A stretch of DNA of 64,000 nucleotides from Petroclostridium xylanilyticum (GCF_002252565.1 NZ_NPML01000002.1:62001-126000), one strand, 5' to 3'; shown: positions 1-64,000, counted from the first letter of the stretch. Notes: a model not told the origin generated them from the letters alone. Translations and numbers: made by a program.

Positions 1-393
1 ATACAAAAGGAGTACAGATATCTCCCTGAAGAAATTTTGATGTATATTTCTACAGCGATGGAGATTACTCCTGCTAAAGTTTTTAGTGTGGCTACATTCT
101 ATGAAAACTTTTCTATGGAGCCTAAGGGGAAATATGTAATCAAAATATGTGACGGGACAGCATGCCATGTCAGAAAATCCATACCAATCTTGAATGCATT
201 GAGAAGCGAACTGGGATTAAGTGAAGAAAAACACACTACCGATGACCTTTTATTTACGGTAGAAACCGTATCATGTCTTGGAGCGTGTGGATTGGCGCCG
301 GTTATTACGGTGAATGACAAGGTGTATGCCAAGATGACACCTGAGTCGGCAGCTGCATTATTAAGAAGCATAAGGGAGGAGGAGTCAAAATGA
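1..393 (+). CDS. hydC: NuoE-like [2Fe-2S] subunit of trimeric [FeFe]-hydrogenase (5' partial)
   Basis: The reading frame is open from base 1, so the gene begins before the window. The visible part is a thioredoxin-fold [2Fe-2S] domain of the NuoE/HydC family. Its four cluster ligands are in the motifs CDGTAC (C-x4-C) and CLGAC (C-x3-C). In this family the subunit passes electrons between the NADH/FMN subunit and the hydrogenase subunit in the cytoplasm. The stop overlaps the next gene's start (ATGA at 390), which indicates translational coupling with hydB. An internal ATG at 37 could be mistaken for the start, but upstream residues such as YLPEE fit the family. Function is firm; the 5' end is not visible. 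Confidence 0.93.
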   Translation: MQKEYRYLPEEILMYISTAMEITPAKVFSVATFYENFSMEPKGKYVIKICDGTACHVRKSIPILNALRSELGLSEEKHTTDDLLFTVETVSCLGACGLAPVITVNDKVYAKMTPESAAALLRSIREEESK

Positions 394-2261
394 AAATTAG
401 AACGCTTCAGCAGTTGGAAGAATTCTCTCAATTATTTAGCGAAGCGCTGGAAAGACAGCAAAAGAAAGTGCTGGTATGTGCAGGGACAGGATGCGTAGCC
501 GGCGGTTCCATTGCAATCTATAACAGAATAAAAGAAATGGTGGAAGACAGAGGTTTATTGGTTGAGGTAGACCTTTCTGAAGAAAAACAGGGGATAGGCG
601 TTAAGAAAAGTGGCTGCCACGGCTTTTGTGAAATGGGTCCGCTGGTTAGAATTGAGCCTTACGGTTATCTATACTTGAAAGTTACACTTGAAGATTGTGA
701 GGAAATAATAGAAAAAACCCTTATCAAAGGTGAACCGGTCGAGAGGCTGATGTACAGATGGGAAGGCAGGACCTATGCTGCACAGGAAGAAATCCCGTTT
801 TACAAAAAACAGACAAGACTTGTCCTGGAACACTGCGGCCATATTGATGCGGAATCTATCCGGGAATATATAGCAAAAGGAGGATATAAGGCATTAAGCA
901 AATGTCTTTTTGAAATGACTCCTGAACAGATTTGTAAAGTAGTTTCAGACTCCAACCTTAGAGGAAGAGGGGGCGGGGGCTATCCGGCAGGGAAAAAATG
1001 GTCACAGGTACTGGCACAGAATAGTGCAATAAAATATGTGGTATGTAATGGAGACGAAGGGGATCCGGGTGCCTTTATGGATAGAAGCATCATGGAGGGG
1101 GACCCTCATCGGATGATTGAGGGGATGATCATAGCCGGGGTTGCTACCGGAAGTTCGGAAGGTTATATCTATGTAAGAGCAGAATATCCTCTTGCTGTGG
1201 AGAGATTAAAAGTTGCTATTGACCAGGCTAGAGAGTATGGTTTGCTGGGCGAGAATATCCTGGATTCCGGATTTAACTTTGACATCCATATTAATCAGGG
1301 GGCCGGTGCTTTTGTATGTGGTGAAGGAAGTGCCCTTACAGCTTCTATAGAGGGCGAAAGGGGGATGCCGAGGGTAAAGCCGCCAAGGACGGTAGAAGCC
1401 GGCTTGTGGGGTAAACCAACGGTATTAAATAATGTAGAGACTTTTGCCAATGTCCCTCAAATTATAATAAACGGAAGTGAGTGGTATAAATCCATAGGTC
1501 CTGAAAAAAGTCCCGGAACCAAAGCCTTTGCGATAACAGGCAATGTAAATAATACGGGCTTAATAGAAGTCCCTATGGGCACAACTTTAAGAGAGGTTAT
1601 TTTTGAAATAGGCGGGGGAATCAAAAATAATAAAAAATTTAAAGCGGTTCAGATAGGCGGTCCTTCGGGGGGATGCTTAACTGAAGAACACCTGGACTTG
1701 CCTCTTGATTTTGACTCATTGAAAAAAGTAGGGGCTATGATTGGTTCGGGCGGTCTGGTTGTAATGGATGAAGATACATGTATGGTTGAGGTAGCAAGAT
1801 TCTTTATGAATTTTACCCAGAATGAGTCCTGTGGAAAGTGTGTGCCCTGCCGCGAAGGGACCAAGAGAATGTTGGAGATATTGGAAAGGATTGTTGGCGG
1901 TAAAGGGACAGTAGAAGATCTTGACCTGCTTCTTGATCTGGCTGATACAATAAGTAAAACAGCTTTGTGTGGATTGGGTAAAACGGCAGCCGGTCCAGTT
2001 GTCAGCACCTTGAAATATTTTAGAGATGAGTATATTGCCCACGTAGTAGATAAGAAATGTCCTTCAAAAACATGCCAGGCGCTGAGGTCTATAGAAATAA
2101 ACAAGGCGTTATGCAAGGGATGCGGTAAATGCACGAGAGTATGCCCCGTAAATGCAATTGAAGGAAAAATTAAGGAACCATACAGCATTGACCAGAAAAA
2201 GTGTATAAAATGCGGTGCTTGTTTGCAATCCTGCCCATTTTCTGCAATTGAGGAGGTATAA
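390..2261 (+). CDS. hydB: NuoF-like NADH/FMN subunit of [FeFe]-hydrogenase
   Basis: This is a 623-aa flavoprotein subunit that oxidises or reduces NAD(H) and relays electrons to HydA. In order it has an N-terminal thioredoxin-like ferredoxin domain with C-x-G-T-G-C near residue 30, a glycine-rich NADH/FMN-binding segment (GRGGGGYPAGKKW near residue 191), an SLBB region, the NuoF [4Fe-4S] motif ESCGKCVPCREG near residue 478, and a C-terminal 2x[4Fe-4S] ferredoxin with CKGCGKC and CIKCGAC from about residue 570. The extra N- and C-terminal iron-sulfur domains separate HydB from respiratory NuoF. A strong AGGGAGGAGG ribosome site lies inside the end of hydC. Electron bifurcation with ferredoxin is inferred from the family. 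Confidence 0.95.
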   Translation: MKIRTLQQLEEFSQLFSEALERQQKKVLVCAGTGCVAGGSIAIYNRIKEMVEDRGLLVEVDLSEEKQGIGVKKSGCHGFCEMGPLVRIEPYGYLYLKVTLEDCEEIIEKTLIKGEPVERLMYRWEGRTYAAQEEIPFYKKQTRLVLEHCGHIDAESIREYIAKGGYKALSKCLFEMTPEQICKVVSDSNLRGRGGGGYPAGKKWSQVLAQNSAIKYVVCNGDEGDPGAFMDRSIMEGDPHRMIEGMIIAGVATGSSEGYIYVRAEYPLAVERLKVAIDQAREYGLLGENILDSGFNFDIHINQGAGAFVCGEGSALTASIEGERGMPRVKPPRTVEAGLWGKPTVLNNVETFANVPQIIINGSEWYKSIGPEKSPGTKAFAITGNVNNTGLIEVPMGTTLREVIFEIGGGIKNNKKFKAVQIGGPSGGCLTEEHLDLPLDFDSLKKVGAMIGSGGLVVMDEDTCMVEVARFFMNFTQNESCGKCVPCREGTKRMLEILERIVGGKGTVEDLDLLLDLADTISKTALCGLGKTAAGPVVSTLKYFRDEYIAHVVDKKCPSKTCQALRSIEINKALCKGCGKCTRVCPVNAIEGKIKEPYSIDQKKCIKCGACLQSCPFSAIEEV

Positions 2262-2264
2262 GCC

Positions 2265-3974
2265 ATGAAGGGTTATATGTTGATAGATGGACAAAGAGTT
2301 GAATTTGATGGTGAGAAACATGTTCTTGAAGTCGTTAGGAAAGCGGGTATTGACTTACCTACATTCTGTTATCATTCTGAGTTGAGTGTTTATGGCGCCT
2401 GCCGGATGTGCATGGTAGAAGATAAATGGGGTGGAACGATGGCTTCTTGTTCAACTCCACCCAAGGATGGAATGGAAATATATACGAATACGCCGAAACT
2501 TCAAAAGCATAGGAGAATGATACTGGAATTGCTATTATCCAATCATTGCAGGGACTGTACTGTTTGTGAGAAAAATGGTAAGTGTAAATTGCAGGAACTT
2601 GCAATGAAGTTTGGTATAAAGAAGATCAGATTTGATACAATCAATAATAATTATCCTTTGGATGAGAGCAGCACATCTATTGTTAGAAATCCTAACAAGT
2701 GTATTTTATGCGGCGATTGTGTCAGAATGTGTGAAGAGGTCCAGGGAGTAGGGGTTCTTGGTTTTGCATACAGAGGGTCGAAAATAAAGGTTACACCTGC
2801 TTTTAACAAACAGTTAGCCGAGGTAGAATGTGTTAGCTGTGGACAATGCACATCTGTTTGCCCTACGGGGGCGTTAGTCGTAAAAAATGAAACTGACAGG
2901 GTTTGGAAGGTATTGCATGATAAAACCAAACGTGTTGTTGCCCAAATAGCTCCTGCAGTAAGGGTTGCTCTTGGAGAGGAATTTGGTTTGCCTCCTGGAG
3001 AAATTGTAACGGGTAAAATTGTTGCGGCTCTGAGAAAACTGGGTTTTGATGAAATTTATGACACCGGAATTGCTGCTGATTTGACGGTAATGGAAGAGAC
3101 TAAAGAGTTTAATGAAAAATTAAACAGCGGTGATGAACTTCCTTTATTTACTTCATGCTGCCCTGCCTGGTTCAGGTATGCAGAACAAAAATTTCCTGAG
3201 CTGCTGAAAAATATATCTACATGCCGTTCACCTCAGCAAATGTTTGGAGCAGTAATTAAAGAACATTATAGAAGTATGAAAGAAATTGATTCCAGGGAAG
3301 CGGTTGTAGTTTCTATCATGCCGTGTACTGCTAAAAAGTTTGAAGCGTCGAGGCCTGAATTTGTAACAGCAGGTGAAAGAGATGTGGATATCGTAATCAC
3401 AACGCAGGAATTGGCATCTATGATTAAGCAGGCGGGAATTGTCTTTAATGAACTGGAGCCGGAATCTCTGGATATGCCTTTCGGTCTTGCCAGTGGAGCA
3501 GGAATTATATTTGGTGTAACCGGAGGAGTGGCTGAAGCAGTATTAAGGAGATGCTACCAGGAAAAAACCTCAAATACCTTGAAGGAAATTGCATTTGTGG
3601 GCATCCGGGGCATGGAAGGGGTAAAAGAAGCTGAAGTGGAGATAGATGGAAGGAAAATCCGAATTGCTGTAGTACATGGTCTCAAGAATGCGGAAGAGCT
3701 TATAAAACGAATTCGTACAGGTGAAAAGTCCTATGATTTTGTAGAAGTGATGGCCTGTCCAGGTGGATGTATCGGAGGAGCAGGGCAGCCTATACCTACT
3801 AACTCCTATACAAAGCAAAACAGGGCAAATGGAATTTATAAAGCAGATAGAACTTCGCAGATCAAGAGGTCGGAGGAGAATCCGATGATTGTTGCACTTT
3901 ATAATGGGATGTTGAAAGATAAACGTCATCTTCTCCACAACGCTCTATCCCATGGTACACATGCAAAGGAGTGA
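2265..3974 (+). CDS. hydA: [FeFe]-hydrogenase catalytic subunit
   Basis: The 569-aa protein catalyses reversible proton reduction to H2. The N-terminal [2Fe-2S] domain has ligands around residues 34-49 (GACRMC). It is followed by the His/Cys-ligated [4Fe-4S] segment HCRDCTVCEKNGKC and a two-cluster ferredoxin domain (CILCGDCVRMC, CVSCGQCTSVC). The H-cluster domain carries all three signatures: L1 TSCCPAW near 296, L2 MPCTAKK near 352 and L3 MACPGGCIGG near 495. No key cysteine is missing. The start lies three bases after the hydB stop, with GGAGG just upstream. Together with hydC and hydB it matches the Thermotoga-type NADH/ferredoxin-dependent hydrogenase (established family knowledge). Confidence 0.97.
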   Translation: MKGYMLIDGQRVEFDGEKHVLEVVRKAGIDLPTFCYHSELSVYGACRMCMVEDKWGGTMASCSTPPKDGMEIYTNTPKLQKHRRMILELLLSNHCRDCTVCEKNGKCKLQELAMKFGIKKIRFDTINNNYPLDESSTSIVRNPNKCILCGDCVRMCEEVQGVGVLGFAYRGSKIKVTPAFNKQLAEVECVSCGQCTSVCPTGALVVKNETDRVWKVLHDKTKRVVAQIAPAVRVALGEEFGLPPGEIVTGKIVAALRKLGFDEIYDTGIAADLTVMEETKEFNEKLNSGDELPLFTSCCPAWFRYAEQKFPELLKNISTCRSPQQMFGAVIKEHYRSMKEIDSREAVVVSIMPCTAKKFEASRPEFVTAGERDVDIVITTQELASMIKQAGIVFNELEPESLDMPFGLASGAGIIFGVTGGVAEAVLRRCYQEKTSNTLKEIAFVGIRGMEGVKEAEVEIDGRKIRIAVVHGLKNAEELIKRIRTGEKSYDFVEVMACPGGCIGGAGQPIPTNSYTKQNRANGIYKADRTSQIKRSEENPMIVALYNGMLKDKRHLLHNALSHGTHAKE

Positions 3975-3978
3975 GAAA

Positions 3979-4230
3979 ATGTTAACCATTCATGTATGTA
4001 TCGGAAGTGCCTGCCACCTGAAAGGGGCATATAATGTAATTAACGGGTTGCAATCAATGATTAATGACAGGAAGTGTGGAGACAGGGTAACGGTAAAAGC
4101 TGCATTTTGCCTTGGTGAATGTGCAAAAGCGGTTTCAGTAAAAATTGAAGACGGCCCTGTACATTCAGTTAATGAAAAGAACATGGCAGAGTTCTTTGAA
4201 CAATATGTAGTGAAGGAATTGCAAAAATAA
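3979..4230 (+). CDS. Small thioredoxin-like [2Fe-2S] ferredoxin (second NuoE-like protein)
   Basis: This is an 83-aa single-domain protein with CIGSAC (C-x4-C) near the N-terminus and CLGEC (C-x3-C) in the middle, the ligand pattern of NuoE and thioredoxin-like ferredoxins. It lacks the N-terminal helical part of a full NuoE. The chosen ATG at 3979 is preceded by AAAGGAG at the end of hydA; a start at 3952 would lie inside hydA. It is the last gene of the hydrogenase operon and is followed by a strong hairpin. It may be an extra electron carrier or assembly partner for the complex; this is inferred only from position. Confidence 0.85.
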   Translation: MLTIHVCIGSACHLKGAYNVINGLQSMINDRKCGDRVTVKAAFCLGECAKAVSVKIEDGPVHSVNEKNMAEFFEQYVVKELQK

Positions 4231-4247
4231 CATTATACGCAAGTTTT

Positions 4248-4281
4248 TCCAGGCTCTAAGCTTTGTAGCTTAGAGCCTGGA
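4248..4281. terminator. Hairpin ending the hydrogenase operon
   Basis: A perfect 15-bp stem (TCCAGGCTCTAAGCT paired with its complement) has a 4-nt loop. It lies 17 bases after the last hyd gene and before the convergent DUF4363 gene. The U-tract is weak on both strands, so it may work as a bidirectional terminator or as an mRNA 3' end stabiliser. Confidence 0.75.
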
Positions 4282-4315
4282 ATCATATTTAAACTGACAC
4301 AAAACATTAATTATT

Positions 4316-4675
4316 TCACATTTGTCCGATATTTTCCCAGTTTTCTTTAATTAAAAGGATAGTAGCAAGGGAGTTTGATTTGTCTTTGGTTTCAATATAC
4401 CCTTTTAGCAAAGTAAAATTATTCTCGATATCATTTACATAATCGTGATCAATATCCAACTGGAGAAATGGTTTTATTTTTCTCCAGGCTTTTTTACTGT
4501 TTTCCAGGTTGTTAAATGCATTTTTCCAATCTTCCTTTCGAATATCGTCCTCTGTATTACTTAAATATTTAGAAAATTCAGTTCTGCGGTCCAGCGGTTT
4601 TTTTACAGGAGTGCAGGAAGGTGCAAGGAATAAAAAGGTGCATAAAAAAATAAGCAAGAATAAATATTTTCTCAA
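4316..4675 (-). CDS. DUF4363-like small lipoprotein
   Basis: The 119-aa product has a lipoprotein signal: basic start, a hydrophobic stretch (LFLLIFLCTFLFL) and a lipobox LAPSC with the acylated Cys near residue 21. The mature part is short, charged and helical, with no catalytic motif. Downstream of DUF421 membrane proteins in Clostridia a DUF4363 protein of this size is common, and here it follows the DUF421 gene 55 bases later on the same strand. The ribosome site AAGGAGGC lies just upstream. The two probably act together at the membrane; no function is known. Confidence 0.75.
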   Translation of the reverse strand: MRKYLFLLIFLCTFLFLAPSCTPVKKPLDRRTEFSKYLSNTEDDIRKEDWKNAFNNLENSKKAWRKIKPFLQLDIDHDYVNDIENNFTLLKGYIETKDKSNSLATILLIKENWENIGQM

Positions 4676-4730
4676 AATAAAGCCTCCTTAACTTGTATTT
4701 AGATTCGGGTTCAGATTCAGGTTTAGCTGT

Positions 4731-5444
4731 TTATTGTGTTGTAGGAATGATAAAGTAGGGCTGGTCCCCTTGCAAATCAACATACAGGTTACCCTTTGTA
4801 TCTAATTGAGCCAATGAAACTTGTGAAACCTCCTGGATATTTTGTTTCTTTAGCTGATGATACAGCCAGGCTTTTGATAGATTTAAAGAGCGGAGGGCAT
4901 CAACAAGTATAATTCCATCTTCAATCAAATTTGTAGGCAGTCCTTCATATTGGGTTGGCAGGTTAAGGTCACTGGGGGTAAGGGGCTGCTTTTGAGATTT
5001 CTTTTGTACACTTAGGCTGCCGTTGGTTTCAAATAAAGCAAACTCAACATCGGCTACATTGAACACACCCTGAGACCGGAGCTGTGAAATAAGGTCATCC
5101 GTTGTAAGACGCAATTTTCCCAAATGCTTCTCTAAAATTTTCCCGTTTTCAACAACTACAGTGGCCTCACCTTCGAAAACTTTCCTTACCCATATGTTGT
5201 GTAGGCTCAAATATGCCAATAAGATAGGGAGTATTGTCCATATCCCCATCCCCACCAAAGTAGCGGTTGTATTTTGATTGACCTGCACTGAAAGTGTAGA
5301 AGCGATAGAACCAATGGTAATGCCCACCACATAATCAAAAAAATTCAGTTCTGCCACCTGCTGCTTACCCATTAAACGTACCAGTATCAACAAAGCAAAA
5401 AAAGAAACAAACGACCGAATCATTACAACAAAAATGATGGACAA
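4731..5444 (-). CDS. DUF421 (YetF-like) integral membrane protein
   Basis: This 237-aa protein has three N-terminal hydrophobic helices, including the family motif RLMGKQQVAELNFFDY, followed by a soluble YetF-type alpha/beta domain. The best start is TTG at 5444 preceded by AAAGGGTGA; an ATG at 5423 is a fallback. Related Bacillus proteins (YetF, YrbG, YkjA) are membrane proteins of uncertain or sporulation-related role. Co-orientation with the DUF4363 lipoprotein suggests a two-gene unit. The family call is confident; function is unknown. Confidence 0.88.
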   Translation of the reverse strand: MSIIFVVMIRSFVSFFALLILVRLMGKQQVAELNFFDYVVGITIGSIASTLSVQVNQNTTATLVGMGIWTILPILLAYLSLHNIWVRKVFEGEATVVVENGKILEKHLGKLRLTTDDLISQLRSQGVFNVADVEFALFETNGSLSVQKKSQKQPLTPSDLNLPTQYEGLPTNLIEDGIILVDALRSLNLSKAWLYHQLKKQNIQEVSQVSLAQLDTKGNLYVDLQGDQPYFIIPTTQ

Positions 5445-5790
5445 ATGCGTTCACCCTTTCCTATAGCGATAGCATGTAAAATTATTTCTATTTCTTTTTA
5501 ATAATAAATGCTTCGTAAGTTATACTTATATTTTCCCAAACTAGATAAATAATTATTAGTCTTAATATATATTAAATATATATTTACTGATAATGATTTT
5601 ACATGGCAGATAAAGTCAATAAGTTCACAGTTCACGGTTCACAGTAAAAGCTATTAAATCGTTTATTACTGTTAACTGTGAACCATATAGCATATTTTTT
5701 TATGCTTTAGAAGGATTTTTAATATTTACGTCGAAATATATAAAGGCTGAGGTCAGAAATAAATTTTTAATAACTATTTGTCATAAAAGG
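5445..5790. other. AT-rich spacer with one word-repeat hairpin
   Basis: This divergent spacer separates the DUF421 gene from the agr operon. It must hold both promoters, but no confident -35/-10 pair could be picked. The only structured part is the TTCACAG/TGTGAAC repeat at 5622-5684. Confidence 0.6.
5622..5684. repeat. Self-complementary heptamer-word repeat, copy H1
   Basis: Tandem variants of the word GTTCACAG/GTTCACGG (5623-5647) are followed after about 18 bases by the complementary words TTACTGTTAACTGTGAACC (5666-5684). Similar elements occur at 17590-17665 and 26094-26162. It can fold as an imperfect hairpin and has no coding capacity. Confidence 0.8.
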
Positions 5791-6267
5791 ATGATGTGTC
5801 AAATGCTGAGATTATCATTATTTGAAATATTTGTACGGACTATTCCTGAAGGAGTTTTATTTATTTTTGCAAATTATATTCTGTCAAATACAAAAATAGA
5901 AAAAAAGAAGCTGCTCATATCCGGTATTTTACTAGGGATAAGTACGTATTTAGTGAGACTTTTGCCTATAAATTTTGGTGTACACATTATTATTAATCTT
6001 ATGATACATATTTTTCTACTGGTTCAGATTAATGGCATTGATGTTTTTAAGGCTGTTGCCACCAGTTTGATAGCTGTTATTATTTTATTGCTGTGTGAGT
6101 GGCTCAACTTCCTGATTCTTGATAAGGGACTTCGTATTTCTGCTGAAATATATTTAAAAGATGCCTTATCAAAGCAGTTATATTTTTTGCCTTCCCTGCT
6201 GCTGTTTTCTTTAATAGTAACGGGCATATTTTATATAAAATATTATTTGAATAAGGTGAAGGGTTAA
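5791..6267 (+). CDS. Unrecognised membrane protein upstream of agrB
   Basis: This is a protein of about 158 aa, almost entirely hydrophobic, with four or five predicted membrane helices and no soluble domain. It starts around 5791-5803; AAAAGG immediately before 5791 makes ATG 5794 or 5803 plausible. It ends one base before agrB, so the two are co-transcribed. The layout recalls the membrane sensor half of an AgrC-type receptor without the kinase, but I see no sequence motif to prove this. It could be an accessory to peptide export or sensing. Confidence 0.7.
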   Translation: MMCQMLRLSLFEIFVRTIPEGVLFIFANYILSNTKIEKKKLLISGILLGISTYLVRLLPINFGVHIIINLMIHIFLLVQINGIDVFKAVATSLIAVIILLLCEWLNFLILDKGLRISAEIYLKDALSKQLYFLPSLLLFSLIVTGIFYIKYYLNKVKG

Positions 6268-6268
6268 T

Positions 6269-6940
6269 ATGTTTTTGTTTGAGAAGCTTTCAAACTCTTT
6301 GGCAGGACGAATATCATCTGCTTTAAATTTGGACAAGGACCGGGAAGAAGTCCTGGCATATGGTGCGTTTGCTGTGATTCATACAGTATGGTCTACTTTT
6401 CTTATACTAATATTTGGAATTGTTTTTGATATATTATTACAGGCAGCAATTATCTTATGTACAGCGGCCATTTTAAAGAAGTATTCAGGTGGTGCTCACT
6501 CAACCTCTCCTAACCGGTGTGCAGTTATGGGAGTTATCATATTTGACAGCCTTGCTATGGCAGTAGACAAGCTTGATATATATTTCAACATGATAGCAGT
6601 ATTTGTTTATGCTGTTTTGAGTTTTATATTTGCATATTACATTATTTACAGACGCTGCCCTGTAGACAGTCCTAACAAACCTATAAAGAAGGAAGAAACG
6701 AGAAGACGGTTAAGAAAAGGAGCCATAAGAGTTGCTCATATTTTGTTGGGAATTACAATAGTTTTATTTATATTCTACTACAAAGTTGACAGTGTAAATC
6801 TACTTAATATTATTCTTTCTATATGTACAGGTCTTATGTGGCAGGCCTTTATGCTGACATCTCCAGGAAACTTCTTAGTGGCTACATTAGATGATTTCCT
6901 GAGAAAAATAACTATTTTAATAGGAGGTAAAAGAATATGA
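6269..6940 (+). CDS. agrB: AgrB-family peptide-processing membrane endopeptidase
   Basis: This is a 223-aa polytopic membrane protein. The active site is visible as GGAHSTSPNRC, giving His77 and Cys84 with the seven-residue spacing of Staphylococcus AgrB. AgrB cuts the AgrD precursor and helps form the cyclic (thio)lactone signal at the membrane. The gene follows the upstream membrane protein by one base. It ends in an ATGA overlap with a small AgrD-like ORF, the classical order. Identification is strong; the peptide specificity is not predictable. Confidence 0.93.
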   Translation: MFLFEKLSNSLAGRISSALNLDKDREEVLAYGAFAVIHTVWSTFLILIFGIVFDILLQAAIILCTAAILKKYSGGAHSTSPNRCAVMGVIIFDSLAMAVDKLDIYFNMIAVFVYAVLSFIFAYYIIYRRCPVDSPNKPIKKEETRRRLRKGAIRVAHILLGITIVLFIFYYKVDSVNLLNIILSICTGLMWQAFMLTSPGNFLVATLDDFLRKITILIGGKRI

Positions 6941-7074
6941 AAAAAAGGTTATTAATGATGATGGCTGCTTTAGGGGCTTCTGTGCTGACTTTTTTTGCTT
7001 TTATGGCATCAGCGTCAGCATGCCTTGTGGGGTATTATCAACCTGAAGAGCCAAAATGTTTACGTGGAGAATAG
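6937..7074 (+). CDS. agrD: AgrD-like cyclic autoinducer peptide precursor (45 aa)
   Basis: This small ORF starts at the ATGA overlap with agrB and has TAGGAGG upstream. It encodes a lysine-rich amphipathic leader of about 25 residues ending ASASA, then a core ACLVGYY and a C-terminal acidic tail QPEEPKCLRGE. This is the layout of clostridial AgrD-type peptides. Cys29 would form the thiolactone, probably as a five-residue ring CLVGY; the ring size is inferred. A second Cys in the tail (near residue 41) is unusual. Confidence 0.88.
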   Translation: MKKRLLMMMAALGASVLTFFAFMASASACLVGYYQPEEPKCLRGE

Positions 7075-7108
7075 CAATAAGAGGCCACTCTTGGCCTCTT
7101 ATTGCTAT
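7071..7108 (+). terminator. Terminator of the agr operon
   Basis: A perfect 17-bp stem (7071-7087 paired with 7092-7108) has loop CTCT. It includes the agrD stop codon, and its descending arm is T-rich (CTCTTATT). It separates agrBD from the following c-di-GMP gene. Confidence 0.85.
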
Positions 7109-7140
7109 CTATATAAGAAAGTTTGATATAGGTGTGGAAA

Positions 7141-8835
7141 ATGTATAAATTTGAAGATAGACGAAGAAAGAAAATTTATGAAATCGCATCAATTGTTAAA
7201 TTACTTTCACTGTTTTTTTGTGCTATTATAATCTTTAGTAAATATAACGCGACAGCGCTTGGCATGATTAAAACAGATAACAGTGGATATAATATTATTA
7301 CTTTAAATGTGAGTCTTGTTATTATTGTCTTAATTAATGCAAGTTGGGTATTTTCCTCTAAAAAGGGAATTCAAAAAAATACGTATAGTGCAAGCATTGT
7401 TGAAATTATAGGCTTCATTTTGATATTTTCAATTTTAATTTTTTTATCCGGTGCACATATAAGTCAATATAAATTTTTATTTTTATTTATAATTATTACT
7501 TCAACAATTCAATTTGGAATGGCTTATGGGATTATTGTAGCTTCAATATCTTCTGGAATTATTTTAATTATCGATTTGATTGCCATGCCCTACAATACAG
7601 TAAACCAACACTTTGAAACAGATTTGATATTAGTAGGTGTCTTTGTACTGACAGCATGGCTTCTAGGGTATTACGTAAAAATAGAAAAAGAATACAGGGA
7701 ACAATTGGCTAATTTGGCGAATATAGATGAATTAACACAGGTGTACAACCATAGATTTTTCCAGGATTCATTGACTCAGCATATTGAAACGGCGCAAAGA
7801 CAAAATTATCCGGTTGCCCTATTATTTATAGATATTGATTATTTTAAAAATTATAACGACCTTTATGGACATCAGGCGGGAGATAGGGTCTTGAGCCAAA
7901 CTGCTGCAATATTAAAAGAGAATGTACGGTCACAGGATATTGTAGCACGCTATGGAGGAGAAGAATTTGCTGTAATCCTGCCTGATACTTCGGAGCAGCA
8001 GGCACTGGCAGTTGCAGAAAGGATTAGAGGTGCAGTGGAGCAGGACAGTTTTGAGGGTGAAGAAAACCAACCCAACGGTAGAATTACGGTATCAGTGGGA
8101 GTTTCTTGTTTCCCTGATAAGGCAAAATCTAAAACTGAATTAATCAATAGTGCTGATGATGCTCTTTATAGAGCAAAGTTCTTTAATAAGAACAGGGTTG
8201 AAACTTATTTTTCAATTTTGGAAGAATTGAAAATGGATATAGAGAAAGAACATATTGACCTGGTAAGTTCAATAAAAACGTTAATCAGTGTTATAAATGC
8301 AAAGGACCGGTATACTTATGGGCATGTGGAAAGGGTTGTCATATTTTGTGATTTGGTGGCAAATAAGCTGGGCCTTACTGAGGAAGAAAAAAAAACCTTA
8401 AAGTATGGAGCTTATCTGCATGATATAGGAAAAATAGAAGTACCAAAAGAAATCCTGAATAAAAAAATGCCGTTAACCAATGAAGAATGGAATATTCTAA
8501 AGCAACATCCGGTAAACGGTGTAGAAATAATAAAGCCCGTCGCTTCTCTTAAGGATGTCATTCCGCTAATCATGTATCACCATGAACGGTATGATGGGCG
8601 GGGCTACCCGGAACAGTTAAACGGGAAAAACATACCATACCTTGTCAGAATATTAAGCGTAGCTGATAGTTTTGACGCAATGACTTCAAACCGGCCGTAT
8701 AAAATAAGAAAAAGCTACAATGAGGCAATAGAAGAACTAAAAAGATGCAGTTTAACCCAGTTTGATCCCGATATTGTTAAGGCCTTTATTGAAGTAATAG
8801 CAGAGAATAAGGATTATTTTGATAGCTTAAAGTAA
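7141..8835 (+). CDS. Membrane-anchored GGDEF / HD-GYP c-di-GMP enzyme
   Basis: The product has about 564 aa. Five or six N-terminal membrane helices (to about residue 180) are followed by a GGDEF domain with an intact GGEEF active site near residue 271 and an inhibitory RxxD site (RSQD) five residues before it. A C-terminal HD-GYP phosphodiesterase domain has HDIGK near 427 and HHERYDGRGYP near 480. The protein could therefore both make and break c-di-GMP. ATG 7141 is favoured by AGGTG just upstream; GTG 7132 is possible. It stands alone after the agr terminator, so a functional link to quorum sensing is only suggested by adjacency. Confidence 0.93.
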   Translation: MYKFEDRRRKKIYEIASIVKLLSLFFCAIIIFSKYNATALGMIKTDNSGYNIITLNVSLVIIVLINASWVFSSKKGIQKNTYSASIVEIIGFILIFSILIFLSGAHISQYKFLFLFIIITSTIQFGMAYGIIVASISSGIILIIDLIAMPYNTVNQHFETDLILVGVFVLTAWLLGYYVKIEKEYREQLANLANIDELTQVYNHRFFQDSLTQHIETAQRQNYPVALLFIDIDYFKNYNDLYGHQAGDRVLSQTAAILKENVRSQDIVARYGGEEFAVILPDTSEQQALAVAERIRGAVEQDSFEGEENQPNGRITVSVGVSCFPDKAKSKTELINSADDALYRAKFFNKNRVETYFSILEELKMDIEKEHIDLVSSIKTLISVINAKDRYTYGHVERVVIFCDLVANKLGLTEEEKKTLKYGAYLHDIGKIEVPKEILNKKMPLTNEEWNILKQHPVNGVEIIKPVASLKDVIPLIMYHHERYDGRGYPEQLNGKNIPYLVRILSVADSFDAMTSNRPYKIRKSYNEAIEELKRCSLTQFDPDIVKAFIEVIAENKDYFDSLK

Positions 8836-8838
8836 AGG

Positions 8839-8966
8839 GTGTCAAGGGGCGTGTCAAGGGGACGGACAGTGTCAAGGGGACGGGACAGTGTCAAGGGGAC
8901 GGGGTTGTTGACAACACCCAGGTTGTCGATAACCCCGTCCCCTTGGCATTCGTCCCCTTGGCATTC
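8839..8966. repeat. GTGTCAAGGGGAC word repeat with inverted copies
   Basis: Four direct copies of GTGTCAAGGGG start at 8839, 8851, 8869 and 8888. They are followed by an inverted stretch (CCCCGTCCCCTTGGCATT, then CGTCCCCTTGGCATT) at about 8933-8966. The whole can fold as a GC-rich hairpin that lies between the convergent 3' ends of two genes and may terminate both. Composition is far more GC-rich than the flanks. Confidence 0.85.
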
Positions 8967-8997
8967 CGTTTTTGCACAGTCTGCCGTCCCTTTGCTT

Positions 8998-9768
8998 CTA
9001 AATTTCTTCAACCAGTGCCTGTTTCAACCAGTCTTTACCTAATTGTGCAAGGGCTTCTTCGCACTGTTGCCTCAATTCCTCTTCATCCATCAGCTCACCG
9101 TTTTCCAAACTTTCCTTTAATGAATCTATTTCTTTGTTGCCAAGGGTTTCTATGCTATTGTTGATGATATTTATAAGTTCCATATCCAGACCTGTTGACA
9201 AATTAGTGTTTTTATCCTCTTGTTTAAGACTAGGCGGCTGTCCATATTGATAATATGGAGTTGTATCTGGTTGTCCAACTTCTAATAAAACATCATTTTT
9301 GGAGGTGCTGGTACTAACACTGCCCCGGTCAAAATTATACGTATTTTCCTGCGAATCTACACCATGGATGCTAATATTTTTTGTATTATCGTACTTATCA
9401 ATGGTTGATAAATTTGATATATTTGATATATTTTTTAAACCTTTTCCTAAAACACATTCTGTTTTATCATACCTATAGCAGTCCCTTTTTTGTGTTCTTT
9501 TAGAAAATATTACATTGCTTAAATTATTTTCAATAAAAAGGACAAGAATAGAGGTTAACATTAGAACTACTGACAATAATAAGGCAATCATAGTAAAATC
9601 GAAATTTTTCAAAAGAAATGGAAAGATTAAACTTATTATAAGAGAAATTATACCTGATGTAATTGTAGCAAATGATGAAATATGGGCACTTTCTTTAAAA
9701 AATAAGATTAGAGTAACTGTCCCAGCTAGTATTAAGAGACTGGCTATACTAATGTAAATATCTATCAT
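8998..9768 (-). CDS. Hypothetical membrane protein with three N-terminal helices
   Basis: This is a 256-aa ORF with a well-placed AGGAG five bases before its ATG. Three hydrophobic helices occupy residues 4-82. The rest is polar, Asn/Ser-rich and probably disordered until an acidic helical C-terminus (EEELRQQCEEALAQLG). No family was recognised. It is flanked by the GTGTCAAGGGG repeat at its 3' end and a long AT-rich spacer at its 5' end. The strong ribosome site and length make it likely real. Confidence 0.65.
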   Translation of the reverse strand: MIDIYISIASLLILAGTVTLILFFKESAHISSFATITSGIISLIISLIFPFLLKNFDFTMIALLLSVVLMLTSILVLFIENNLSNVIFSKRTQKRDCYRYDKTECVLGKGLKNISNISNLSTIDKYDNTKNISIHGVDSQENTYNFDRGSVSTSTSKNDVLLEVGQPDTTPYYQYGQPPSLKQEDKNTNLSTGLDMELINIINNSIETLGNKEIDSLKESLENGELMDEEELRQQCEEALAQLGKDWLKQALVEEI

Positions 9769-10160
9769 ACTCTCTCCTAACCATTTAATAGAAATTGTTT
9801 TATTAAACTTCCTAGTATATAGTATAGGAAATTGCGCTTTTTTGTAAAGTATAATTTCTTAATAATATCAACCAAAATACTACTTTATATTTTATAATAC
9901 GACAAGATTATCTAATATAGGTATTTAGCACTATAAGGATTTAGGACTATAGTTGCAAAATGAAATATTTCCCCATTTGAATTTAATGAACAGTAAAAAA
10001 GTCTATTATTTTTTTACATTATATAGTATAATAAAAATTAATACAATAGGTTTTGATTACTTACAAGCGGATAAAGCAGATTACGGAAAATATAGTTTGG
10101 TAAATTCGGATGATCTTCTATTAATATAAGATAACAGGGAACAATAAGGAGAGTCAATTT
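9769..10160. other. AT-rich divergent spacer before zapA
   Basis: This spacer between divergent genes contains a short hairpin (TTCCTA/TAGGAA around 9810-9832) and a consensus -10 box TATAAT at 10027-10032 on the + strand. That box could serve zapA, but the -35 is poor. No small ORF or RNA gene was recognised. Confidence 0.5.
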
Positions 10161-10613
10161 ATGGCATCAAAAACCAAAGTCGAAGTTAAAATTAATGGCA
10201 AGGATTATACGGTAATAGGTGTAGAATCAGAAGAATATATTCAAAAAGTAGCACTATACATAGATAAAAAGATGAATGAAATAACTAATTTAAATAACAG
10301 ATTAAGTACTTCCATGGCAGCGGTCCTTACGGCAATTAATGTGGCAGATGATTATTTTAAAACCCTTGAGGCTTTAGATAACCTCAGAAACCAGGTGCAA
10401 CAATATATACAAGAGCTGGATGAAGCCACCTCAGAACTTGAAAAATATAAAAAAGAAAATGAAGAATTAAAAGAAACCATTCAACAGCTTCAGATTGATT
10501 TGGTTAGGAAAGAGACCGAACTAAGAGACTTTATCAATACATTTGATAATCCGCCAAGGGAAAGAGACAATACTGTCAAAATTGATAATGCTCGTAAAAT
10601 TAGAGCAAAATAG
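10161..10613 (+). CDS. zapA: Cell division protein ZapA
   Basis: The 150-aa protein starts with the ZapA beta-hairpin region (VEVKINGKDYTVIG), an EYIQKVALYIDKKM helix, and a long coiled coil over residues 75-130 rich in Glu/Lys/Leu. ZapA binds and bundles FtsZ at the division ring. The ribosome site AAGGAGAG is correctly spaced. It is longer than proteobacterial ZapA because of the extended coiled coil, which is usual in Firmicutes. It is monocistronic, with a terminator hairpin following. Confidence 0.9.
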   Translation: MASKTKVEVKINGKDYTVIGVESEEYIQKVALYIDKKMNEITNLNNRLSTSMAAVLTAINVADDYFKTLEALDNLRNQVQQYIQELDEATSELEKYKKENEELKETIQQLQIDLVRKETELRDFINTFDNPPRERDNTVKIDNARKIRAK

Positions 10614-10620
10614 TATGTAG

Positions 10621-10647
10621 GTACCGGTTATATAACTGGTGCTTTTT
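10621..10647 (+). terminator. Terminator after zapA
   Basis: A short stem of GTACCGGTTA with its near-complement (two G-U pairs) is followed by CTTTTTC. The position just after the zapA stop supports intrinsic termination. Confidence 0.75.
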
Positions 10648-10704
10648 CTTTAATAATATGAAACGTAGTCTTGCCTGAAACTACCGGTTTTCAGACAAAA
10701 AAAG

Positions 10705-10742
10705 GCCACATCATTATTTGTGCCGGGTGTGCCCGGCGTGGC
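10705..10742 (+). other. Nested GC hairpin upstream of the DUF362 gene
   Basis: The outer pair GCCAC/GTGGC encloses a perfect GCCGGG-TGTG-CCCGGC hairpin (10722-10737). It lies about 55 bases before the next start codon in an otherwise AT-rich spacer. It may be a terminator for read-through from zapA or a leader structure; no U-tract follows. Confidence 0.5.
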
Positions 10743-10798
10743 AGTTAGTTAATATAATAATAAATTTCTAAAAAATACTTTATTTGAGGGAGAGAAAT

Positions 10799-11941
10799 AT
10801 GAATAATGTTTCACTTTTGCGTTGCGATGAATATGACTATAAAAAAGTTAAAACTGTTATAGACCAGACTTTTATCAATCTTGGCGGAATACAAAAGTTT
10901 GTAAAACCGGGCATGAAAGTATTACTTAAAATTAACTTATTAATGAAAAAAAAGCCCGAAGAAGCTACAACCACTCATCCTGTTTTTGTAGAAGCTCTTA
11001 CGCGGGCTGTCCAGGAAGCGGGAGGCGTTGTTACCATAGCGGATAGTCCGGGAGGTTTATATACTGAGAAAGCGCTCAAAGGTGTTTACTCAGTTTGCGG
11101 TATTGAAGAAGTAGCCAAAAAAACCGGCGCAATATTAAATTATGACCTTACCCATCAAGAGGTTTCTTTCACTGGAGGTAAAATTACCAAGTCATTCATG
11201 GTGATCAGTCCGGCGCTGGAGGCGGATTTGGTAATTACTGTCCCAAAATGTAAGACGCATGGCATGACTTTGTTTACAGGTGCTGTTAAAAATCTTTTTG
11301 GGGTGATCCCCGGCACATATAAGGCAGAATACCATTTCAGGATGCAGGATAAAAAGGATTTTTGCAATATGTTGGTGGATTTATGTCAATTAATAAGTCC
11401 TTCTTTATCCATAATGGATGCTATCGTTGGAATGGAGGGGAGTGGGCCATCAGGAGGAGATCCTAGGAAAATAGGAGCGGTTATAGCTAGTACAAGCCCT
11501 TATTTAGTAGATTTGGTTGCCACGACCATTATTGGAATAAGTCCGTCAGAAGTATATACAATTGTAAATAGTATTGAAAGAGGACTTTGTCCTTCTGACA
11601 TATCTAAAATTAATATCTTAGGTGATGACATAAGCACATTTCTGATAAAAGATTATAAATTACCGGTGGGAAGAGCGGTAAGTTTTTTGGACGGTTTACC
11701 GCCCTTTATGCAAAAAAAGATTAATGGATGGGTCAGTCCAAAACCGGTATTTATACATGAAACATGTATCGGGTGCAGGGATTGCGAAATGAATTGTCCT
11801 CCAAAGGCAATAAGCATGCGGGGAAAAAAGCCCTATGTAGATTTGAATAAATGCATAAAATGTTTCTGCTGCCAGGAGTTATGTCCTAAAAAGGCCATAG
11901 AAATAAAAAGGCCAAGGTGGGTTCAGAAATTTTTAAAATAA
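10799..11941 (+). CDS. DUF362 protein with C-terminal 2x[4Fe-4S] ferredoxin
   Basis: This is a 380-aa protein. Residues 1-300 form a DUF362 domain (motifs VLLKINLL, HPVFVEAL, DSPGG, PKCKTHG). The C-terminus is a bacterial ferredoxin with CIGCRDCEMNC and CIKCFCCQELC. DUF362 proteins are cytoplasmic iron-sulfur proteins of unknown reaction. The start at ATG 10799 is preceded by GAGGGAGAG; an in-frame TTG at 10784 overlaps that site and is unlikely. It is apparently monocistronic. Confidence 0.9.
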   Translation: MNNVSLLRCDEYDYKKVKTVIDQTFINLGGIQKFVKPGMKVLLKINLLMKKKPEEATTTHPVFVEALTRAVQEAGGVVTIADSPGGLYTEKALKGVYSVCGIEEVAKKTGAILNYDLTHQEVSFTGGKITKSFMVISPALEADLVITVPKCKTHGMTLFTGAVKNLFGVIPGTYKAEYHFRMQDKKDFCNMLVDLCQLISPSLSIMDAIVGMEGSGPSGGDPRKIGAVIASTSPYLVDLVATTIIGISPSEVYTIVNSIERGLCPSDISKINILGDDISTFLIKDYKLPVGRAVSFLDGLPPFMQKKINGWVSPKPVFIHETCIGCRDCEMNCPPKAISMRGKKPYVDLNKCIKCFCCQELCPKKAIEIKRPRWVQKFLK

Positions 11942-12004
11942 TCTACATAAAAAGAGGATTTTTAATAAAACATATAGAATAATAATTATATGTTTAGTTG
12001 GCAT

Positions 12005-12059
12005 ATATCGACAACAAATATTAAAATTAAAAAAATAAATTAAAGTTGGTTAATTATAA
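12005..12059 (+). promoter_or_regulatory. Shared upstream element, copy A (before cheX)
   Basis: Two blocks, ATATCGACAAC and TTAAAGTTGGTTAATTATAA (12040-12059), recur in the same order at 14077-14181 upstream of gap. This copy has only one arm of the inverted repeat found there. It sits 48-100 bases before cheX and could be an operator or promoter region. Confidence 0.5.
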
Positions 12060-12106
12060 GCAATATTGGCGGAATTATACAATATTTACAGAGGGGTGGG
12101 GGTAAA

Positions 12107-12571
12107 ATGAATGTTGAATATATTAACCCGTTTATTGAGGCAAGTCAATCGGTATTAAAATCAATTGCGAATATGGAAGTAACCCTTGGAAAGGTGTACC
12201 TGAAGAATTCTCCTTATCCGAGCGATACTTTAGCTATTATTATTGGATTGACCGGGAAGCTGAGAGGGCAGGTAATTTTTAGTATGAATAAAGAAGTCGC
12301 CTGTAAAATTGCATCTGCTATGATGATGGGCATGCCGGTAACTGAACTTGATGAAATATCCAGAAGTGCTGTTACCGAAGCGGCTAATATGATACTTGGA
12401 AATACAGCAACAATATTATATAACCGGGGAATAGCTATTGATATTACTCCGCCTTCTTTACTGATGGGAGATAACATGCAGATATCCACTAATAAAATGA
12501 AGACGGTATGTGTGCCGTTAAACATTTCTAACGGCGGAACCATAGAGCTGGATATTGCAGTAGCGGAATAA
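12107..12571 (+). CDS. cheX: CheX-type CheY-P phosphatase
   Basis: This 154-aa protein has the CheX/CheC fold. It carries one phosphatase motif E-x2-N in AVTEAANMILGN near residue 90, and the N-terminal MNVEYINPFIEAS typical of CheX. It would dephosphorylate a CheY-type receiver in the cytoplasm. The ribosome site GAGGGGTGGGGG is strong. It is 15 bases ahead of trmL and far from other che genes here, so its partner receiver is uncertain; the chemosensory operon at 53-64 kb has no phosphatase of its own. Confidence 0.88.
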   Translation: MNVEYINPFIEASQSVLKSIANMEVTLGKVYLKNSPYPSDTLAIIIGLTGKLRGQVIFSMNKEVACKIASAMMMGMPVTELDEISRSAVTEAANMILGNTATILYNRGIAIDITPPSLLMGDNMQISTNKMKTVCVPLNISNGGTIELDIAVAE

Positions 12572-12586
12572 AAGGATGGGACTAAA

Positions 12587-13081
12587 ATGAATCTAAATGT
12601 TGTTCTTGTAGAACCCGAAATTCCCCAAAATACCGGAAACATTGCAAGAACATGTGCTGCAGTGGGTGCGCGTCTGCATCTTGTCAAACCTCTTGGATTT
12701 TCGGTGGATGATAGGCATTTAAAACGAGCCGGTTTGGACTACTGGCATTTACTGGACATACAATATTATGATAATATTGAACATTTCTTTAAGGTAAATA
12801 AAGGCGGAAACTTTTTTTATGCCACAACAAAAGCAGTAAATATTTATAGCGATATTACATACCCTGATAATTGTTTCCTGGTATTTGGTAAAGAAACTGC
12901 CGGGCTTCCTGAAGAACTTTTGAAAGATAACAAGGACAGGTGTATACGAATTCCTATGATTGAAGGAGCCAGGTCACTCAATCTTTCTAATTCGGTAGCC
13001 ATTATAGTATATGAAGCTTTACGGCAAAAGGGATTTGAGTCACTTAAGGGACAAGGGAATTTGACAAAATTTGAATGGTAA
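12587..13081 (+). CDS. trmL: tRNA (cytidine/uridine-34-2'-O)-methyltransferase TrmL
   Basis: The 164-aa SPOUT methyltransferase shows all family motifs: EIPQNTGNIARTCAA at the N-terminus, FGKETAGLPEELL (motif 2, near residue 102) and IPM-x6-SLNLSNSVAIIVYEA (motif 3). It methylates the wobble nucleotide of tRNA-Leu using SAM bound in the trefoil knot. Length matches TrmL. It follows cheX by 15 bases, with AAAGGATGGG as ribosome site, and precedes a DegV gene. Confidence 0.93.
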   Translation: MNLNVVLVEPEIPQNTGNIARTCAAVGARLHLVKPLGFSVDDRHLKRAGLDYWHLLDIQYYDNIEHFFKVNKGGNFFYATTKAVNIYSDITYPDNCFLVFGKETAGLPEELLKDNKDRCIRIPMIEGARSLNLSNSVAIIVYEALRQKGFESLKGQGNLTKFEW

Positions 13082-13105
13082 AAAAGAACCGGGGAGGGAA
13101 AATCA

Positions 13106-13951
13106 ATGGCAAAAATTAAAATTATTACAGATAGTACTGCAGACATCCCAAAGAATCTAGCAGAGGAACTGAATATTACAGTTGTACCGTTAACAGTTCA
13201 TTTTGGTGAAGAGTCTTATAAAGATTGGTACGATCTTACTTCCACCGAGTTTTTTGAAAAACTGAAAAATTCCGATGTAATGCCTACTACTTCACAGATT
13301 AGTCCGGCAGCTTTTGAAGAAGTTTTTAGAAAAGAGTTGCAAGAAAATGATTCAATTATCTGTGTAACCCTTTCCTCAAAAGCAAGTGGTACTTATCAAT
13401 CGGCAGTAATTGCAAAGAATAGCATAGAAGATGCAGATATAGAAGTCATCGACTCTATGCTGCTATCTTACGGTTACGGTATGGTAGTGGTAGAAGCTGC
13501 TAAAATGGCGAAAGAAGGAAAATCTAAACAGGAGATTATCGGGCGGGTCAATTACTTATTAGAAAGAATAGATACCTACTTTATTGTAGATACGTTGGAA
13601 TATTTAAAAAAAGGTGGAAGAATCAATCTGGCTGCTGCTGTAATAGGAAATATATTGAATATAAAGCCGGTATTGGGAATTAAAGATGGGCTGGTAGTTC
13701 CGGTGGATAAGATACGTGGCAGCAAGAACATTATCCCTAAAATGGTTGAACTTATAAAAAGTAAAGGCTATAATATGTCTAATCAGGTTGTTGGTCTTGC
13801 TCACGGTGCTATACCGGACAGGCTTGAAGAATTAAAAGAAGCAATTGAGAATGAATTTCACCCCAAGGGCTTTGTAATTTCAGAAGTAGGCAGCGTAATT
13901 GGTGCCCATTCCGGACCGGGAGTTATTGGGGCATTTTTTATAAGAGACTAA
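13106..13951 (+). CDS. DegV-family fatty-acid-binding protein (FakB-like)
   Basis: This 281-aa protein starts with the DegV signature KIITDSTADIP. It contains the second-domain motifs (SSKASGTYQSA, DTLEYLKKGGRI, VGLAHGAIPDR, GPGVIGAFF). DegV/FakB proteins bind a fatty acid and present it to the kinase FakA for phosphorylation; no fakA is seen nearby. The start follows GGGGAGGG. It is the last gene of the cheX-trmL-degV run and is followed by a clear terminator. Confidence 0.9.
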   Translation: MAKIKIITDSTADIPKNLAEELNITVVPLTVHFGEESYKDWYDLTSTEFFEKLKNSDVMPTTSQISPAAFEEVFRKELQENDSIICVTLSSKASGTYQSAVIAKNSIEDADIEVIDSMLLSYGYGMVVVEAAKMAKEGKSKQEIIGRVNYLLERIDTYFIVDTLEYLKKGGRINLAAAVIGNILNIKPVLGIKDGLVVPVDKIRGSKNIIPKMVELIKSKGYNMSNQVVGLAHGAIPDRLEELKEAIENEFHPKGFVISEVGSVIGAHSGPGVIGAFFIRD

Positions 13952-13961
13952 AATTGAGATT

Positions 13962-14008
13962 GAGATTAAGTTTTTGTAGAATACTTTTTCTTAGTCTCAT
14001 TTTTTTTA
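13962..14008 (+). terminator. Terminator after degV
   Basis: The stem GAGATTAAG (13962-13970) pairs with CTTAGTCTC (13990-13998), with one G-U pair and a 19-base loop. Eight T residues follow (14000-14007). Confidence 0.8.
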
Positions 14009-14128
14009 AGCATATTCACTAAAATTAAGCACAAAGCTGAATCAAAATATCTGTATTTACTATTTGGTGATTATTTATATCGATAACCGATATTAAAGTT
14101 AAAAATAAATTAATGTAGTTATCGATGA

Positions 14129-14177
14129 AATTAACCAACTTTAAAGTCAAAATATTTAGTTTTAAAGTTGGTTAATT
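14129..14177. promoter_or_regulatory. 17-bp inverted repeat overlapping the gap promoter (operator candidate)
   Basis: A perfect inverted repeat AATTAACCAACTTTAAA (14129-14145) and TTTAAAGTTGGTTAATT (14161-14177) is separated by 15 bases. The right arm covers the -35 box TTGGTT of the proposed gap promoter, as expected for a repressor site. The right arm is also present upstream of cheX at 12040. The binding protein is unknown. Confidence 0.65.
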
Positions 14178-14195
14178 ATAAAAAAACAGTATAAT
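14168..14195 (+). promoter_or_regulatory. Proposed upstream gap promoter
   Basis: TTGGTT (14168-14173), a 16-base spacer and a consensus TATAAT (14190-14195). It predicts a leader of about 210 nt before gap. Confidence 0.55.
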
Positions 14196-14281
14196 TTATA
14201 AGAAATTTGGAGATGTTTAAAAGGGACTGTATTATGATTAGCAGGAAATTGTTAAAAATTTAATAAATTTTCTTTTATCAC

Positions 14282-14310
14282 TTGAAAACTTGATTGAAAT
14301 AATATAAAAT
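14282..14310 (+). promoter_or_regulatory. Proposed downstream gap promoter
   Basis: TTGAAA (14282-14287), a 17-base spacer and TAAAAT (14305-14310), about 100 bases before the gap start. It does not overlap the inverted repeat, so it could give constitutive expression. Confidence 0.5.
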
Positions 14311-14407
14311 GTATTCGGCAATATAGGAAAGTCTTACTAATAGGTTGTAGGCTACGTTGTAGCTTAAATATATATCAATACAACACTACTACATACTAGG
14401 AGGATGA

Positions 14408-15427
<1,020 letters not shown>

Positions 15428-15463
15428 TATAAAGATAGCTCGGAGAGAGCCGCAATATTAATT

Positions 15464-15552
15464 GCATCCGTGGACATTAGTGCGAAAATAGTGGACAGTG
15501 GATAGTTTTTGAATTGAGAATTGACAATTAACAATTAAGAATTAAGAATTGG
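15464..15552. repeat. GTGGACA and AATT-word repeats between gap and pgk
   Basis: This stretch has words of the type GTGGACATTAG and GTGGACAGTGGATAG, then a run of related AATT words (GAATTGAGAATTGACAATTAACAATTAAG-like, split here into ATTGACAATTAACAATTAAG). GTGGACAGTGG words recur near smpB (24583). It is non-coding and sits directly before the gap terminator. Confidence 0.7.
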
Positions 15553-15556
15553 AGGT

Positions 15557-15604
15557 CCGGTTTTGTAATGTGTAGTAAATGCATTATAGGACCGGGCTTT
15601 TTTA
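15557..15604 (+). terminator. Terminator of gap
   Basis: A 14-bp stem (CCGGTTTTGTAATG with CATTATAGGACCGG, three G-U pairs) has an 11-base loop and is followed by GC and six T residues. Confidence 0.85.
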
Positions 15605-15644
15605 AAATTTATAGTTACATAATCTTTATAAGAGGTGACAAAAA

Positions 15645-17585
15645 ATGATGAACAAGAAGACCATAGAAGACATTCAAGTGTCTGGAAAAAGAGTGCTGGT
15701 AAGATGTGATTTTAACGTACCATTGGATGAAAACAAAAATATCACTGATGAAAACCGAATTGTAGGTGCTTTGCCAACTATCAAGTATCTTATGAATCAG
15801 GGTGCAAAGGTTATACTTTGTTCACACCTGGGAAGACCAAAGGGAGAATTTAATCCAAAATACAGTCTAAAACCCGTTGCAAAAAGGTTGAGCGAATTAT
15901 TAGGAAAAGAAGTAGTAATGGCAGAAGATGTAATTGGAGAAAGTGCAAAAGCTGCTGTTGCTGCAATGAAAGACGGAGACGTTGTTTTACTGGAAAACGT
16001 AAGGTATCATAAGGAAGAGGAAAAGAACGATCCGGAATTTGCAAAAGCTCTTGCCAGCCTGGCGGATATCTTTGTAAATGACGCTTTTGGAACTGCCCAC
16101 AGAGCTCACGCTTCAACGGCTGGGGTTGCAGACTATCTTCCAGCGGTTGCCGGATATTTGATTCAAAAAGAAATAGAAGTAATGGGTAAAGCTTTATCTA
16201 ACCCGGAAAGACCTTTTATAGCTATTTTGGGTGGAGCCAAGGTTTCTGATAAAATAGGAGTTATAGAAAATCTTCTGGATAAGGTAGATGCATTGCTCAT
16301 AGGCGGAGGAATGGCATATACTTTCTTAAAGGCAAAAGGTTATAAGATTGGTAATTCAATTTGTGAAGAAGATAAACTCGACCTTGCCAGAAAGCTTATG
16401 CAAAAAGCGGAAGAAAAAGGTGTTGATTTGTTGCTGCCTGTAGGTAGTATTGTAGCAGATGAATTCAAGCCTGATGCAAATTCTATGTATGTACCTTCTG
16501 ATGCTATGCCCGATGGCTGGATGGGTGTTGATATCGGCCATATTACTGTAGAAAAATTTGCTAATGTAATAAAGAAAGCAAAAACAATTATATGGAATGG
16601 GCCTATGGGGGTATTTGAGTTCCCCAGATTTGCAGAAGGGACAAAAGAGATAGCTGAATGTGTTGCAAAAGCTAATGCTATTACCATTATCGGCGGTGGT
16701 GATTCAGCTGCAGCAGTTGAACAACTGGGATATGCAGATAAGATGACCCATATTTCAACCGGCGGTGGTGCTTCCCTTGAATTTTTAGAAGGAAAAGTAT
16801 TGCCAGGAATAGCTGTATTGGATGATAAAAATCCAAGAAAAAAAATCATAGCCGGAAACTGGAAGATGAATAAGACTCCTACCGAAGCAGTTGCTTTAGT
16901 AGAAGAATTAAAACCCCTTGTGGCAAATGTTGATGCGGAAGTAGTTGTATGCCCGCCGTTTGTTTGTATCCCGGCAGTGAAAGCAGCAGTAGAGGGCTCA
17001 AACATTGCAGTTGGTGCGCAGAATATGTATTTTGAAGAGAAAGGTGCCTATACAGGAGAAGTTGCGCCTAATATGCTTGTTGATTTAGGTGTAAAGTATG
17101 TGATTATAGGTCACTCTGAAAGAAGGCAGTATTTTGCTGAAACTGACGAAATTGTAAACAAAAAAGTATTGACTGCATTCAAGCACGGATTAATACCAAT
17201 TGTTTGTGTTGGGGAGTCTCTTGAGCAGAGAGAACAGGGTATTACCAATGACCTTGTTAGAATGCAGACAAAGATAGCATTAAGAGGATTAACACCTGAG
17301 CAGGCAAAACAAGTAGTTATTGCTTATGAACCTATCTGGGCAATTGGGACAGGAAAGACTGCTACTGCAGAACAGGCTAATGAAGTAAATGCAGTAATAA
17401 GAGAAACTATTAAAGAGTTGTTTGGTGAGGAAGTTTCAACCTACACCAGAATACAATACGGCGGCAGTGTAAATGCTGCAAATGCAAATGAATTGATGAA
17501 CATGCCTGACATTGATGGCGGTTTAGTAGGTGGAGCAAGCCTGAAGGCTGAAGAGTTTAGTAAGATTGTTAGATATAATGACTAA
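15645..17585 (+). CDS. pgk-tpiA: Fused phosphoglycerate kinase / triosephosphate isomerase
   Basis: This is one uninterrupted 646-aa ORF. Residues 1-395 are a complete PGK ([46 protein letters not shown]). From about residue 398 a complete TPI follows ([10 protein letters not shown] near 403, IIGHSERR near 486 with the catalytic His, [14 protein letters not shown] near 560 with the catalytic Glu, and the phosphate loop GGSVNAAN). No stop, ribosome site or frameshift separates them, and only a few residues (DDKNPRKK) link the domains. Most bacteria have two genes; a similar fusion is known from Thermotoga. The ORF opens with two ATGs after AGAGGTG. Confidence 0.97.
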
Positions 17586-17589
17586 TATT

Positions 17590-17665
17590 AACGTTCACGG
17601 TTCACAGTTAACAGTTCACAGCATTTTATCCGTGAACTATGAAACGTAAACTATGAACCGTGAAC
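17590..17665. repeat. Self-complementary heptamer-word repeat, copy H2
   Basis: Words GTTCACGG, GTTCACAG and GTTAACAG run to about 17620. The complementary words GTGAACTATG and CTATGAACCGTGAAC end at 17665. The repeat abuts the gpmI ribosome site and can form a long imperfect hairpin between pgk-tpiA and gpmI. Confidence 0.85.
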
Positions 17666-17685
17666 TATATTGTGAGGAGAATTTT

Positions 17686-19215
17686 ATGAAAAATAAACTG
17701 GTTATGCTTGTTGTCCTGGATGGATATGGGCTAAATGAGTTAGAAAAAGGTAATGCTATAATGGCAGCAAATACTCCTAATATGGATAGGTTTATGAAGG
17801 AATATCCAAACACTATTATTCATTGCAGCGGGTTGGATGTAGGACTGCCTGAAGGACAAATGGGAAATTCAGAAGTAGGACATACAAATATTGGTGCTGG
17901 AAGAATTGTTTACCAGGAATTAACCAGAATTACCAAATCTATTAAAGAAGACGAATTTTACCATAATGAAATTTTATTAAAAGCAATCGATAATTGCAAA
18001 AAACATGGTTCCAAACTTCACTTGTTTGGTTTGCTTTCCGATGGCGGTGTGCATAGCCATAATACACACCTGTATGCTTTATTAGAATTAGCTAAAAGAG
18101 AAGGATTGGAAGATGTGTATGTTCATTGCTTCCTTGACGGAAGAGATGTTCCACCTACCTCAGGAAGAGAGTTTGTACAACAACTGATAGAAAGAATGAG
18201 GGCAATAGGGATTGGGCAAATAGCTACTGTAATGGGAAGATATTATTCAATGGACCGTGATAATAGATGGGAACGCGTCCAAAAGGCCTATGAAGCAATG
18301 GTATTGGGCGCAGGCCCTGTCTGTGAATCGGCTGTTACGGCGGTAGAGAGGTCCTATAATGATGATGTTACTGATGAATTTGTAATTCCTACAGTGATTA
18401 CAAAGGGTGGAAAACCAACAGCGACTATAGAGGAGAATGACTCTATCATTTTCTTTAATTTCCGCCCGGACAGGGCCAGAGAAATTACCCGTACATTTGT
18501 AGACCCTGAGTTCAAGGGCTTTGAAAGAAAAAAGGGTTACTTCCCTGTACATTATGTGTGCATGACACAATACGATGCCGAAATGCCTAATGTATCAGTG
18601 GCTTTTAAACCCCAGGAACTTACCAATACTTTTGGGGAATATATCAGCAAACTTGGCTACAGGCAGCTCAGAATTGCAGAGACAGAGAAATATGCCCATG
18701 TAACCTTCTTTTTCAACGGTGGTGTAGAAGCAGTCTATGAGGGAGAAGACAGGGTATTAATTCCATCCCCCAAGGTGGCAACTTATGACATGAAGCCTGA
18801 AATGAGTGCTTATGAAGTGACTGAAGAGGTAGTAAAGAGAATAAATTCTAAAGAATATGATGTTATCATATTAAATTATGCAAACTGTGATATGGTAGGA
18901 CATACCGGAGTTTTTGAAGCTGCTGTAAAAGCTGTTGAGGCAGTAGATGAATGCATAGGAAGAGTGGTAGAAGCTGTACAAGCCCAGGATGGAATAATAC
19001 TTATTACTGCCGACCACGGCAACTCAGACCAGATGATTGACTATGTGACAGGAGGCCCCCACACAGCCCATACAACTAACGTAGTGCCTCTTATCTTGAT
19101 TGGAAAAGACGCAAAACTTAAAAAAGGAAGATTGGCTGATATCGCTCCTACCATGCTGGATATCATGGGGCTGGAAAAGCCAAAGGAAATGACAGGTGAA
19201 AGCTTGCTTAAATAA
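17686..19215 (+). CDS. gpmI: 2,3-bisphosphoglycerate-independent phosphoglycerate mutase
   Basis: The 509-aa enzyme interconverts 3- and 2-phosphoglycerate with two metal ions. It shows LDGYG at the N-terminus, the phosphorylated Ser in [14 protein letters not shown] near residue 62, [39 protein letters not shown] and TADHGN. ATG 17686 with GTGAGGAG upstream is the start; an in-frame upstream ATG at 17653 lies inside the H2 repeat and would add a non-family extension. It follows pgk-tpiA in the glycolytic block. Confidence 0.96.
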
Positions 19216-19224
19216 TTATATACT

Positions 19225-20640
<1,416 letters not shown>

Positions 20641-20651
20641 TAATTAGCAGT

Positions 20652-20706
20652 TTGGAGTGGGGAGTGAAGAGTTAAAATATTTAACTTTTCACCTTCCCAC
20701 TTTTTA
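20652..20706 (+). terminator. Hairpin after eno built from a word repeat
   Basis: GAGTGGGGAGTGAAGAGTTAAA pairs imperfectly (quoted in part: AGTGGGGAGTGAAGAG) with CTTTTCACCTTCCCACT, and TTTTTATTTA follows. A member of the GTGGGGAGTG repeat family seems to serve as the enolase terminator. Confidence 0.75.
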
Positions 20707-20840
20707 TTTAACGCTTAAATTTCAGCGTGTATATTTTTTAGTTGATGAATATTATGGAAAGAGCGTTGCAAAAAGGCTTAGAGCCTGTTATAACAATATT
20801 CTTCAACTAAATTAAATGCACCCTAAATTTCAAAAAATTG

Positions 20841-20869
20841 TTGTACTGGCTATTTGAATGTGTTAAAAT
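20841..20869 (+). promoter_or_regulatory. secG promoter
   Basis: TTGTAC (20841-20846), a 17-base spacer and TAAAAT (20864-20869), 31 bases before the secG start codon. Confidence 0.6.
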
Positions 20870-20899
20870 AATTGTGTTAACAATTTGGGAGGTGTAAAA

Positions 20900-21130
20900 A
20901 TGACTATATTTATAACAATTATACATATAATTGTTGCTATTTCCTTAATTGCGATTGTTCTTTTACAGTCAGGAAAAAGTGCTGGTTTGTCTGGCTCTAT
21001 TGCAGGTGGTGCAGAAACTTTTTTTGGTAAAAACAAAGGAAGAACAATTGATGCAATATTAAGCAAGTGGACATCCGTTGCTGCCGTTGTATTTATTGTT
21101 ACCTCACTTTTATTGGCGCTCTTAAGATAA
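20900..21130 (+). CDS. secG: Preprotein translocase subunit SecG
   Basis: This 76-aa protein has two membrane helices (residues 2-20 and 53-75). Between them is the conserved SecG loop LLQSGKSAGLSGSIAGGAET. SecG is the small accessory subunit of the SecYEG export channel. ATG 20900 has GGGAGGTG upstream; the in-frame TTG at 20885 lies in front of that site and is not the start. secG upstream of rnr and smpB is a common Firmicute arrangement. Confidence 0.93.
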   Translation: MTIFITIIHIIVAISLIAIVLLQSGKSAGLSGSIAGGAETFFGKNKGRTIDAILSKWTSVAAVVFIVTSLLLALLR

Positions 21131-21140
21131 AAATATTTAA

Positions 21141-21168
21141 AAACATCCTGTCACAGGATGTTTTTGTT
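21141..21168 (+). terminator. Terminator after secG
   Basis: A perfect 10-bp stem AAACATCCTG/CAGGATGTTT with loop TCA runs into TTTTTGTTGTTTTT. Confidence 0.9.
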
Positions 21169-21340
21169 GTTTTTGGGAAGTTTTTTACCTCGAAACTCTG
21201 CGGATGGAACAATGCGTCTTTGGCCTTTTACAATAAAATAGATCCTAATATGCATTAAAAAACAAAAAAGATTTGGAGTAAGATTAAGCAAATTTGGACA
21301 GTATTATAATAAATGATATTAAAAACAGGACGTGGTGAAT

Positions 21341-23605
21341 ATGACACAAAAAGAAAAAATACTGGCATTTATGCGGGAGGATGCGTACAAACCTCTTTTA
21401 ATTGAAGAATTAATTACTGTTTTAGATGTACCAAGGGAGGAAATAGGTCATTTTTTAAGCATCATAGATGAATTAGAGGCAGATGGAAGAATTATTAAGA
21501 CTAAGAAAAACCGGTATGGAATTCCTGAAAGAATGGGACTTGTTACTGGTCGGTTTCAGGGCAATGAGAGAGGGTTTGGCTTTGTTGTTCCTGATGATGA
21601 AACCATTGCAGATGTATTTATTCCATTGGAAAACGCTAACGGAGCAATGCACAATGACAGGGTAATCGCCAGGTTTACCCGTGCAATTATTGAAGGGAAA
21701 AGAGCCGAAGGAGAAATAATCCGTATTTTAAAAAGAGCTAATGAGACAATTGTAGGTACCTTTGAGAGCAGCAAATATTTTGGATTTGTTGTGCCTGACG
21801 ACAGAAAAATATCCCAGGATGTTTTTGTACCAAAGGATGAGTTTAATGGTGCAAAAACAGGGCAGAAAGTTGTTGTAAAAATCACAAGATGGCCGGAGGC
21901 CAGAAGGAATCCAGAAGGAAAAGTTGTTGAAGTATTGGGACACAAGGATGATCCGGGCACCGATATTGTTTCAATCATTAAACAATTTAATTTGAGTGAA
22001 GAGTTTCCAGAGGATGTAATAAAACAAGCTGAAAGAATATCTGATACTGTACCTGAAAATGAAATACAAAAACGTCATGATTTGAGACATCTAAAGATCG
22101 TGACCATCGATGGCGAAGATGCAAAAGATTTAGACGATGCTGTTTCAGTGGAAAGATTGGAAAATGGAAATTATAGGCTAGGCGTACATATCGCTGATGT
22201 AAGCCATTATGTGACCGAAAACAGTCCACTGGATAAAGAAGCATTTAAGAGAGCTACCAGTGTATATCTTGTAGACAGGGTAATTCCCATGCTTCCCAAA
22301 AAGTTATCCAACGGAATATGCAGTCTAAACCCCCAGGTCGATAGGTTAACCCTTTCAGTTTTTATGGAAATTGATAAAACAGGAAAAGTAGTTGATTATG
22401 AGATTTTTGACAGTGTAATCAAAACCAGAGAACGGATGACATATACGAATGTTACCAGGATTCTGGAAGAGGAAGATCCGGAGCTGATAGAAAGGTATAA
22501 AGATTTAATTGATGATTTTAAACTAATGAAAGAGCTGGCGCTGATTTTAAGACAAAAGAGAATTGACAGGGGAAGTATAGATTTTGATTTTCCGGAAGCA
22601 AAAATTATCTTAGATGAAAAAGGAAAGCCTGTTGAAGTAAAAAAATATGAAATAACCATATCCAACAAAATTATAGAGGAATTCATGCTTATTTGTAATG
22701 AAACGGTAGCAGAACATATGTTTTGGGCAAATACTCCTTTTGTATATAGGATTCATGAAGAACCGGACCCGGAGAAAATTGAAAATTTTAATAAATTAAT
22801 ATACAATCTGGGATACCATTTGAAAGGTATTGCGAAGATACATCCTAAATCACTGCAGCAACTGTTGAATAAAATTAAGGGAAAAAAAGAAGAAAGAATT
22901 ATCAGTACGGTAATGCTTCGTTCATTAATGAAAGCCAAGTATTCTCATGAAAATTTAGGCCACTTTGGGCTGGCCGCCAAGTATTATTGCCACTTTACTT
23001 CACCTATCAGGAGATACCCTGACCTTGTAATCCATAGGATTATCAAGGAAAATCTCAGCAGAGGTATCACACCTGCAAGGGAAGAATACTTAAAAACTTT
23101 TGTACAGCAAGCAGCAAAACAATCATCCGATCAGGAAATTGCTGCGCAGGAAGCGGAACGGGAAACGGAAGATTTGAAAAAAGCGGAATATATGCAGGAT
23201 AAGGTAGGAGAAGTATTTGAAGGAGTTATCTCCAGTGTAACTTCCTTCGGAATGTTTGTTGAACTGGAGAATACTATAGAAGGTCTTGTCCGGGTAAGCA
23301 GCATGGAGGATGACTATTATATATATGATGATAAGCATTACAGCTTGATTGGAGAAAATAAAAAGAAAATCTATAAGATTGGTGATGAAGTAAAAGTAAA
23401 ATTGGTTAAAGCTGATTTAGCAACTAGGCAGATTGATTTTGTCCTAGTTGAAGAAATTGAAAACGACGGGCAATTGGAAGATGATAAATTTTATACTATA
23501 CCTGAGACTGGATTAGCAAATAAAAAAGCAAAAGTATCCACAAGACCTAAGAAAAGAGAGAAGACAAAAGAGAAAGAAAAAACCAAAAAAAGAAGAAAAA
23601 AATAG
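21341..23605 (+). CDS. rnr: Ribonuclease R
   Basis: This 3'-5' exoribonuclease of about 754 aa has an N-terminal winged helix, two cold-shock domains (GRFQGNERGFGFVVPDD and FESSKYFGFVVPDD), a catalytic RNB domain with DGEDAKDLDDAVS near residue 264, a C-terminal S1 domain (about 620-705, GVISSVTSFGMFVELE) and a very basic tail. It degrades structured RNA and works with tmRNA in trans-translation quality control, which fits its place before smpB and ssrA. ATG 21341 is taken as the start; GTG 21332 or 21335 are alternatives. The last 36 bases belong to a repeated block (see 23570). Confidence 0.95.
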   Translation: MTQKEKILAFMREDAYKPLLIEELITVLDVPREEIGHFLSIIDELEADGRIIKTKKNRYGIPERMGLVTGRFQGNERGFGFVVPDDETIADVFIPLENANGAMHNDRVIARFTRAIIEGKRAEGEIIRILKRANETIVGTFESSKYFGFVVPDDRKISQDVFVPKDEFNGAKTGQKVVVKITRWPEARRNPEGKVVEVLGHKDDPGTDIVSIIKQFNLSEEFPEDVIKQAERISDTVPENEIQKRHDLRHLKIVTIDGEDAKDLDDAVSVERLENGNYRLGVHIADVSHYVTENSPLDKEAFKRATSVYLVDRVIPMLPKKLSNGICSLNPQVDRLTLSVFMEIDKTGKVVDYEIFDSVIKTRERMTYTNVTRILEEEDPELIERYKDLIDDFKLMKELALILRQKRIDRGSIDFDFPEAKIILDEKGKPVEVKKYEITISNKIIEEFMLICNETVAEHMFWANTPFVYRIHEEPDPEKIENFNKLIYNLGYHLKGIAKIHPKSLQQLLNKIKGKKEERIISTVMLRSLMKAKYSHENLGHFGLAAKYYCHFTSPIRRYPDLVIHRIIKENLSRGITPAREEYLKTFVQQAAKQSSDQEIAAQEAERETEDLKKAEYMQDKVGEVFEGVISSVTSFGMFVELENTIEGLVRVSSMEDDYYIYDDKHYSLIGENKKKIYKIGDEVKVKLVKADLATRQIDFVLVEEIENDGQLEDDKFYTIPETGLANKKAKVSTRPKKREKTKEKEKTKKRRKK

Positions 23606-23655
23606 TATACAAGGAATTTATTTATACTTGACAATTAAATTAACAGTGATATAAT
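23570..23655 (+). repeat. 86-bp exact direct repeat, left copy (rnr 3' end plus promoter)
   Basis: The block runs from the last 12 codons of rnr through a near-consensus promoter: TTGACA at 23628-23633, 16-base spacer, TATAAT at 23650-23655. It is repeated without mismatch at 23936-24021, and the repeat ends exactly at the last base of the -10 box. The left promoter reads into the 280-bp insert. Confidence 0.97.
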
Positions 23656-23935
23656 CCCATATTTGACACTTGACGAATACAAAAAGCCTGATAAGGCTTG
23701 ATATTAAAGGGTTTCAGGCTTTTGATTAAATAAAAAATTTGCGTAGTTTTTTAAAATTCTTGCTAATGCTGCATTTGCTGTCATTTAACAAATCGGCAGA
23801 TATGATTTGAAAATTAAGATTAAAATAATAAAATCACTAGAAAATACGCACTTTTAGAAAATCAAATTTGACACAAAAATGTGCTATTTTCAAGGCTTTG
23901 AGCACTGTTTGAAAAGTTGCAACTGTCAAAGACCC
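23656..23935 (+). other. 280-bp insert between the duplicated blocks, with alternative hairpins
   Basis: This non-coding, AT-rich stretch begins right after the duplicated -10 box. Early in it, two mutually exclusive hairpins are possible: AAGCCT-GATA-AGGCTT, or AAAAGCCTGA pairing with the later TCAGGCTTTT. This arrangement resembles an attenuator. No ORF longer than a few codons with a ribosome site was found. Confidence 0.6.
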
Positions 23936-24021
23936 GAGAAAGAAAAAACCAAAAAAAGAAGAAAAAAATAGTATACAAGGAATTTATTTATACTTGACAA
24001 TTAAATTAACAGTGATATAAT
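23936..24021 (+). repeat. 86-bp exact direct repeat, right copy, carrying the smpB promoter
   Basis: Identical to 23570-23655, offset by 366 bases. TTGACA at 23994-23999 and TATAAT at 24016-24021 lie 89 bases before smpB, so this copy is the likely smpB promoter. The rnr-derived part is a non-functional gene fragment. Confidence 0.97.
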
Positions 24022-24053
24022 AAATTGTTGAGACGTTAGAATAAGCTGTATAT

Positions 24054-24079
24054 GCCCTATTTGTCGGTACAAGTAGGGC
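24054..24079 (+). promoter_or_regulatory. Leader hairpin upstream of smpB
   Basis: The stem GCCCTATTTGT/ACAAGTAGGGC (11 bp, one G-U) with loop CGGT is followed by TATTTTATCC. It lies in the smpB leader and may be a weak attenuator. Confidence 0.55.
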
Positions 24080-24110
24080 TATTTTATCCAGTTGCAAGTG
24101 GGTGCAAAAC

Positions 24111-24578
24111 ATGAGTAAAGATAGTGTAAAAGTAATAGCGCAAAATAAAAAAGCAAGACATGATTATTTTATAGAAGAATGCTATGAAGCAGGTATTGAG
24201 CTTTCAGGTACTGAGGTTAAATCCATACGTCAGGGCAAAGTCAACCTGAAAGACAGCTATGCCTCTGTGGACCATGGAGAAGTAATCTTAAAGGGTATGC
24301 ACATCAGCCCTTATGAAAAGGGGAATATATTCAATAAAGACCCTTTGAGGAATAGAAAATTACTTTTACACCGTTACCAGATAAACAAACTGATAGGTGC
24401 AACACAGCAGCAAGGATACTCACTTATACCGCTGCAGGTTTATCTCAAAGGCTCATTAGTTAAAGTTGAGCTTGCACTTGCAAAAGGTAAAAAGAACTAC
24501 GACAGAAGAGCTGATATTGCAGAAAGAGATGCAAAACGGGATATGGACAGGGCATTAAAAGAAAGAAATAAGATATAA
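24111..24578 (+). CDS. smpB: SsrA-binding protein SmpB
   Basis: This 155-aa protein binds tmRNA and brings it to stalled ribosomes. It has the family motifs [45 protein letters not shown] and the basic tail ending [16 protein letters not shown] 24111 is the family start; the in-frame GTG at 24102 is less likely. Its RNA partner ssrA follows 157 bases downstream. Confidence 0.95.
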
Positions 24579-24582
24579 GTAG

Positions 24583-24728
24583 TGGACAGTGGGGAGTGTT
24601 TGCCAGTGTACACTTAAACTTGTCATTATCTTATATATGATAGTGTATAATTATTGATAGATGTGGAACGAATAGTTGTATTTTGAGGGATGTTTTTCTT
24701 CCCACTCTTCACTATTCACTCCCCACTT
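24583..24728. repeat. GTGGACA/GTGGGGAGTG words bracketing the ssrA promoter region
   Basis: AGTGGACAGTGGGGAGTG at 24583-24600 is complementary in part to CCCACTCTTCACTATTC and CACTCCCCACTT at 24702-24728. The ssrA promoter must lie in the 100 bases between. A TATAAT occurs near 24646. Confidence 0.7.
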
Positions 24729-24734
24729 ATATAT

Positions 24735-25083
24735 GGGGGCGTACTGGTTTCGACGGGGATGTTGAAGCACGAGTAGCGAGTAGTGGACCAGGGCCACTTT
24801 AAAACTTGGAATTTTAAATATAAACGCTGAAGATAATTTAGCATTTGCTGCCTAATTAAAGGCAGCCGTTCAACCCGGGACTACCGCGGCCCGGGATTGG
24901 GCGTCGACCAGCGGTGAACGTGACCTGGCAAAGCTTTGAGCCTGGCATGACAAATGAAGCTACTAAAGCCTGAAGCCTGTCAGTGGGCGTCAGGTGGAGG
25001 GAATGTCAAAACACTGACTGCACTCGGAGAAGCTTGTGTGGATATGTTTTCGGACAGGGGTTCGATTCCCCTCGCCTCCACCA
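24735..25083 (+). ncRNA. ssrA: Transfer-messenger RNA (tmRNA)
   Basis: A 349-nt RNA runs from GGGGGCG to CGCCTCCACCA. The 5' and 3' ends pair as the acceptor stem (one G-U), and the 3' part has the T-arm GGGGTTCGATTCCCC. The 5' end shows the tRNA-like GTACTGGTTTCGACGGGG. The tag reading frame at 24826-24855 encodes A-E-D-N-L-A-F-A-A followed by TAA. A GC-rich pseudoknot region (CCCGGGAC...GGCCCGGG) follows. It rescues stalled ribosomes together with SmpB, which is encoded just upstream. Confidence 0.97.
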
Positions 25084-25139
25084 AAATGTTAAGTCAATAT
25101 AGATGCAAGTCCATTTTGACTAGTAACCATGCAGGTTTG

Positions 25140-25176
25140 CGGGGTTTTTGAGAGCAATTTCAAAAACCCCGTTTTC
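25140..25176 (+). terminator. Terminator of ssrA
   Basis: A perfect 12-bp stem (CGGGGTTTTTGA/TCAAAAACCCCG) with an 8-base loop is followed by TTTTCC, 56 bases after the tmRNA CCA end. Confidence 0.9.
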
Positions 25177-25280
25177 CATAGATGCATCTGGATAAAAATA
25201 GTATCATTTGAATTACCTCTTTGAAAATGGTTTTATGTTAAGGGAATCAAGCCAGTGGACATGTTTCTGTGGACTTTTCA

Positions 25281-25406
25281 TTGTGAGGCCGTCGTGAGGA
25301 TTGAGAGGGTGAAAGGCTTATGAATAGAGGGTTTGGGGTACTTTATAAATTTGTTGATTTTGGGTAACCCTTGAGTGCACAAAAATGATATTTAATAAGA
25401 TTTGGT
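25281..25406 (+). repeat. Dispersed repeat R, copy R1
   Basis: This shares with 29390-29512 the blocks GTGAGGATTGAGAGGGTGAA (GCGAGG in R2), AATAGAGGG, TTGTTGATTTT and TAACCCTTGAGTG. A shorter copy is at 37388-37482. It is non-coding. See the finding on repeat R. Confidence 0.85.
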
Positions 25407-25587
25407 ATTGAGTGGAAAAAGATGGAAATTAAAAAAGCGCATGACAAGAAATTCTGCTTGTTCGCAAAGGTTCAAGAAAAATGGTATTGGGAAATAAACA
25501 ATGTAAATTTTAAATCTGAATGTGTTTGATATTTTATTTGTCTGGTAGTATAATAAAAGTGAAGGCAAGAGAAAGAGGTGATCAAAG

Positions 25588-25761
25588 ATGGCAACAATTT
25601 CATTTACAAAGGATTTTGCTATAACAAAAAGAGAGATCGTTGAGAGGCTTCAAAAAGGAATTCAGAATACAAAGCCTTTAAATATAGATTCCAGAAATGT
25701 TATTGCTGATTTGAAAAGGAGTGAGAGAAAATTATTGAGTTTGCTTCGCTCCAAGGCTTGA
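25588..25761 (+). CDS. Small antitoxin-like protein (57 aa)
   Basis: This short ORF has AAAGAGGTG nine bases before its ATG. The product begins MATISFTKDFAITKREIVER and is Lys/Arg-rich toward the C-terminus (DLKRSERKLLSLLRSKA). Proteins opening MA-x-I-S-F-x-K-x-F-x-I are typical antitoxins or DNA-binding partners of toxins. It is followed after about 30 bases by a fragment that resembles the N-terminus of a GNAT-type toxin. The family is inferred from these features, and the toxin half is broken. Confidence 0.6.
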   Translation: MATISFTKDFAITKREIVERLQKGIQNTKPLNIDSRNVIADLKRSERKLLSLLRSKA

Positions 25762-25793
25762 TTAAAGCAAAGGACATTGATGAGAATTTATGA

Positions 25794-25970
25794 AGAGACG
25801 CGTTCTCTCTTTTTTATTGTAAAAAAGATGAAGACATTACCGATTTTATTAAAAACAAAGCCATTGAATATGAAAAAAGAGACAAATGCAGAACATACAT
25901 ATATTTTGATTCGAATTATCTTGAGGAGACCGGGAGATTGAAAATTGCTGGCTTTTTTCTATTGCGATGA
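25794..25970 (+). pseudogene. N-terminal remnant of a GNAT-like acetyltransferase toxin
   Basis: The frame from 25794 reads RDAFSLFYCKKDEDITDFIK, then NKAIEYEKRDKCRTYIYFD, then AGFFLLR and a stop. This matches the start of short clostridial GNAT proteins (D-x-F-L-K-N-K-A-x-x-F/Y-E-K-x-x-K-x-R-T-Y). An in-frame TGA sits directly upstream and the acetyl-CoA-binding half is missing, so this is a decayed toxin of the preceding antitoxin. It is not expressed as a full enzyme. Confidence 0.55.
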
Positions 25971-26093
25971 AGACGATAAAGGTTCCTGTGATAGAGACCA
26001 TGTCAAAGAACCTCCGAAAGAAATTAGGAAACCTCTCAGACGGGGAACAGAATCTATATAAGTATTACTAAGTACTTTACATTGTCTATTTTA

Positions 26094-26162
26094 GTTCACA
26101 GTTCACGGTTCACAGGATTTTCTTGGTTAATTTCTGTGAACTGAGAACTGTGAACCGTGAAC
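26094..26162. repeat. Self-complementary heptamer-word repeat, copy H3
   Basis: GTTCACAGTTCACGGTTCAC words at 26095-26116 are followed by CTGTGAACTGAGAACTG and TGTGAACCGTGAAC to 26162. It directly abuts the 5'-truncated YkgJ-like gene, and its right edge coincides with the loss of that gene's beginning. Confidence 0.85.
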
Positions 26163-26171
26163 AAATAACAA

Positions 26172-26489
26172 TTGATTTCCAAAAGATTGGGAATGACAGA
26201 TGTTGCGTTCAAAGATAAGCATCTTATCAAAACAGAAGAAGGCTTTATAATAAATAAAAAACCCTGTCCGTTTTTAACAGGAATTGGTTGCTCAATCTAT
26301 GAATGCAGGCCGGAAAATTGCAGGGAATATCCATTTACGCACAAAGATGAAATATGGTCAAGGCTCATCAACCTTGTTGAAAACTGTGCGGTTTGCCCTG
26401 TTGTGTTTGAAATTTTTGAACGCCTTAAGAAGTACTATGGGGATGAATTTGAACAATACAAAGAAGAATATCAGGAATTATGGGGATAG
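26172..26489 (+). pseudogene. 5'-truncated YkgJ-type cysteine-cluster protein
   Basis: The 105 visible residues contain the Cys motif CPFLTGIGCSIYECRPENC and EYPF of the YkgJ (zinc/iron-chelating) family. The frame begins ISKRLGM, which in the family is preceded by an N-terminal Cys-rich segment. That segment is missing, and the H3 repeat lies immediately upstream. The only start is a TTG without ribosome site. It probably was a metal-binding protein; now likely non-functional. Confidence 0.6.
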
Positions 26490-26509
26490 AAAAGGGAAGG
26501 AGTAGAGAC

Positions 26510-28225
26510 ATGGCTGTATTAAGTTATAAAGAATTTATGGAAGAAGTAAGGATGCGTTTAAAAAATTTTGCTACAGAAGATTTTTGTAACTTAATCTTGG
26601 ACTGGGCCAGCAAAGAACATCCTTCAAAGAGGCAAGAGTTTTTGGATAAATTAGTACTTCCGAAGCATAAGAAGGAAGTTATATCCAATTTGGAAACGCT
26701 GATGGATGAGATAGAAGCTTTTGCACAGAGAGTGGAGGATGGTGAATATTGCGACGGATGGGGCTGGGATGATGCAATCCATGAAGAAAGAGATTGGGGC
26801 GATGAAAGTTGGGCAGAGGAAATGGACGAATTTTTTCTGCAAGCCAGAAGTTTATTGCTGCAAGGAAAATATAAGCTTGCTGAAGAGGCCTATAGAAGAC
26901 TATTCGACATATTGGAGATGGGACAGGAACCGGGACATCTTCCTGGCGACCCGGATTACAGTAATATGTTAAAAGTGGATATGGATGAGCAGGTTGCGCT
27001 CTTTCTCAGGTCTGTATATATGAATTCCACTTCCGAAGAGCGGCCGGCTTCGTTGTATGAATCAATGAATGAATACAGGTATCTGACTCGTAAAATTAAA
27101 TTGAAAAATATCATTGATGCGTTAGACACTTTGTTGCCGGATTTTGACGCTTTTCTAGCAGAATGGATTGAATTTTTAAAAAAACAAAGTCCAATGAACG
27201 TCAGCGAGTTACTGAGGGAAGCTGTTTTTTTAAAGGGTGGTATTCCTGCTATTTCTGAATTTGCAAGGCAATATCCAGATAAATATCCCAAGGCATATAT
27301 TGATTGGATTGCGTCTTTAGAGATGGAAGATGATACAGATTCGGTCATTCAGGTTGCCAGAGAAGGTTTGTCCAGGATTCCCAGAGATTATGCAGTAAGG
27401 GCTGAAGTAGCAGAAACCATTTCAAGGATAGGGGAAAAGTTGAATGATAATAAGTTGAAATTGGAGGGGTATAGGGAATGCTTTTATTCCAATCCTTCTA
27501 TGGGATATTTACTTGACTTGTATATAACTGCTATTGAATGTGATTGCTTTGAAGAGGTACGGAATGAAGCTGAACAAAGAATTATGAAGCTTCGAGGTAA
27601 AAGCAGGATACCTGTAAACAACTACCACAGTAGAGAGCAAAATACGTCTTTTGTATCCGAAGGGGTTCTATTCAATGCTCTGCTTTTAGGTGGAAGATAT
27701 GAAAAGGTATTTGAAATGTGTAAAGGCAGAGGTCCGCTTGGCTGGAGCTCCAGTGAAAATCCCAAACCGGTATTTGTAACGTTTATGATGGTAGTTTTAT
27801 CAAAGGAAGGAATTCACTCAAAAATTCTTTACGAACAATGGGAGAATGTGATTGAAAATACGAGTTATAATGCAAGCAGGGATTATGTTAAAAAGTACCG
27901 GAAGATTATTGAGGTTATAAAAGAGTCTATAAAACTAACCAAGGAGCAAGAGGAGTTTTATCTAAAATGGTGTAAAGACGAAATAGGACGTAGGGTAGAT
28001 GCAATTGTCAGCAACCAGCATCGGGGGAGCTATCATAAAGCAGCAGGACTGTTGGTTGCAATGGCTGAGACCTTGGCAAACAGGGGAGAAAAGCAGGAAG
28101 GTATGGATTTAACCGAAAAATATAGAAGTAAGTATCCCCGGCATACTGCCTTTAAAGGTGAGCTCAACCAGGCATTACAAGCATCTGGATTATTTGATGT
28201 AAGAGCGCCCAGGAAGGGAAGATAA
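26510..28225 (+). CDS. Large helical-repeat (TPR-like) protein of unknown function
   Basis: The 571-aa protein is predicted almost wholly helical, with TPR-like segments (ARSLLLQGKYKLAEEAYRRL near residue 120; CFEEVRNEAEQRIMKL; later KAAGLLVAMAETLANRGEKQ). An acidic, Trp-rich stretch (DGWGWDDAIHEERDWGDE) lies near 85-102. No catalytic motif is visible. The start at ATG 26510 has AAGGGAAGGAG upstream; the longer frame from 26480 overlaps the previous ORF. It is followed 109 bases later by a HEAT-like/SEC-C protein on the same strand, so both may be scaffold proteins. Confidence 0.75.
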   Translation: MAVLSYKEFMEEVRMRLKNFATEDFCNLILDWASKEHPSKRQEFLDKLVLPKHKKEVISNLETLMDEIEAFAQRVEDGEYCDGWGWDDAIHEERDWGDESWAEEMDEFFLQARSLLLQGKYKLAEEAYRRLFDILEMGQEPGHLPGDPDYSNMLKVDMDEQVALFLRSVYMNSTSEERPASLYESMNEYRYLTRKIKLKNIIDALDTLLPDFDAFLAEWIEFLKKQSPMNVSELLREAVFLKGGIPAISEFARQYPDKYPKAYIDWIASLEMEDDTDSVIQVAREGLSRIPRDYAVRAEVAETISRIGEKLNDNKLKLEGYRECFYSNPSMGYLLDLYITAIECDCFEEVRNEAEQRIMKLRGKSRIPVNNYHSREQNTSFVSEGVLFNALLLGGRYEKVFEMCKGRGPLGWSSSENPKPVFVTFMMVVLSKEGIHSKILYEQWENVIENTSYNASRDYVKKYRKIIEVIKESIKLTKEQEEFYLKWCKDEIGRRVDAIVSNQHRGSYHKAAGLLVAMAETLANRGEKQEGMDLTEKYRSKYPRHTAFKGELNQALQASGLFDVRAPRKGR

Positions 28226-28334
28226 ATCATGCTGTGAATTTTTCTATATACATTCCATGACATATAACCCCAGATTAACATCCACGCGATGCGCGGGAGA
28301 GAGGAATAGGCAAACATAGAGGGGAGCTACGACG

Positions 28335-29300
28335 ATGAATTTAAAAATTTTTAAGGGGTATGAGCGGTTTGAGGATCATTACCCGGCAGAGGCTGTAAAA
28401 TATGCTTTGGCGAATAAAGAGGAAGCGATTCCGGAACTGCTTGAAATATTGGAATATACGCTAAGTAATGTAGAAAATTTATCAAAAGACGCAAAGTATC
28501 TGGTTCATTTTCCTGCAATTTATCTTCTCGCATACTTTCGAGAGAAAAAAGCGTATGAAAGTATTATCAAGATTGCATCCCTACCGGATGAACAGATATT
28601 TGACTTGCTGGGGGATGTGGTCACCGAGGATTTTAAAAACATCCTTGCATCAGTCTGTGACGGAAATATAGAACCGATCAAAGGAATCATAGAGAATTCT
28701 TCATTGGATGAATATGTGAGAACAGAGGCGTTAGAATCTCTTTTGATTTTATTGAATCACGGTGTGGTTTCGAGAGAACAGCTTGTTTTCTATTTCAAAG
28801 AGCTTTTTAATGGAAAGCTTGAGGTGGACTATAGCTTTGTGTGGGACACGCTTCCCAGGTGCTGCTCGTTGATACACCCTGCAGGACTTAAGGACGACAT
28901 AGAAAAGGCGGTAGCAGATGGAAAAGTAATGGAAATCATCGCTGACCTGGACTTTATGAACCGCCAACTTAAAAGGTCGGTAAAAGAGGTTCTGGATGAA
29001 CTAAAGGAAGATGACGATTATTCCTTTATATCTGAAGAAGATGTACATTCACTGGAAGGATGGGTTGGAGGCTTTTCGTGTGAAGTGGATGGTGATGGCG
29101 AATACCCGTTTGATGAGGATGATGAAAATGAGATAGAGGATGAGCGTTTTATGGGAACTTTCTTAAACGAGCACAAGAGTAATCAAAACTTTATGAATGT
29201 ACCTTTCAAGCGGGAAAATTATGTGGGGCGAAATGATCCATGTCCTTGTGGAAGCGGAAAGAAATATAAAAAGTGTTGTCTTGGGAAAGAAGAAAAGTAA
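28335..29300 (+). CDS. DUF1186-type HEAT-like protein with C-terminal SEC-C zinc motif
   Basis: The 321-aa protein has an N-terminal helical repeat region (residues 1-190; [35 protein letters not shown]), an acidic linker ([19 protein letters not shown]) and a C-terminal SEC-C motif [16 protein letters not shown] that binds zinc. SEC-C tails mediate protein or nucleic-acid contacts, as in SecA. The ribosome site GAGGGGAG is well placed. Function is unknown; pairing with the preceding TPR-like protein is inferred from position. Confidence 0.85.
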
Positions 29301-29389
29301 AGAACAGAATTTAGACTTGCATATTGAAAATGGCTTTATACACTTAAGAAAAACTTCCTAAAAATTATCTTTTTCATGCGCTTGAGGCA

Positions 29390-29512
29390 TTGTGAGACTG
29401 TCGCGAGGATTGAGAGGGCGAAAGGTTGATAAATAGAGGGCTGCAGAGGTTTTGTTACCTTGTTGATTTTAGATAACCCTTGAGTGTACAAAAAAGATAA
29501 TTAATAAGAATC
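29390..29512 (+). repeat. Dispersed repeat R, copy R2
   Basis: This is closest to R1 (25281). It reads GCGAGGATTGAGAGGGCGAA, AATAGAGGG, TTGTTGATTTTAGATAACCC and TTGAGTGTACAAAAA. It lies in the 330-base spacer 29301-29631, where nothing else was recognised. Confidence 0.85.
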
Positions 29513-29631
29513 AAGATTGATTAGAATAACATTTCCTTGCATAATTTTGGACAAGCGGATAAAATGGTAGTAACTATATTTTAACAAATTGTATAGGCAT
29601 TTTGGGTTATTATGATTTGAGGTTGAACTTT

Positions 29632-30845
29632 ATGACGCAGACTGAACTTGAGATCAGGGTGAAAGCTATAAAGTTGAATTTAAAGAAAGTGTGGATAAGA
29701 GCCTCGTAGAGGAAGTATGCGCATTTGCAAATGCATCCGGCGGACGTGTATTTATAAGTGTTGATGATGGTGACAAAATCACTGGCACTGATATCAGCAA
29801 CGCCGCCCGTTCTCGAATTCACGACACGCTAAGACAGATACAGCCGGACGTAGCTGTTAAACTTGATGTTTTTAATAATATTATCATCCTGTCAGTGCCA
29901 GAAGGAAAAGAAAAGCCGTATAGTTGCTCAAAGGGTTTTTTCCTCAGAGTCGGGCCAAATTCTCAAAAGCTTGGACGGAATGAAATTATTGCTTTTATAC
30001 AGTCAGAGGGGCGTATACGATTTGATGAACTTGTTAAATCGGAGGCGACAGTACCTGAATCCTTGGACAGGAAAGCATTTGATAAGTATCTGAACCTTTC
30101 TGGAATTAGCAATGTTCTTCCTCCGGAAGATATGCTTCTGAATCTGGATTGCTGTGTGAAAACAGAAGGACATACTTCTTTAACAAATGCAGGAGTGCTA
30201 TTCTTTTCAAATGAGCCTATGAAATATATTCCTCAGGCTCAAGTGGTCTGTGCTTTATATAAAGGGACTGAAAAGATAACAGTTCTTGACCGGAAAGACC
30301 TGATTGGTGATTTGGTTACTGTTATTGATGAGGCTGTTCTGTTTCTTAAGAAGCATCTGAACTTGAGATATGAAATCAAGGAAATCCGTAGAAAAGAGAT
30401 TCTTGAAATACCTGAAATAGCAATAAGGGAGGCAGTTATTAATGCTGTTTGTCATAGGGACTACTTTGAAAAAGGTGCCAACGTGATGGTTGAGATTTTT
30501 GATGACCGGGTTGAAATCAGCAATCCTGGTTCCCTGCCTCACGGTATGACTTTAGAGGATTTCGGGAAAAGAAGTATGACAAGGAATCCTACCATTGCTT
30601 CCTTATTGCACCGTATTCACTATATAGAGAAAATGGGAACAGGTATTAATAGGATGAAGGAAGCCTGTAAAGAAGCTGGAATACCTGAACCGGAGTTTGA
30701 AATAACAGGCTTTTTCACAACTATATTCCGCAGAAAAACTTCGGGAAACATCGGTATAAACATCGGTATAGACGATGAAAAGTCAATATTTAATGACAAA
30801 AAGTCACCGCTGGTATTTTATGAAAATATTAAGCGTCTGCGGTAA
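29632..30845 (+). pseudogene. Frameshifted AlbA_2 / RecG-like ATP-binding regulator
   Basis: The main frame (from 29691) encodes an AlbA_2 DNA-binding domain (SLVEEVCAFANASGGRVFI) and a C-terminal HATPase-like domain (EIAIREAVINAVCHRDY, MGTGINRMKEACKEAG). The true N-terminus starts at ATG 29632 in another frame (MTQTELEIR) and returns as ESYKVEFKESVDKS in the main frame. One missing base around 29656-29660 would explain this. The C-terminal helix-turn-helix is short. Such proteins are usually standalone regulators or defence-associated. It could be a real pseudogene or a sequencing indel. Confidence 0.8.
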
Positions 30846-31032
30846 AATAGTGTATAATGAGATTCTATTTTAGTTTTTTTGCATATACTATTTATGCATG
30901 ACAATCACAATAAGTATTGACTACTTGTAATTGTTATGTTACGATAACCTTGTAAAAGATGTTATCGATAAAGTTGATCAGTGCCCTGGTGTTCCTTGAG
31001 AGCCAGGGCCATTTTACATTAAGGGGATTGCG

Positions 31033-31596
31033 ATGGGGGACAAGCTGTTTAAAACTTATCGTGAGCAGATAGAGATACTCAGAAGTAGGGGATTGAAAGT
31101 TGATAAAGGAGCCATAGGAGTTCTTCAAACCGAAAATTATTATAATGTTATAAATGGCTACAAAGACCTGTTTCTGGAAATTGCATCACCCGAAGAGAAA
31201 TTTAAGGATGGTGCCGACTTTGATGAAATCTATGCACTTTATGAGTTTGATAGGGAACTGCGTTTTATATTTTTAAAGCAGCTTTTAAAGCTGGAGACCA
31301 ATATCAAGTCTGTGACTGCATATAAATTCTCGGAGAAGTACGGACATGGGATGGATGTTCAGGACATATTTAAAGTAGAGCACTTCCAAGTAATAATATC
31401 CGGAAAGAACCTACTAAGCGGTAAGCCAGTAGCAGACCCATTCGTTATTGCGAAAGCAAAAATAATTGACGGTACAGTCATTACAAATGAAGCTAATAAA
31501 CCCAATGGAGCAAAGATACCGAACATCTGTGAGCGATTCAATGTTAAGTGTATTAACCTTGAACAATTCATGGAAGTTGAAGGATGGAGCTTCTAA
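31033..31596 (+). CDS. Chimeric ORF: AbiD/AbiF N-terminus joined to DUF4411 PIN-like C-terminus
   Basis: Residues 1-115 match the abortive-infection Abi_2 family (YREQIEILRSRGLKVDKG, YEFDRELRFIFLKQLLKLE). From about residue 120 the sequence switches to the end of a DUF4411 PIN-like toxin (GKPVADPFVIAKAKIIDG, INLEQFMEVEGWSF). The join is in frame near base 31389, and both halves lack their partner regions. The ATG has AAGGGGA upstream. This looks like a deletion fusion rather than an evolved two-domain protein; activity is doubtful. Confidence 0.7.
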   Translation: MGDKLFKTYREQIEILRSRGLKVDKGAIGVLQTENYYNVINGYKDLFLEIASPEEKFKDGADFDEIYALYEFDRELRFIFLKQLLKLETNIKSVTAYKFSEKYGHGMDVQDIFKVEHFQVIISGKNLLSGKPVADPFVIAKAKIIDGTVITNEANKPNGAKIPNICERFNVKCINLEQFMEVEGWSF

Positions 31597-32209
31597 TTAC
31601 ACTGCGACCCTATTCTATGAAAGGTTATACAGAGCGTTCGGAACTTTTCGGTGAAAACATTAGGACAGGCATTAAGATAAACCCGAACACCTCATAAATA
31701 GCGGCTTCAGCCACAAAAGTCTGGGGGAATCTTGGAGGAAACGTGGGGGAAATCAATACAGATTAACCCCCAACAATAACCCACAAAAGACTATACTATC
31801 ATTGAAGTACAGAACAGAATAAGTTGATTGATAATAACATAGGCATAGATTTTAATGAAGGTAGATGAATTGTATCTGTAAGTACCTCTACGTCAGTTAA
31901 CATTAATTTGTCATTTTTAAGAATTTTAGAAAAGTTAGTTACAAACAGTCATTGATGGCACATAATATATACGTGGTTGTTTTGTGCAGTTTGAAGCCTG
32001 ATTACCACCACTCCAAAGAGCCTTGAATACGCATATTTGTGATGATATACCTGGAGCTTAGGGAGAGAGAGCAACGATAGTCGATGTGGAAAAATCCAAC
32101 TTTGTGCACAAATTTTAAGACAGCATCGCATTCGTTGTGTTATAATACTCTATGTAGGGATGCAGTTAACAGACTGCTTGGATTTTAAACATACTGGAAT
32201 GATGAAGGT
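31597..32209. other. Spacer without recognisable gene
   Basis: These 613 bases contain only short interrupted frames. A TATAAT near 32140 may be the promoter remnant of the following pseudogene. No repeat family or RNA structure stood out. Confidence 0.5.
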
Positions 32210-32972
32210 ATGAACAAAATTGTTCGTGATGCGTATTGTGTAGAAGGATTGGATGTTGTCTACCTGAAGCCGCTTGAAATGGTACGAGAATTCATGCTGA
32301 AGCTCACGGAGCAGATGTCCATTGAGATAGAGCGTAGGATGAAATTCGCTGGACACGCAGCATTTCTCTTAAATAGAGATCAGCTACTTGTGGTATTGGC
32401 ACAGGCGGCAGCAAAGGTTACCGATACCTTCCTGCTGATGCCGATGGCTACAGGGACAAGAAGACCTGCAAAGTGGGAAGCCTTTACTGGGGCTGGTTGT
32501 AATGTTGACCTATGGGCGATGTATAAAGGTGTAACATTCCTTGTGAATATTGCTAATGACATGGCATCCATTGCCTCAAGCAGGGTCAAGAAGAAGATAG
32601 TATGTACTTCCTCTGTATCAGACTATCAAGGGTGAGGGCGAACAGCTTATTGATGATGAATATGTAGTTTCAAACATTAAGAGAAAGATACAGGAAAGGC
32701 TTGAGCCTGTACCCAACTGGTCTGCAAGATGGATTACAGGAGTCGAGGAAATATATGAGTATGAGGATAGAAAGGAAATGTACCATGCCGTGATCTATAT
32801 GGGCAGCATTAAGCAGATCAGCGACAATAGCAAGACTGATTTCAGGATGAGACTTGATCCGACATTGAAGGTCAGACAGAGCCGAAGAAGGGTATTTGTT
32901 GGCAGTGAGAACACATACTACAAGTACCACAGGCTTGTTAGCGTGAAGCCTGACGTACAAGTATATAGTTGA
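32210..32972 (+). pseudogene. Frameshifted hypothetical protein of mobile-element type
   Basis: Two frames make one protein of about 254 residues. The first (32210-32635) includes FAGHAAFLLNRDQLLVVLAQ and GTRRPAKWEAFTGAGCNVDL. The second resumes near 32601 as YVLPLYQTIKGEGEQLIDDE and runs to 32972 (RVFVGSENTYYKYHRLVS). Each frame is coding-like only on its side, so a single indel around 32590-32600 broke the gene. I do not recognise the family. It precedes a PIN toxin-antitoxin pair by 27 bases. Confidence 0.6.
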
Positions 32973-32999
32973 GTTGATAGTTAAGTGAAGGAGGCTGCG

Positions 33000-33485
33000 A
33001 TGGAGAAAGTTTATATAGAAACAACAATACCGAGTTATGCTACTGCCAGATTCAGCAGGGATATCGTTATTGCTGCCAGGCAGCAGACATCAAGGGAGTG
33101 GTGGGATACTGCAAGATTTAAGTACGATTTATATATTTCGGAAGTAGTCATTGCAGAATGCCGTATGGGCGACCCGGAAGCAGCAAAGAGAAGGCTGGAC
33201 TTGATTTCCGGTATTAAAATATTGAAGCTGACAGATGATATAAGCAGGCTTGCCGATGAGTACATTAAATTGTTGGATATACCTGAGAAGGCAAGGCTTG
33301 ATGCGTACCATCTTGCATTTGCGGTAATAAGTGAGATGGACTATCTTCTCACATGGAACTGTACACATATGGCTCAAGGCGAGATAATGTCGAAGCTGCG
33401 AAACTACAACCGGAAGAATAACTTGTTTGAACCGATATTGCTAACGCCTGATGAATTGATGGGGAGGGATAATTATGGCGTATAG
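33000..33485 (+). CDS. PIN-domain ribonuclease toxin (VapC-like)
   Basis: This 161-aa PIN protein has the acidic residues expected for the metal site: YIETTIPSY at the N-terminus (Glu in place of the usual Asp), EVVIAECRMGD near residue 50, and KARLDAYHLAFA near 100, with TWNCTHMA after it. Such toxins cleave RNA. GAAGGAGG precedes the ATG. A 59-aa gene overlaps its end by 11 bases and looks like the antitoxin, so the toxin-first order is reversed compared with most VapBC pairs. Confidence 0.85.
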   Translation: MEKVYIETTIPSYATARFSRDIVIAARQQTSREWWDTARFKYDLYISEVVIAECRMGDPEAAKRRLDLISGIKILKLTDDISRLADEYIKLLDIPEKARLDAYHLAFAVISEMDYLLTWNCTHMAQGEIMSKLRNYNRKNNLFEPILLTPDELMGRDNYGV

Positions 33486-33654
33486 AGATCCGATTGTTGA
33501 GGAAGTCTGGAAGTCAAGAGAGCAGTTGTTGGAACAGCATGGCGGTCTGGAAGGATTTCTTGAGTATATCAAGAAGCAGGAACAGGAGCACCCGGAAAGA
33601 CTGGTTGACCCAAAGCAGGTTAAGAACGTAAAGGATAATAGAATCGCACTGTGA
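33475..33654 (+). CDS. Small antitoxin partner of the PIN toxin (59 aa)
   Basis: This short ORF starts at ATG 33475 inside the toxin gene, with GGGGAGGG upstream. The product begins MAYRDPIVEEVWKSREQLLE. The pattern D-P-I-V-x-E-V-x-x-x-R is seen in small proteins encoded beside IETTIPSY-type PIN toxins. It is acidic-basic and helical with no metal motif. Translational overlap with the toxin supports a toxin-antitoxin pair. The family assignment comes from this pattern and context. Confidence 0.75.
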   Translation: MAYRDPIVEEVWKSREQLLEQHGGLEGFLEYIKKQEQEHPERLVDPKQVKNVKDNRIAL

Positions 33655-33913
33655 TGAATGGAGGGCAGGACAGCGGTTAAGAAGTTTAAAGAAAAATATG
33701 AGATTTAGAATCACACTTATGTTCTGAAATGATACCCCTCGGCATTCATAGAGTCCATTTTTTGAACGACCAAATTTATATCGGTAAAAATATTAGTCTG
33801 ATAAAAGTAGGATACAAAAACACAATCCGTTTTATTGGACACCTCTTGTGATATTATGGTATCATTGGAGGTGTAATTATTTGGAATAATATTGCGGTTA
33901 TAGGGGTGCAGTT

Positions 33914-35106
33914 ATGGCAAAAAGTTCCAATCAGAAGTTGAAAATTCTATACTTAATGAAAATGCTTCTTGAAAAAACGGATGAAGAAAATACAATGACA
34001 ATAAATGACATGATAGCAGAACTTGGACGCTATGGCATTACTGCTGAGCGAAAATCAATTTACGACGATATAGAGGCCTTACGTCATTACGGAATAGATA
34101 TTGCTACTCGGAAAACAAAAACTACGGATTATTTTGTGACAAACCGTCCTTTTGAATTACCGGAATTGAAACTATGGTTGATGCTGTTCAATGTTCGAAA
34201 TTTATTACATATAAAAAGAGTAATGAACTTATAAAAAAGATCGAGAGCCTGGCAAGCTCTAATCAAGCTGCGTTACTTCATCGCCAAGTTTATGTGGCAA
34301 ACAGGGTTAAGGCTATTAATGAAAACATTTATTATAATGTGGACAGGCTTCATATCGCAATTGCAGAGAATAAGCAGGTATCTTTCAAGTATTTTGACTA
34401 CGATATTAAAAAAGAAAAGAGATATAGAAAGAATGGAGAACTTTATTTTGTAAGTCCTTATGCTTTATCCTGGGATGATGAAAATTATTATCTTATTACC
34501 TTCTCAGAAAAATATAATGATTTCACCCATTATCGAGTTGACAGAATGACGAATATTGAAATTGTAGATCAGCTACGCCCAGATCTGATTGTGAAAAAGG
34601 AGCTTGGTAAGAAAGGCTCAAGCATATTTGAAGTTCCTTGCAGACAGGCAGTATATGCAGAAGATAAGAAAGTAGCAAGGGAGCGAAACATTGCTATTTT
34701 AGGAAAAAGCCTCTCTGAACAAACCTTGGGTATAGCCAAAGCAATAAAGCAAGTTGATGAATTCTTGCAAAGCAAACCTCAGTGGAAAAACGGGCTTCTT
34801 GAAAGCCATCCGGAATTTTGTTTTTCAAAGCTTAATAACAATCAGCCAATTCTTGAGCATAAAACATCTACCGAAGGTCAACAAAAACGTCTTGGAATAC
34901 TCAGAGAATATTATCCTAAAGCAGATCAAGTTGTAGAGAAATTTTTAGCCGATGTCCCATATAGAAAGAAAATTGACGATGTGGTAGATGCCTTATGTCT
35001 GGCAGTGATGGGGAAAGTAATCCTTGAAAAAGGTCTTAAAACTATTCCGGAAAAACCAATGATGGGCGCTAAAGGAATTATAATGCAAATAGTTTATGCA
35101 GAGTAA
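33914..35106 (+). pseudogene. Frameshifted WYL-domain regulator fused to the C-terminus of a DUF429 protein
   Basis: The first frame (33914-34234) encodes a winged-helix start (LKILYLMKMLLEKTDEENTM, GRYGITAERKSIYDDIEALR). After a one-base loss near 34175 the second frame continues as VDAVQCSKFITYKKS with a WYL domain (FVSPYALSWDDENYYLITFS, HYRVDRMTNIEI). From about 34590 the sequence changes to a DUF429 protein end (GKKGSSIFEVPCRQAVY, LESHPEFCFSKLNNNQPI, DDVVDALCLAVMG). This combines an indel and a deletion fusion; no intact regulator remains. Confidence 0.75.
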
Positions 35107-35195
35107 AGCGGATAAGTTGTTTTATAAATTAAAAACGACTGTCCGTTTTATTGTACATATTGTTTGATACAATTTATTATAGAGGGAGTGTGATC

Positions 35196-35399
35196 ATGGT
35201 GAAGTTTGGTATGAGAAAACCAAGTATTAGAAAGAGTATTGCAGCAAGAACGAGTGTAAAAAGATACATACGCCATAGCTTAGGGGTGAAAGCACCAAGA
35301 GGATGGGGTTGGATTACAAATCCTAAAAAAGCCTTGTATAACAAGGTCTACCGTAAAACCACATTTAGTATATTTGATATTTTTAAGTTCTTTAAATAA
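35196..35399 (+). CDS. Small basic protein of phage/mobile-element type (67 aa)
   Basis: ATG 35196 is preceded by AGAGGGAG. The product is strongly basic (MVKFGMRKPSIRKSIAARTS at the start; GWGWITNPKKALYNKVY and KTTFSIFDIFKFF at the end). I recall short proteins with KPS-x-K-K-S-I-x-A-R-T and GWI-x-N-P-K-K-A-x-Y-N-K-V-Y-x-K-T-T-F from clostridial mobile elements, without a known function. It lies 45 bases upstream of the nuclease module and could be its first gene. Confidence 0.6.
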   Translation: MVKFGMRKPSIRKSIAARTSVKRYIRHSLGVKAPRGWGWITNPKKALYNKVYRKTTFSIFDIFKFFK

Positions 35400-35444
35400 T
35401 AAACCTATTTTGAGCTTTTGGAGTTATCCATTGGGGGTGATAAT

Positions 35445-36287
35445 TTGATACAAGCCGTACTTGAAGGCAAATCATTAGGTTATGAGTATACTGAGGATAT
35501 CCTTACTTCAACAGTCTTTGGCACTCTAAAATATCTAAGGCCAGACATGATATTGATTCCTTTTATTGAATCTGCGTTTTTATATAACGAGGAAAGGACA
35601 ACTCTCTGGGAAAAATTAAATTCGGAAGGAATTGAACTGAGATGCTATCGGGAAGTAGAATATGTATTCTGGACCTGGAATCAGAATTATGGAGAGCCGG
35701 ATTTAATCCTTATATTTAGAGACCATGTACATGGTTTTGATGACTTGCTTCTTGTTGTTGAAGCAAAATTCAAATCAGGGAAAAGTGGAACAGACGAAAA
35801 TGATCAATTAGTTCGCTATTTTGAAGCAATAAGTAATGATATAGAGAATTTTACGGAATCATCTGTGTCAAGCTTCAAAGGCAGAAAGGGATATATTATT
35901 TATTTGACAGAAGCCGAAGCTTACTTGGATATAACGGCAACTACCCAAATAATACAAAGCAGATATAATGAAATAAAAGAAAATGTATTTCATCTGAGAT
36001 GGCATCAATTGTACAAAACACTTGAGAAAATGTATCCATTCTATTCATCATTTGAAAAGATTATCGTAGACGACTTGATGAAGTATATGGAAAAGCTCGG
36101 ATTGAGGGATTTTTCAGGGATATCTCTACCGGAAAAGTCGTTGAATTCAGCTTTTTCATTGCCGTACCCGATTTTTTATAATGATGAAAACAGTTCTGCT
36201 GAGAAGAAAACTTATTTTGACCAATTGAACAACTTAGATATTACAATAGAAAAAAATATTTTTTATAGGGGGAATCAGTGTGAGTGA
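35445..36287 (+). CDS. PD-(D/E)XK-type nuclease of an unknown three-gene module
   Basis: This is a protein of about 280 aa. The core shows GEPDLILIF followed after about 10 residues by LLLVVEAKFKSGKSG, the D-x(n)-E-x-K arrangement of PD-(D/E)XK nucleases (near residues 83 and 104). The rest is mixed alpha/beta with no other known domain. A TTG start at 35445 sits right after TTGGGGGTGATAA and is favoured. It overlaps the next gene by eight bases. Restriction- or defence-like function is inferred from the fold and the neighbourhood. Confidence 0.75.
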   Translation: MIQAVLEGKSLGYEYTEDILTSTVFGTLKYLRPDMILIPFIESAFLYNEERTTLWEKLNSEGIELRCYREVEYVFWTWNQNYGEPDLILIFRDHVHGFDDLLLVVEAKFKSGKSGTDENDQLVRYFEAISNDIENFTESSVSSFKGRKGYIIYLTEAEAYLDITATTQIIQSRYNEIKENVFHLRWHQLYKTLEKMYPFYSSFEKIIVDDLMKYMEKLGLRDFSGISLPEKSLNSAFSLPYPIFYNDENSSAEKKTYFDQLNNLDITIEKNIFYRGNQCE

Positions 36288-36813
36288 TATTCAAAAGGGA
36301 CATCAAATAACATTAGCTTTTCAATATATTCAACAAGTATTTAAAGAATGTCAGCGATTAATATTTAAAATTGACAACCAATTGGCTCCTGAATGGGGGA
36401 ACTTATATGGTAATAGAATAACAAAGGATGTAAGCGCAAGCTTGCAGGAGGCCGACAGATGGATTGTTGAAGCAATTTTCCGAGTTTATCAAAACAATAA
36501 AGATAAACTGGTTAATAAATGCATTACAATCACTTTTTGGGGAGATGAAGTAGAAGAACCAATTATTACTGCCGGAAAAATTGTATACTCCGATATAGAT
36601 AAAAGGGATCATTGGGATTTATGGAATATCTGGTTTTATTGGTCTGATGCAAGTGAAGACAATAACTATGAATTGGATGGCAAAGTTAATCATTTCCAAT
36701 CCGAGGAATGCAAACATATTGATGAGGCGTATGTTTTCAGTTTGCCACTTATCAGTATTACAGACGATGAAGCATTAATTGAAAAGATCATTAAACCGTT
36801 AAAAGAGCTTTAA
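36280..36813 (+). CDS. Unknown protein, second gene of the nuclease module
   Basis: The 177-aa product begins MSDIQKGHQITLAFQYIQQV (GTG start, TAGGGGGAA upstream) and overlaps the nuclease gene by eight bases. It is mixed alpha/beta, rich in Trp and Asp in the middle (DKRDHWDLWNIWFYWSDASE), with no membrane segment and no known motif. Tight coupling suggests a partner or inhibitor of the nuclease. Confidence 0.65.
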   Translation: MSDIQKGHQITLAFQYIQQVFKECQRLIFKIDNQLAPEWGNLYGNRITKDVSASLQEADRWIVEAIFRVYQNNKDKLVNKCITITFWGDEVEEPIITAGKIVYSDIDKRDHWDLWNIWFYWSDASEDNNYELDGKVNHFQSEECKHIDEAYVFSLPLISITDDEALIEKIIKPLKEL

Positions 36814-36842
36814 AATTGTCATGGGAGAGGGTGAGATACCAG

Positions 36843-37217
36843 ATGAAACTAACTGATAATATACGGGCTGTTCTTGAATTCTATTCTTCTCTCGGTAAGC
36901 ATCAAGCCTTCTGTGAATTAAAACACTACAATGGTAATACCGAGGAATATATTTATTCCCGACTGGAGAGAGCAGCCTTTGACCAGCGTGATGGGAACAA
37001 TGTTGCTACCTTTTCAAGATATGCCATATGGGCAGATGATGTAAGGTATCTTATAAAAAGTGCTATAGAATCGATTAATGCTCAGGATAAAGAAAAGGCT
37101 GTTAAAGAACTTACACTTGCGTTGAATGCTTTGGGTGCGTTTGTAGATATCCAGAATATGTTTGACGCTCAGCCCGGAAGAATGCAGTTTGAAAAGCCTG
37201 AACAGATTTTAAAGTAG
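36843..37217 (+). CDS. Unknown helical protein, third gene of the nuclease module
   Basis: The product is about 124 aa from ATG 36843, preceded by GAGAGGGTGAG; a TTG at 36816 would give 133 aa. It is mostly helical (YIYSRLERAAFDQRDGN, AVKELTLALNALGAFVDIQN). No family was recognised. It lies 29 bases after the second gene and before a truncated HD gene, so the module ends here. Confidence 0.6.
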   Translation: MKLTDNIRAVLEFYSSLGKHQAFCELKHYNGNTEEYIYSRLERAAFDQRDGNNVATFSRYAIWADDVRYLIKSAIESINAQDKEKAVKELTLALNALGAFVDIQNMFDAQPGRMQFEKPEQILK

Positions 37218-37292
37218 TATATGGAGTTTAAAAAATTATAGATATAGTTTGCTGTTTAATCTATATCGGAAACATAAAATGGGGTGTACTAA

Positions 37293-37387
37293 ATGCTTGA
37301 TAAAGCTATTCGTATTGCAGCTAAAGCGCATGAAGGACAGACGGACAAGGCTGGACAGCCATATATACTTCACCCGCTACGAGTCAC
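37293..37387 (+). pseudogene. N-terminal fragment of an HD-domain (RelA/SpoT-like) protein
   Basis: ATG 37293 with GGGGTG upstream encodes MLDKAIRIAAKAHEGQ and AGQPYILHPLRV, the start of an HD-type (p)ppGpp hydrolase or nucleotidase family. Immediately after LRV the sequence becomes dispersed repeat R3 and the frame soon stops. The rest of the gene is absent. Confidence 0.75.
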
Positions 37388-37482
37388 GTGGAGACAGTTG
37401 TGAGGATTGAGAGGGTGAAAGGCTGATGGATAAGGCCTTTGGAGTGATTTACTAAGTTGCTGGTTTAAGTGTACAAAATATA
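37388..37482 (+). repeat. Dispersed repeat R, copy R3 (shorter)
   Basis: GTGAGGATTGAGAGGGTGAA and AGGCTGATGGATAAGG match R1 and R2. The middle is diverged and the end AAGTGTACAAAATAT is shorter. It joins a truncated HD gene on the left to a 5'-truncated STAND NTPase on the right. Confidence 0.8.
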
Positions 37483-39573
37483 TCTGATCTATCCAAAACC
37501 AAAGGCTATACCTCTTTACCTCTGTGGCAGGAAAAAATATATAAAATCGGTATGGATATAGCTTCTATTGACGGCTATTACAAAGAATATCAGAAATCCC
37601 TTATCCGGCTGTGTGATATGACTTCAAATAAATCTTTTGAAATACTCAAACAAGAATTTTCCCAGGGTGTTTCTACCCATCCTGCCCATATCCGAAATAA
37701 TTTGGATTTTGTCCGTAGTGAATGGACTGAGAAAATCAGTCTGTCGCTTAGCAATCATAAAGCTGTGATTATCAAAGGGGTGTCTGGTCAAGGGAAATCC
37801 GCATTATGTTATAGATTTCTTTTGGATAATTATCCTGAGCAGCTTGTGTTTTGTGTCAGGCATATACAATCTTTCCGGCAGGCTGAGAATTTAGTAAGTG
37901 CTTTACAAGGGATTATCAAACATGCCCGGAACATTATTATATATATCGATGTTAATCCTGGAGAAACCAATTGGGTTCTATTGCTTCAAGAATTGCAGGC
38001 AAGAGGGGTTTCAGTTCCTGTTTTGGTATCTATTAGGGAAGAAGATTTCAAATTATCAAAAGTAGATGGAAGCGTAATATCAATAGATATAATTGATTTA
38101 TATTTCTTCAAAATAGAAGCAGAGAATATTTATAAAGTTTTAACATTAGACAATCCACATCCGATATTCCGAAGTTTTGATGAGGCATGGAAACGATTCG
38201 GGGAAGGAGGTACCTTTTTAGAATTTATCTATCTTCTCAATAATAATCAGACATTGCGTCAACGCTTAGTTGGACAGGTAGAAAAATTAATAAGTGAAAA
38301 AAATCCTGATTCTTGGCTTATGCTCTTGAATTTAGTGTGTTATGCAGGGAAGATAGGCTGTCCCGTTCTATTTAAGGATGCTAAGCGAGAGTGTAGTTGT
38401 GATACTGCTATTGCTGCTTTAGATAGAATGAGTAAGGAGTATTTATTAAAGAGTTCCGATGATGGCCGCTATATTGAAACTCTTCATCCTTTGAGAGCTT
38501 CAATTGTTTATGATATCCTTCTTGAAAAAATTGCTTATAGTCCTTCGCAATTACTATTAGCGGTTCTAAAATGTATCGAGGGTCGCTATCCACAGTTAAT
38601 TCTAATGGACTATTTTACCCAAAACCCGTATGATCCATCATTAATATCGGAGCTTACTGCTGTTCCTTGCCGTGATTGGACGATGTTTGCCTGCATGTTA
38701 AACACAATACTTTGGCTTGACGTGAAGTTGTATGCAGAACGCAACCAAAAGGTTTATGACGAACTCATTGCTAAAAAAGGCAACGGTTGGCTGGCTTTTG
38801 CACCACTTGATATTTCCGGTGAATTGCGGCCTAATGAGTTTATCTCAGAAAACCTTACAAGTATTTTTCCTGAAATGGCGGAAGGAATAATAAGAGATAT
38901 TGAATGGATGAAAAATTCATTGACCAGTACGGTAATTACCTATGATACCACGGATTTATGGGTGAAAAATTCTAATATTCCGCTCAATGTTCCAAAATCG
39001 GATTCTGAGTGGTCTGATTTCGGATATTCTTTATTTTGGTTAGCAAAAAGAAAACAAAAAATCCAATTGCCGTTTTCATTGGAAATATTACGAGAAGCAA
39101 TTAAAAATGGCGATTTACAGGCTAAGGCTGATATGGTGTCAGGTCTCTTTTTTCAGGAGTTATTTGATTCTTATACAATTTGCGAGTCACTATTAAGAGA
39201 TCGTATTATACGGCATTTTAATGTTATTAAATTTATAGTATCGGAGACGGAAGTATCCTGTGAGTTTATACCGCCATACTTTGACGATAATGAGAATAGT
39301 TCTAAGATCAAGAATTTCAATCATTTCTGGACCATGAATATGGTGGATATTTTAAGCAAAATATATCCGGATAAAGAATACATCGGAGCCAAGTTAATTG
39401 GCGTTGATTTACTGGGTGATTTGGGAATACCGGCAGTGGATTATGAAAAAAGAATACATCGTTCTAATTTGCCTTATAAATGGATAACTGAAATTAATTC
39501 TTGGCTGATATCCCGTATAAATTATGCCTATTATTGTGATGATTGGCTAAAAACGGCTGCATGTGGTGTTTGA
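37483..39573 (+). pseudogene. 5'-truncated STAND-type NTPase
   Basis: The open frame is coding-like from the right edge of R3 (YTSLPLWQEKIYKIG) and reaches ATG 37552 without any ribosome site, so its N-terminus is lost. The remaining 673+ residues carry a P-loop GVSGQGKS near residue 80 (counted from 37552) and a Walker B-like NIIIYIDVNPG about 50 residues later, then a long helical region. This fits signal-transducing STAND NTPases used in antiviral defence or regulation. The effector or recognition part that would lie at the N-terminus cannot be seen. Confidence 0.65.
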
Positions 39574-39692
39574 AATACCGGAGTACAAGTTCAGGTTTAT
39601 GGGTAAGGCTGGGGGTAGGTAAATATTTTCCTATATTTTGGTTGAATCTCTTTTTGATATCTTCTATAATGTGAATATGAGGAGAACTGCAT

Positions 39693-40076
39693 ATGGACAA
39701 AAGAAAAATAGGAGAGATTAACCAGAGAGTTATTGAATTGCTTGGTCTTGATATTCAACCTGGCACACCAATAATAATTGGACAACAAAATATTGACCAC
39801 ATGTTGAGTCAGCACCCGGAAGACTATAAAAGGTATGGTGGTAGGATAGAAGAGATAATTGAAAACCCAACATATGTTTCAAAAAATCCAAGACAAGAAT
39901 CTATTGAATACATTAAAGTTTTTGAAATGGATGGAAAGCATGTTTTGCTTGCAGTAAGAGTATCTGGAAAAGGAGTATACTTTGCTAGAACACTTTTTGT
40001 TATGAGTGAAGAAAAAGTACGTAAATACAGAGAGAAAAATGCATTATTCCTTTATAATGAAAATTTAAATGAGTAA
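39693..40076 (+). CDS. PBECR-like (phage barnase/EndoU/colicin-RelE fold) putative RNase
   Basis: This 127-aa protein has ATGAGGAG just before the ATG. The pattern HMLSQHPEDYKRYGGRIEEI, NPTYVSKNPRQESIEYIKVF and LLAVRVSGKGVYFARTLF resembles the PBECR superfamily of small phage-type nucleases, in which a conserved His/Glu/Arg set acts on RNA. The exact subgroup is uncertain. It has no recognisable antitoxin next to it and sits in the accessory region. Confidence 0.55.
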   Translation: MDKRKIGEINQRVIELLGLDIQPGTPIIIGQQNIDHMLSQHPEDYKRYGGRIEEIIENPTYVSKNPRQESIEYIKVFEMDGKHVLLAVRVSGKGVYFARTLFVMSEEKVRKYREKNALFLYNENLNE

Positions 40077-40092
40077 ATGGGTAAAAATGTGG

Positions 40093-40121
40093 TTGAACGA
40101 AATAAGTTTTGGGTGTATAAT
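40093..40121 (+). promoter_or_regulatory. Promoter of the structured RNA leader at 40.1-40.3 kb
   Basis: TTGAAC (40093-40098), a 17-base spacer and consensus TATAAT (40116-40121). Confidence 0.65.
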
Positions 40122-40127
40122 TACTTT

Positions 40128-40325
40128 AGACAGACAATAAAATAGTAAGTGAAGAATCCTTGAGGACGGAACAGGCAGCCGTCGCCCATTGTTAGGAGAT
40201 ACAGGAGTGTCACCCTGTCAGGATTCTTTGGAATTTATGACCGCAGCTCGCAGAGTTGCGGTTATTTATTTGTTAGCCATTCATGGTGTATATGATAAAA
40301 AAGCAGTCGAATAGGCTGCTTTTTT
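40128..40325 (+). ncRNA. Structured leader RNA with three-way junction and terminator
   Basis: The closing stem AAGAATCCT (40152-40160) / AGGATTCTT (40220-40228) encloses two hairpins, GACGG/CCGTC (40165-40183) and ACAGG/CCTGT (40201-40218). A further hairpin ACCGCA/TGCGGT (40240-40262) and an intrinsic terminator AAAAAAGCAG/CTGCTTTTTT (40297-40325) follow. The terminator lies directly before the ribosome site GGAGGTGA of a conjugation gene. A possible 35-codon ORF from GTG 40207 to 40314, with AGGAGA upstream, overlaps the RNA. It does not match a riboswitch class I know. Confidence 0.6.
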
Positions 40326-40343
40326 CTATGGAGGTGATTCTAC

Positions 40344-41031
40344 ATGGCAATAGACCCGGCTACGACAAAAATACTTGCACAATTAGCCTTAAAGGCGGCT
40401 GCTGATGAGGAAGCACGGAAAAGAATCATCATGATTGCACTGATACCGGTAATATCGGTGCTTTTAATTCTGACCATGTTTGTGTATATCATAACGCATC
40501 CACTGGACTATTTGAGCACAATATTTTCCGGTAATGAGCTTGCCTAGGTAACACAGCTACGTGACAGTTTTTCTCTTGACCAGACTATTGATTTAAACGA
40601 TACAAGCTACAGGGAAAGCACCGGCATTGATTATTCGGGAGCAACCTTTTCGGATGGAGCTATCGATGTAGTGTATTTCAATCAGGCTGACAAAAGATGG
40701 GCAGATAGGCCTTATGGGAAGACCGGAACCATCGGCACGAGCGGCTGTGGGCCGACATCACTGGCAATGGTGGTTTCAAGCTTACTGGGACATTCCTCAC
40801 AGAGGATGACCGGCGATAGCAGAGGAGTGTCCCCTTACCCGGTTGTTGATCCGGTTCAAATGAGTGAATGGGTATATAAAAACGGATATCGTTGTGAGGG
40901 GAATGGTTCATACCATAGTCTCATTTCTGACGGAGCAAGGCATTTCGGATTAAAAGCGGAGGGCTGTACTGCAAATGAGCCGCAGAAAATTGTTGATGCT
41001 CTGGCAAACGGAAAACTTGTTGTTGCCATTA
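40344..41031 (+). pseudogene. Conjugative-element cell-wall hydrolase (C39-like peptidase), broken twice
   Basis: The N-terminus (MAIDPATTKILAQLALKAAA, one membrane helix IALIPVISVLLILTMFVYI) is typical of Tn916/Tn1549-type transfer hydrolases. A TAG at 40545 interrupts the frame after NELA. The same frame continues to a peptidase domain (VVYFNQADKRWADRPYG, SGCGPTSLAMVVSSLLG with the catalytic Cys). Around 41031 the gene ends at a junction with an inverted fragment. The longer frame to 41366 is antisense sequence and not part of this protein. Confidence 0.75.
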
Positions 41032-41177
41032 TGGGAAATTTGCGCATCCAGCGCCGCCTTTTCATCCCTGCGGTATTCCTCTTTGGGCGTGGTTTCAAAG
41101 TCAAAAGCTACGAGGTTTGCGCCGCAGAGATAATCGCTTATTTCTTGAAGCGTTGTTACACATTGATAATCCATCAT
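41032..41177 (-). pseudogene. N-terminal fragment of a PolA-type 3'-5' exonuclease domain
   Basis: On the minus strand AAGGAGGAAATG precedes ATG 41177, and the product reads MMDYQCVTTLQEISDYL, LVAFDFETTPKEEYRRDEKA. The DFET motif is exonuclease motif I of element- or phage-encoded family A DNA polymerases. It is cut off at 41032, where it meets the peptidase fragment head to head. Confidence 0.7.
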
Positions 41178-41375
41178 TTCCTCCTTGCCGCCCATAGCGG
41201 GGAGGCGGCAAACGCCGCACTCCCGCCACAGGCTTTGACTTATTTCAACGGTAAGGGCATTCCTCGCATATGCCGCAGGGTGTCGGCTTTTTTTGTTATT
41301 AAGGAAATAGCTTGCGCAAAATTTCTGTGGATAAGTATTGGCAAAGGATATAGGATTTTGAGATAATAAATAATC

Positions 41376-41952
41376 ATGAAGACAAAAGGGATTATCAAAC
41401 AAATATTTCAAGAACATTTTAATAGATTTTGGGAAGCTAAGAAAGAAAAGTTTCCAGAGAAAATGAGAGAACACTTACTCAGTGAAGTCTTAAAAATGCT
41501 ACATTGTGGAGATGTGACGTTAGGTTTTGTAGCATATATTTGCATGCAATGTTTTGAGAAGATTAAAGTAGGCTTTAGTTGCAAAAGTAGGTTTTGCAAT
41601 AAGTGTGGGAAAAAATATATAAGTGGAAGAATTTATAGGGAAGCTGATGATGCACATACCGCCAAAGCATTTTAAGATGGTGAGAAGATATGGTGTATAT
41701 GCAGGAAGTATACAACAAAAAGTGAAGAAATGTTTTGGATTACTGAAGTATATCAAAAGTGGATTAAAAGGCAAACAATACACATTAAAAGACTGGTGGG
41801 ACACAAAAGACAGAGCATTAACATGGAGAGCATTGATGATAAACAATTTTTCAAAGGATCCATTGAAATGTAAAAAAAGTAGAGAAACTATGGATTTGTG
41901 GGAAATATGGCATTACAAATATGGATACATCTATGATTTTGTAAGAACATGA
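41376..41952 (+). pseudogene. IS91/IS801-type transposase, internally deleted
   Basis: The N-terminal zinc-binding domain (IIKQIFQEHFNRFWEAKKEK, CMQC, CKSRFCNKCGKKY) is joined, out of frame, to the C-terminal part (EEFIGKLMMHIPPKHFKMV, RRYGVYAGSIQQKVKK). About half of a normal transposase, including the catalytic tyrosines, is absent. The element is dead. Its termini were not identified. Confidence 0.75.
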
Positions 41953-41968
41953 ATAGGATGGGATTATT

Positions 41969-42211
41969 ATGAGTAAAGCAAATCAAAATGAAGAGATAGT
42001 CTATGAAGAATTTGATGAAATTCCGTTTGGCGGAAATGAGCCAGATGAATTAATCATGTTCAAATGCAGGGCGTGTGGATATGAAGAATATGTACCTGAT
42101 TTTGTAGCGTATGAAAGCTATATACCTGAGGAATTTGCTGAAAACGGAAGTCCAATTGTCCTATGTCCACATTGTGAGGGAGATATGATAATAAAATCGG
42201 ATGAAGTTTAG
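41969..42211 (+). CDS. Small zinc-ribbon protein (80 aa)
   Basis: ATG 41969 is preceded by ATAGGATGGGA. The product has CRACGYEEYVPD and CPHCEGDM, two C-x2-C knuckles of a zinc ribbon, in an otherwise acidic sequence. No known family was recognised. Its stop codon lies inside a terminator hairpin. Confidence 0.6.
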   Translation: MSKANQNEEIVYEEFDEIPFGGNEPDELIMFKCRACGYEEYVPDFVAYESYIPEEFAENGSPIVLCPHCEGDMIIKSDEV

Positions 42212-42224
42212 CCTCCATCCGATT
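42194..42224 (+). terminator. Hairpin at the end of the zinc-ribbon gene
   Basis: AAATCGGATG (42194-42203) pairs with CATCCGATTT (42215-42224); TGTGGTTTTAA follows. The stem contains the end of the coding region. Confidence 0.65.
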
Positions 42225-42919
42225 TGTGGTTTTAAAGTTGCCCGTCAGGGCGAATTTTGTTTTCTTTATAGGGGTTATTGGATGGTATCTGACTATACAA
42301 AATTGACATGGTTGGCAGGTGTTTTGCAGATGAGGAAGCCTGAAAGCCATGCAAAAGAAACTGAAACCTCGGGAGCTAATTATACGAAAGCTCATGACAG
42401 TAAAAAGGATGCTCTAACTGAAAAAATTGATCGGTTTTTATTCTCATTATTTTAAAGTAAATATAAAAAATAACAATTTAAGTAAAAATAAAATTTCCAC
42501 TGGAATTTTGGTACGAAATCTCTGATTTATAGAAATAGATATAGAGTTACCAGGCATTATATGGTATTATGGGAGTATATGTTCGACAATATTAACTATC
42601 ATTAATAGGTGGGATATTTATGGCAGATACTATATGTCAAGTTGTTGAAAAGTTTTTAAAAGATAAAAGTATAAAATATCGATAATAACAGGGATATGGT
42701 TGAAAGACTATTTAGGGGATATACAGAAAAAGATGTTAAAAAAACAAAGATAAAAAACCCAAATCCAATGCATTTGCCTTTTTGTCCCAGAATAAAATTA
42801 AAAACAGTGTTGATAATATGGCGCTATAATATCCTTGAAGGAACACGAGAGAGAAGCTACCAAAGAGAAAAGGGCTTTTTCTTTGGCAGTGCGCATTCTC
42901 TACGTAGAAAAGGAAAGGA
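42225..42919. other. Degenerate stretch with two unsupported short ORFs
   Basis: Two frames (84 aa ending at 42455 and 92 aa ending at 42974) are open, but neither shows a family, a good ribosome site or a coding pattern. A 21-codon ORF at 42620 (MADTICQVVEKFLKDKSIKY) follows AGGTGGG and may be the start of a lost gene. Nothing else was recognised. Confidence 0.45.
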
Positions 42920-43240
42920 GGGAAAACACATGGACTGCTTTACCATCTGCCTGAAGGTTATCCAGCTTTGTTAGCAGGAAATAAAATAGTAAAAGGTGAA
43001 GTCATAGAACCTGTTGATGAGAATCTTTTGAAATCTCTGGACAGGTTGGAGGGCTATGTTGAAGGGAGAAGCAATAATCTATACGTGAGAGATATAAAGA
43101 ACATATTGACAGAGGACGGGGAAGAGATGGTCTGTTGGGTATATATCTACACTGATGAGAGATATGCGCAAGATAATGGAATCCTGGTGCCGGATGGAGA
43201 CTGGAGAAAGTTCATGGAAGAGAGAGGAGAATTGATATAA
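42920..43240 (+). pseudogene. C-terminal part of a gamma-glutamylcyclotransferase-like protein
   Basis: The frame contains GLLYHLPEGYPALLAGN and LKSLDRLEGYVEGRSNNLYV, then VCWVYIY and VPDGDWRKFMEE, matching the middle and end of the GGCT/AIG2 family. The N-terminal Y-G-S/T loop is missing upstream. It overlaps the next GGCT gene, so this was a tandem pair. Confidence 0.6.
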
Positions 43241-43899
43241 GTAAAAAGTATTTTGCTTATGGAAGTTGTACAAATGTTGAGTCATTCAAGGAAACTATGA
43301 GGAATGCAGGATGTGAAGGCAAATTTGATATTTGCGGAGTTGGCATACTCAATGGCTATCGGCTGGCTTTCACAAGGTTTTCCAACAAATGGGAAGGAGG
43401 CGTCTTAGATATAATAGAATCGCCTGAGGATTATGTCTTAGGTGTGGTTTATAATATTCCGGAAGAGGCAGTATCAGCAATAGATGCAAGAGAGGGTGAT
43501 CCTTATCATTACAGGAGAATAGATGATATTAAAGTTGAATTGGGATATGAACAGATAGAGGTATTTACATACACGGTAGTTGATAAGCAAATGGGGGAAA
43601 TCCAACCTACAGTAGAATATTTTAATGTGGTATACAAAGGCATGGAGCATCGTTTCCCTCTGGAATATGTAAACAAATATTTAATCGATCACTGCAAAAA
43701 CCGATTTGGAATGTGCTGCGTGAAAGCTCGGCATAACAGGTTATAGCATGACTATGGGAGTCCAAGTTCTGAGTTTATGAGAGTAAATCCTGAGTTTTAT
43801 GAACTTCTGAAACAGATGACATTATTTTTCGGAGATGATAATGAAAGGGTTGAAACAGTACAGCCAACTCCGGAAATGTTCCGCATTAATGAAATATGA
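43237..43899 (+). pseudogene. Second GGCT-like gene, start codon lost and internal stop
   Basis: The frame KKYFAYGSCTNVESFKE holds the family's N-terminal substrate loop (YGSC). It continues with GVGILNGYRLAFTRFSN, LGVVYNIPEEAVSAIDAREG (the Glu before G-D-P is the likely catalytic acid) and Y-x-Y-R-R. AGAGGAG precedes the position where ATG is expected, but the codon is ATA (43237), as if an ATATGAGT overlap became ATATAAGT. At 43744 a TAG interrupts the frame, which then continues as HDYGSPSSEFMRVNPEFYEL to 43899. An ATG at 43297 would omit the loop. Confidence 0.65.
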
Positions 43900-44436
43900 G
43901 TTCTCCGCGGATAAAAAAGGATATAGGCTATGGTGGTCAAAGTTGTGATAAATTCCGATAAAAGTTTATGAAAATAGTATTGAGAAATTTGAAATTATGG
44001 GTTGTATGTTTGAATAAGTAGTAGGATAGTTATTATAGAAACAGAGATTTCAAACACAGAGTTTAAGGGAGTCTGTCATTATTGGGTAATTAGAAAGCTA
44101 AGAGTAATCACGGCAAATTCATGAAGGAACATTTAGCCAATGAATAAATTACCTGTAAAAAAGCAAATCCTTTTATAGTAAGATATTGATTAGAGATATA
44201 AATTAGATTGGGGATATCGATGGTCAATAAAAAATATAAAGGGAGCTTTTTTAAACATTTTATGATAATATTTGATCCAAGACAGATTCCTGTTCATTGT
44301 AAACTGGGGAACACATTAAAAATACGGCTCATCTTATAAAAATGAATGCTGAAATGGCATTTTTTAAAAACCTTGTAAAAAGGTTTTGGTAGGAAATGGG
44401 TTCATGAATTTACCGTGCTAAAAGTATTGATTTTAC
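43900..44436. other. Spacer with no convincing gene
   Basis: This AT-rich stretch between the GGCT remnants and the RNA leader has only a 39-codon ORF at 44220 (MVNKKYKGSFFKHFMIIFD). That ORF has GGGGATATCG upstream but no family match, and may be a fragment. Confidence 0.45.
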
Positions 44437-44466
44437 TTGATGTAAATAGTAAAATAATTGTATAAT
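44437..44466 (+). promoter_or_regulatory. Promoter of the 44.5-kb RNA leader
   Basis: TTGATG (44437-44442), an 18-base spacer and consensus TATAAT (44461-44466). Confidence 0.65.
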
Positions 44467-44472
44467 TTAAAC

Positions 44473-44618
44473 AATTAAATTTTATGAAAATATAATGATT
44501 TTTATATAGGAGTTGGAAATGATGATAAATTCCCATTATATATGGGCACCTTGGGAATTTTGAATTAGTGGTGCAACCGGCCAGCAATTAGTTTTCAAAT
44601 ATTAATTGCTGGCTTTTT
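44473..44618 (+). ncRNA. Riboswitch- or attenuator-like leader with pseudoknot and terminator
   Basis: Hairpin AAATTCCCA (44527-44535) / TGGGAATTT (44552-44560) carries GCACC in its loop (44546-44550), which can pair with GGTGC at 44570-44574 to form a pseudoknot. A strong terminator GCCAGCAATTA/TAATTGCTGGC plus five T residues ends at 44618. The promoter is 30-40 bases before the likely 5' end. A 14-codon ORF overlaps the hairpin (see next entry). The downstream gene is a CheY-like receiver 150 bases away. No known class was matched. Confidence 0.6.
44519..44563 (+). CDS. Possible leader peptide (14 aa, MMINSHYIWAPWEF)
   Basis: TAGGAGTTGG lies six to seven bases before ATG 44519, a well-spaced ribosome site. 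The peptide is aromatic-rich with two Trp and ends inside the hairpin whose loop pairs downstream. This is what a translation-coupled attenuator would look like. It is also short enough to be chance. Confidence 0.45.
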   Translation: MMINSHYIWAPWEF

Positions 44619-44767
44619 ATATATTATTGTATTATGGTATGCATACAACATTGAAAGTTATGAAATTCTTAATTTAACTATAGTTTCCGCTGGACTACGG
44701 TAAATGCCGAGTTGCCTTATGCGATAGTGTTATGTTTATATACTACTGAAAGTAAAGGAGATTTCTT

Positions 44768-45139
44768 ATGAAAAAAATTTTAATAGTAGATGACTCTATT
44801 TTTTCACAAAAAATTACATCCAACTTAATAAGACAGTTTTTGAATAATGCAGAAATTTATTTCTCAAGTGATGGAAAAGAAGGTTTTAAAACTTATAAGG
44901 AAATTAATCCGGATTATGTGTTCATAGATTTGCTAATGCCTAATTTAAACGGTAAGGATTTGATAAAGAAAATACGAGATTATGATGCTGATGCAAAAAT
45001 AATCGTACTTACTGCAGATGTTCAAAAAAATGTAAGAGAGGAAATAGAAAAATATAATGTATTATCATTTATAAACAAACCATTTAATGAAGAAAAAGCA
45101 AAAACTGTATGTGATATGATAAGGAATGATAAATTATGA
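44768..45139 (+). CDS. CheY-like single-domain response regulator
   Basis: This 123-aa receiver domain has the acidic pocket (ILIVDDSIFS), the phospho-acceptor Asp in YVFIDLLMP near residue 54, Thr in IIVLTAD near 83 and Lys in INKPF near 105. AAAGGAG precedes the ATG. It overlaps the following CheC-like fragment by four bases (ATGA). It probably acted as a CheY whose phosphatase was the adjacent CheC. Confidence 0.88.
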   Translation: MKKILIVDDSIFSQKITSNLIRQFLNNAEIYFSSDGKEGFKTYKEINPDYVFIDLLMPNLNGKDLIKKIRDYDADAKIIVLTADVQKNVREEIEKYNVLSFINKPFNEEKAKTVCDMIRNDKL

Positions 45140-45423
45140 AAATAAATGATCTGAAATATGATATCCTCAAAGAAATATTTAATATAGGTGTCGGCAAGGC
45201 GGCTTCCATGCTTTCTGAGATAATCGACAAAAAAATACTATTAGATGTGCCTAAGATAGAATTTTTATACCTGAAAGACCAAAATTTAAAGTTAAATGTT
45301 CATCTTCCAAATGTTTTAAAAGGGACATTAATGATATCATCAATTAAATTTGGTGAAAAATTGACAGGAAAAGCAAATTTGATTTTCCCGGCTATGAAAA
45401 TGAGAAAGTTAATAAACCTATAA
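45136..45423 (+). pseudogene. CheC-like phosphatase, 3'-truncated
   Basis: The 95 residues hold the first half of a CheC protein, with phosphatase motif EIFNIGVGKAASMLSEII (E-x2-N). A full CheC has about 200 residues and a second motif. At about 45396-45423 the sequence passes into a GGDEF fragment in another frame. The truncated protein keeps one active site but probably not a stable fold. Confidence 0.7.
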
Positions 45424-45608
45424 CATATGAAGGACAAAAAATAGATATATCTTTAAGCATAGGTGTCAGTTTCTATCCCAAGGATGGAGATAGTATTGAT
45501 AAATTAATAGTAAAAGCCGATAAGGCAATGTATGTTGCAAAAAACATTGATAGAGAAGATATTTGTTTTTGTAATACATACAGCTTGAGTGAATCTGATA
45601 ACTTCTGA
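45396..45608 (+). pseudogene. C-terminal fragment of a GGDEF domain
   Basis: The frame reads NKPITYEGQKIDISLSIGVS, FYPKDGDSIDKLIVKADKAM, YVAKN, the end of a diguanylate cyclase domain. The active site is absent. The preceding CheC fragment shares about 28 bases with it in another frame, so the deletion joint lies within that stretch. Confidence 0.75.
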
Positions 45609-45704
45609 GTAAGAGAAACAATAAGAAAAATTTAAGCTATAAGTCAAATTCTCCAAATAAAAGGGGTAAATCATTAAGCACGTAAAAGGAAGGGGAGTTA
45701 TAGA

Positions 45705-46460
45705 ATGGAAAAAATACTGATCATTGAAGATTGTCATCTTGTTCGATTACAAATTAAAAAAGTATTAGAGGAAAGTGGTTTTTCAAATATTGTAGAATTA
45801 AGTTCTGCTAATGTAATCAGTCAAAGACCACATTTTTATCTGAATGATGTCAGCCTTATCATTTTAGATATAGGATTGCCAGGGATTAGTGGGATTGATT
45901 TTGCAAAGCAACTGAGAGATCATCCAGTATATTGCAATATTCCCATTATATTCATTTCTGGGCATAGCGATTACAAAACTGTACAAGATGCTATCGAAGC
46001 TGGTGGAATAGACTATATTGCAAAACCATTCAAATTTGATTTTCTTGCGAAACGAATAGAAAAAGTTATGGAGACTTTTTATGGGGAAATAAAGGGTAAG
46101 AAAGAAGATGATAAAACAAAAATAGAGGAAGTTATAATAAATGAATATGATCGGGCAAATCGAGCTAGTAAACCATTGTGTATTTTGCTGTTTCAAGGAG
46201 AAAAAAACTATTTGGATGAGGCAAGTTCTATGATTAAGCAGACTGTTCGTAAAATTGATAGTGTATTTACAAAGGAAGATAAAATATATGTGGTCTTACC
46301 GCTAACAGAAGAAAAAAATTTGACCATTGTTATTAACAAAATACAAAATAAATTACTACAAAGCCACATCAATTTGACGTTGAAAAAAGAAGTCTCATTT
46401 GAACCGTCATCAGGAAAGACATTGGATGATTTAAAGAAAGAGTTGTTTGATGAAAAATGA
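45705..46460 (+). CDS. Response regulator with degenerate GGDEF-like output domain
   Basis: The 251-aa protein has an N-terminal receiver (ILIIEDCHLVRLQ, phospho-Asp in LIILDIGLPGISG near residue 56, Lys in YIAKPF). A C-terminal domain of about 110 residues has the secondary-structure pattern of a diguanylate cyclase but no GGDEF motif (KPLCILLFQGEKNYLDEASS; KIDSVFTKEDKIYVVLPLTE). It is unlikely to make c-di-GMP and may bind it or act by interaction. The ribosome site GAAGGGGAG is good. Confidence 0.75.
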   Translation: MEKILIIEDCHLVRLQIKKVLEESGFSNIVELSSANVISQRPHFYLNDVSLIILDIGLPGISGIDFAKQLRDHPVYCNIPIIFISGHSDYKTVQDAIEAGGIDYIAKPFKFDFLAKRIEKVMETFYGEIKGKKEDDKTKIEEVIINEYDRANRASKPLCILLFQGEKNYLDEASSMIKQTVRKIDSVFTKEDKIYVVLPLTEEKNLTIVINKIQNKLLQSHINLTLKKEVSFEPSSGKTLDDLKKELFDEK

Positions 46461-46720
46461 CTTGAGAGATTCCTTTCATTGTATCTATATATAGCGTAAA
46501 AAAGATTTTACATTCGCAGACATAGATTGTTAATAATAGTGTGTAGCACCTTGTTAATTGAAGAAAGAAAATCTTGCACAGCCATACGGATTGCATTTAC
46601 ATAAAAAATTATATTCCTTTCAACGTCTCCACGCAGGAGAACTGCTCTTGATGAGCTTGTAACGTTGTTTGACGGCAAAAGAAAAGTTGTATGACTGAAT
46701 TGTCATCAGGATATAAGAAG
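46461..46720. other. Spacer with a small coding remnant
   Basis: No intact gene. A frame near 46633-46692 reads RRRTALDELVTLFDGKRKVV and stops, which looks like the end of a lost protein that I cannot name. Confidence 0.4.
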
Positions 46721-46758
46721 AAATTACTCATGTCTTAAAGACGTGGGTAATTTTTTTT
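46721..46758 (+). terminator. Terminator before the Fic remnant
   Basis: The stem AAATTACTCATGTC / GACGTGGGTAATTT (two G-U pairs) with loop TTAAA is followed by a T-rich tract. Confidence 0.8.
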
Positions 46759-46777
46759 ATTTTTTACCCATGTTATA

Positions 46778-46806
46778 TTGGAATAGGAAAAGATTACGTC
46801 TATAAT
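46778..46806 (+). promoter_or_regulatory. Promoter of the Fic-like gene
   Basis: TTGGAA (46778-46783), a 17-base spacer and TATAAT (46801-46806), 22 bases before the start codon. Confidence 0.6.
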
Positions 46807-46828
46807 ATAGGCATGAGGAGGGATTTAC

Positions 46829-47353
46829 ATGGCTGATGAAAAAGTAAAACTTTTACCGCCAGATGCAGAACTTGAAACTAAAAGAGTATTAAAACAACTT
46901 GCAAGATCCCATAGAGCATTAGCGGAACTCAAAGGTTTTGCAGATATGATACCAAATAAAAATATTCTTATAAATGCTGTAACTATCAATGAAGCCAAAG
47001 ACAGCTCTGAAATCGAGAATATTATTACAACACATGATGAACTATTTAAAGCAATGTCCCTAGAGAATTATAATAACCCGGCAGCAAAAGAAGTGGTAAA
47101 CTACAGAACTGCACTTTGGCATGGTTATGAGTTGGTAAAGGAGAAACAAATCCTAATAACCAATATGATTGTTGAAATTCAGCAGTTAATTGAGAAAAAT
47201 CGTGCTGGGATAAGAAAACTTTCGGGCACTGTACTGAAAAATGAATCTACCGGGGAAGTGGTATATACTCCCGCTAGTGGAAGCAGTGTTTGTTTTGAAG
47301 ACGAAGGTAGAGAGAGGAGAAGTGTTGTAAATTTGAGTATGGCAGCAAGATGA
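46829..47353 (+). pseudogene. Fic-family AMP-transferase, truncated before the catalytic motif
   Basis: The 174 residues match the N-terminal part of Fic proteins: NAVTINEAKDSSEIENIITT contains the inhibitory S-x3-E-N motif, followed by NPAAKEVVNYRTAL and GIRKLSGTVLKNESTGEVVY. The catalytic HPFxxGNGR motif should follow but the frame ends in unrelated residues. Promoter and ribosome site (ATGAGGAGG) are intact, so a truncated protein may still be made. Fic enzymes transfer AMP to target proteins; this one cannot. Confidence 0.8.
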
Positions 47354-47755
47354 CTTTCAAAAAATACAGAAAAAAGAAGGAATTTGGAAAATTATGTAGA
47401 AAATAAATATATTATACCGTTTAGAAGTGATTTTGTGATTGGATGGAAGGAGCTATACTATTGTGATGTTTGTGTCAATGTTTTGGAAGCACTTTATGCT
47501 TGTGCTCCAGCACCGATTTGCTGCGATAAACTATAATGAAAAAGCTGATTGCTAATACCCGGGACTTGGGAAATGAAAGACAAGTTCCGATGGTTGGAAA
47601 TTTAGACTGAGGCATTGTAGTAAAAGTTGGAAGCATTGAACGCCACATGGTAGAAAAGCATTATATTGCATTTATCGTGATTCTTGCCCGGGATTGGATA
47701 ATAAGAAAAAATATGATAAGATTGACATTGCCTGCAGAATGAAAGGGGCGATAAT
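47354..47755. other. Spacer upstream of the FIST gene
   Basis: This holds the lost Fic catalytic half or other remnants, none recognisable. CCCGGGACTTGGG (47559) and GCCCGGGATTGG (47687) are similar short words. The FIST promoter is expected near 47690-47730, but no clear pair was found. Confidence 0.4.
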
Positions 47756-48889
47756 ATGTTTATAAATTTAGACAGGGAAGGTACTGTGGAAAGGTTGAAG
47801 TATCTGTTAAAACAGGCAGCTGATGATGAGAATACATCGGGAGTTCTCATTCTGGCTTGTGATGCCAACGGCTTTACTCCTGAAAAGGTTGATGAAGTTT
47901 TAAAACAGTGTAAAAAAACAGTATTTGGAGGAATTTTTCCTCAGATTTTATTTGATAAAGAAATATTCGAGAAGGGAACCGTTGTTGCTGGTATCAGTCA
48001 ACCTGTAAGTACTGCGGTGATTAGAGATATCAGTGACATATCTACTGATCTGGACGCAATCATAGAACAAACTTTTGAATGGCAATCTCTTGAAAATAAA
48101 ACGATGTTTGTCTTTATGGATGGACTTAGCCAACATATCTCTGCCCTAATTGAGAGCATGTTTAATTGTTGGGGGCTTCTCCCGAATTATATTGGTGGTG
48201 GTGCCGGTTCACTGACATTTGAAAGGAAGCCCTGTGTTTTTACCGGGGAAGGATTATTAAAAGATGCGGCAGTTTTTGCCCTGGCAGATATAAAAAGCGG
48301 GGTAGGGGTTGCTCATGGCTGGAAGCCTGTGACAGGTCCACTGAAAGTAACGGAAGCAGACCGCAATACAATAATTTCACTGAACTGGCGTCCGGCATTT
48401 GAAGTATATCGGGAAACGGTGGAAAAAATATCCGGGAAATCTTTTGACAATACTGATTTCTTCCAACTGGCGAAAGGGTTTCCCTTTGGGATTGTAAAAA
48501 TGGCAGAAGAAATGGTGGTTCGAGATCCTATTGCGCTGGATGGCGGCAGGTTGATTTGTGTCGGAGAAGTTCCTTTGAATTCTTTTGTCTATATATTAAA
48601 AGGAGATAAAGACTCTTTGATTGCTGGTGCAGCCAAAGCCCGTCAATTGGCTGAAGCATCCTATTGGAAAACAGTCAATGGGAAAAAAGAAAAACCTCTA
48701 ACTACCTTTTTTGTGGACTGTGTTTCCAGGGTTCTCTTTCTCCAGTCTGATTTTAATGAAGAACTGGAAGCAGTGTATGCAGGATATCCGCTTCTGGGGG
48801 TGTTGACTATAGGGGAGATTGCTAATACGGGAAAAGATTATCTTGAATTTTATAATAAGACTTCAGTCATCGGATTGTTGGAGGATTAA
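47756..48889 (+). CDS. FIST-domain sensory protein
   Basis: The 377-aa protein contains the FIST N domain (GVLILACDANGFTPEKVDEV, FGGIFPQILFDKE, YIGGGAGSLTF) and FIST C domain (KGFPFGIVKM, LICVGEVPLNS, GYPLLGVLTIGEIAN). FIST domains bind small ligands, proposed to be amino acids, and feed signalling proteins. The stop is three bases before a PAS-GGDEF-HD-GYP gene, so the FIST protein probably controls that enzyme. AAAGGGGCG precedes the ATG. Confidence 0.9.
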   Translation: MFINLDREGTVERLKYLLKQAADDENTSGVLILACDANGFTPEKVDEVLKQCKKTVFGGIFPQILFDKEIFEKGTVVAGISQPVSTAVIRDISDISTDLDAIIEQTFEWQSLENKTMFVFMDGLSQHISALIESMFNCWGLLPNYIGGGAGSLTFERKPCVFTGEGLLKDAAVFALADIKSGVGVAHGWKPVTGPLKVTEADRNTIISLNWRPAFEVYRETVEKISGKSFDNTDFFQLAKGFPFGIVKMAEEMVVRDPIALDGGRLICVGEVPLNSFVYILKGDKDSLIAGAAKARQLAEASYWKTVNGKKEKPLTTFFVDCVSRVLFLQSDFNEELEAVYAGYPLLGVLTIGEIANTGKDYLEFYNKTSVIGLLED

Positions 48890-48891
48890 AA

Positions 48892-51144
48892 ATGGATTAT
48901 ACAATATGGAGTCAAATTCTGCTCGAATTAGCTCTTTGTGTCAGTGGCGAGCAGGAACTGGACAAGCTGGTGAAAAAGGCCGCATCTGCATTTTTGAGAA
49001 AACTGAACTGCACCCATGTCAGTGTTTTACAATACAAAAATAATCGTTTGGAAACTATCTATGTTGTGCCACGGATAATCCTTAAAAATCCTGTTTATCA
49101 TGAGCTTATTGGAGAATTTGAAAGAAAATTGTTACAAGAAGAGGACAAAAACGTCATAGTAATAAAAAAGGATTTAAATTACTATGGGTTCCCACTGAGA
49201 AACTTCGGACTGCTCTTATTAGGGAGGAACGTTCCTATTGAAGAAATGTTTCTAAAAGAGCTTCTACCTATTACTAATATGTTGGCACAAAACTGTTTTG
49301 CTAATCTTGATGCCGCTATGAAACGTCAAGCTATAGAGGCCGAATTGAAAAAGGAGCGTCATTTACTGAGAGTAATTATAGACACTATTCCGGATTTGAT
49401 TTTTTACAAGGACCAAAATGGGGTTTATAAAGTAGCAAATGAGGCCGCGGGAAAGTTCCTATCTCTTTTACCGGAAGAAATAAACGGGCGTACTGACTGG
49501 GATCTTTATAATGAAGCTGAAGCAAACAAACACAGGAAACTTGATCATAAGGTTATGGAATCAGGCAGCGTTCAGCGCTATGAAGAGTGGGTTAAACGTC
49601 ATGATGGTAGTCTGGTTCCTTTTGAAACGATTAAGGTTCCTGTTTATGATGCGGAGGGCAGATGCGCAGGTACAGTTGCTGTTTCAAGAGATATCTCAGA
49701 ACGCGTGGAAGTCGATAAAAAAATTCAAACTGAAAAGAAATGGCTGGAAGTTTTGTTTAAAAACTCAACAGATGCCATAGTCCGCATTGACCATAATTAT
49801 TGTATAGAGGAAATTAATTATAGTTTTTATAAGCTTTTTGGGTATAAATTGGAAGAAATAAAAGGAAAAAATCTTGACTACGTCCTTGATATGGAAAAAG
49901 AAAACACTGCCAACAGGTATTATACAAAAACTTTATTATCGGGAAAGGAAATTATAGTAGAAGGCACACACTATACTAAAGAAGGATTGCCTGTTGAAGT
50001 TATAATAAGAGGCTTTCCCATTATTATTGATGGTGAATTGCTTGGTGCTTATGTGATTTATAGCGACATCACAGAGCACAAACGTTATGAAGAACAGTTG
50101 AAATACTTGAGTTTGCGCGATCAGCTTACCGGCCTTTACAACCGCAGGTTTATTGAAGAAGAAATAAAGAGGCTGGATACGCCGAGTCAACTGCCAATAT
50201 CCGTAATCATGGGCGACCTCAATGGCCTGAAGTTGGCTAATGACGCATTCGGGCACCAGGAGGGCGACAGGCTGCTGATAAAGACTGCGGAACTAATCAA
50301 AAATTCCTGCCGCCGGGAGGATCTTATTGCCCGGTGGGGCGGGGACGAATTCGTTATCCTTTTGCCTCAGACCGATATAAAAACGGCTGGGGAAATTACC
50401 CGGCGGATCAAAGAAAAATGCGATTCCCAGAAGGACGGTCCCGTACAGGTGAGCATTGCCCTTGGCTATGCCGCAAAAAGCAGAGCCGAAGAAAACATCT
50501 GGCAGGTATTGAAAGAAGCCGAGGACTGGATGTACCGCAATAAGCTTTTGCATGCCAAAAGCTACAGAAATGCCGTTATATCTTCCCTGAAGGCTACCCT
50601 TTTCGAAAAGAGCATGGAAACGGAAGAACACGCAGAACGGTTGAAAGAAATGTGCAGAAGGATTGGTGAGAGTATGGGCCTACCCCCCAAACAACTGGAC
50701 GAGCTGGAACTTTTAGCGATACTCCACGACATCGGTAAGGTGGCGATTAAGGAAAGCATATTGATGAAGCCGAGGCCTTTAACCGAGGAAGAATGGGTAC
50801 AAATGAGAAAACACCCTGAAATAGGATACAGGATTGCCCAGACGGTGCCGGAACTTGCCCCTATTGCCGAACATATCCTCTCCCATCATGAGCGATGGGA
50901 CGGCAAAGGTTATCCCCAAGGGCTGATGGGGCAGGAAATTCCATTGTTATCACGAATTCTGGCGGTTGCTGATGCCTTTGATGCCATGACAAATGACAGG
51001 ACATATCGGAAGGCAATGAGCAGGGAGGAAGCAATAGCTGAAATAAAAAGAAATGCGGGGACGCAGTTTGACCCGGAGGTAGTAAGTGCTTTTATTGAAA
51101 GCTGCTGCTACAGTGATAAAAATTTTCATGAAGGTCAGTATTAG
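48892..51144 (+). CDS. GAF-like/PAS/PAS/GGDEF/HD-GYP c-di-GMP signalling protein
   Basis: This 750-aa soluble protein has a GAF-like N-terminal part (1-150), two PAS domains (about 160-275 and 285-405; IPDLIFYKDQNGVYKVANEA, DITEHKRYEEQL), and a GGDEF domain with intact GGDEF near residue 483 and an RxxD inhibitory site (RRED) five residues before it. An HD-GYP domain has LHDIGK near 613 and HHERWDGKGYP near 665. It could synthesise and hydrolyse c-di-GMP. TTGGAGGATTAAAAATG gives the start. Codon use becomes more GC-rich after about 50100, which may mean the GGDEF-HD-GYP half has a different origin. Confidence 0.92.
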   Translation: MDYTIWSQILLELALCVSGEQELDKLVKKAASAFLRKLNCTHVSVLQYKNNRLETIYVVPRIILKNPVYHELIGEFERKLLQEEDKNVIVIKKDLNYYGFPLRNFGLLLLGRNVPIEEMFLKELLPITNMLAQNCFANLDAAMKRQAIEAELKKERHLLRVIIDTIPDLIFYKDQNGVYKVANEAAGKFLSLLPEEINGRTDWDLYNEAEANKHRKLDHKVMESGSVQRYEEWVKRHDGSLVPFETIKVPVYDAEGRCAGTVAVSRDISERVEVDKKIQTEKKWLEVLFKNSTDAIVRIDHNYCIEEINYSFYKLFGYKLEEIKGKNLDYVLDMEKENTANRYYTKTLLSGKEIIVEGTHYTKEGLPVEVIIRGFPIIIDGELLGAYVIYSDITEHKRYEEQLKYLSLRDQLTGLYNRRFIEEEIKRLDTPSQLPISVIMGDLNGLKLANDAFGHQEGDRLLIKTAELIKNSCRREDLIARWGGDEFVILLPQTDIKTAGEITRRIKEKCDSQKDGPVQVSIALGYAAKSRAEENIWQVLKEAEDWMYRNKLLHAKSYRNAVISSLKATLFEKSMETEEHAERLKEMCRRIGESMGLPPKQLDELELLAILHDIGKVAIKESILMKPRPLTEEEWVQMRKHPEIGYRIAQTVPELAPIAEHILSHHERWDGKGYPQGLMGQEIPLLSRILAVADAFDAMTNDRTYRKAMSREEAIAEIKRNAGTQFDPEVVSAFIESCCYSDKNFHEGQY

Positions 51145-51148
51145 ACAA

Positions 51149-51244
51149 GACCTTAGCTTACTGAAGCAAGTTATTGTCACAACCGGTGAAATAAGTGATT
51201 CCAGCGAAGAACTTTCCGCTGCCGCGGAAGAAATAAATGCTTAG
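51149..51244 (+). pseudogene. Fragment of a chemoreceptor signalling domain
   Basis: Directly after the HD-GYP gene a 31-codon frame reads DLSLLKQVIVTTGEISDSSE and ELSAAAEEINA, then TAG. This resembles the methylation-helix region of an MCP. There is no start or ribosome site; it is a remnant. Confidence 0.5.
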
Positions 51245-51379
51245 GGGTTGGTTTAGAAGATACTTAGTACAGATCTTATTTGACTTAGATTAGTTTAGTT
51301 TAAGATAATACATTTTCAAATTTAAATGAGAAATGGTAAAAATATATGGATAACATATTCAAGAAATGAGGTTGTTTCA

Positions 51380-51880
51380 ATGATAAAAGCGGAGAAAATT
51401 AGTGATTTATCAAAAGAAGAGTTGTTGGAACTGAATAAAATATTTGCAAAAAACTGGCTTGCTCATGATGGTCTATGGTTCCAATCTATAGAAGAAAAGC
51501 ACGGCATGGATATGGCGATTGATACTGATATGGATAGGGAGGCGTGGAGAAGGTCCACGGTTATTGAAGCAAGACGGTTACCGGTACAAAAGCAAGTGTT
51601 GACAGGCATCAGCAAAGTCAGCAAGAATCCTTTGCCACACCCGCAGGGCTATGGCAAGCCCCTTGGTAATAAAGGCGGCAACAATTTGACGGGCTTCTTT
51701 AAAATCAGGTACAGGGACATCGGCATTCGGGTTGTTTACTCCCTGGCTTTGGAAACAAGCTGCATGAATATATTGATTATATCCGAACGGGATGACAACT
51801 ACTGCTATAATATGGCGGCAAGGCTCTATGAAAAGTATGGAGATAGAGTTTTTGAAGATATCTTTGAAACACTGGAATAA
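51380..51880 (+). CDS. Chimeric ORF: DUF6125-like N-terminus joined to a RelE-type toxin C-terminus
   Basis: Residues 1-60 (SKEELLELNKIFAKNWLAHD, EEKHGMDMAIDTDMDREAWR) fit the start of DUF6125-like clostridial proteins. From about residue 67 the sequence is a RelE/ParE-type mRNA interferase (ISKVSKNPLPHPQGYGKPLG, GGNNLTGFFKIRYRDIGIRV, LIISERDDNYCYNMAARLY). The join is in frame near TVIEARRLPVQKQV. Both partners are incomplete, and no antitoxin is adjacent. A ribosome site (GAGGTTG) is present, so a protein could be made. Confidence 0.65.
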   Translation: MIKAEKISDLSKEELLELNKIFAKNWLAHDGLWFQSIEEKHGMDMAIDTDMDREAWRRSTVIEARRLPVQKQVLTGISKVSKNPLPHPQGYGKPLGNKGGNNLTGFFKIRYRDIGIRVVYSLALETSCMNILIISERDDNYCYNMAARLYEKYGDRVFEDIFETLE

Positions 51881-51944
51881 GAAGCAACTGAGTATATGGG
51901 TGCGGTTTACAATGAGAGGTTCCTGTATGATAGCCTGTTAAGGC

Positions 51945-52037
51945 GCCAGCCGCCCATCTCCCTCTATGCTCGAACTTCATAGCCATACTTCGAGGGGGTG
52001 GGGGCTGGCCCCATCGGCTGGCTAAATCATAGAGGGG
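51945..52037. other. GC-rich, highly self-complementary island
   Basis: GCCAGCCG (51945-51952) pairs with CGGCTGGC (52015-52022) or, through GCCAGCC, with GGCTGGC near 52003. CCCTCTATG (51960-51968) pairs with CATAGAGGG (52028-52036). CTCGAA pairs with TTCGAG, and GGGGC with GCCCC. Some pairings cross (pseudoknot) and some are exclusive. It stands out from the AT-rich flanks and from any gene. Confidence 0.6.
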
Positions 52038-52047
52038 CAAAATTTAA

Positions 52048-52272
52048 TTATAAAAAGGTCCATTTTTCACTTGACAAATACACATCTTCCAAAACAAGAG
52101 ATGAATCGCAACAATGGGAACTATTAGCTGCATCAATTTCTTCACTACAAAATATCTTGTTTTTTTCAACAAGCAAAATTCTTAAACAGCTTATGCCGAA
52201 TTCTATTTTAAAATCTGAAAGTTTTTCCATGAAATTAATTGTTGGGTTGTTATTGTCGAAATATGTAATCAT
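52048..52272 (-). CDS. Hypothetical short protein (74 aa)
   Basis: ATG at 52272 is preceded by AAGAGGTATG. The product (MITYFDNNNPTINFMEKLSD, FGISCLRILLVEKNKIF, ending ending in SSEKWTFL) has mixed character and no recognised family. It is the only coding-like frame in 51881-52463. It could be a fragment. Confidence 0.35.
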   Translation of the reverse strand: MITYFDNNNPTINFMEKLSDFKIEFGISCLRILLVEKNKIFCSEEIDAANSSHCCDSSLVLEDVYLSSEKWTFL

Positions 52273-52463
52273 ATCATACCTCTTACAGTATAAATGTATA
52301 TAAAACGGTTGATATTAGTATTGTATATAATTCTATTAGTACAATTCCATGCAACAATATTGGTATTTTGTTACTTGCATTATTATTCAACAAAAATATT
52401 TATTCGACAAAAAAAAGGTTTTTCCTTCTAAAAAACAAAAAATATTGGCAGTTCTTCTGCTAT

Positions 52464-53024
52464 TCAAAACTGGACAATAGAATATAACTCATCTTTTTGG
52501 TCCTGGTTTACTCCTATATAACGAAGGGTGATATATTGGGAACTGTGGTTGAAAGTGTCCATAATAAGTCCGATGTTATATTTGGAAGCTTTATATGTCC
52601 AGTAGCCCCAGGTTTTCCGAAGGCTATGCGTCCCAAAATTCTCAATGCCTAAAATATCAGCTGCATCCTTTAATATGCGGTAAGCCTGGACCCTTCCTAT
52701 GTGGCTGCCTTTTTTACTTGGGAATAGGAAACTGTTATAGTCCAGATGCGTGATCTTCAAATAATCCTGGATGTCTTTACGCAAAGTGCTGTTAAGCTTA
52801 ATCTTTTTTTCTTTTGCTGTTTTCTTCTCCTTTAAAACAAAATAATCACGGAACTGTCCGTTTTCGTTTAGAATATCCCCGACCCTTACAGAAAGGATGT
52901 CACTTATCCTTAACCCTGTATTAAGGCCAAACTTGAATAATAAACCATATTTAGGGTTTTTCCCGTTTAAAAATTGGTACATTTGCTTTATTTTCGTTTT
53001 ATCCCTTATTGGTTCTACGGTCAT
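52464..53024 (-). CDS. Tyrosine recombinase/integrase, catalytic domain only
   Basis: This 186-aa XerC/D-type recombinase lacks the N-terminal core-binding domain. Catalytic residues are visible: Arg in FGLNTGLRISDILS, H-x-x-R in THSLRKTWGYWT, His in DTFNHSSQ and the nucleophile Tyr in ITLRYIGVNQ. ATG 53024 follows GAGGAGA; a longer frame to 53081 enters an inverted repeat and is rejected. A perfect 17-bp inverted repeat lies 19 bases upstream. It may recombine a local element or an invertible segment; no attachment pair was identified. Confidence 0.9.
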   Translation of the reverse strand: MTVEPIRDKTKIKQMYQFLNGKNPKYGLLFKFGLNTGLRISDILSVRVGDILNENGQFRDYFVLKEKKTAKEKKIKLNSTLRKDIQDYLKITHLDYNSFLFPSKKGSHIGRVQAYRILKDAADILGIENFGTHSLRKTWGYWTYKASKYNIGLIMDTFNHSSQYITLRYIGVNQDQKDELYSIVQF

Positions 53025-53042
53025 AAAAAAATCTCCTCTCGC

Positions 53043-53082
53043 AATGTATTGTTTTATAAATATTATTATAAAACAATACATT
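53043..53082. promoter_or_regulatory. Perfect 17-bp inverted repeat upstream of the recombinase
   Basis: AATGTATTGTTTTATAA (53043-53059) and its exact complement (53066-53082) are separated by ATATTA. The position at the recombinase promoter suggests an operator or a recombination core site. Confidence 0.75.
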
Positions 53083-53134
53083 AAAAATACAAGTATATAC
53101 TCAATATTTTTAAATAGTAACTATAAGATTTACT

Positions 53135-53150
53135 TAAATAGCGCTATTTA
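53135..53150. promoter_or_regulatory. 16-bp perfect palindrome upstream of the chemosensory operon
   Basis: TAAATAGCGCTATTTA, centred 73 bases before the first receptor gene. A further GTAAC/GTTAC inverted pair lies at 53164-53187. It is a candidate operator for the operon or for the divergent recombinase. Confidence 0.5.
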
Positions 53151-53214
53151 TATTAATATTTAGGTAACAAAACACCAATAATGTTACTTTAATCTTTTTA
53201 GTAGGAGGGTTAAC

Positions 53215-55206
53215 ATGGAGTACGAAAAAATTAAAACAGTCAGGAATCCAAGTTTAAAAACAAGCCAGCAGTTTGTGCCTGCCAAACCAAAAGACGATAA
53301 GGGCTTTGAATTCAAGAAACCGTTGAATCTGCCTGAAGTAAATCACCAAATGCAGCAGGACAATAATATGGATTTTGCCAGGAAAAAAGCACAGCGGCAG
53401 GAGATACAAAAGAACTCAATTGTTGAAAGGCTTGCTGTAGTGACTGCCCAGACTTCAAGCGCAATCAACCAGTCAATGGCAAACCTGAATGAGTTGCAGG
53501 TTGCCGTTCAGGAAATGGCTGCTGCAGCTGAAGAAGCTTCTAATGCAAGCAGCCAGTCTTTGAAAGCTGTCACAAAGATTGAAACCAATTCAAAATTGTT
53601 TGAAGAAAAGAGTGTGAATTTATCTTCAGTATTTGGAAAACTGCAGGAACTCATTAATGACGCCAATGATAATATTAGTGCGATGATTAATGCTATAAAC
53701 CTTGCGGGTAAAGTCAGCAAGGATTCAGTTGAAAATGTTACGCAGCTTGAAAGCCTTGCCGAGAGTATCGGCAAGACAGTGGAAGCTGTAATGGAGGTAG
53801 CAGACCAGACCAACCTGCTCGCGTTAAATGCAGCCATAGAAGCTGCAAGGGCAGGCAAATACGGAAGAGGCTTTGCAGTGGTCGCAGATGAAGTAAGGAC
53901 ACTGGCTGAAGTTACAAACAAATCAGCAATTGAGATAAATGATGTGATAAAGCAGATACAGGAGGATGTCAAAACTGTTGCAAACGACATTGCAAAGGCC
54001 GGGGAAATGTCCGACAAACAGGTTAAAGATGCGGAAATTGTAACCAAAGAACTGGTTGAAACCAGGAAAGATGTAGCAGAACTCATAAAACTTGTAAATG
54101 AAATAGTAGTTTTAGCTAAAGATACTTTGAATGCAGCAACCGAGGTTAAAGGAGGCAGCCAGCAAATCCAGGCCGCAGCGCAGGAGGCTGCATCGGCAAC
54201 CGAAGAAAGCAACGCATCCCTTATCGAACAATCGAGGGCGTTTAATGAAATATCCAATGCAGCAACTGCTTTGGCAGATATGGCTGAAGAAATCAAGATG
54301 GTTTCTGTGACAAAGAGGAATGCGGAAGAGCTGGCAACCGCAGCAATGGAAATATCATCCATGGTTGAGGAGTCAAACAAGGCTGCAGCACAGATTTCCA
54401 TGGCTCTGGAGCAGATAATGACTGCTGCTGAAGAGCAGTCTGCCGCATGTGAACAGTCCCAGAAGGGAGCGAAACAGGTTGAAGCACAGTCTGCAAATAT
54501 TGAACAGAAACTTGAGTTCATAAACAAGAAAGTCGATGAACTGCAAGCAAGGCTTGAAAAGAACAAGTCGGAAGTAGAGGCACTTATCAAGGGTATAAAC
54601 GAAGGGAGTGCCCAGAACAGCAAATCACTGGAAAATGTCAGGGTATTGTCAAAAAGGATGCGGAAAATTGATAAAATCGTTGACTCGATTACCAATGTGA
54701 CTACAAAGATAGACCTTCTCTCGCTGAACGGCTCGATAGAAGCAGCACGGAGCGGCAAGTATGGTAAAGGATTTGCAGTGGTTGCGGGAGATATAAAACA
54801 GTTGGCAGAACAATCAGCGCAAGCAGTTGAGAATATAAAGGACATGATAAAGGATGTGGATGACCAGATTGGCGTAGTTGCCGGCGATGTCCAGGGTGCA
54901 GTACAGAAATCGCTCCAGGAAGTGGAAAAAGCTTCGAAAACAACGCAATTGCTTGAAAACATCAAAAACGACATGGGAGATGTGAAAACGGATACAGGTA
55001 GACTCCTGTCAATGGCAAAGGAAAATAAGGACTATATCAAAGAGGTTGTGGCTGGAATCACTCAAATTGCCAACGGGGCAGAACAGGCTTCACAGGCAGC
55101 CCAGAATGCTTCCACCCAGGCCCAGGAACAGTCAAAAGCGCTTGAACAGATTGCCGTTGCAAACCAGCAGATTGTTTCAATGTCTGAAGAATTAAGGAAT
55201 TTATAA
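53215..55206 (+). CDS. Soluble chemoreceptor with two MCP signalling tips
   Basis: The 663-aa protein has no membrane helix or sensor domain, only a charged N-terminal 80 residues and long coiled coils. It carries two receptor hairpin tips: [18 protein letters not shown] near residue 198 and [18 protein letters not shown] near 499, each followed by YG-x-GFAVVA. A normal MCP has one tip. The second tip is less canonical (Ser/Gly replacing Ala/Ala). AGGAGGG precedes the ATG. It heads the chemosensory operon and probably organises a cytoplasmic array. Confidence 0.92.
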
Positions 55207-55219
55207 AGGGGGGTTGGTT

Positions 55220-55759
55220 ATGGCGGAAAAGATGATGGAAGAAAGCAATGCTATGGTGCAGCTTGATGAAGAAGACGAGGAACTCCTTGATGAGACGCAG
55301 CTGGTAATATTCAAACTGGGAGACGAAGAATATGGCGTAAATATAATGCAGGTAAAGGAAATTATCAGGATGGCTGCCATAAATAAGGTGCCACAGGTTC
55401 CCCAGTTTGTAGAAGGCATAATCAGTTTAAGAGGTGAAATCCTGCCTATAATAGACCTGCGTGAAAAATTCGGGATTCCCAAAAAAGAGAAGGGAAGGTC
55501 TACACGGATACTCGTAATAAACCTTGACAGCACCACCATCGGCGGGATTGTGGATGAAGTGACAGAAGTATTGAGGATACAGAACTCTGCCATAAAACCG
55601 TCTCCACAAGTTATAAAAGGCATGAATTCCGATTATCTGCTGGGTATTGGCCAGATTGGCGGAAGGATCATCATTTTGCTTGACATGGCACGGATCCTTA
55701 ATACAAGTGAAGTGATAAGGATAAAGGAAATTGCAGAAGAACTGAATAAAAATGCATAA
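55220..55759 (+). CDS. cheW: CheW coupling protein
   Basis: The 179-aa protein has a short acidic N-terminus (EEDEELLDE), then a CheW domain (LVIFKLGDEEYGVNIMQVKE, FVEGIISLRGEILPIIDLRE, GIVDEVTEVLRI). It links receptors to the CheA kinase in the cytoplasm. ATG 55220 follows AAAGGGGGG; the TTG at 55214 is less likely. It lies 13 bases after the receptor gene and 18 before cheB. Confidence 0.95.
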   Translation: MAEKMMEESNAMVQLDEEDEELLDETQLVIFKLGDEEYGVNIMQVKEIIRMAAINKVPQVPQFVEGIISLRGEILPIIDLREKFGIPKKEKGRSTRILVINLDSTTIGGIVDEVTEVLRIQNSAIKPSPQVIKGMNSDYLLGIGQIGGRIIILLDMARILNTSEVIRIKEIAEELNKNA

Positions 55760-55777
55760 GCTTAAAGGGGGTTTAGG

Positions 55778-56809
55778 ATGGTAAGGGCCTTAATAGCTGA
55801 CGATTCATTGTTTATGCGCAGGGCAATCTCACGCATGCTTGCTTCCAGCCAGGAAATTGAAATTGCAGGTTTTGCGGCAAATGGAAAGGAGGCTTTGGAA
55901 AAAACAATAGAATTAAAGCCAGATGTTGTTACCATGGATGTCGAAATGCCTGTGATGGATGGCATAGAAGCACTTGGGAAGATTATGGAGATATGCCCTA
56001 CTCCTGTTGTCATGATCAGCACAATGACAAAAAGGGGGGCAGAGGTTACTTTAAAAGCCCTTTCGATGGGTGCTGTGGATTTTGTGGAGAAACCTTCATC
56101 ATACTCCAGCGAGCTTGAGGAACAGCGTAAAGCGATTATTTATAAAGTGTTGAATGCCGCAAGGGCTAATGTCAGGGTAAAGCGGACAGAAGGGAATATT
56201 TATATACCACCGAAGACAGTGAGGCCAGGTTTCAAAGCTGAAGCAGTTATAATAGGCGTCTCGACAGGCGGACCTAAAACATTGCATGAGATAGTGCCAA
56301 AACTACCTTCCAACCTGGGGGTACCTGTGTTTATAGTACAGCATATGCCTGCCTTGTTTACTGGTAATTTTGCTGCAGAACTTGACCGTGTAAGCAATAT
56401 TAAAGTAAAAGAAGCCCGTGATGGAGAACCGGTTATGCCAAATACTGTATACATCGCACCGGGTGGGAGGCAAATGGAGATATTCAGAACCTTGACGGCG
56501 AAAATCGCCGTCAAGGTTACTGATGGGCCGGAAGATGCCCTGTATAAACCATGTGTAGATATTACCGCTTTTTCTGTAGCAGAAACCTATAAAGCTGGTA
56601 CACTCGGGGTCATGCTTACAGGAATGGGAAATGACGGGGCAAGGGCGTTTGGATATATAAAAAAGTGCGGGGGCATCAACATTGTGGAAGCTGAAAGTAC
56701 TGCCGTAATTTTCGGCATGCCAAAAGTGGTTTTGGATTCCGGAAATGCGGATTTTGTGCTTCCTTCATTTAAAATTGCGGAAAAAATCAAAGAACTTGCA
56801 TATGCATAA
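55778..56809 (+). CDS. cheB: CheB receptor methylesterase/deamidase
   Basis: The 343-aa protein has an N-terminal receiver (phospho-Asp in VVTMDVEMPVMDG near residue 54) and a C-terminal esterase with the catalytic triad: Ser in GVSTGGPKTL near 163, His in VQHMPALFTGNF near 188, Asp in GMGNDGARA near 285. It removes methyl groups from receptor glutamates. AAAGGGGG precedes the ATG. Confidence 0.96.
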   Translation: MVRALIADDSLFMRRAISRMLASSQEIEIAGFAANGKEALEKTIELKPDVVTMDVEMPVMDGIEALGKIMEICPTPVVMISTMTKRGAEVTLKALSMGAVDFVEKPSSYSSELEEQRKAIIYKVLNAARANVRVKRTEGNIYIPPKTVRPGFKAEAVIIGVSTGGPKTLHEIVPKLPSNLGVPVFIVQHMPALFTGNFAAELDRVSNIKVKEARDGEPVMPNTVYIAPGGRQMEIFRTLTAKIAVKVTDGPEDALYKPCVDITAFSVAETYKAGTLGVMLTGMGNDGARAFGYIKKCGGINIVEAESTAVIFGMPKVVLDSGNADFVLPSFKIAEKIKELAYA

Positions 56810-56851
56810 ATGCGGTGCAGGCTTATTTAAAGGGTTCTTGCGGTTTATACA

Positions 56852-56945
56852 TGTCCAACTTTGAAATTAAAAATAATAACGCAGTTGGACTCCTATATCA
56901 AGCCAGCCTTGTAGTTAGTGTTAATTTTTAACTTCAAGTTTGGCT
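56852..56945 (+). other. Inverted-repeat spacer between cheB and cheA
   Basis: GTCCAACT...AGTTGGAC (8 bp) forms one hairpin. A second segment (GTTAATTTTTAACTTCAAG) resembles the inverse of the first (CTTTGAAATTAAAAATAA). At 181 bases (cheB stop to cheA start) this is the only sizeable gap in the operon. It may tune downstream expression. Confidence 0.45.
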
Positions 56946-56990
56946 GTCTATACTTCAAAGGATAAATAGAAATTGGAAGGAGGATGGGGA

Positions 56991-58604
56991 ATGGAGTACG
57001 CACGGATTTTGGAAGATTTGATACAGAAGGGTGTAAGAATTTTCAAGGTAGAACTCCTTCTCGATGCAAAAGCTGAATTTAAAAGCGCAACAGCAGCAAA
57101 AATATTGAAAGGATTGAAAGAAAAATACAGCGTCCTTTTCACATTGCCGGACTTAAGCAGTGACGGACTTGATGAAGACAACTGTGAATACCGCTTTTTC
57201 CTGGAAGGTGATATCGTGCTGCAAGCATTGAAAGAACTGATGGATGGCCTTGTAACCAATGAATGCGGTATTGATACATACTTTATCCAGGAAGTATTAA
57301 TGGATGATATTGATGCCGCTGTTGGCATTTATAATCTGGAACAGGTTGGAAATGGTAAGGAAATGGCTCACAATGACAGCGTTGCAGGACAGGAAGAGAA
57401 TAAGAACACAAAAGCCGATTCGGTAAGGATAGACATAGCCAAACTAAATATATTGAGCAACCTTGCAGCGGAGCTTGTAACCTGCAAAGCGCAGGTGGTG
57501 CAAGTCCTGAATATGTTTAAATCCCTCCGGGTTGCAGACAAGGATATTCAGACTGTAATAGATTATTTTGAAAAGGGGACATCCCAGCTCGAACGGATAT
57601 CTTTTGATTTGCAGGAACAAATAACGCAGCTTAGGATGTTCCCTATAAAGACGGTCTTCAGGAAAATCCCGAGGATTGTCAGGGATTTGGCTGTAAAATG
57701 CGGCAAAGAGATAGAACTTGATATCAAAGGCGAGGATACGGAACTGGACAAAACGGTGCTGGAACAGATTTCTGACCCGTTGGTGCATCTTGTAAGGAAT
57801 TGTGTGGATCATGGCATTGAAGCAGCTGAAGAGAGGACAGTGAATGGCAAGCCTGCAAAGGGAAGGATAACCATCAAAGCATATACCGAAGGGGACATTG
57901 TTTATTTAGAGGTGGAAGATGACGGAAGGGGTATCGATGTCGGAAAAATAAAGGAAAAAATCCTTGAAAACCGGCTTGCTTCTAAAGAGGAAATTGAGAT
58001 GATGGATGAGGGCCAGATAATGGACTATATTTTCAGGCCCGGCTTCTCCACTGCAGAAACTGTAAGTGAAATTTCTGGCAGAGGAGTAGGGATGGATGTT
58101 GTCCGCAGGAATATATCCCTTGTAAAAGGGAACATCAAGATTGAGAGCAAAAAAGGTTATGGGACCAAATTCATAATCCAGATACCGCTTACTGTAGCCA
58201 TTGTCAAGTCCTTGATGGTATTTGCATGCGGAAGGCTTTATTTGGTGCCCATAGACAAGGTAGTTGAGACATTCAAGGTTAAAACATCAAACATCAGGAC
58301 CGTGAACAACAAGAAAATCGTTAGTTGGAACGGGGAAATCGTTCCTATATTCAGTTTAGGTGAAATGCTTGGTTTGGAAGCAAAATATGATGATGAACAC
58401 CTGTATACCGTAGTTGTCCAGTATCGTAGTTCTAAAGTTGGAATAATTGTAAACAGGCTGTTGGGGGAACAGGAAGCAGTGGTGAAACCACTGGACAAAT
58501 ACATCGGGATGGTGGAAGGCATCATGGGGGCAACCATCCTTGGCGACGGCAAAGTGGTGCTGATGCTTGAGCCTGTAGGCTTGATTGACAGGATAGCAGG
58601 ATAG
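56991..58604 (+). CDS. cheA: CheA-type histidine kinase lacking the P1/Hpt domain
   Basis: The 537-aa protein starts with a P2-like domain (residues 1-110, VRIFKVELLLDAKAEFKSAT), then P3 dimerisation helices (about 145-215), a P4 ATPase (N-box HLVRNCVDHGIEAAEERT near 266, G1 DDGRGID near 310, GRGVGMDVVRRN near 364) and a P5/CheW-like domain to the end. No phospho-accepting His box is present at the N-terminus, and the chosen start follows GGAAGGAGG, so nothing is hidden upstream. The phosphotransfer domain is likely supplied by the Hpt-CheW protein at 61354. Confidence 0.93.
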   Translation: MEYARILEDLIQKGVRIFKVELLLDAKAEFKSATAAKILKGLKEKYSVLFTLPDLSSDGLDEDNCEYRFFLEGDIVLQALKELMDGLVTNECGIDTYFIQEVLMDDIDAAVGIYNLEQVGNGKEMAHNDSVAGQEENKNTKADSVRIDIAKLNILSNLAAELVTCKAQVVQVLNMFKSLRVADKDIQTVIDYFEKGTSQLERISFDLQEQITQLRMFPIKTVFRKIPRIVRDLAVKCGKEIELDIKGEDTELDKTVLEQISDPLVHLVRNCVDHGIEAAEERTVNGKPAKGRITIKAYTEGDIVYLEVEDDGRGIDVGKIKEKILENRLASKEEIEMMDEGQIMDYIFRPGFSTAETVSEISGRGVGMDVVRRNISLVKGNIKIESKKGYGTKFIIQIPLTVAIVKSLMVFACGRLYLVPIDKVVETFKVKTSNIRTVNNKKIVSWNGEIVPIFSLGEMLGLEAKYDDEHLYTVVVQYRSSKVGIIVNRLLGEQEAVVKPLDKYIGMVEGIMGATILGDGKVVLMLEPVGLIDRIAG

Positions 58605-58618
58605 AAGGAGTGTTTTTA

Positions 58619-60142
58619 GTGGATAAAGAATTATTGTTAAAAAATCTGGAAAGCAATGACTATATTGTACAAAAAGAAGCAATAAGGAAGCTTGTAAACT
58701 ACAATGAACCCATTGTAATTGACAGGCTGGTCCAAGTGTTATTGAATAACCAGAATAAGATGGTGGAAGATGTTTTATTGGAAAGCCTCAAACAGATGGG
58801 AGGAAGTTACCTAATGTCAGCTATGCTGGGACTGCTCGGTCATGGCGAGGCTTACATAAGGAATTTTGCTTTTGAAGTGTTAATGGCAATCGGAGGGCAG
58901 GATGTAGAGTTAATTATACAACAGACAGGAAATGAGGACAGGAATGTAAGGAAGTTTATTGTCGATATACTTGGAAGCATAGGTGACAAGCAAGCAGTTG
59001 GACCTTTGGTTGAGCGCCTTGAGGATGAAGATGTAAATGTTGTACAGGGTGCTGTTGAAGCGCTGGGCAATATCGGGGACAACAGTGTTGCTGGACTTCT
59101 GGTGGAAATGCTGCCCGTCTCCCATCAATGGGTACAATACACAATCCTTGATGTGCTTTCAAGGATAGGAGACAGCATAACCTTTTCCAACATATTAAAT
59201 ATGCCTTGGGAAACAGAAACAGGAATATATGGAGAAATATTCAAAATAATGAGAGATAAGGGCGATGGAGGACATGTTGAAGACTTAATTGGATTATATG
59301 AGAGGATTATGCTGCAGCTGCAAATGCAGGTGGTTGATGCAGTGCTTTCGATATCCAGGATGGAAGAAGTTGAATTTATTGCTAATATATTAAATAACAG
59401 TGATATCATATACAATTTGAAAAGCACGATAATTTTCGGTGAAGAAACGCAAAAAAACAAGCTGGTCTCTTATATTGCCGGGCTGGAAGCGCCGGCTGCC
59501 ATAGCAATATTGGGCAGGACGCTGTTTGATGAAACTATGGTATCTGTCTTTAAAGATTCTATAAAAAATTGCACTGTTGTTGACGACTACCATATAAACC
59601 TGTTCAAATGCGTAAAGTTTTTTGACAGCTGCACTGCAAAGGATATACTGGCAGATGTGCTGGAAAACGGTTGCGAGCCATATGTCGGGATTTCATTGGA
59701 CATTTTAAAGCAAAAACACATATACGATCTGTATCCGCAGCTTGTAGGGCTGTTAAAGAAAAAGTGCAGGATTATTGAGACAATCAAGCTGCTTGGCTCA
59801 TGGCCTGATGATAAATTAGACCTGGACGGAATTTACCATCTGTACGGTGAGTTCAATGATGAGGCCAGGTACTATGTATTAACAGAAATACTTTTGAAAT
59901 CAGGATATCAGGACCAAAGGGTGGTGGATGCGGTTGGACAACTGCTGGAAAACGCCATGCTTCAAGACAGTATGCTCATAAATGTTATCGGGATTGCTTC
60001 TGACATGGGAAGGGAAGAATTTGAGCCTTTACTTGAAAAGTTAATTGCCAGCCCGAATATGGATATATCTATCGCCGCAATTGAAGCTGCAGAAAAGATA
60101 CGATGGGGGATAAATGGAAATGCTGAAGAAACTGGGCAATGA
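58619..60142 (+). CDS. HEAT-repeat protein of the chemosensory operon
   Basis: The product has about 507 aa from GTG 58619, preceded by AGAAGGAG. The first 200 residues are clear HEAT/PBS-lyase-type repeats of about 31 residues (DRLVQVLLNNQNKMVEDVLL, VRKFIVDILGSIGDKQAVGP, VVQGAVEALGNIGDNSVAGL), the rest diverged helical repeats. No enzyme motif. It lies 14 bases after cheA, and its end overlaps cheR, so it belongs to the pathway, probably as a scaffold or output partner. Confidence 0.88.
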   Translation: MDKELLLKNLESNDYIVQKEAIRKLVNYNEPIVIDRLVQVLLNNQNKMVEDVLLESLKQMGGSYLMSAMLGLLGHGEAYIRNFAFEVLMAIGGQDVELIIQQTGNEDRNVRKFIVDILGSIGDKQAVGPLVERLEDEDVNVVQGAVEALGNIGDNSVAGLLVEMLPVSHQWVQYTILDVLSRIGDSITFSNILNMPWETETGIYGEIFKIMRDKGDGGHVEDLIGLYERIMLQLQMQVVDAVLSISRMEEVEFIANILNNSDIIYNLKSTIIFGEETQKNKLVSYIAGLEAPAAIAILGRTLFDETMVSVFKDSIKNCTVVDDYHINLFKCVKFFDSCTAKDILADVLENGCEPYVGISLDILKQKHIYDLYPQLVGLLKKKCRIIETIKLLGSWPDDKLDLDGIYHLYGEFNDEARYYVLTEILLKSGYQDQRVVDAVGQLLENAMLQDSMLINVIGIASDMGREEFEPLLEKLIASPNMDISIAAIEAAEKIRWGINGNAEETGQ

Positions 60143-60962
60143 TGAATTTAAGCATATACGGGAATACATATATGAAAAAAGCGGGCTGTATTTTGATGAT
60201 ACAAAAAAAGATTACCTGGAAAAAAGGCTGTTTGTCAGGATGAACCAGCTGAAAGTGCAGTCCTTTATTGAATATTATTATATGCTGAAGGTTGACAAAA
60301 ACGGTGAATTCAATAAGTTGGCCGAACTCATCACAACAAATGAGACATATTTTTTCAGGAATATCCCGCAGCTTAATACTTTTTCGTATCATATGCTGCC
60401 TGAATTGCTGACGCGGAAAGCCAATTCAGGTGATTTCAGGCTGAAAATATGGAGTGCGGGATGTTCAAGCGGAGAAGAACCATATACCATCGCCATCATA
60501 CTGAAAGAACGGCTCGAGTATATAGAAGACTGGGATATTGACATATATGGGACTGATATAAGCTTAAGGGTGCTGGAACTTGCAAGGGTTGGCGAATATT
60601 TCCCGCGGTCCTTGATGGACACGGGGGAGGATATTAAAAAAAAATATTTCAGACACGATGCTTTAAAAAATATGTATACAATTAACCAGGATATTAAGGA
60701 TATGGTTAGGTTGAAGCATTTAAACCTGTTTGATTCGCACCAGATGGCGTTTTTTAGAAATATAGATGTAATTTTTTGCAGGAATGTGTTGATATATTTT
60801 GATGAAGATTCAAGGAAAAGCGTAGTTGAAAGATTTTATGATGCTTTAATGCCAGGGGGGTATATAATACTTGGACACTCTGAAAGCATGTTGAGGATAA
60901 CCAGGGCGTTTGAAATGTTAAGGATGGGCGATGATATAGCCTATAGGAAACCATTGAAATGA
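60114..60962 (+). CDS. cheR: CheR receptor methyltransferase
   Basis: This is a protein of about 282 aa. The N-terminal helical domain (FKHIREYIYEKSGLYFDDTK, TTNETYFFRN) is followed by a SAM-binding Rossmann fold (IWSAGCSSGEEPYTIAI) and the motifs DIYGTDIS and IFCRNVLIYFD. It methylates receptor glutamates, opposing CheB. The start at 60114 overlaps the HEAT gene by 29 bases; ATG 60120 is better spaced from GGGGGA. No TPR extension or receptor-tethering site is evident. Confidence 0.95.
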   Translation: MEMLKKLGNDEFKHIREYIYEKSGLYFDDTKKDYLEKRLFVRMNQLKVQSFIEYYYMLKVDKNGEFNKLAELITTNETYFFRNIPQLNTFSYHMLPELLTRKANSGDFRLKIWSAGCSSGEEPYTIAIILKERLEYIEDWDIDIYGTDISLRVLELARVGEYFPRSLMDTGEDIKKKYFRHDALKNMYTINQDIKDMVRLKHLNLFDSHQMAFFRNIDVIFCRNVLIYFDEDSRKSVVERFYDALMPGGYIILGHSESMLRITRAFEMLRMGDDIAYRKPLK

Positions 60963-60985
60963 GAGGTTGAGGAGGATGTTGAAAA

Positions 60986-61342
60986 ATGGCAAAAATACTC
61001 ATTGTGGACGATTCTGACATGATAAAGAAAATTGTTGTGGGCACGCTTGCCAGAGGGGGACACCAGGTTGTGGAGGCGTCAAATGGATTGGAAGCTCTGG
61101 AGAGAATAAGCAGCACTCATTGTGACCTGGTCATAACTGACCTGAACATGCCAAAAATGGACGGCATACAGTTTACAAGAGAGTTAAGGAAGATGCCTTC
61201 ATATAAACGCATGCCTATATTCATATTGACCACCAACCCAGCCGAAGAAGAGAAAGCTTTGGCAGCAGGCGCAAACCTGTATTTAAAGAAGCCAGTATCT
61301 TCGGAAAAACTTTTGTCAAGCATTGATAAATATTTGAAATAG
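60986..61342 (+). CDS. cheY: CheY response regulator
   Basis: The 118-aa single receiver has ILIVDDSDM, phospho-Asp in LVITDLNMPKMDG near residue 53, Thr in IFILTTN and Lys in YLKKPV. GAGGAGG lies upstream. It is the likely diffusible output of the split kinase. The target is unknown because no motor gene lies in the window. Confidence 0.94.
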   Translation: MAKILIVDDSDMIKKIVVGTLARGGHQVVEASNGLEALERISSTHCDLVITDLNMPKMDGIQFTRELRKMPSYKRMPIFILTTNPAEEEKALAAGANLYLKKPVSSEKLLSSIDKYLK

Positions 61343-61353
61343 AGGTGGTAAAA

Positions 61354-62253
61354 GTGGAAGAATTCAATTCAAGCGAATACCAGGAAATTAAAAATGATTT
61401 TATTGACGAGGCAATGGAACACCTGCAAACCTTGGAGGACGGCCTTTTGATCATCGAACAGGATAGTGGCGATTATGAGCTTTTGAATACTGTTTTCAGG
61501 GCGGTACATTCCATTAAAGGTGCGGCTGATTATTTGGAACTGGATAAAATAGTAGCAACAGCCCATGTGATGGAAAATATACTTGATGATTTGCGGAATG
61601 GTACAGCTAAAGCAAATAAACAAGTAGTAAATTACCTTTTGAAAGGAGTTGACTTGCTGCAGGGATTGGTACATGAAGTCAAGACGGGCGAAGATAAAAA
61701 TATTGATTACCAGTCTTTTGTAAACGAAGCGCCAAGTATTGATAATGCAGGAAAGGATTCAGAAACAAAAAATAATTTGTCCACAATAAGGCTAAACACG
61801 GATAATCCTGACAGGTATGAAGGAGATGATGAACTAGAACAATCCAACAAATATATCATTTTTAAACTTGCAGACCAGTGCTATGGGGTTAATGTGTCTG
61901 AAATAAAGGAGATAGTAAAAATATCCGAAATTACCCCGATACCGTATTTGGATGAAGACATAACCGGATTGATGAATTTAAGAGGGGAAATCATTACCAT
62001 TGTCGACATGCGGAAAAAACTTACGGCAAACGGAACGAATGACAGTAAAAACAGGATTATCATTTTGAACAGGGAAGACACGCAAGTCGGGTTTATAGTT
62101 GACCAGGTTATGGAGGTAATGGAATTATTGCCAGAAGATATAAAGCCTCCCATGGTAGACAGGGACTTTAATGCCGATTATGTGTATGGGGTTGCGGAAA
62201 CCCAAAAAGCATTTATCATGCTCCTTGATATAAGGAAAATTTTGAATATTTGA
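61354..62253 (+). CDS. Hpt-CheW fusion protein (phosphotransfer domain in trans)
   Basis: This is a 299-aa two-domain protein. The N-terminal Hpt/P1 domain (about 1-110) has the phospho-accepting His52 in AVHSIKGAADYLELD. A polar linker (about 115-160) leads to a complete CheW domain (YIIFKLADQCYGVNVSEIKE, GLMNLRGEIITIVDMRKKL). There is no kinase domain. GTG 61354 follows AGAGGTGG; GTG 61345 overlaps that site. Paired with the P1-less CheA, it would complete a split kinase, its CheW half docking it into the array. Confidence 0.92.
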   Translation: MEEFNSSEYQEIKNDFIDEAMEHLQTLEDGLLIIEQDSGDYELLNTVFRAVHSIKGAADYLELDKIVATAHVMENILDDLRNGTAKANKQVVNYLLKGVDLLQGLVHEVKTGEDKNIDYQSFVNEAPSIDNAGKDSETKNNLSTIRLNTDNPDRYEGDDELEQSNKYIIFKLADQCYGVNVSEIKEIVKISEITPIPYLDEDITGLMNLRGEIITIVDMRKKLTANGTNDSKNRIIILNREDTQVGFIVDQVMEVMELLPEDIKPPMVDRDFNADYVYGVAETQKAFIMLLDIRKILNI

Positions 62254-62266
62254 CATGGTGGGCTTC

Positions 62267-62761
62267 ATGGGTAGAAATACAACTGTTTTGGTTATTGATG
62301 ATTCGGCAGTATGGCGCAAAATTATAAGGAAAAGGCTCAAGGATTTGGGATTTATCATTGTAGGCGAAGCTGCTGACGGACAGGATGGTGTTGGGAAGTA
62401 TATTTCTTTGAAACCCGACCTGGTGACAATGGATATTGAAATGCCGACCATGGATGGGTTAGCGGCAACCAAGCGGATACTTGAGATTGACCCCTGCGCC
62501 AGGATTATTATCGTAAGCTCAAAAGGTGATGAAAGTACCGTCAGGAAAGCCCTCCTTATCGGTGCAATTGATTTTATCGGCAAGGCGTCTATAAGCAAAG
62601 TTTGGGACTCAAAACTGAAAAAATATGTAAAAAAGGCAGGGTATAGTCAGACCTTCAAGAAAATTGCCGGTTATATAAAGGATATAAAGCCAGCTAAATT
62701 ATTAGCCATGATTGTGTCAAAATACTCTGCAAGAAGGAAGAAGGATGGCTATGGAGACTAA
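62267..62761 (+). CDS. Stand-alone CheB-type receiver with basic tail
   Basis: The 164-aa protein begins with a receiver most like those of CheB ([18 protein letters not shown], phospho-Asp in [13 protein letters not shown] near residue 55, [21 protein letters not shown]). It ends in a lysine-rich helical tail ([20 protein letters not shown]) with no esterase domain. ATG 62267 follows GGTGGG; ATG 62255 is possible. It may be a second phospho-acceptor or phosphate sink. It overlaps the last receptor gene. Confidence 0.88.
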
Positions 62762-63923
62762 AGTGGCAAAAGTTTTATTTGCAGCGCTGCTTCTTGCGAT
62801 TGCTATAAATGGTGTAATATGTATTTTTTGGCCTTACAGGGTGTTGCTGGTTGCTTTTTTGCTCCTGCAGGCAGTTGTTGTACTGTTTGTGGCAAAGGAA
62901 TTTATATATGTATTAAAAAGCTTTGAAACCGTTGAGAAAATATGGCTTGAACTTGGACTCCCAAAAGGGACAGGTTCAGCTGGAAGTCAAGGCCTGAAAC
63001 TGTTGCTGGAACATATAAGGGAACTGCAAGACTGCAGGAGTGAAATTTTAAGATGTGCCCAACAAAATGTACAGGAAATTGAAATAAAAAAGCATGAGCT
63101 TGATGATGGAATTAATAAAATCCAGGGTAAAGCATTGAGGATAGCTGAAAATTCAACAGTGCAGGCAGGCGACATGGAATTATGCTACCAAAAGGCATTG
63201 GAGCTGTCAGAAAACATTTCGGATGTTATCGCAAAAACTGACAGCCTTTTTGGGCTTTCTTTAAAAGCACAGGAGCTAAGGGACCAGGGAGTATGCGTTA
63301 TAGGCAGGTTAATAGAAAAAGAGAAAGATGCGGAAGAATCGTTTAAACAGGTTAGCGAAGCTATTGTTGCTGCCAGAAAAAAGGATATGGAGATTGCTGC
63401 TATTATGGAAGATATAGATGATATTGCAAGGAAAACCAACCTTCTAGCCCTAAATGCTGCCATTGAGGCGGCAAGGGCTGGCAATGCTGGAAAAGGCTTT
63501 ATGGTTGTAGCAGAAGAAGTCAGGAAATTAGCTGCCCAGACAACACAGTTTACAAAAGGTATAAATGGCCTAATATCCAGTATCCAAAAACAATACGAAT
63601 ATGCGGATATGGCTGTACGAGGGGCTATTTCTGTAAATTATGAACAGAGGGACATAGTAGGAAGCACAAAAGATATTTTTGACCAAATTCAAGGCATATT
63701 ATCATCGTTCATACAAGAAATTGAAACTGTAAAGTCGAGTGGAGAAGAAATGGACAAAAAGAAATGGGAGATATTATCCTTTGTAGAAAAAATAGCGCTT
63801 GCATCCCATGAGGGGATAGGTGAGGTTGAGCAGATGAACGAACTTATAAGCTCACTAAAAAATAATATTGAGCTGTTGGACATTTTGGATGGGTGCCAAA
63901 GCTTGAACAAAATACCAATATAA
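62745..63923 (+). CDS. Membrane-anchored chemoreceptor without periplasmic sensor
   Basis: This is a protein of about 392 aa. Two adjacent membrane helices (residues about 8-28 and 33-52) leave almost no extracellular loop. The cytoplasmic part has a coiled coil and an MCP tip [18 protein letters not shown] near residue 232, then [18 protein letters not shown]. It probably senses an internal or membrane state, or anchors the array. ATG 62745 overlaps the receiver gene by 17 bases, with GGAAGAAGG upstream. Confidence 0.9.
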
Positions 63924-64000
63924 GAGAGGCTAACAAATTGAAGAAGAGAGTTTAATATTTTGAGCTTTGATTTAATATCTTTCCAAGGAGAGCGACATAC
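63924..64000 (+). other. Right edge, ribosome site of the next gene
   Basis: CAAGGAGAGCG near 63984-63994 is a good ribosome site, and the window ends about six bases later. A further operon gene probably begins just beyond the edge. Confidence 0.5.

Follow-up and report, generated by a model that had tools for sequence, protein, structure and literature searches.

The window, a 64,000-nucleotide stretch of the Petroclostridium xylanilyticum genome (NZ_NPML01000002.1:62001-126000), contains a chemosensory operon on the plus strand that spans positions 53215 to at least 63923; the segment 56991-62253, to which the original prediction was confined, is only part of it. Gaps between the genes are 23 bp or less, with the sole exception of 181 bp upstream of cheA. 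The first gene (53215..55206) encodes a soluble double-headed chemoreceptor with two Pfam MCPsignal matches and neither a transmembrane segment nor a hydropathy peak. It is followed by a CheW adaptor (55220..55759; Pfam CheW, E 4.5e-39) and a CheB methylesterase (55778..56809; Pfam Response_reg and CheB_methylest, NCBIfam PRK00742 above cut-off). Beyond the long gap (56810..56990), which holds overlapping imperfect inverted repeats, are genes for a CheA (56991..58604), a HEAT-repeat protein conserved in the operon (58610..60142; Pfam HEAT_2), a CheR methyltransferase (60114..60962; Pfam CheR and CheR_N) and a CheY-type receiver (60986..61342; Pfam Response_reg) in whose sequence the conserved Asp, Thr and Lys are present. 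The remaining genes encode an Hpt-CheW fusion (61354..62253), a second receiver protein, RR2, that is nearest to the CheB receiver by Pfam and NCBIfam (62255..62761), and a membrane-anchored chemoreceptor (62748..63923; Pfam MCPsignal) with a hydrophobic N-terminus and a hydropathy peak from residue 9. Rfam returned no match anywhere in the operon, the 181-bp gap included, and promoter and terminator scans yielded about the same as shuffled sequence.

A further gene (L094:1961-3352) starts 37 bp past the last receptor gene of the window and encodes a GGDEF-EAL protein in which, by eye, the EAL motifs are present and the GGDEF motif is degenerate. The operon is a conserved block with a predicted EAL phosphodiesterase at its end. 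Immediately upstream of the operon, on the opposite strand, lies a gene for a phage-integrase family recombinase (52464-53081), and the region 47756-51144 encodes a FIST sensor protein and, after it, a PAS-GGDEF-HD protein.

The cheA reading frame runs from an ATG at 56991, preceded at about 8 nt by a strong ribosome site (GGAGG), to a stop at 58604 and encodes 537 residues. Pfam matched H-kinase_dim (143-213), HATPase_c (261-401) and CheW (408-534), which constitute P3, P4 and P5, and found no Hpt domain. The N-terminus, roughly the first 105 residues, matched the P2 domain of complete CheAs by hhalign (E 1.3e-6) and the P2 of Thermotoga maritima CheA (PDB 1u0s, E 1.2e-5), and its profile did not match P1 (E 0.76). 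In the AlphaFold2 model residues 17-102 form a beta-alpha-beta-beta-alpha-beta fold at a pLDDT of about 90, and the helical Hpt bundle is not seen. By these profiles and the model, the first domain (residues ~15-103) is P2 proper. Pfam, the hhalign profiles and the model rule out a hidden P1, and a P1 directly upstream is excluded because the preceding gene is cheB and the 181-bp gap is too small to hold one. The kinase was originally described as starting with a P2-like domain behind a strong ribosome site and lacking a His box, and this description agrees with the P2-P3-P4-P5 arrangement found here. The motifs RNCVDHGIE, DDGRGID, GRGVGMD and GYGTKF are all present, the P3-P5 model has fold matches to 1b3q and 1i58, and the P4 model matches the solved ATP-bound CheA P4. 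As judged from the sequence, the catalytic and ATP-site motifs look intact.

The P1/Hpt domain with a phosphorylatable histidine is encoded by a separate gene of the same operon, as had been claimed for a 299-residue protein placed 2.7 kb downstream. This reading frame extends from a GTG at 61354 to a stop at 62253, begins 2.75 kb past the kinase stop, and is separated from it by three intact genes. Pfam matched Hpt at residues 12-102 (E 2.9e-15) and CheW at 167-298 (E 3.1e-32); the AlphaFold2 model places P1 at 11-107, a flexible linker at 132-162 and a CheW-type domain at 165-298. Among 84 aligned P1/Hpt domains, His52, Lys55 and Glu74 do not vary and His71 hardly does. Fold matches were to 1i5n and 1tqg for the P1 half and to the CheWs 2qdl and 6s1k_C for the CheW half. 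In Hpt-CheW, a flexible linker connects an intact P1 of the CheA type with a CheW domain. The latter scored 135 bits against an adaptor-CheW profile versus 33 bits against a P5 profile, gave hhalign E-values of 6.7e-35 for adaptor CheW versus 1.7e-10 for P5, and sits among CheWs in the tree. These comparisons favor an adaptor CheW over a CheA P5 and disfavor derivation of the protein from a CheA that lost P2-P4. The adaptor assignment is favored and not proven, since grouping with P5 survives an AU test on this short domain (p 0.264), which leaves room for that derivation.

We searched about 780 different Bacillota genomes, comprising 391 of the class and 398 of the phylum with some overlap. 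The 391 genomes of the class held no second Hpt-CheW fusion. Among the 398 phylum genomes, full-length or two-part matches were found in G504, in G704 and in five genomes of one genus; G565 contig 2 proved identical to plasmid NC_012036.1 from C. bescii DSM 6725, which identifies the genus as Caldicellulosiruptor. C. bescii was formerly placed in Anaerocellum. The genus was in 2010 usually classed with the Clostridia, and NCBI now places it in Bacillota incertae sedis. Four of the five Caldicellulosiruptor genomes contain the whole operon, gene for gene, with the last receiver and receptor swapped relative to the window. The order MCP-CheW-CheB-CheA-HEAT-CheR-CheY-HptCheW-(MCP,RR)-GGDEF/EAL is thus shared by the window and Caldicellulosiruptor, as is a single kinase clade. 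Identity between window and C. bescii (L119, which also has an RR2 ortholog) is 68% for CheW, 64% for CheY, 62% for CheR, 56% for CheB, 54% for the soluble receptor (L119:3575-5527), 52% for the kinase, 36% for Hpt-CheW and 34% for the HEAT protein. The gene next after the operon was checked in C. bescii, where it encodes a PAS-GGDEF-EAL protein; in the other three genomes this position is taken by a similarly sized reading frame or has no entry in the list of reading frames.

A kinase search of the same 398 phylum genomes was bimodal, with four orthologs at 569-576 bits and all other matches at or below 360. An orthologous P1-less kinase is present in 5 of the ~780 genomes, those of the window and four Caldicellulosiruptor, and each of the five has Hpt-CheW in the same operon. 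The fifth Caldicellulosiruptor genome (G539) retains an orphan hpt-cheW next to an IS110 transposase, and its kinase is gone. At L117:8379-12266, in one Caldicellulosiruptor, a truncated receptor gene and the orphan hpt-cheW flank the IS110 transposase, and the intervening genes are gone. Outside this set, the core gene order recurs in G704, where Hpt-CheW accompanies a 602-residue P1-less kinase that also exceeds the Pfam cut-off for P2. In the kinase tree the window and Caldicellulosiruptor form one clade (100/100), and the G704 kinase falls outside it on a long branch; its operon may have diverged from this type or may have arisen independently. Because the co-occurrence is seen in two lineages (the window and a single genus) and in the diverged operon of G704, part of the linkage between kinase and Hpt-CheW reflects shared descent.

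The sister of the kinase clade (95/95) is a two-Hpt CheA from a related operon of other Clostridia, represented in the tree by L087 and L098. These operons (L086, L087, L088, L089 and L098) carry the receptor, CheB, HEAT, CheR, CheY and RR2 genes in the order of the window, but their CheA is a single protein with two Hpt domains, located at the position that Hpt-CheW holds in the window, and their CheW is a triple-domain protein. Their full order is receptor, triple CheW, CheB, HEAT, CheR, CheY, two-Hpt CheA and receiver. Most of them also have a stand-alone Hpt protein that ends in a STAS-like region, and in L086 a second triple CheW adjoins a ParA-type ATPase.

Hpt-CheW proteins were also observed beside complete CheAs. 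In G504 one (L114:9371-10270) is encoded near a complete 1009-residue CheA that has CheW and receiver domains, and on four Riflebacteria contigs proteins of 499-513 residues directly follow a complete CheA (L068:8897-10435, L076:8400-9899, L082:8894-10435 and L084:8915-10435); the L068 protein has a Pfam P2 between Hpt and CheW. The Hpt of these Hpt-(P2-)CheW proteins has as its nearest relative the P1 of the adjacent complete CheA, which suggests that the same fusion originated separately beside complete CheAs. The expectation that Hpt-CheW would be found only with a P1-less CheA held for all five orthologous kinases, with the one orphan at IS110, and failed in G504 and the Riflebacteria; presence of the fusion alone is therefore no proof that it serves a P1-less kinase. 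Several candidates were set aside. Apparent fusions in Fuchsiella and Halonatronum, from a scan of contigs, were neighboring CheW and CheA genes that the search had merged. Stand-alone Hpt candidates were CheAs cut by contig ends (G506, G650) or broken into two overlapping reading frames (G578), and a separate Hpt in G371 runs into the contig end and was left out of the count. A split CheA in G030 (L090:7743-9961) is a two-Hpt CheA in two reading frames, interrupted at seven consecutive A in the linker that precedes P3, probably by a frameshift.

Split CheAs are a known and rare kind, to which the operon of the window adds a member. In Cereibacter (Rhodobacter) sphaeroides, the division of labor between CheA3 and CheA4 was shown biochemically (PMC3591291, PMC6829392): either protein alone was not labelled, and CheA3 was labelled when CheA4 was present (PMC3591291). 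The analogy originally drawn to this pair is apt, as both systems encode, within one operon, a P1-less kinase half and a histidine half that lacks an active kinase, each half bears a CheW-family domain, and the Rhodobacter pair acts as one CheA (PMC3591291, PMC10782961). In contrast to the window kinase, CheA4 has no P2. In CheA3, P1 is separated from P5 by 794 residues that contain decayed P2-P4 and a phosphatase region for CheY6-P, whereas the 299-residue Hpt-CheW has a linker of ~57 residues, no long central region and a C-terminal half that scores as adaptor CheW and not as P5. Amin et al. (2013) proposed that split bifunctional kinases permit ultrasensitive or bistable responses (PMC3591291). 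We do not extend this proposal to the window because it needs a phosphatase in the histidine half, and the window protein has no obvious region of this kind.

Berry et al. (2023) found Hpt in 98.3% of 13,673 CheA sequences, the remainder being contig ends or split cases, and described bipartite CheAs in which a P1-less CheA has an adjacent Hpt gene (PMC10782961). The window resembles these in having the Hpt encoded alongside; it differs in that its Hpt is fused to CheW, through which the array can retain it. The closest precedent is the survey of Hamer et al. (2010), which listed for C. saccharolyticus both a CheA3-like protein with a short linker (P1 plus CheW/P5) and a CheA4-like, P1-less CheA, and for Anaerocellum thermophilum a protein of the former type (PMC2829493). 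These belong to the genus of the orthologous operon, of which C. bescii L119 has both halves in the gene order of the window, and the novelty for Clostridia implied by the original prediction is not supported in view of them. That account, however, takes up a few sentences, scores the kinase as P3-P4-P5 without P2 and does not describe the operon (PMC2829493). We have not found two features described, namely the P2 kept on the kinase half and the anchoring of the histidine half by an apparent adaptor CheW. Further additions are the conserved operon block ending in a predicted EAL phosphodiesterase and the separate origins of Hpt-CheW beside complete CheAs. Outside Rhodobacter, split CheA is thus a stable operon type common to two Bacillota lineages. 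Its compact histidine half is an easier object of study than CheA3, and tests could use C. bescii, which is available as a cultured host.

We propose, with a probability of about 0.85, that the two proteins together form one CheA in which the P1-less kinase phosphorylates His52 of Hpt-CheW in trans, inside the receptor array. The P2-P3-P4-P5 protein would dimerize, bind ATP and join the array through P5 and, having no histidine of its own, would phosphorylate His52 in trans. The CheW half would hold the histidine domain, flexibly tethered, within that array. Phospho-His52 would then pass its phosphate to the receivers of the operon, CheY (60986), RR2 (62255) and CheB, for which the P2 of the kinase may serve as docking site. 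More tentatively, and at somewhat less than even odds, Hpt-CheW may occupy CheW places in the array, in which case the ratio of histidine domain to kinase would be set by competition with plain CheW and not fixed at one per kinase. If so, the supply of histidine would be separated from kinase number, and array stoichiometry becomes a testable question.

Elsewhere in the genome there is one other P3-type kinase, a complete CheA with its own intact P1 on contig 7, in a flagellar locus adjoining flhA and cheC. The sole additional Hpt protein is a hybrid kinase (C2:49 kb). The P1-less kinase could mainly phosphorylate the P1 of the flagellar CheA, linking the two pathways and leaving Hpt-CheW as a phosphate sink or shuttle. 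That P1 is intact, and a liberated Hpt domain is stated to be fully functional in trans (PMC10782961), but Hpt-CheW has a complete P1 network of its own and is kept with the kinase in one operon in 5/5 orthologous cases, and we consider this arrangement improbable. About half as probable is the reverse case, with the flagellar CheA or the hybrid kinase charging Hpt-CheW and the P1-less CheA serving as a catalytically silent scaffold: this would accord with the Hpt-CheW proteins beside complete CheAs in G504 and Riflebacteria, yet the ATP-site motifs look intact and the P4 model resembles the ATP-bound form. Error or decay can account for individual cases, such as the CheA of G030 broken at a seven-A run, which may be an assembly error, and the G539 operon cut beside its transposase. 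As an explanation of the split in the window it has a negligible chance, given the 2.75 kb and three intact genes between the halves and the strong ribosome site of the kinase, and it is refuted by conservation in four other genomes.

The proposed two-protein CheA belongs to a second chemosensory system, apart from the flagellar locus. Its output could be flagella, pili or c-di-GMP, because the genome has the flagellar-locus CheA and also encodes PilB- and PilT-like ATPases. With a conserved EAL protein ending the operon, c-di-GMP turnover is a reasonable guess from the gene content.
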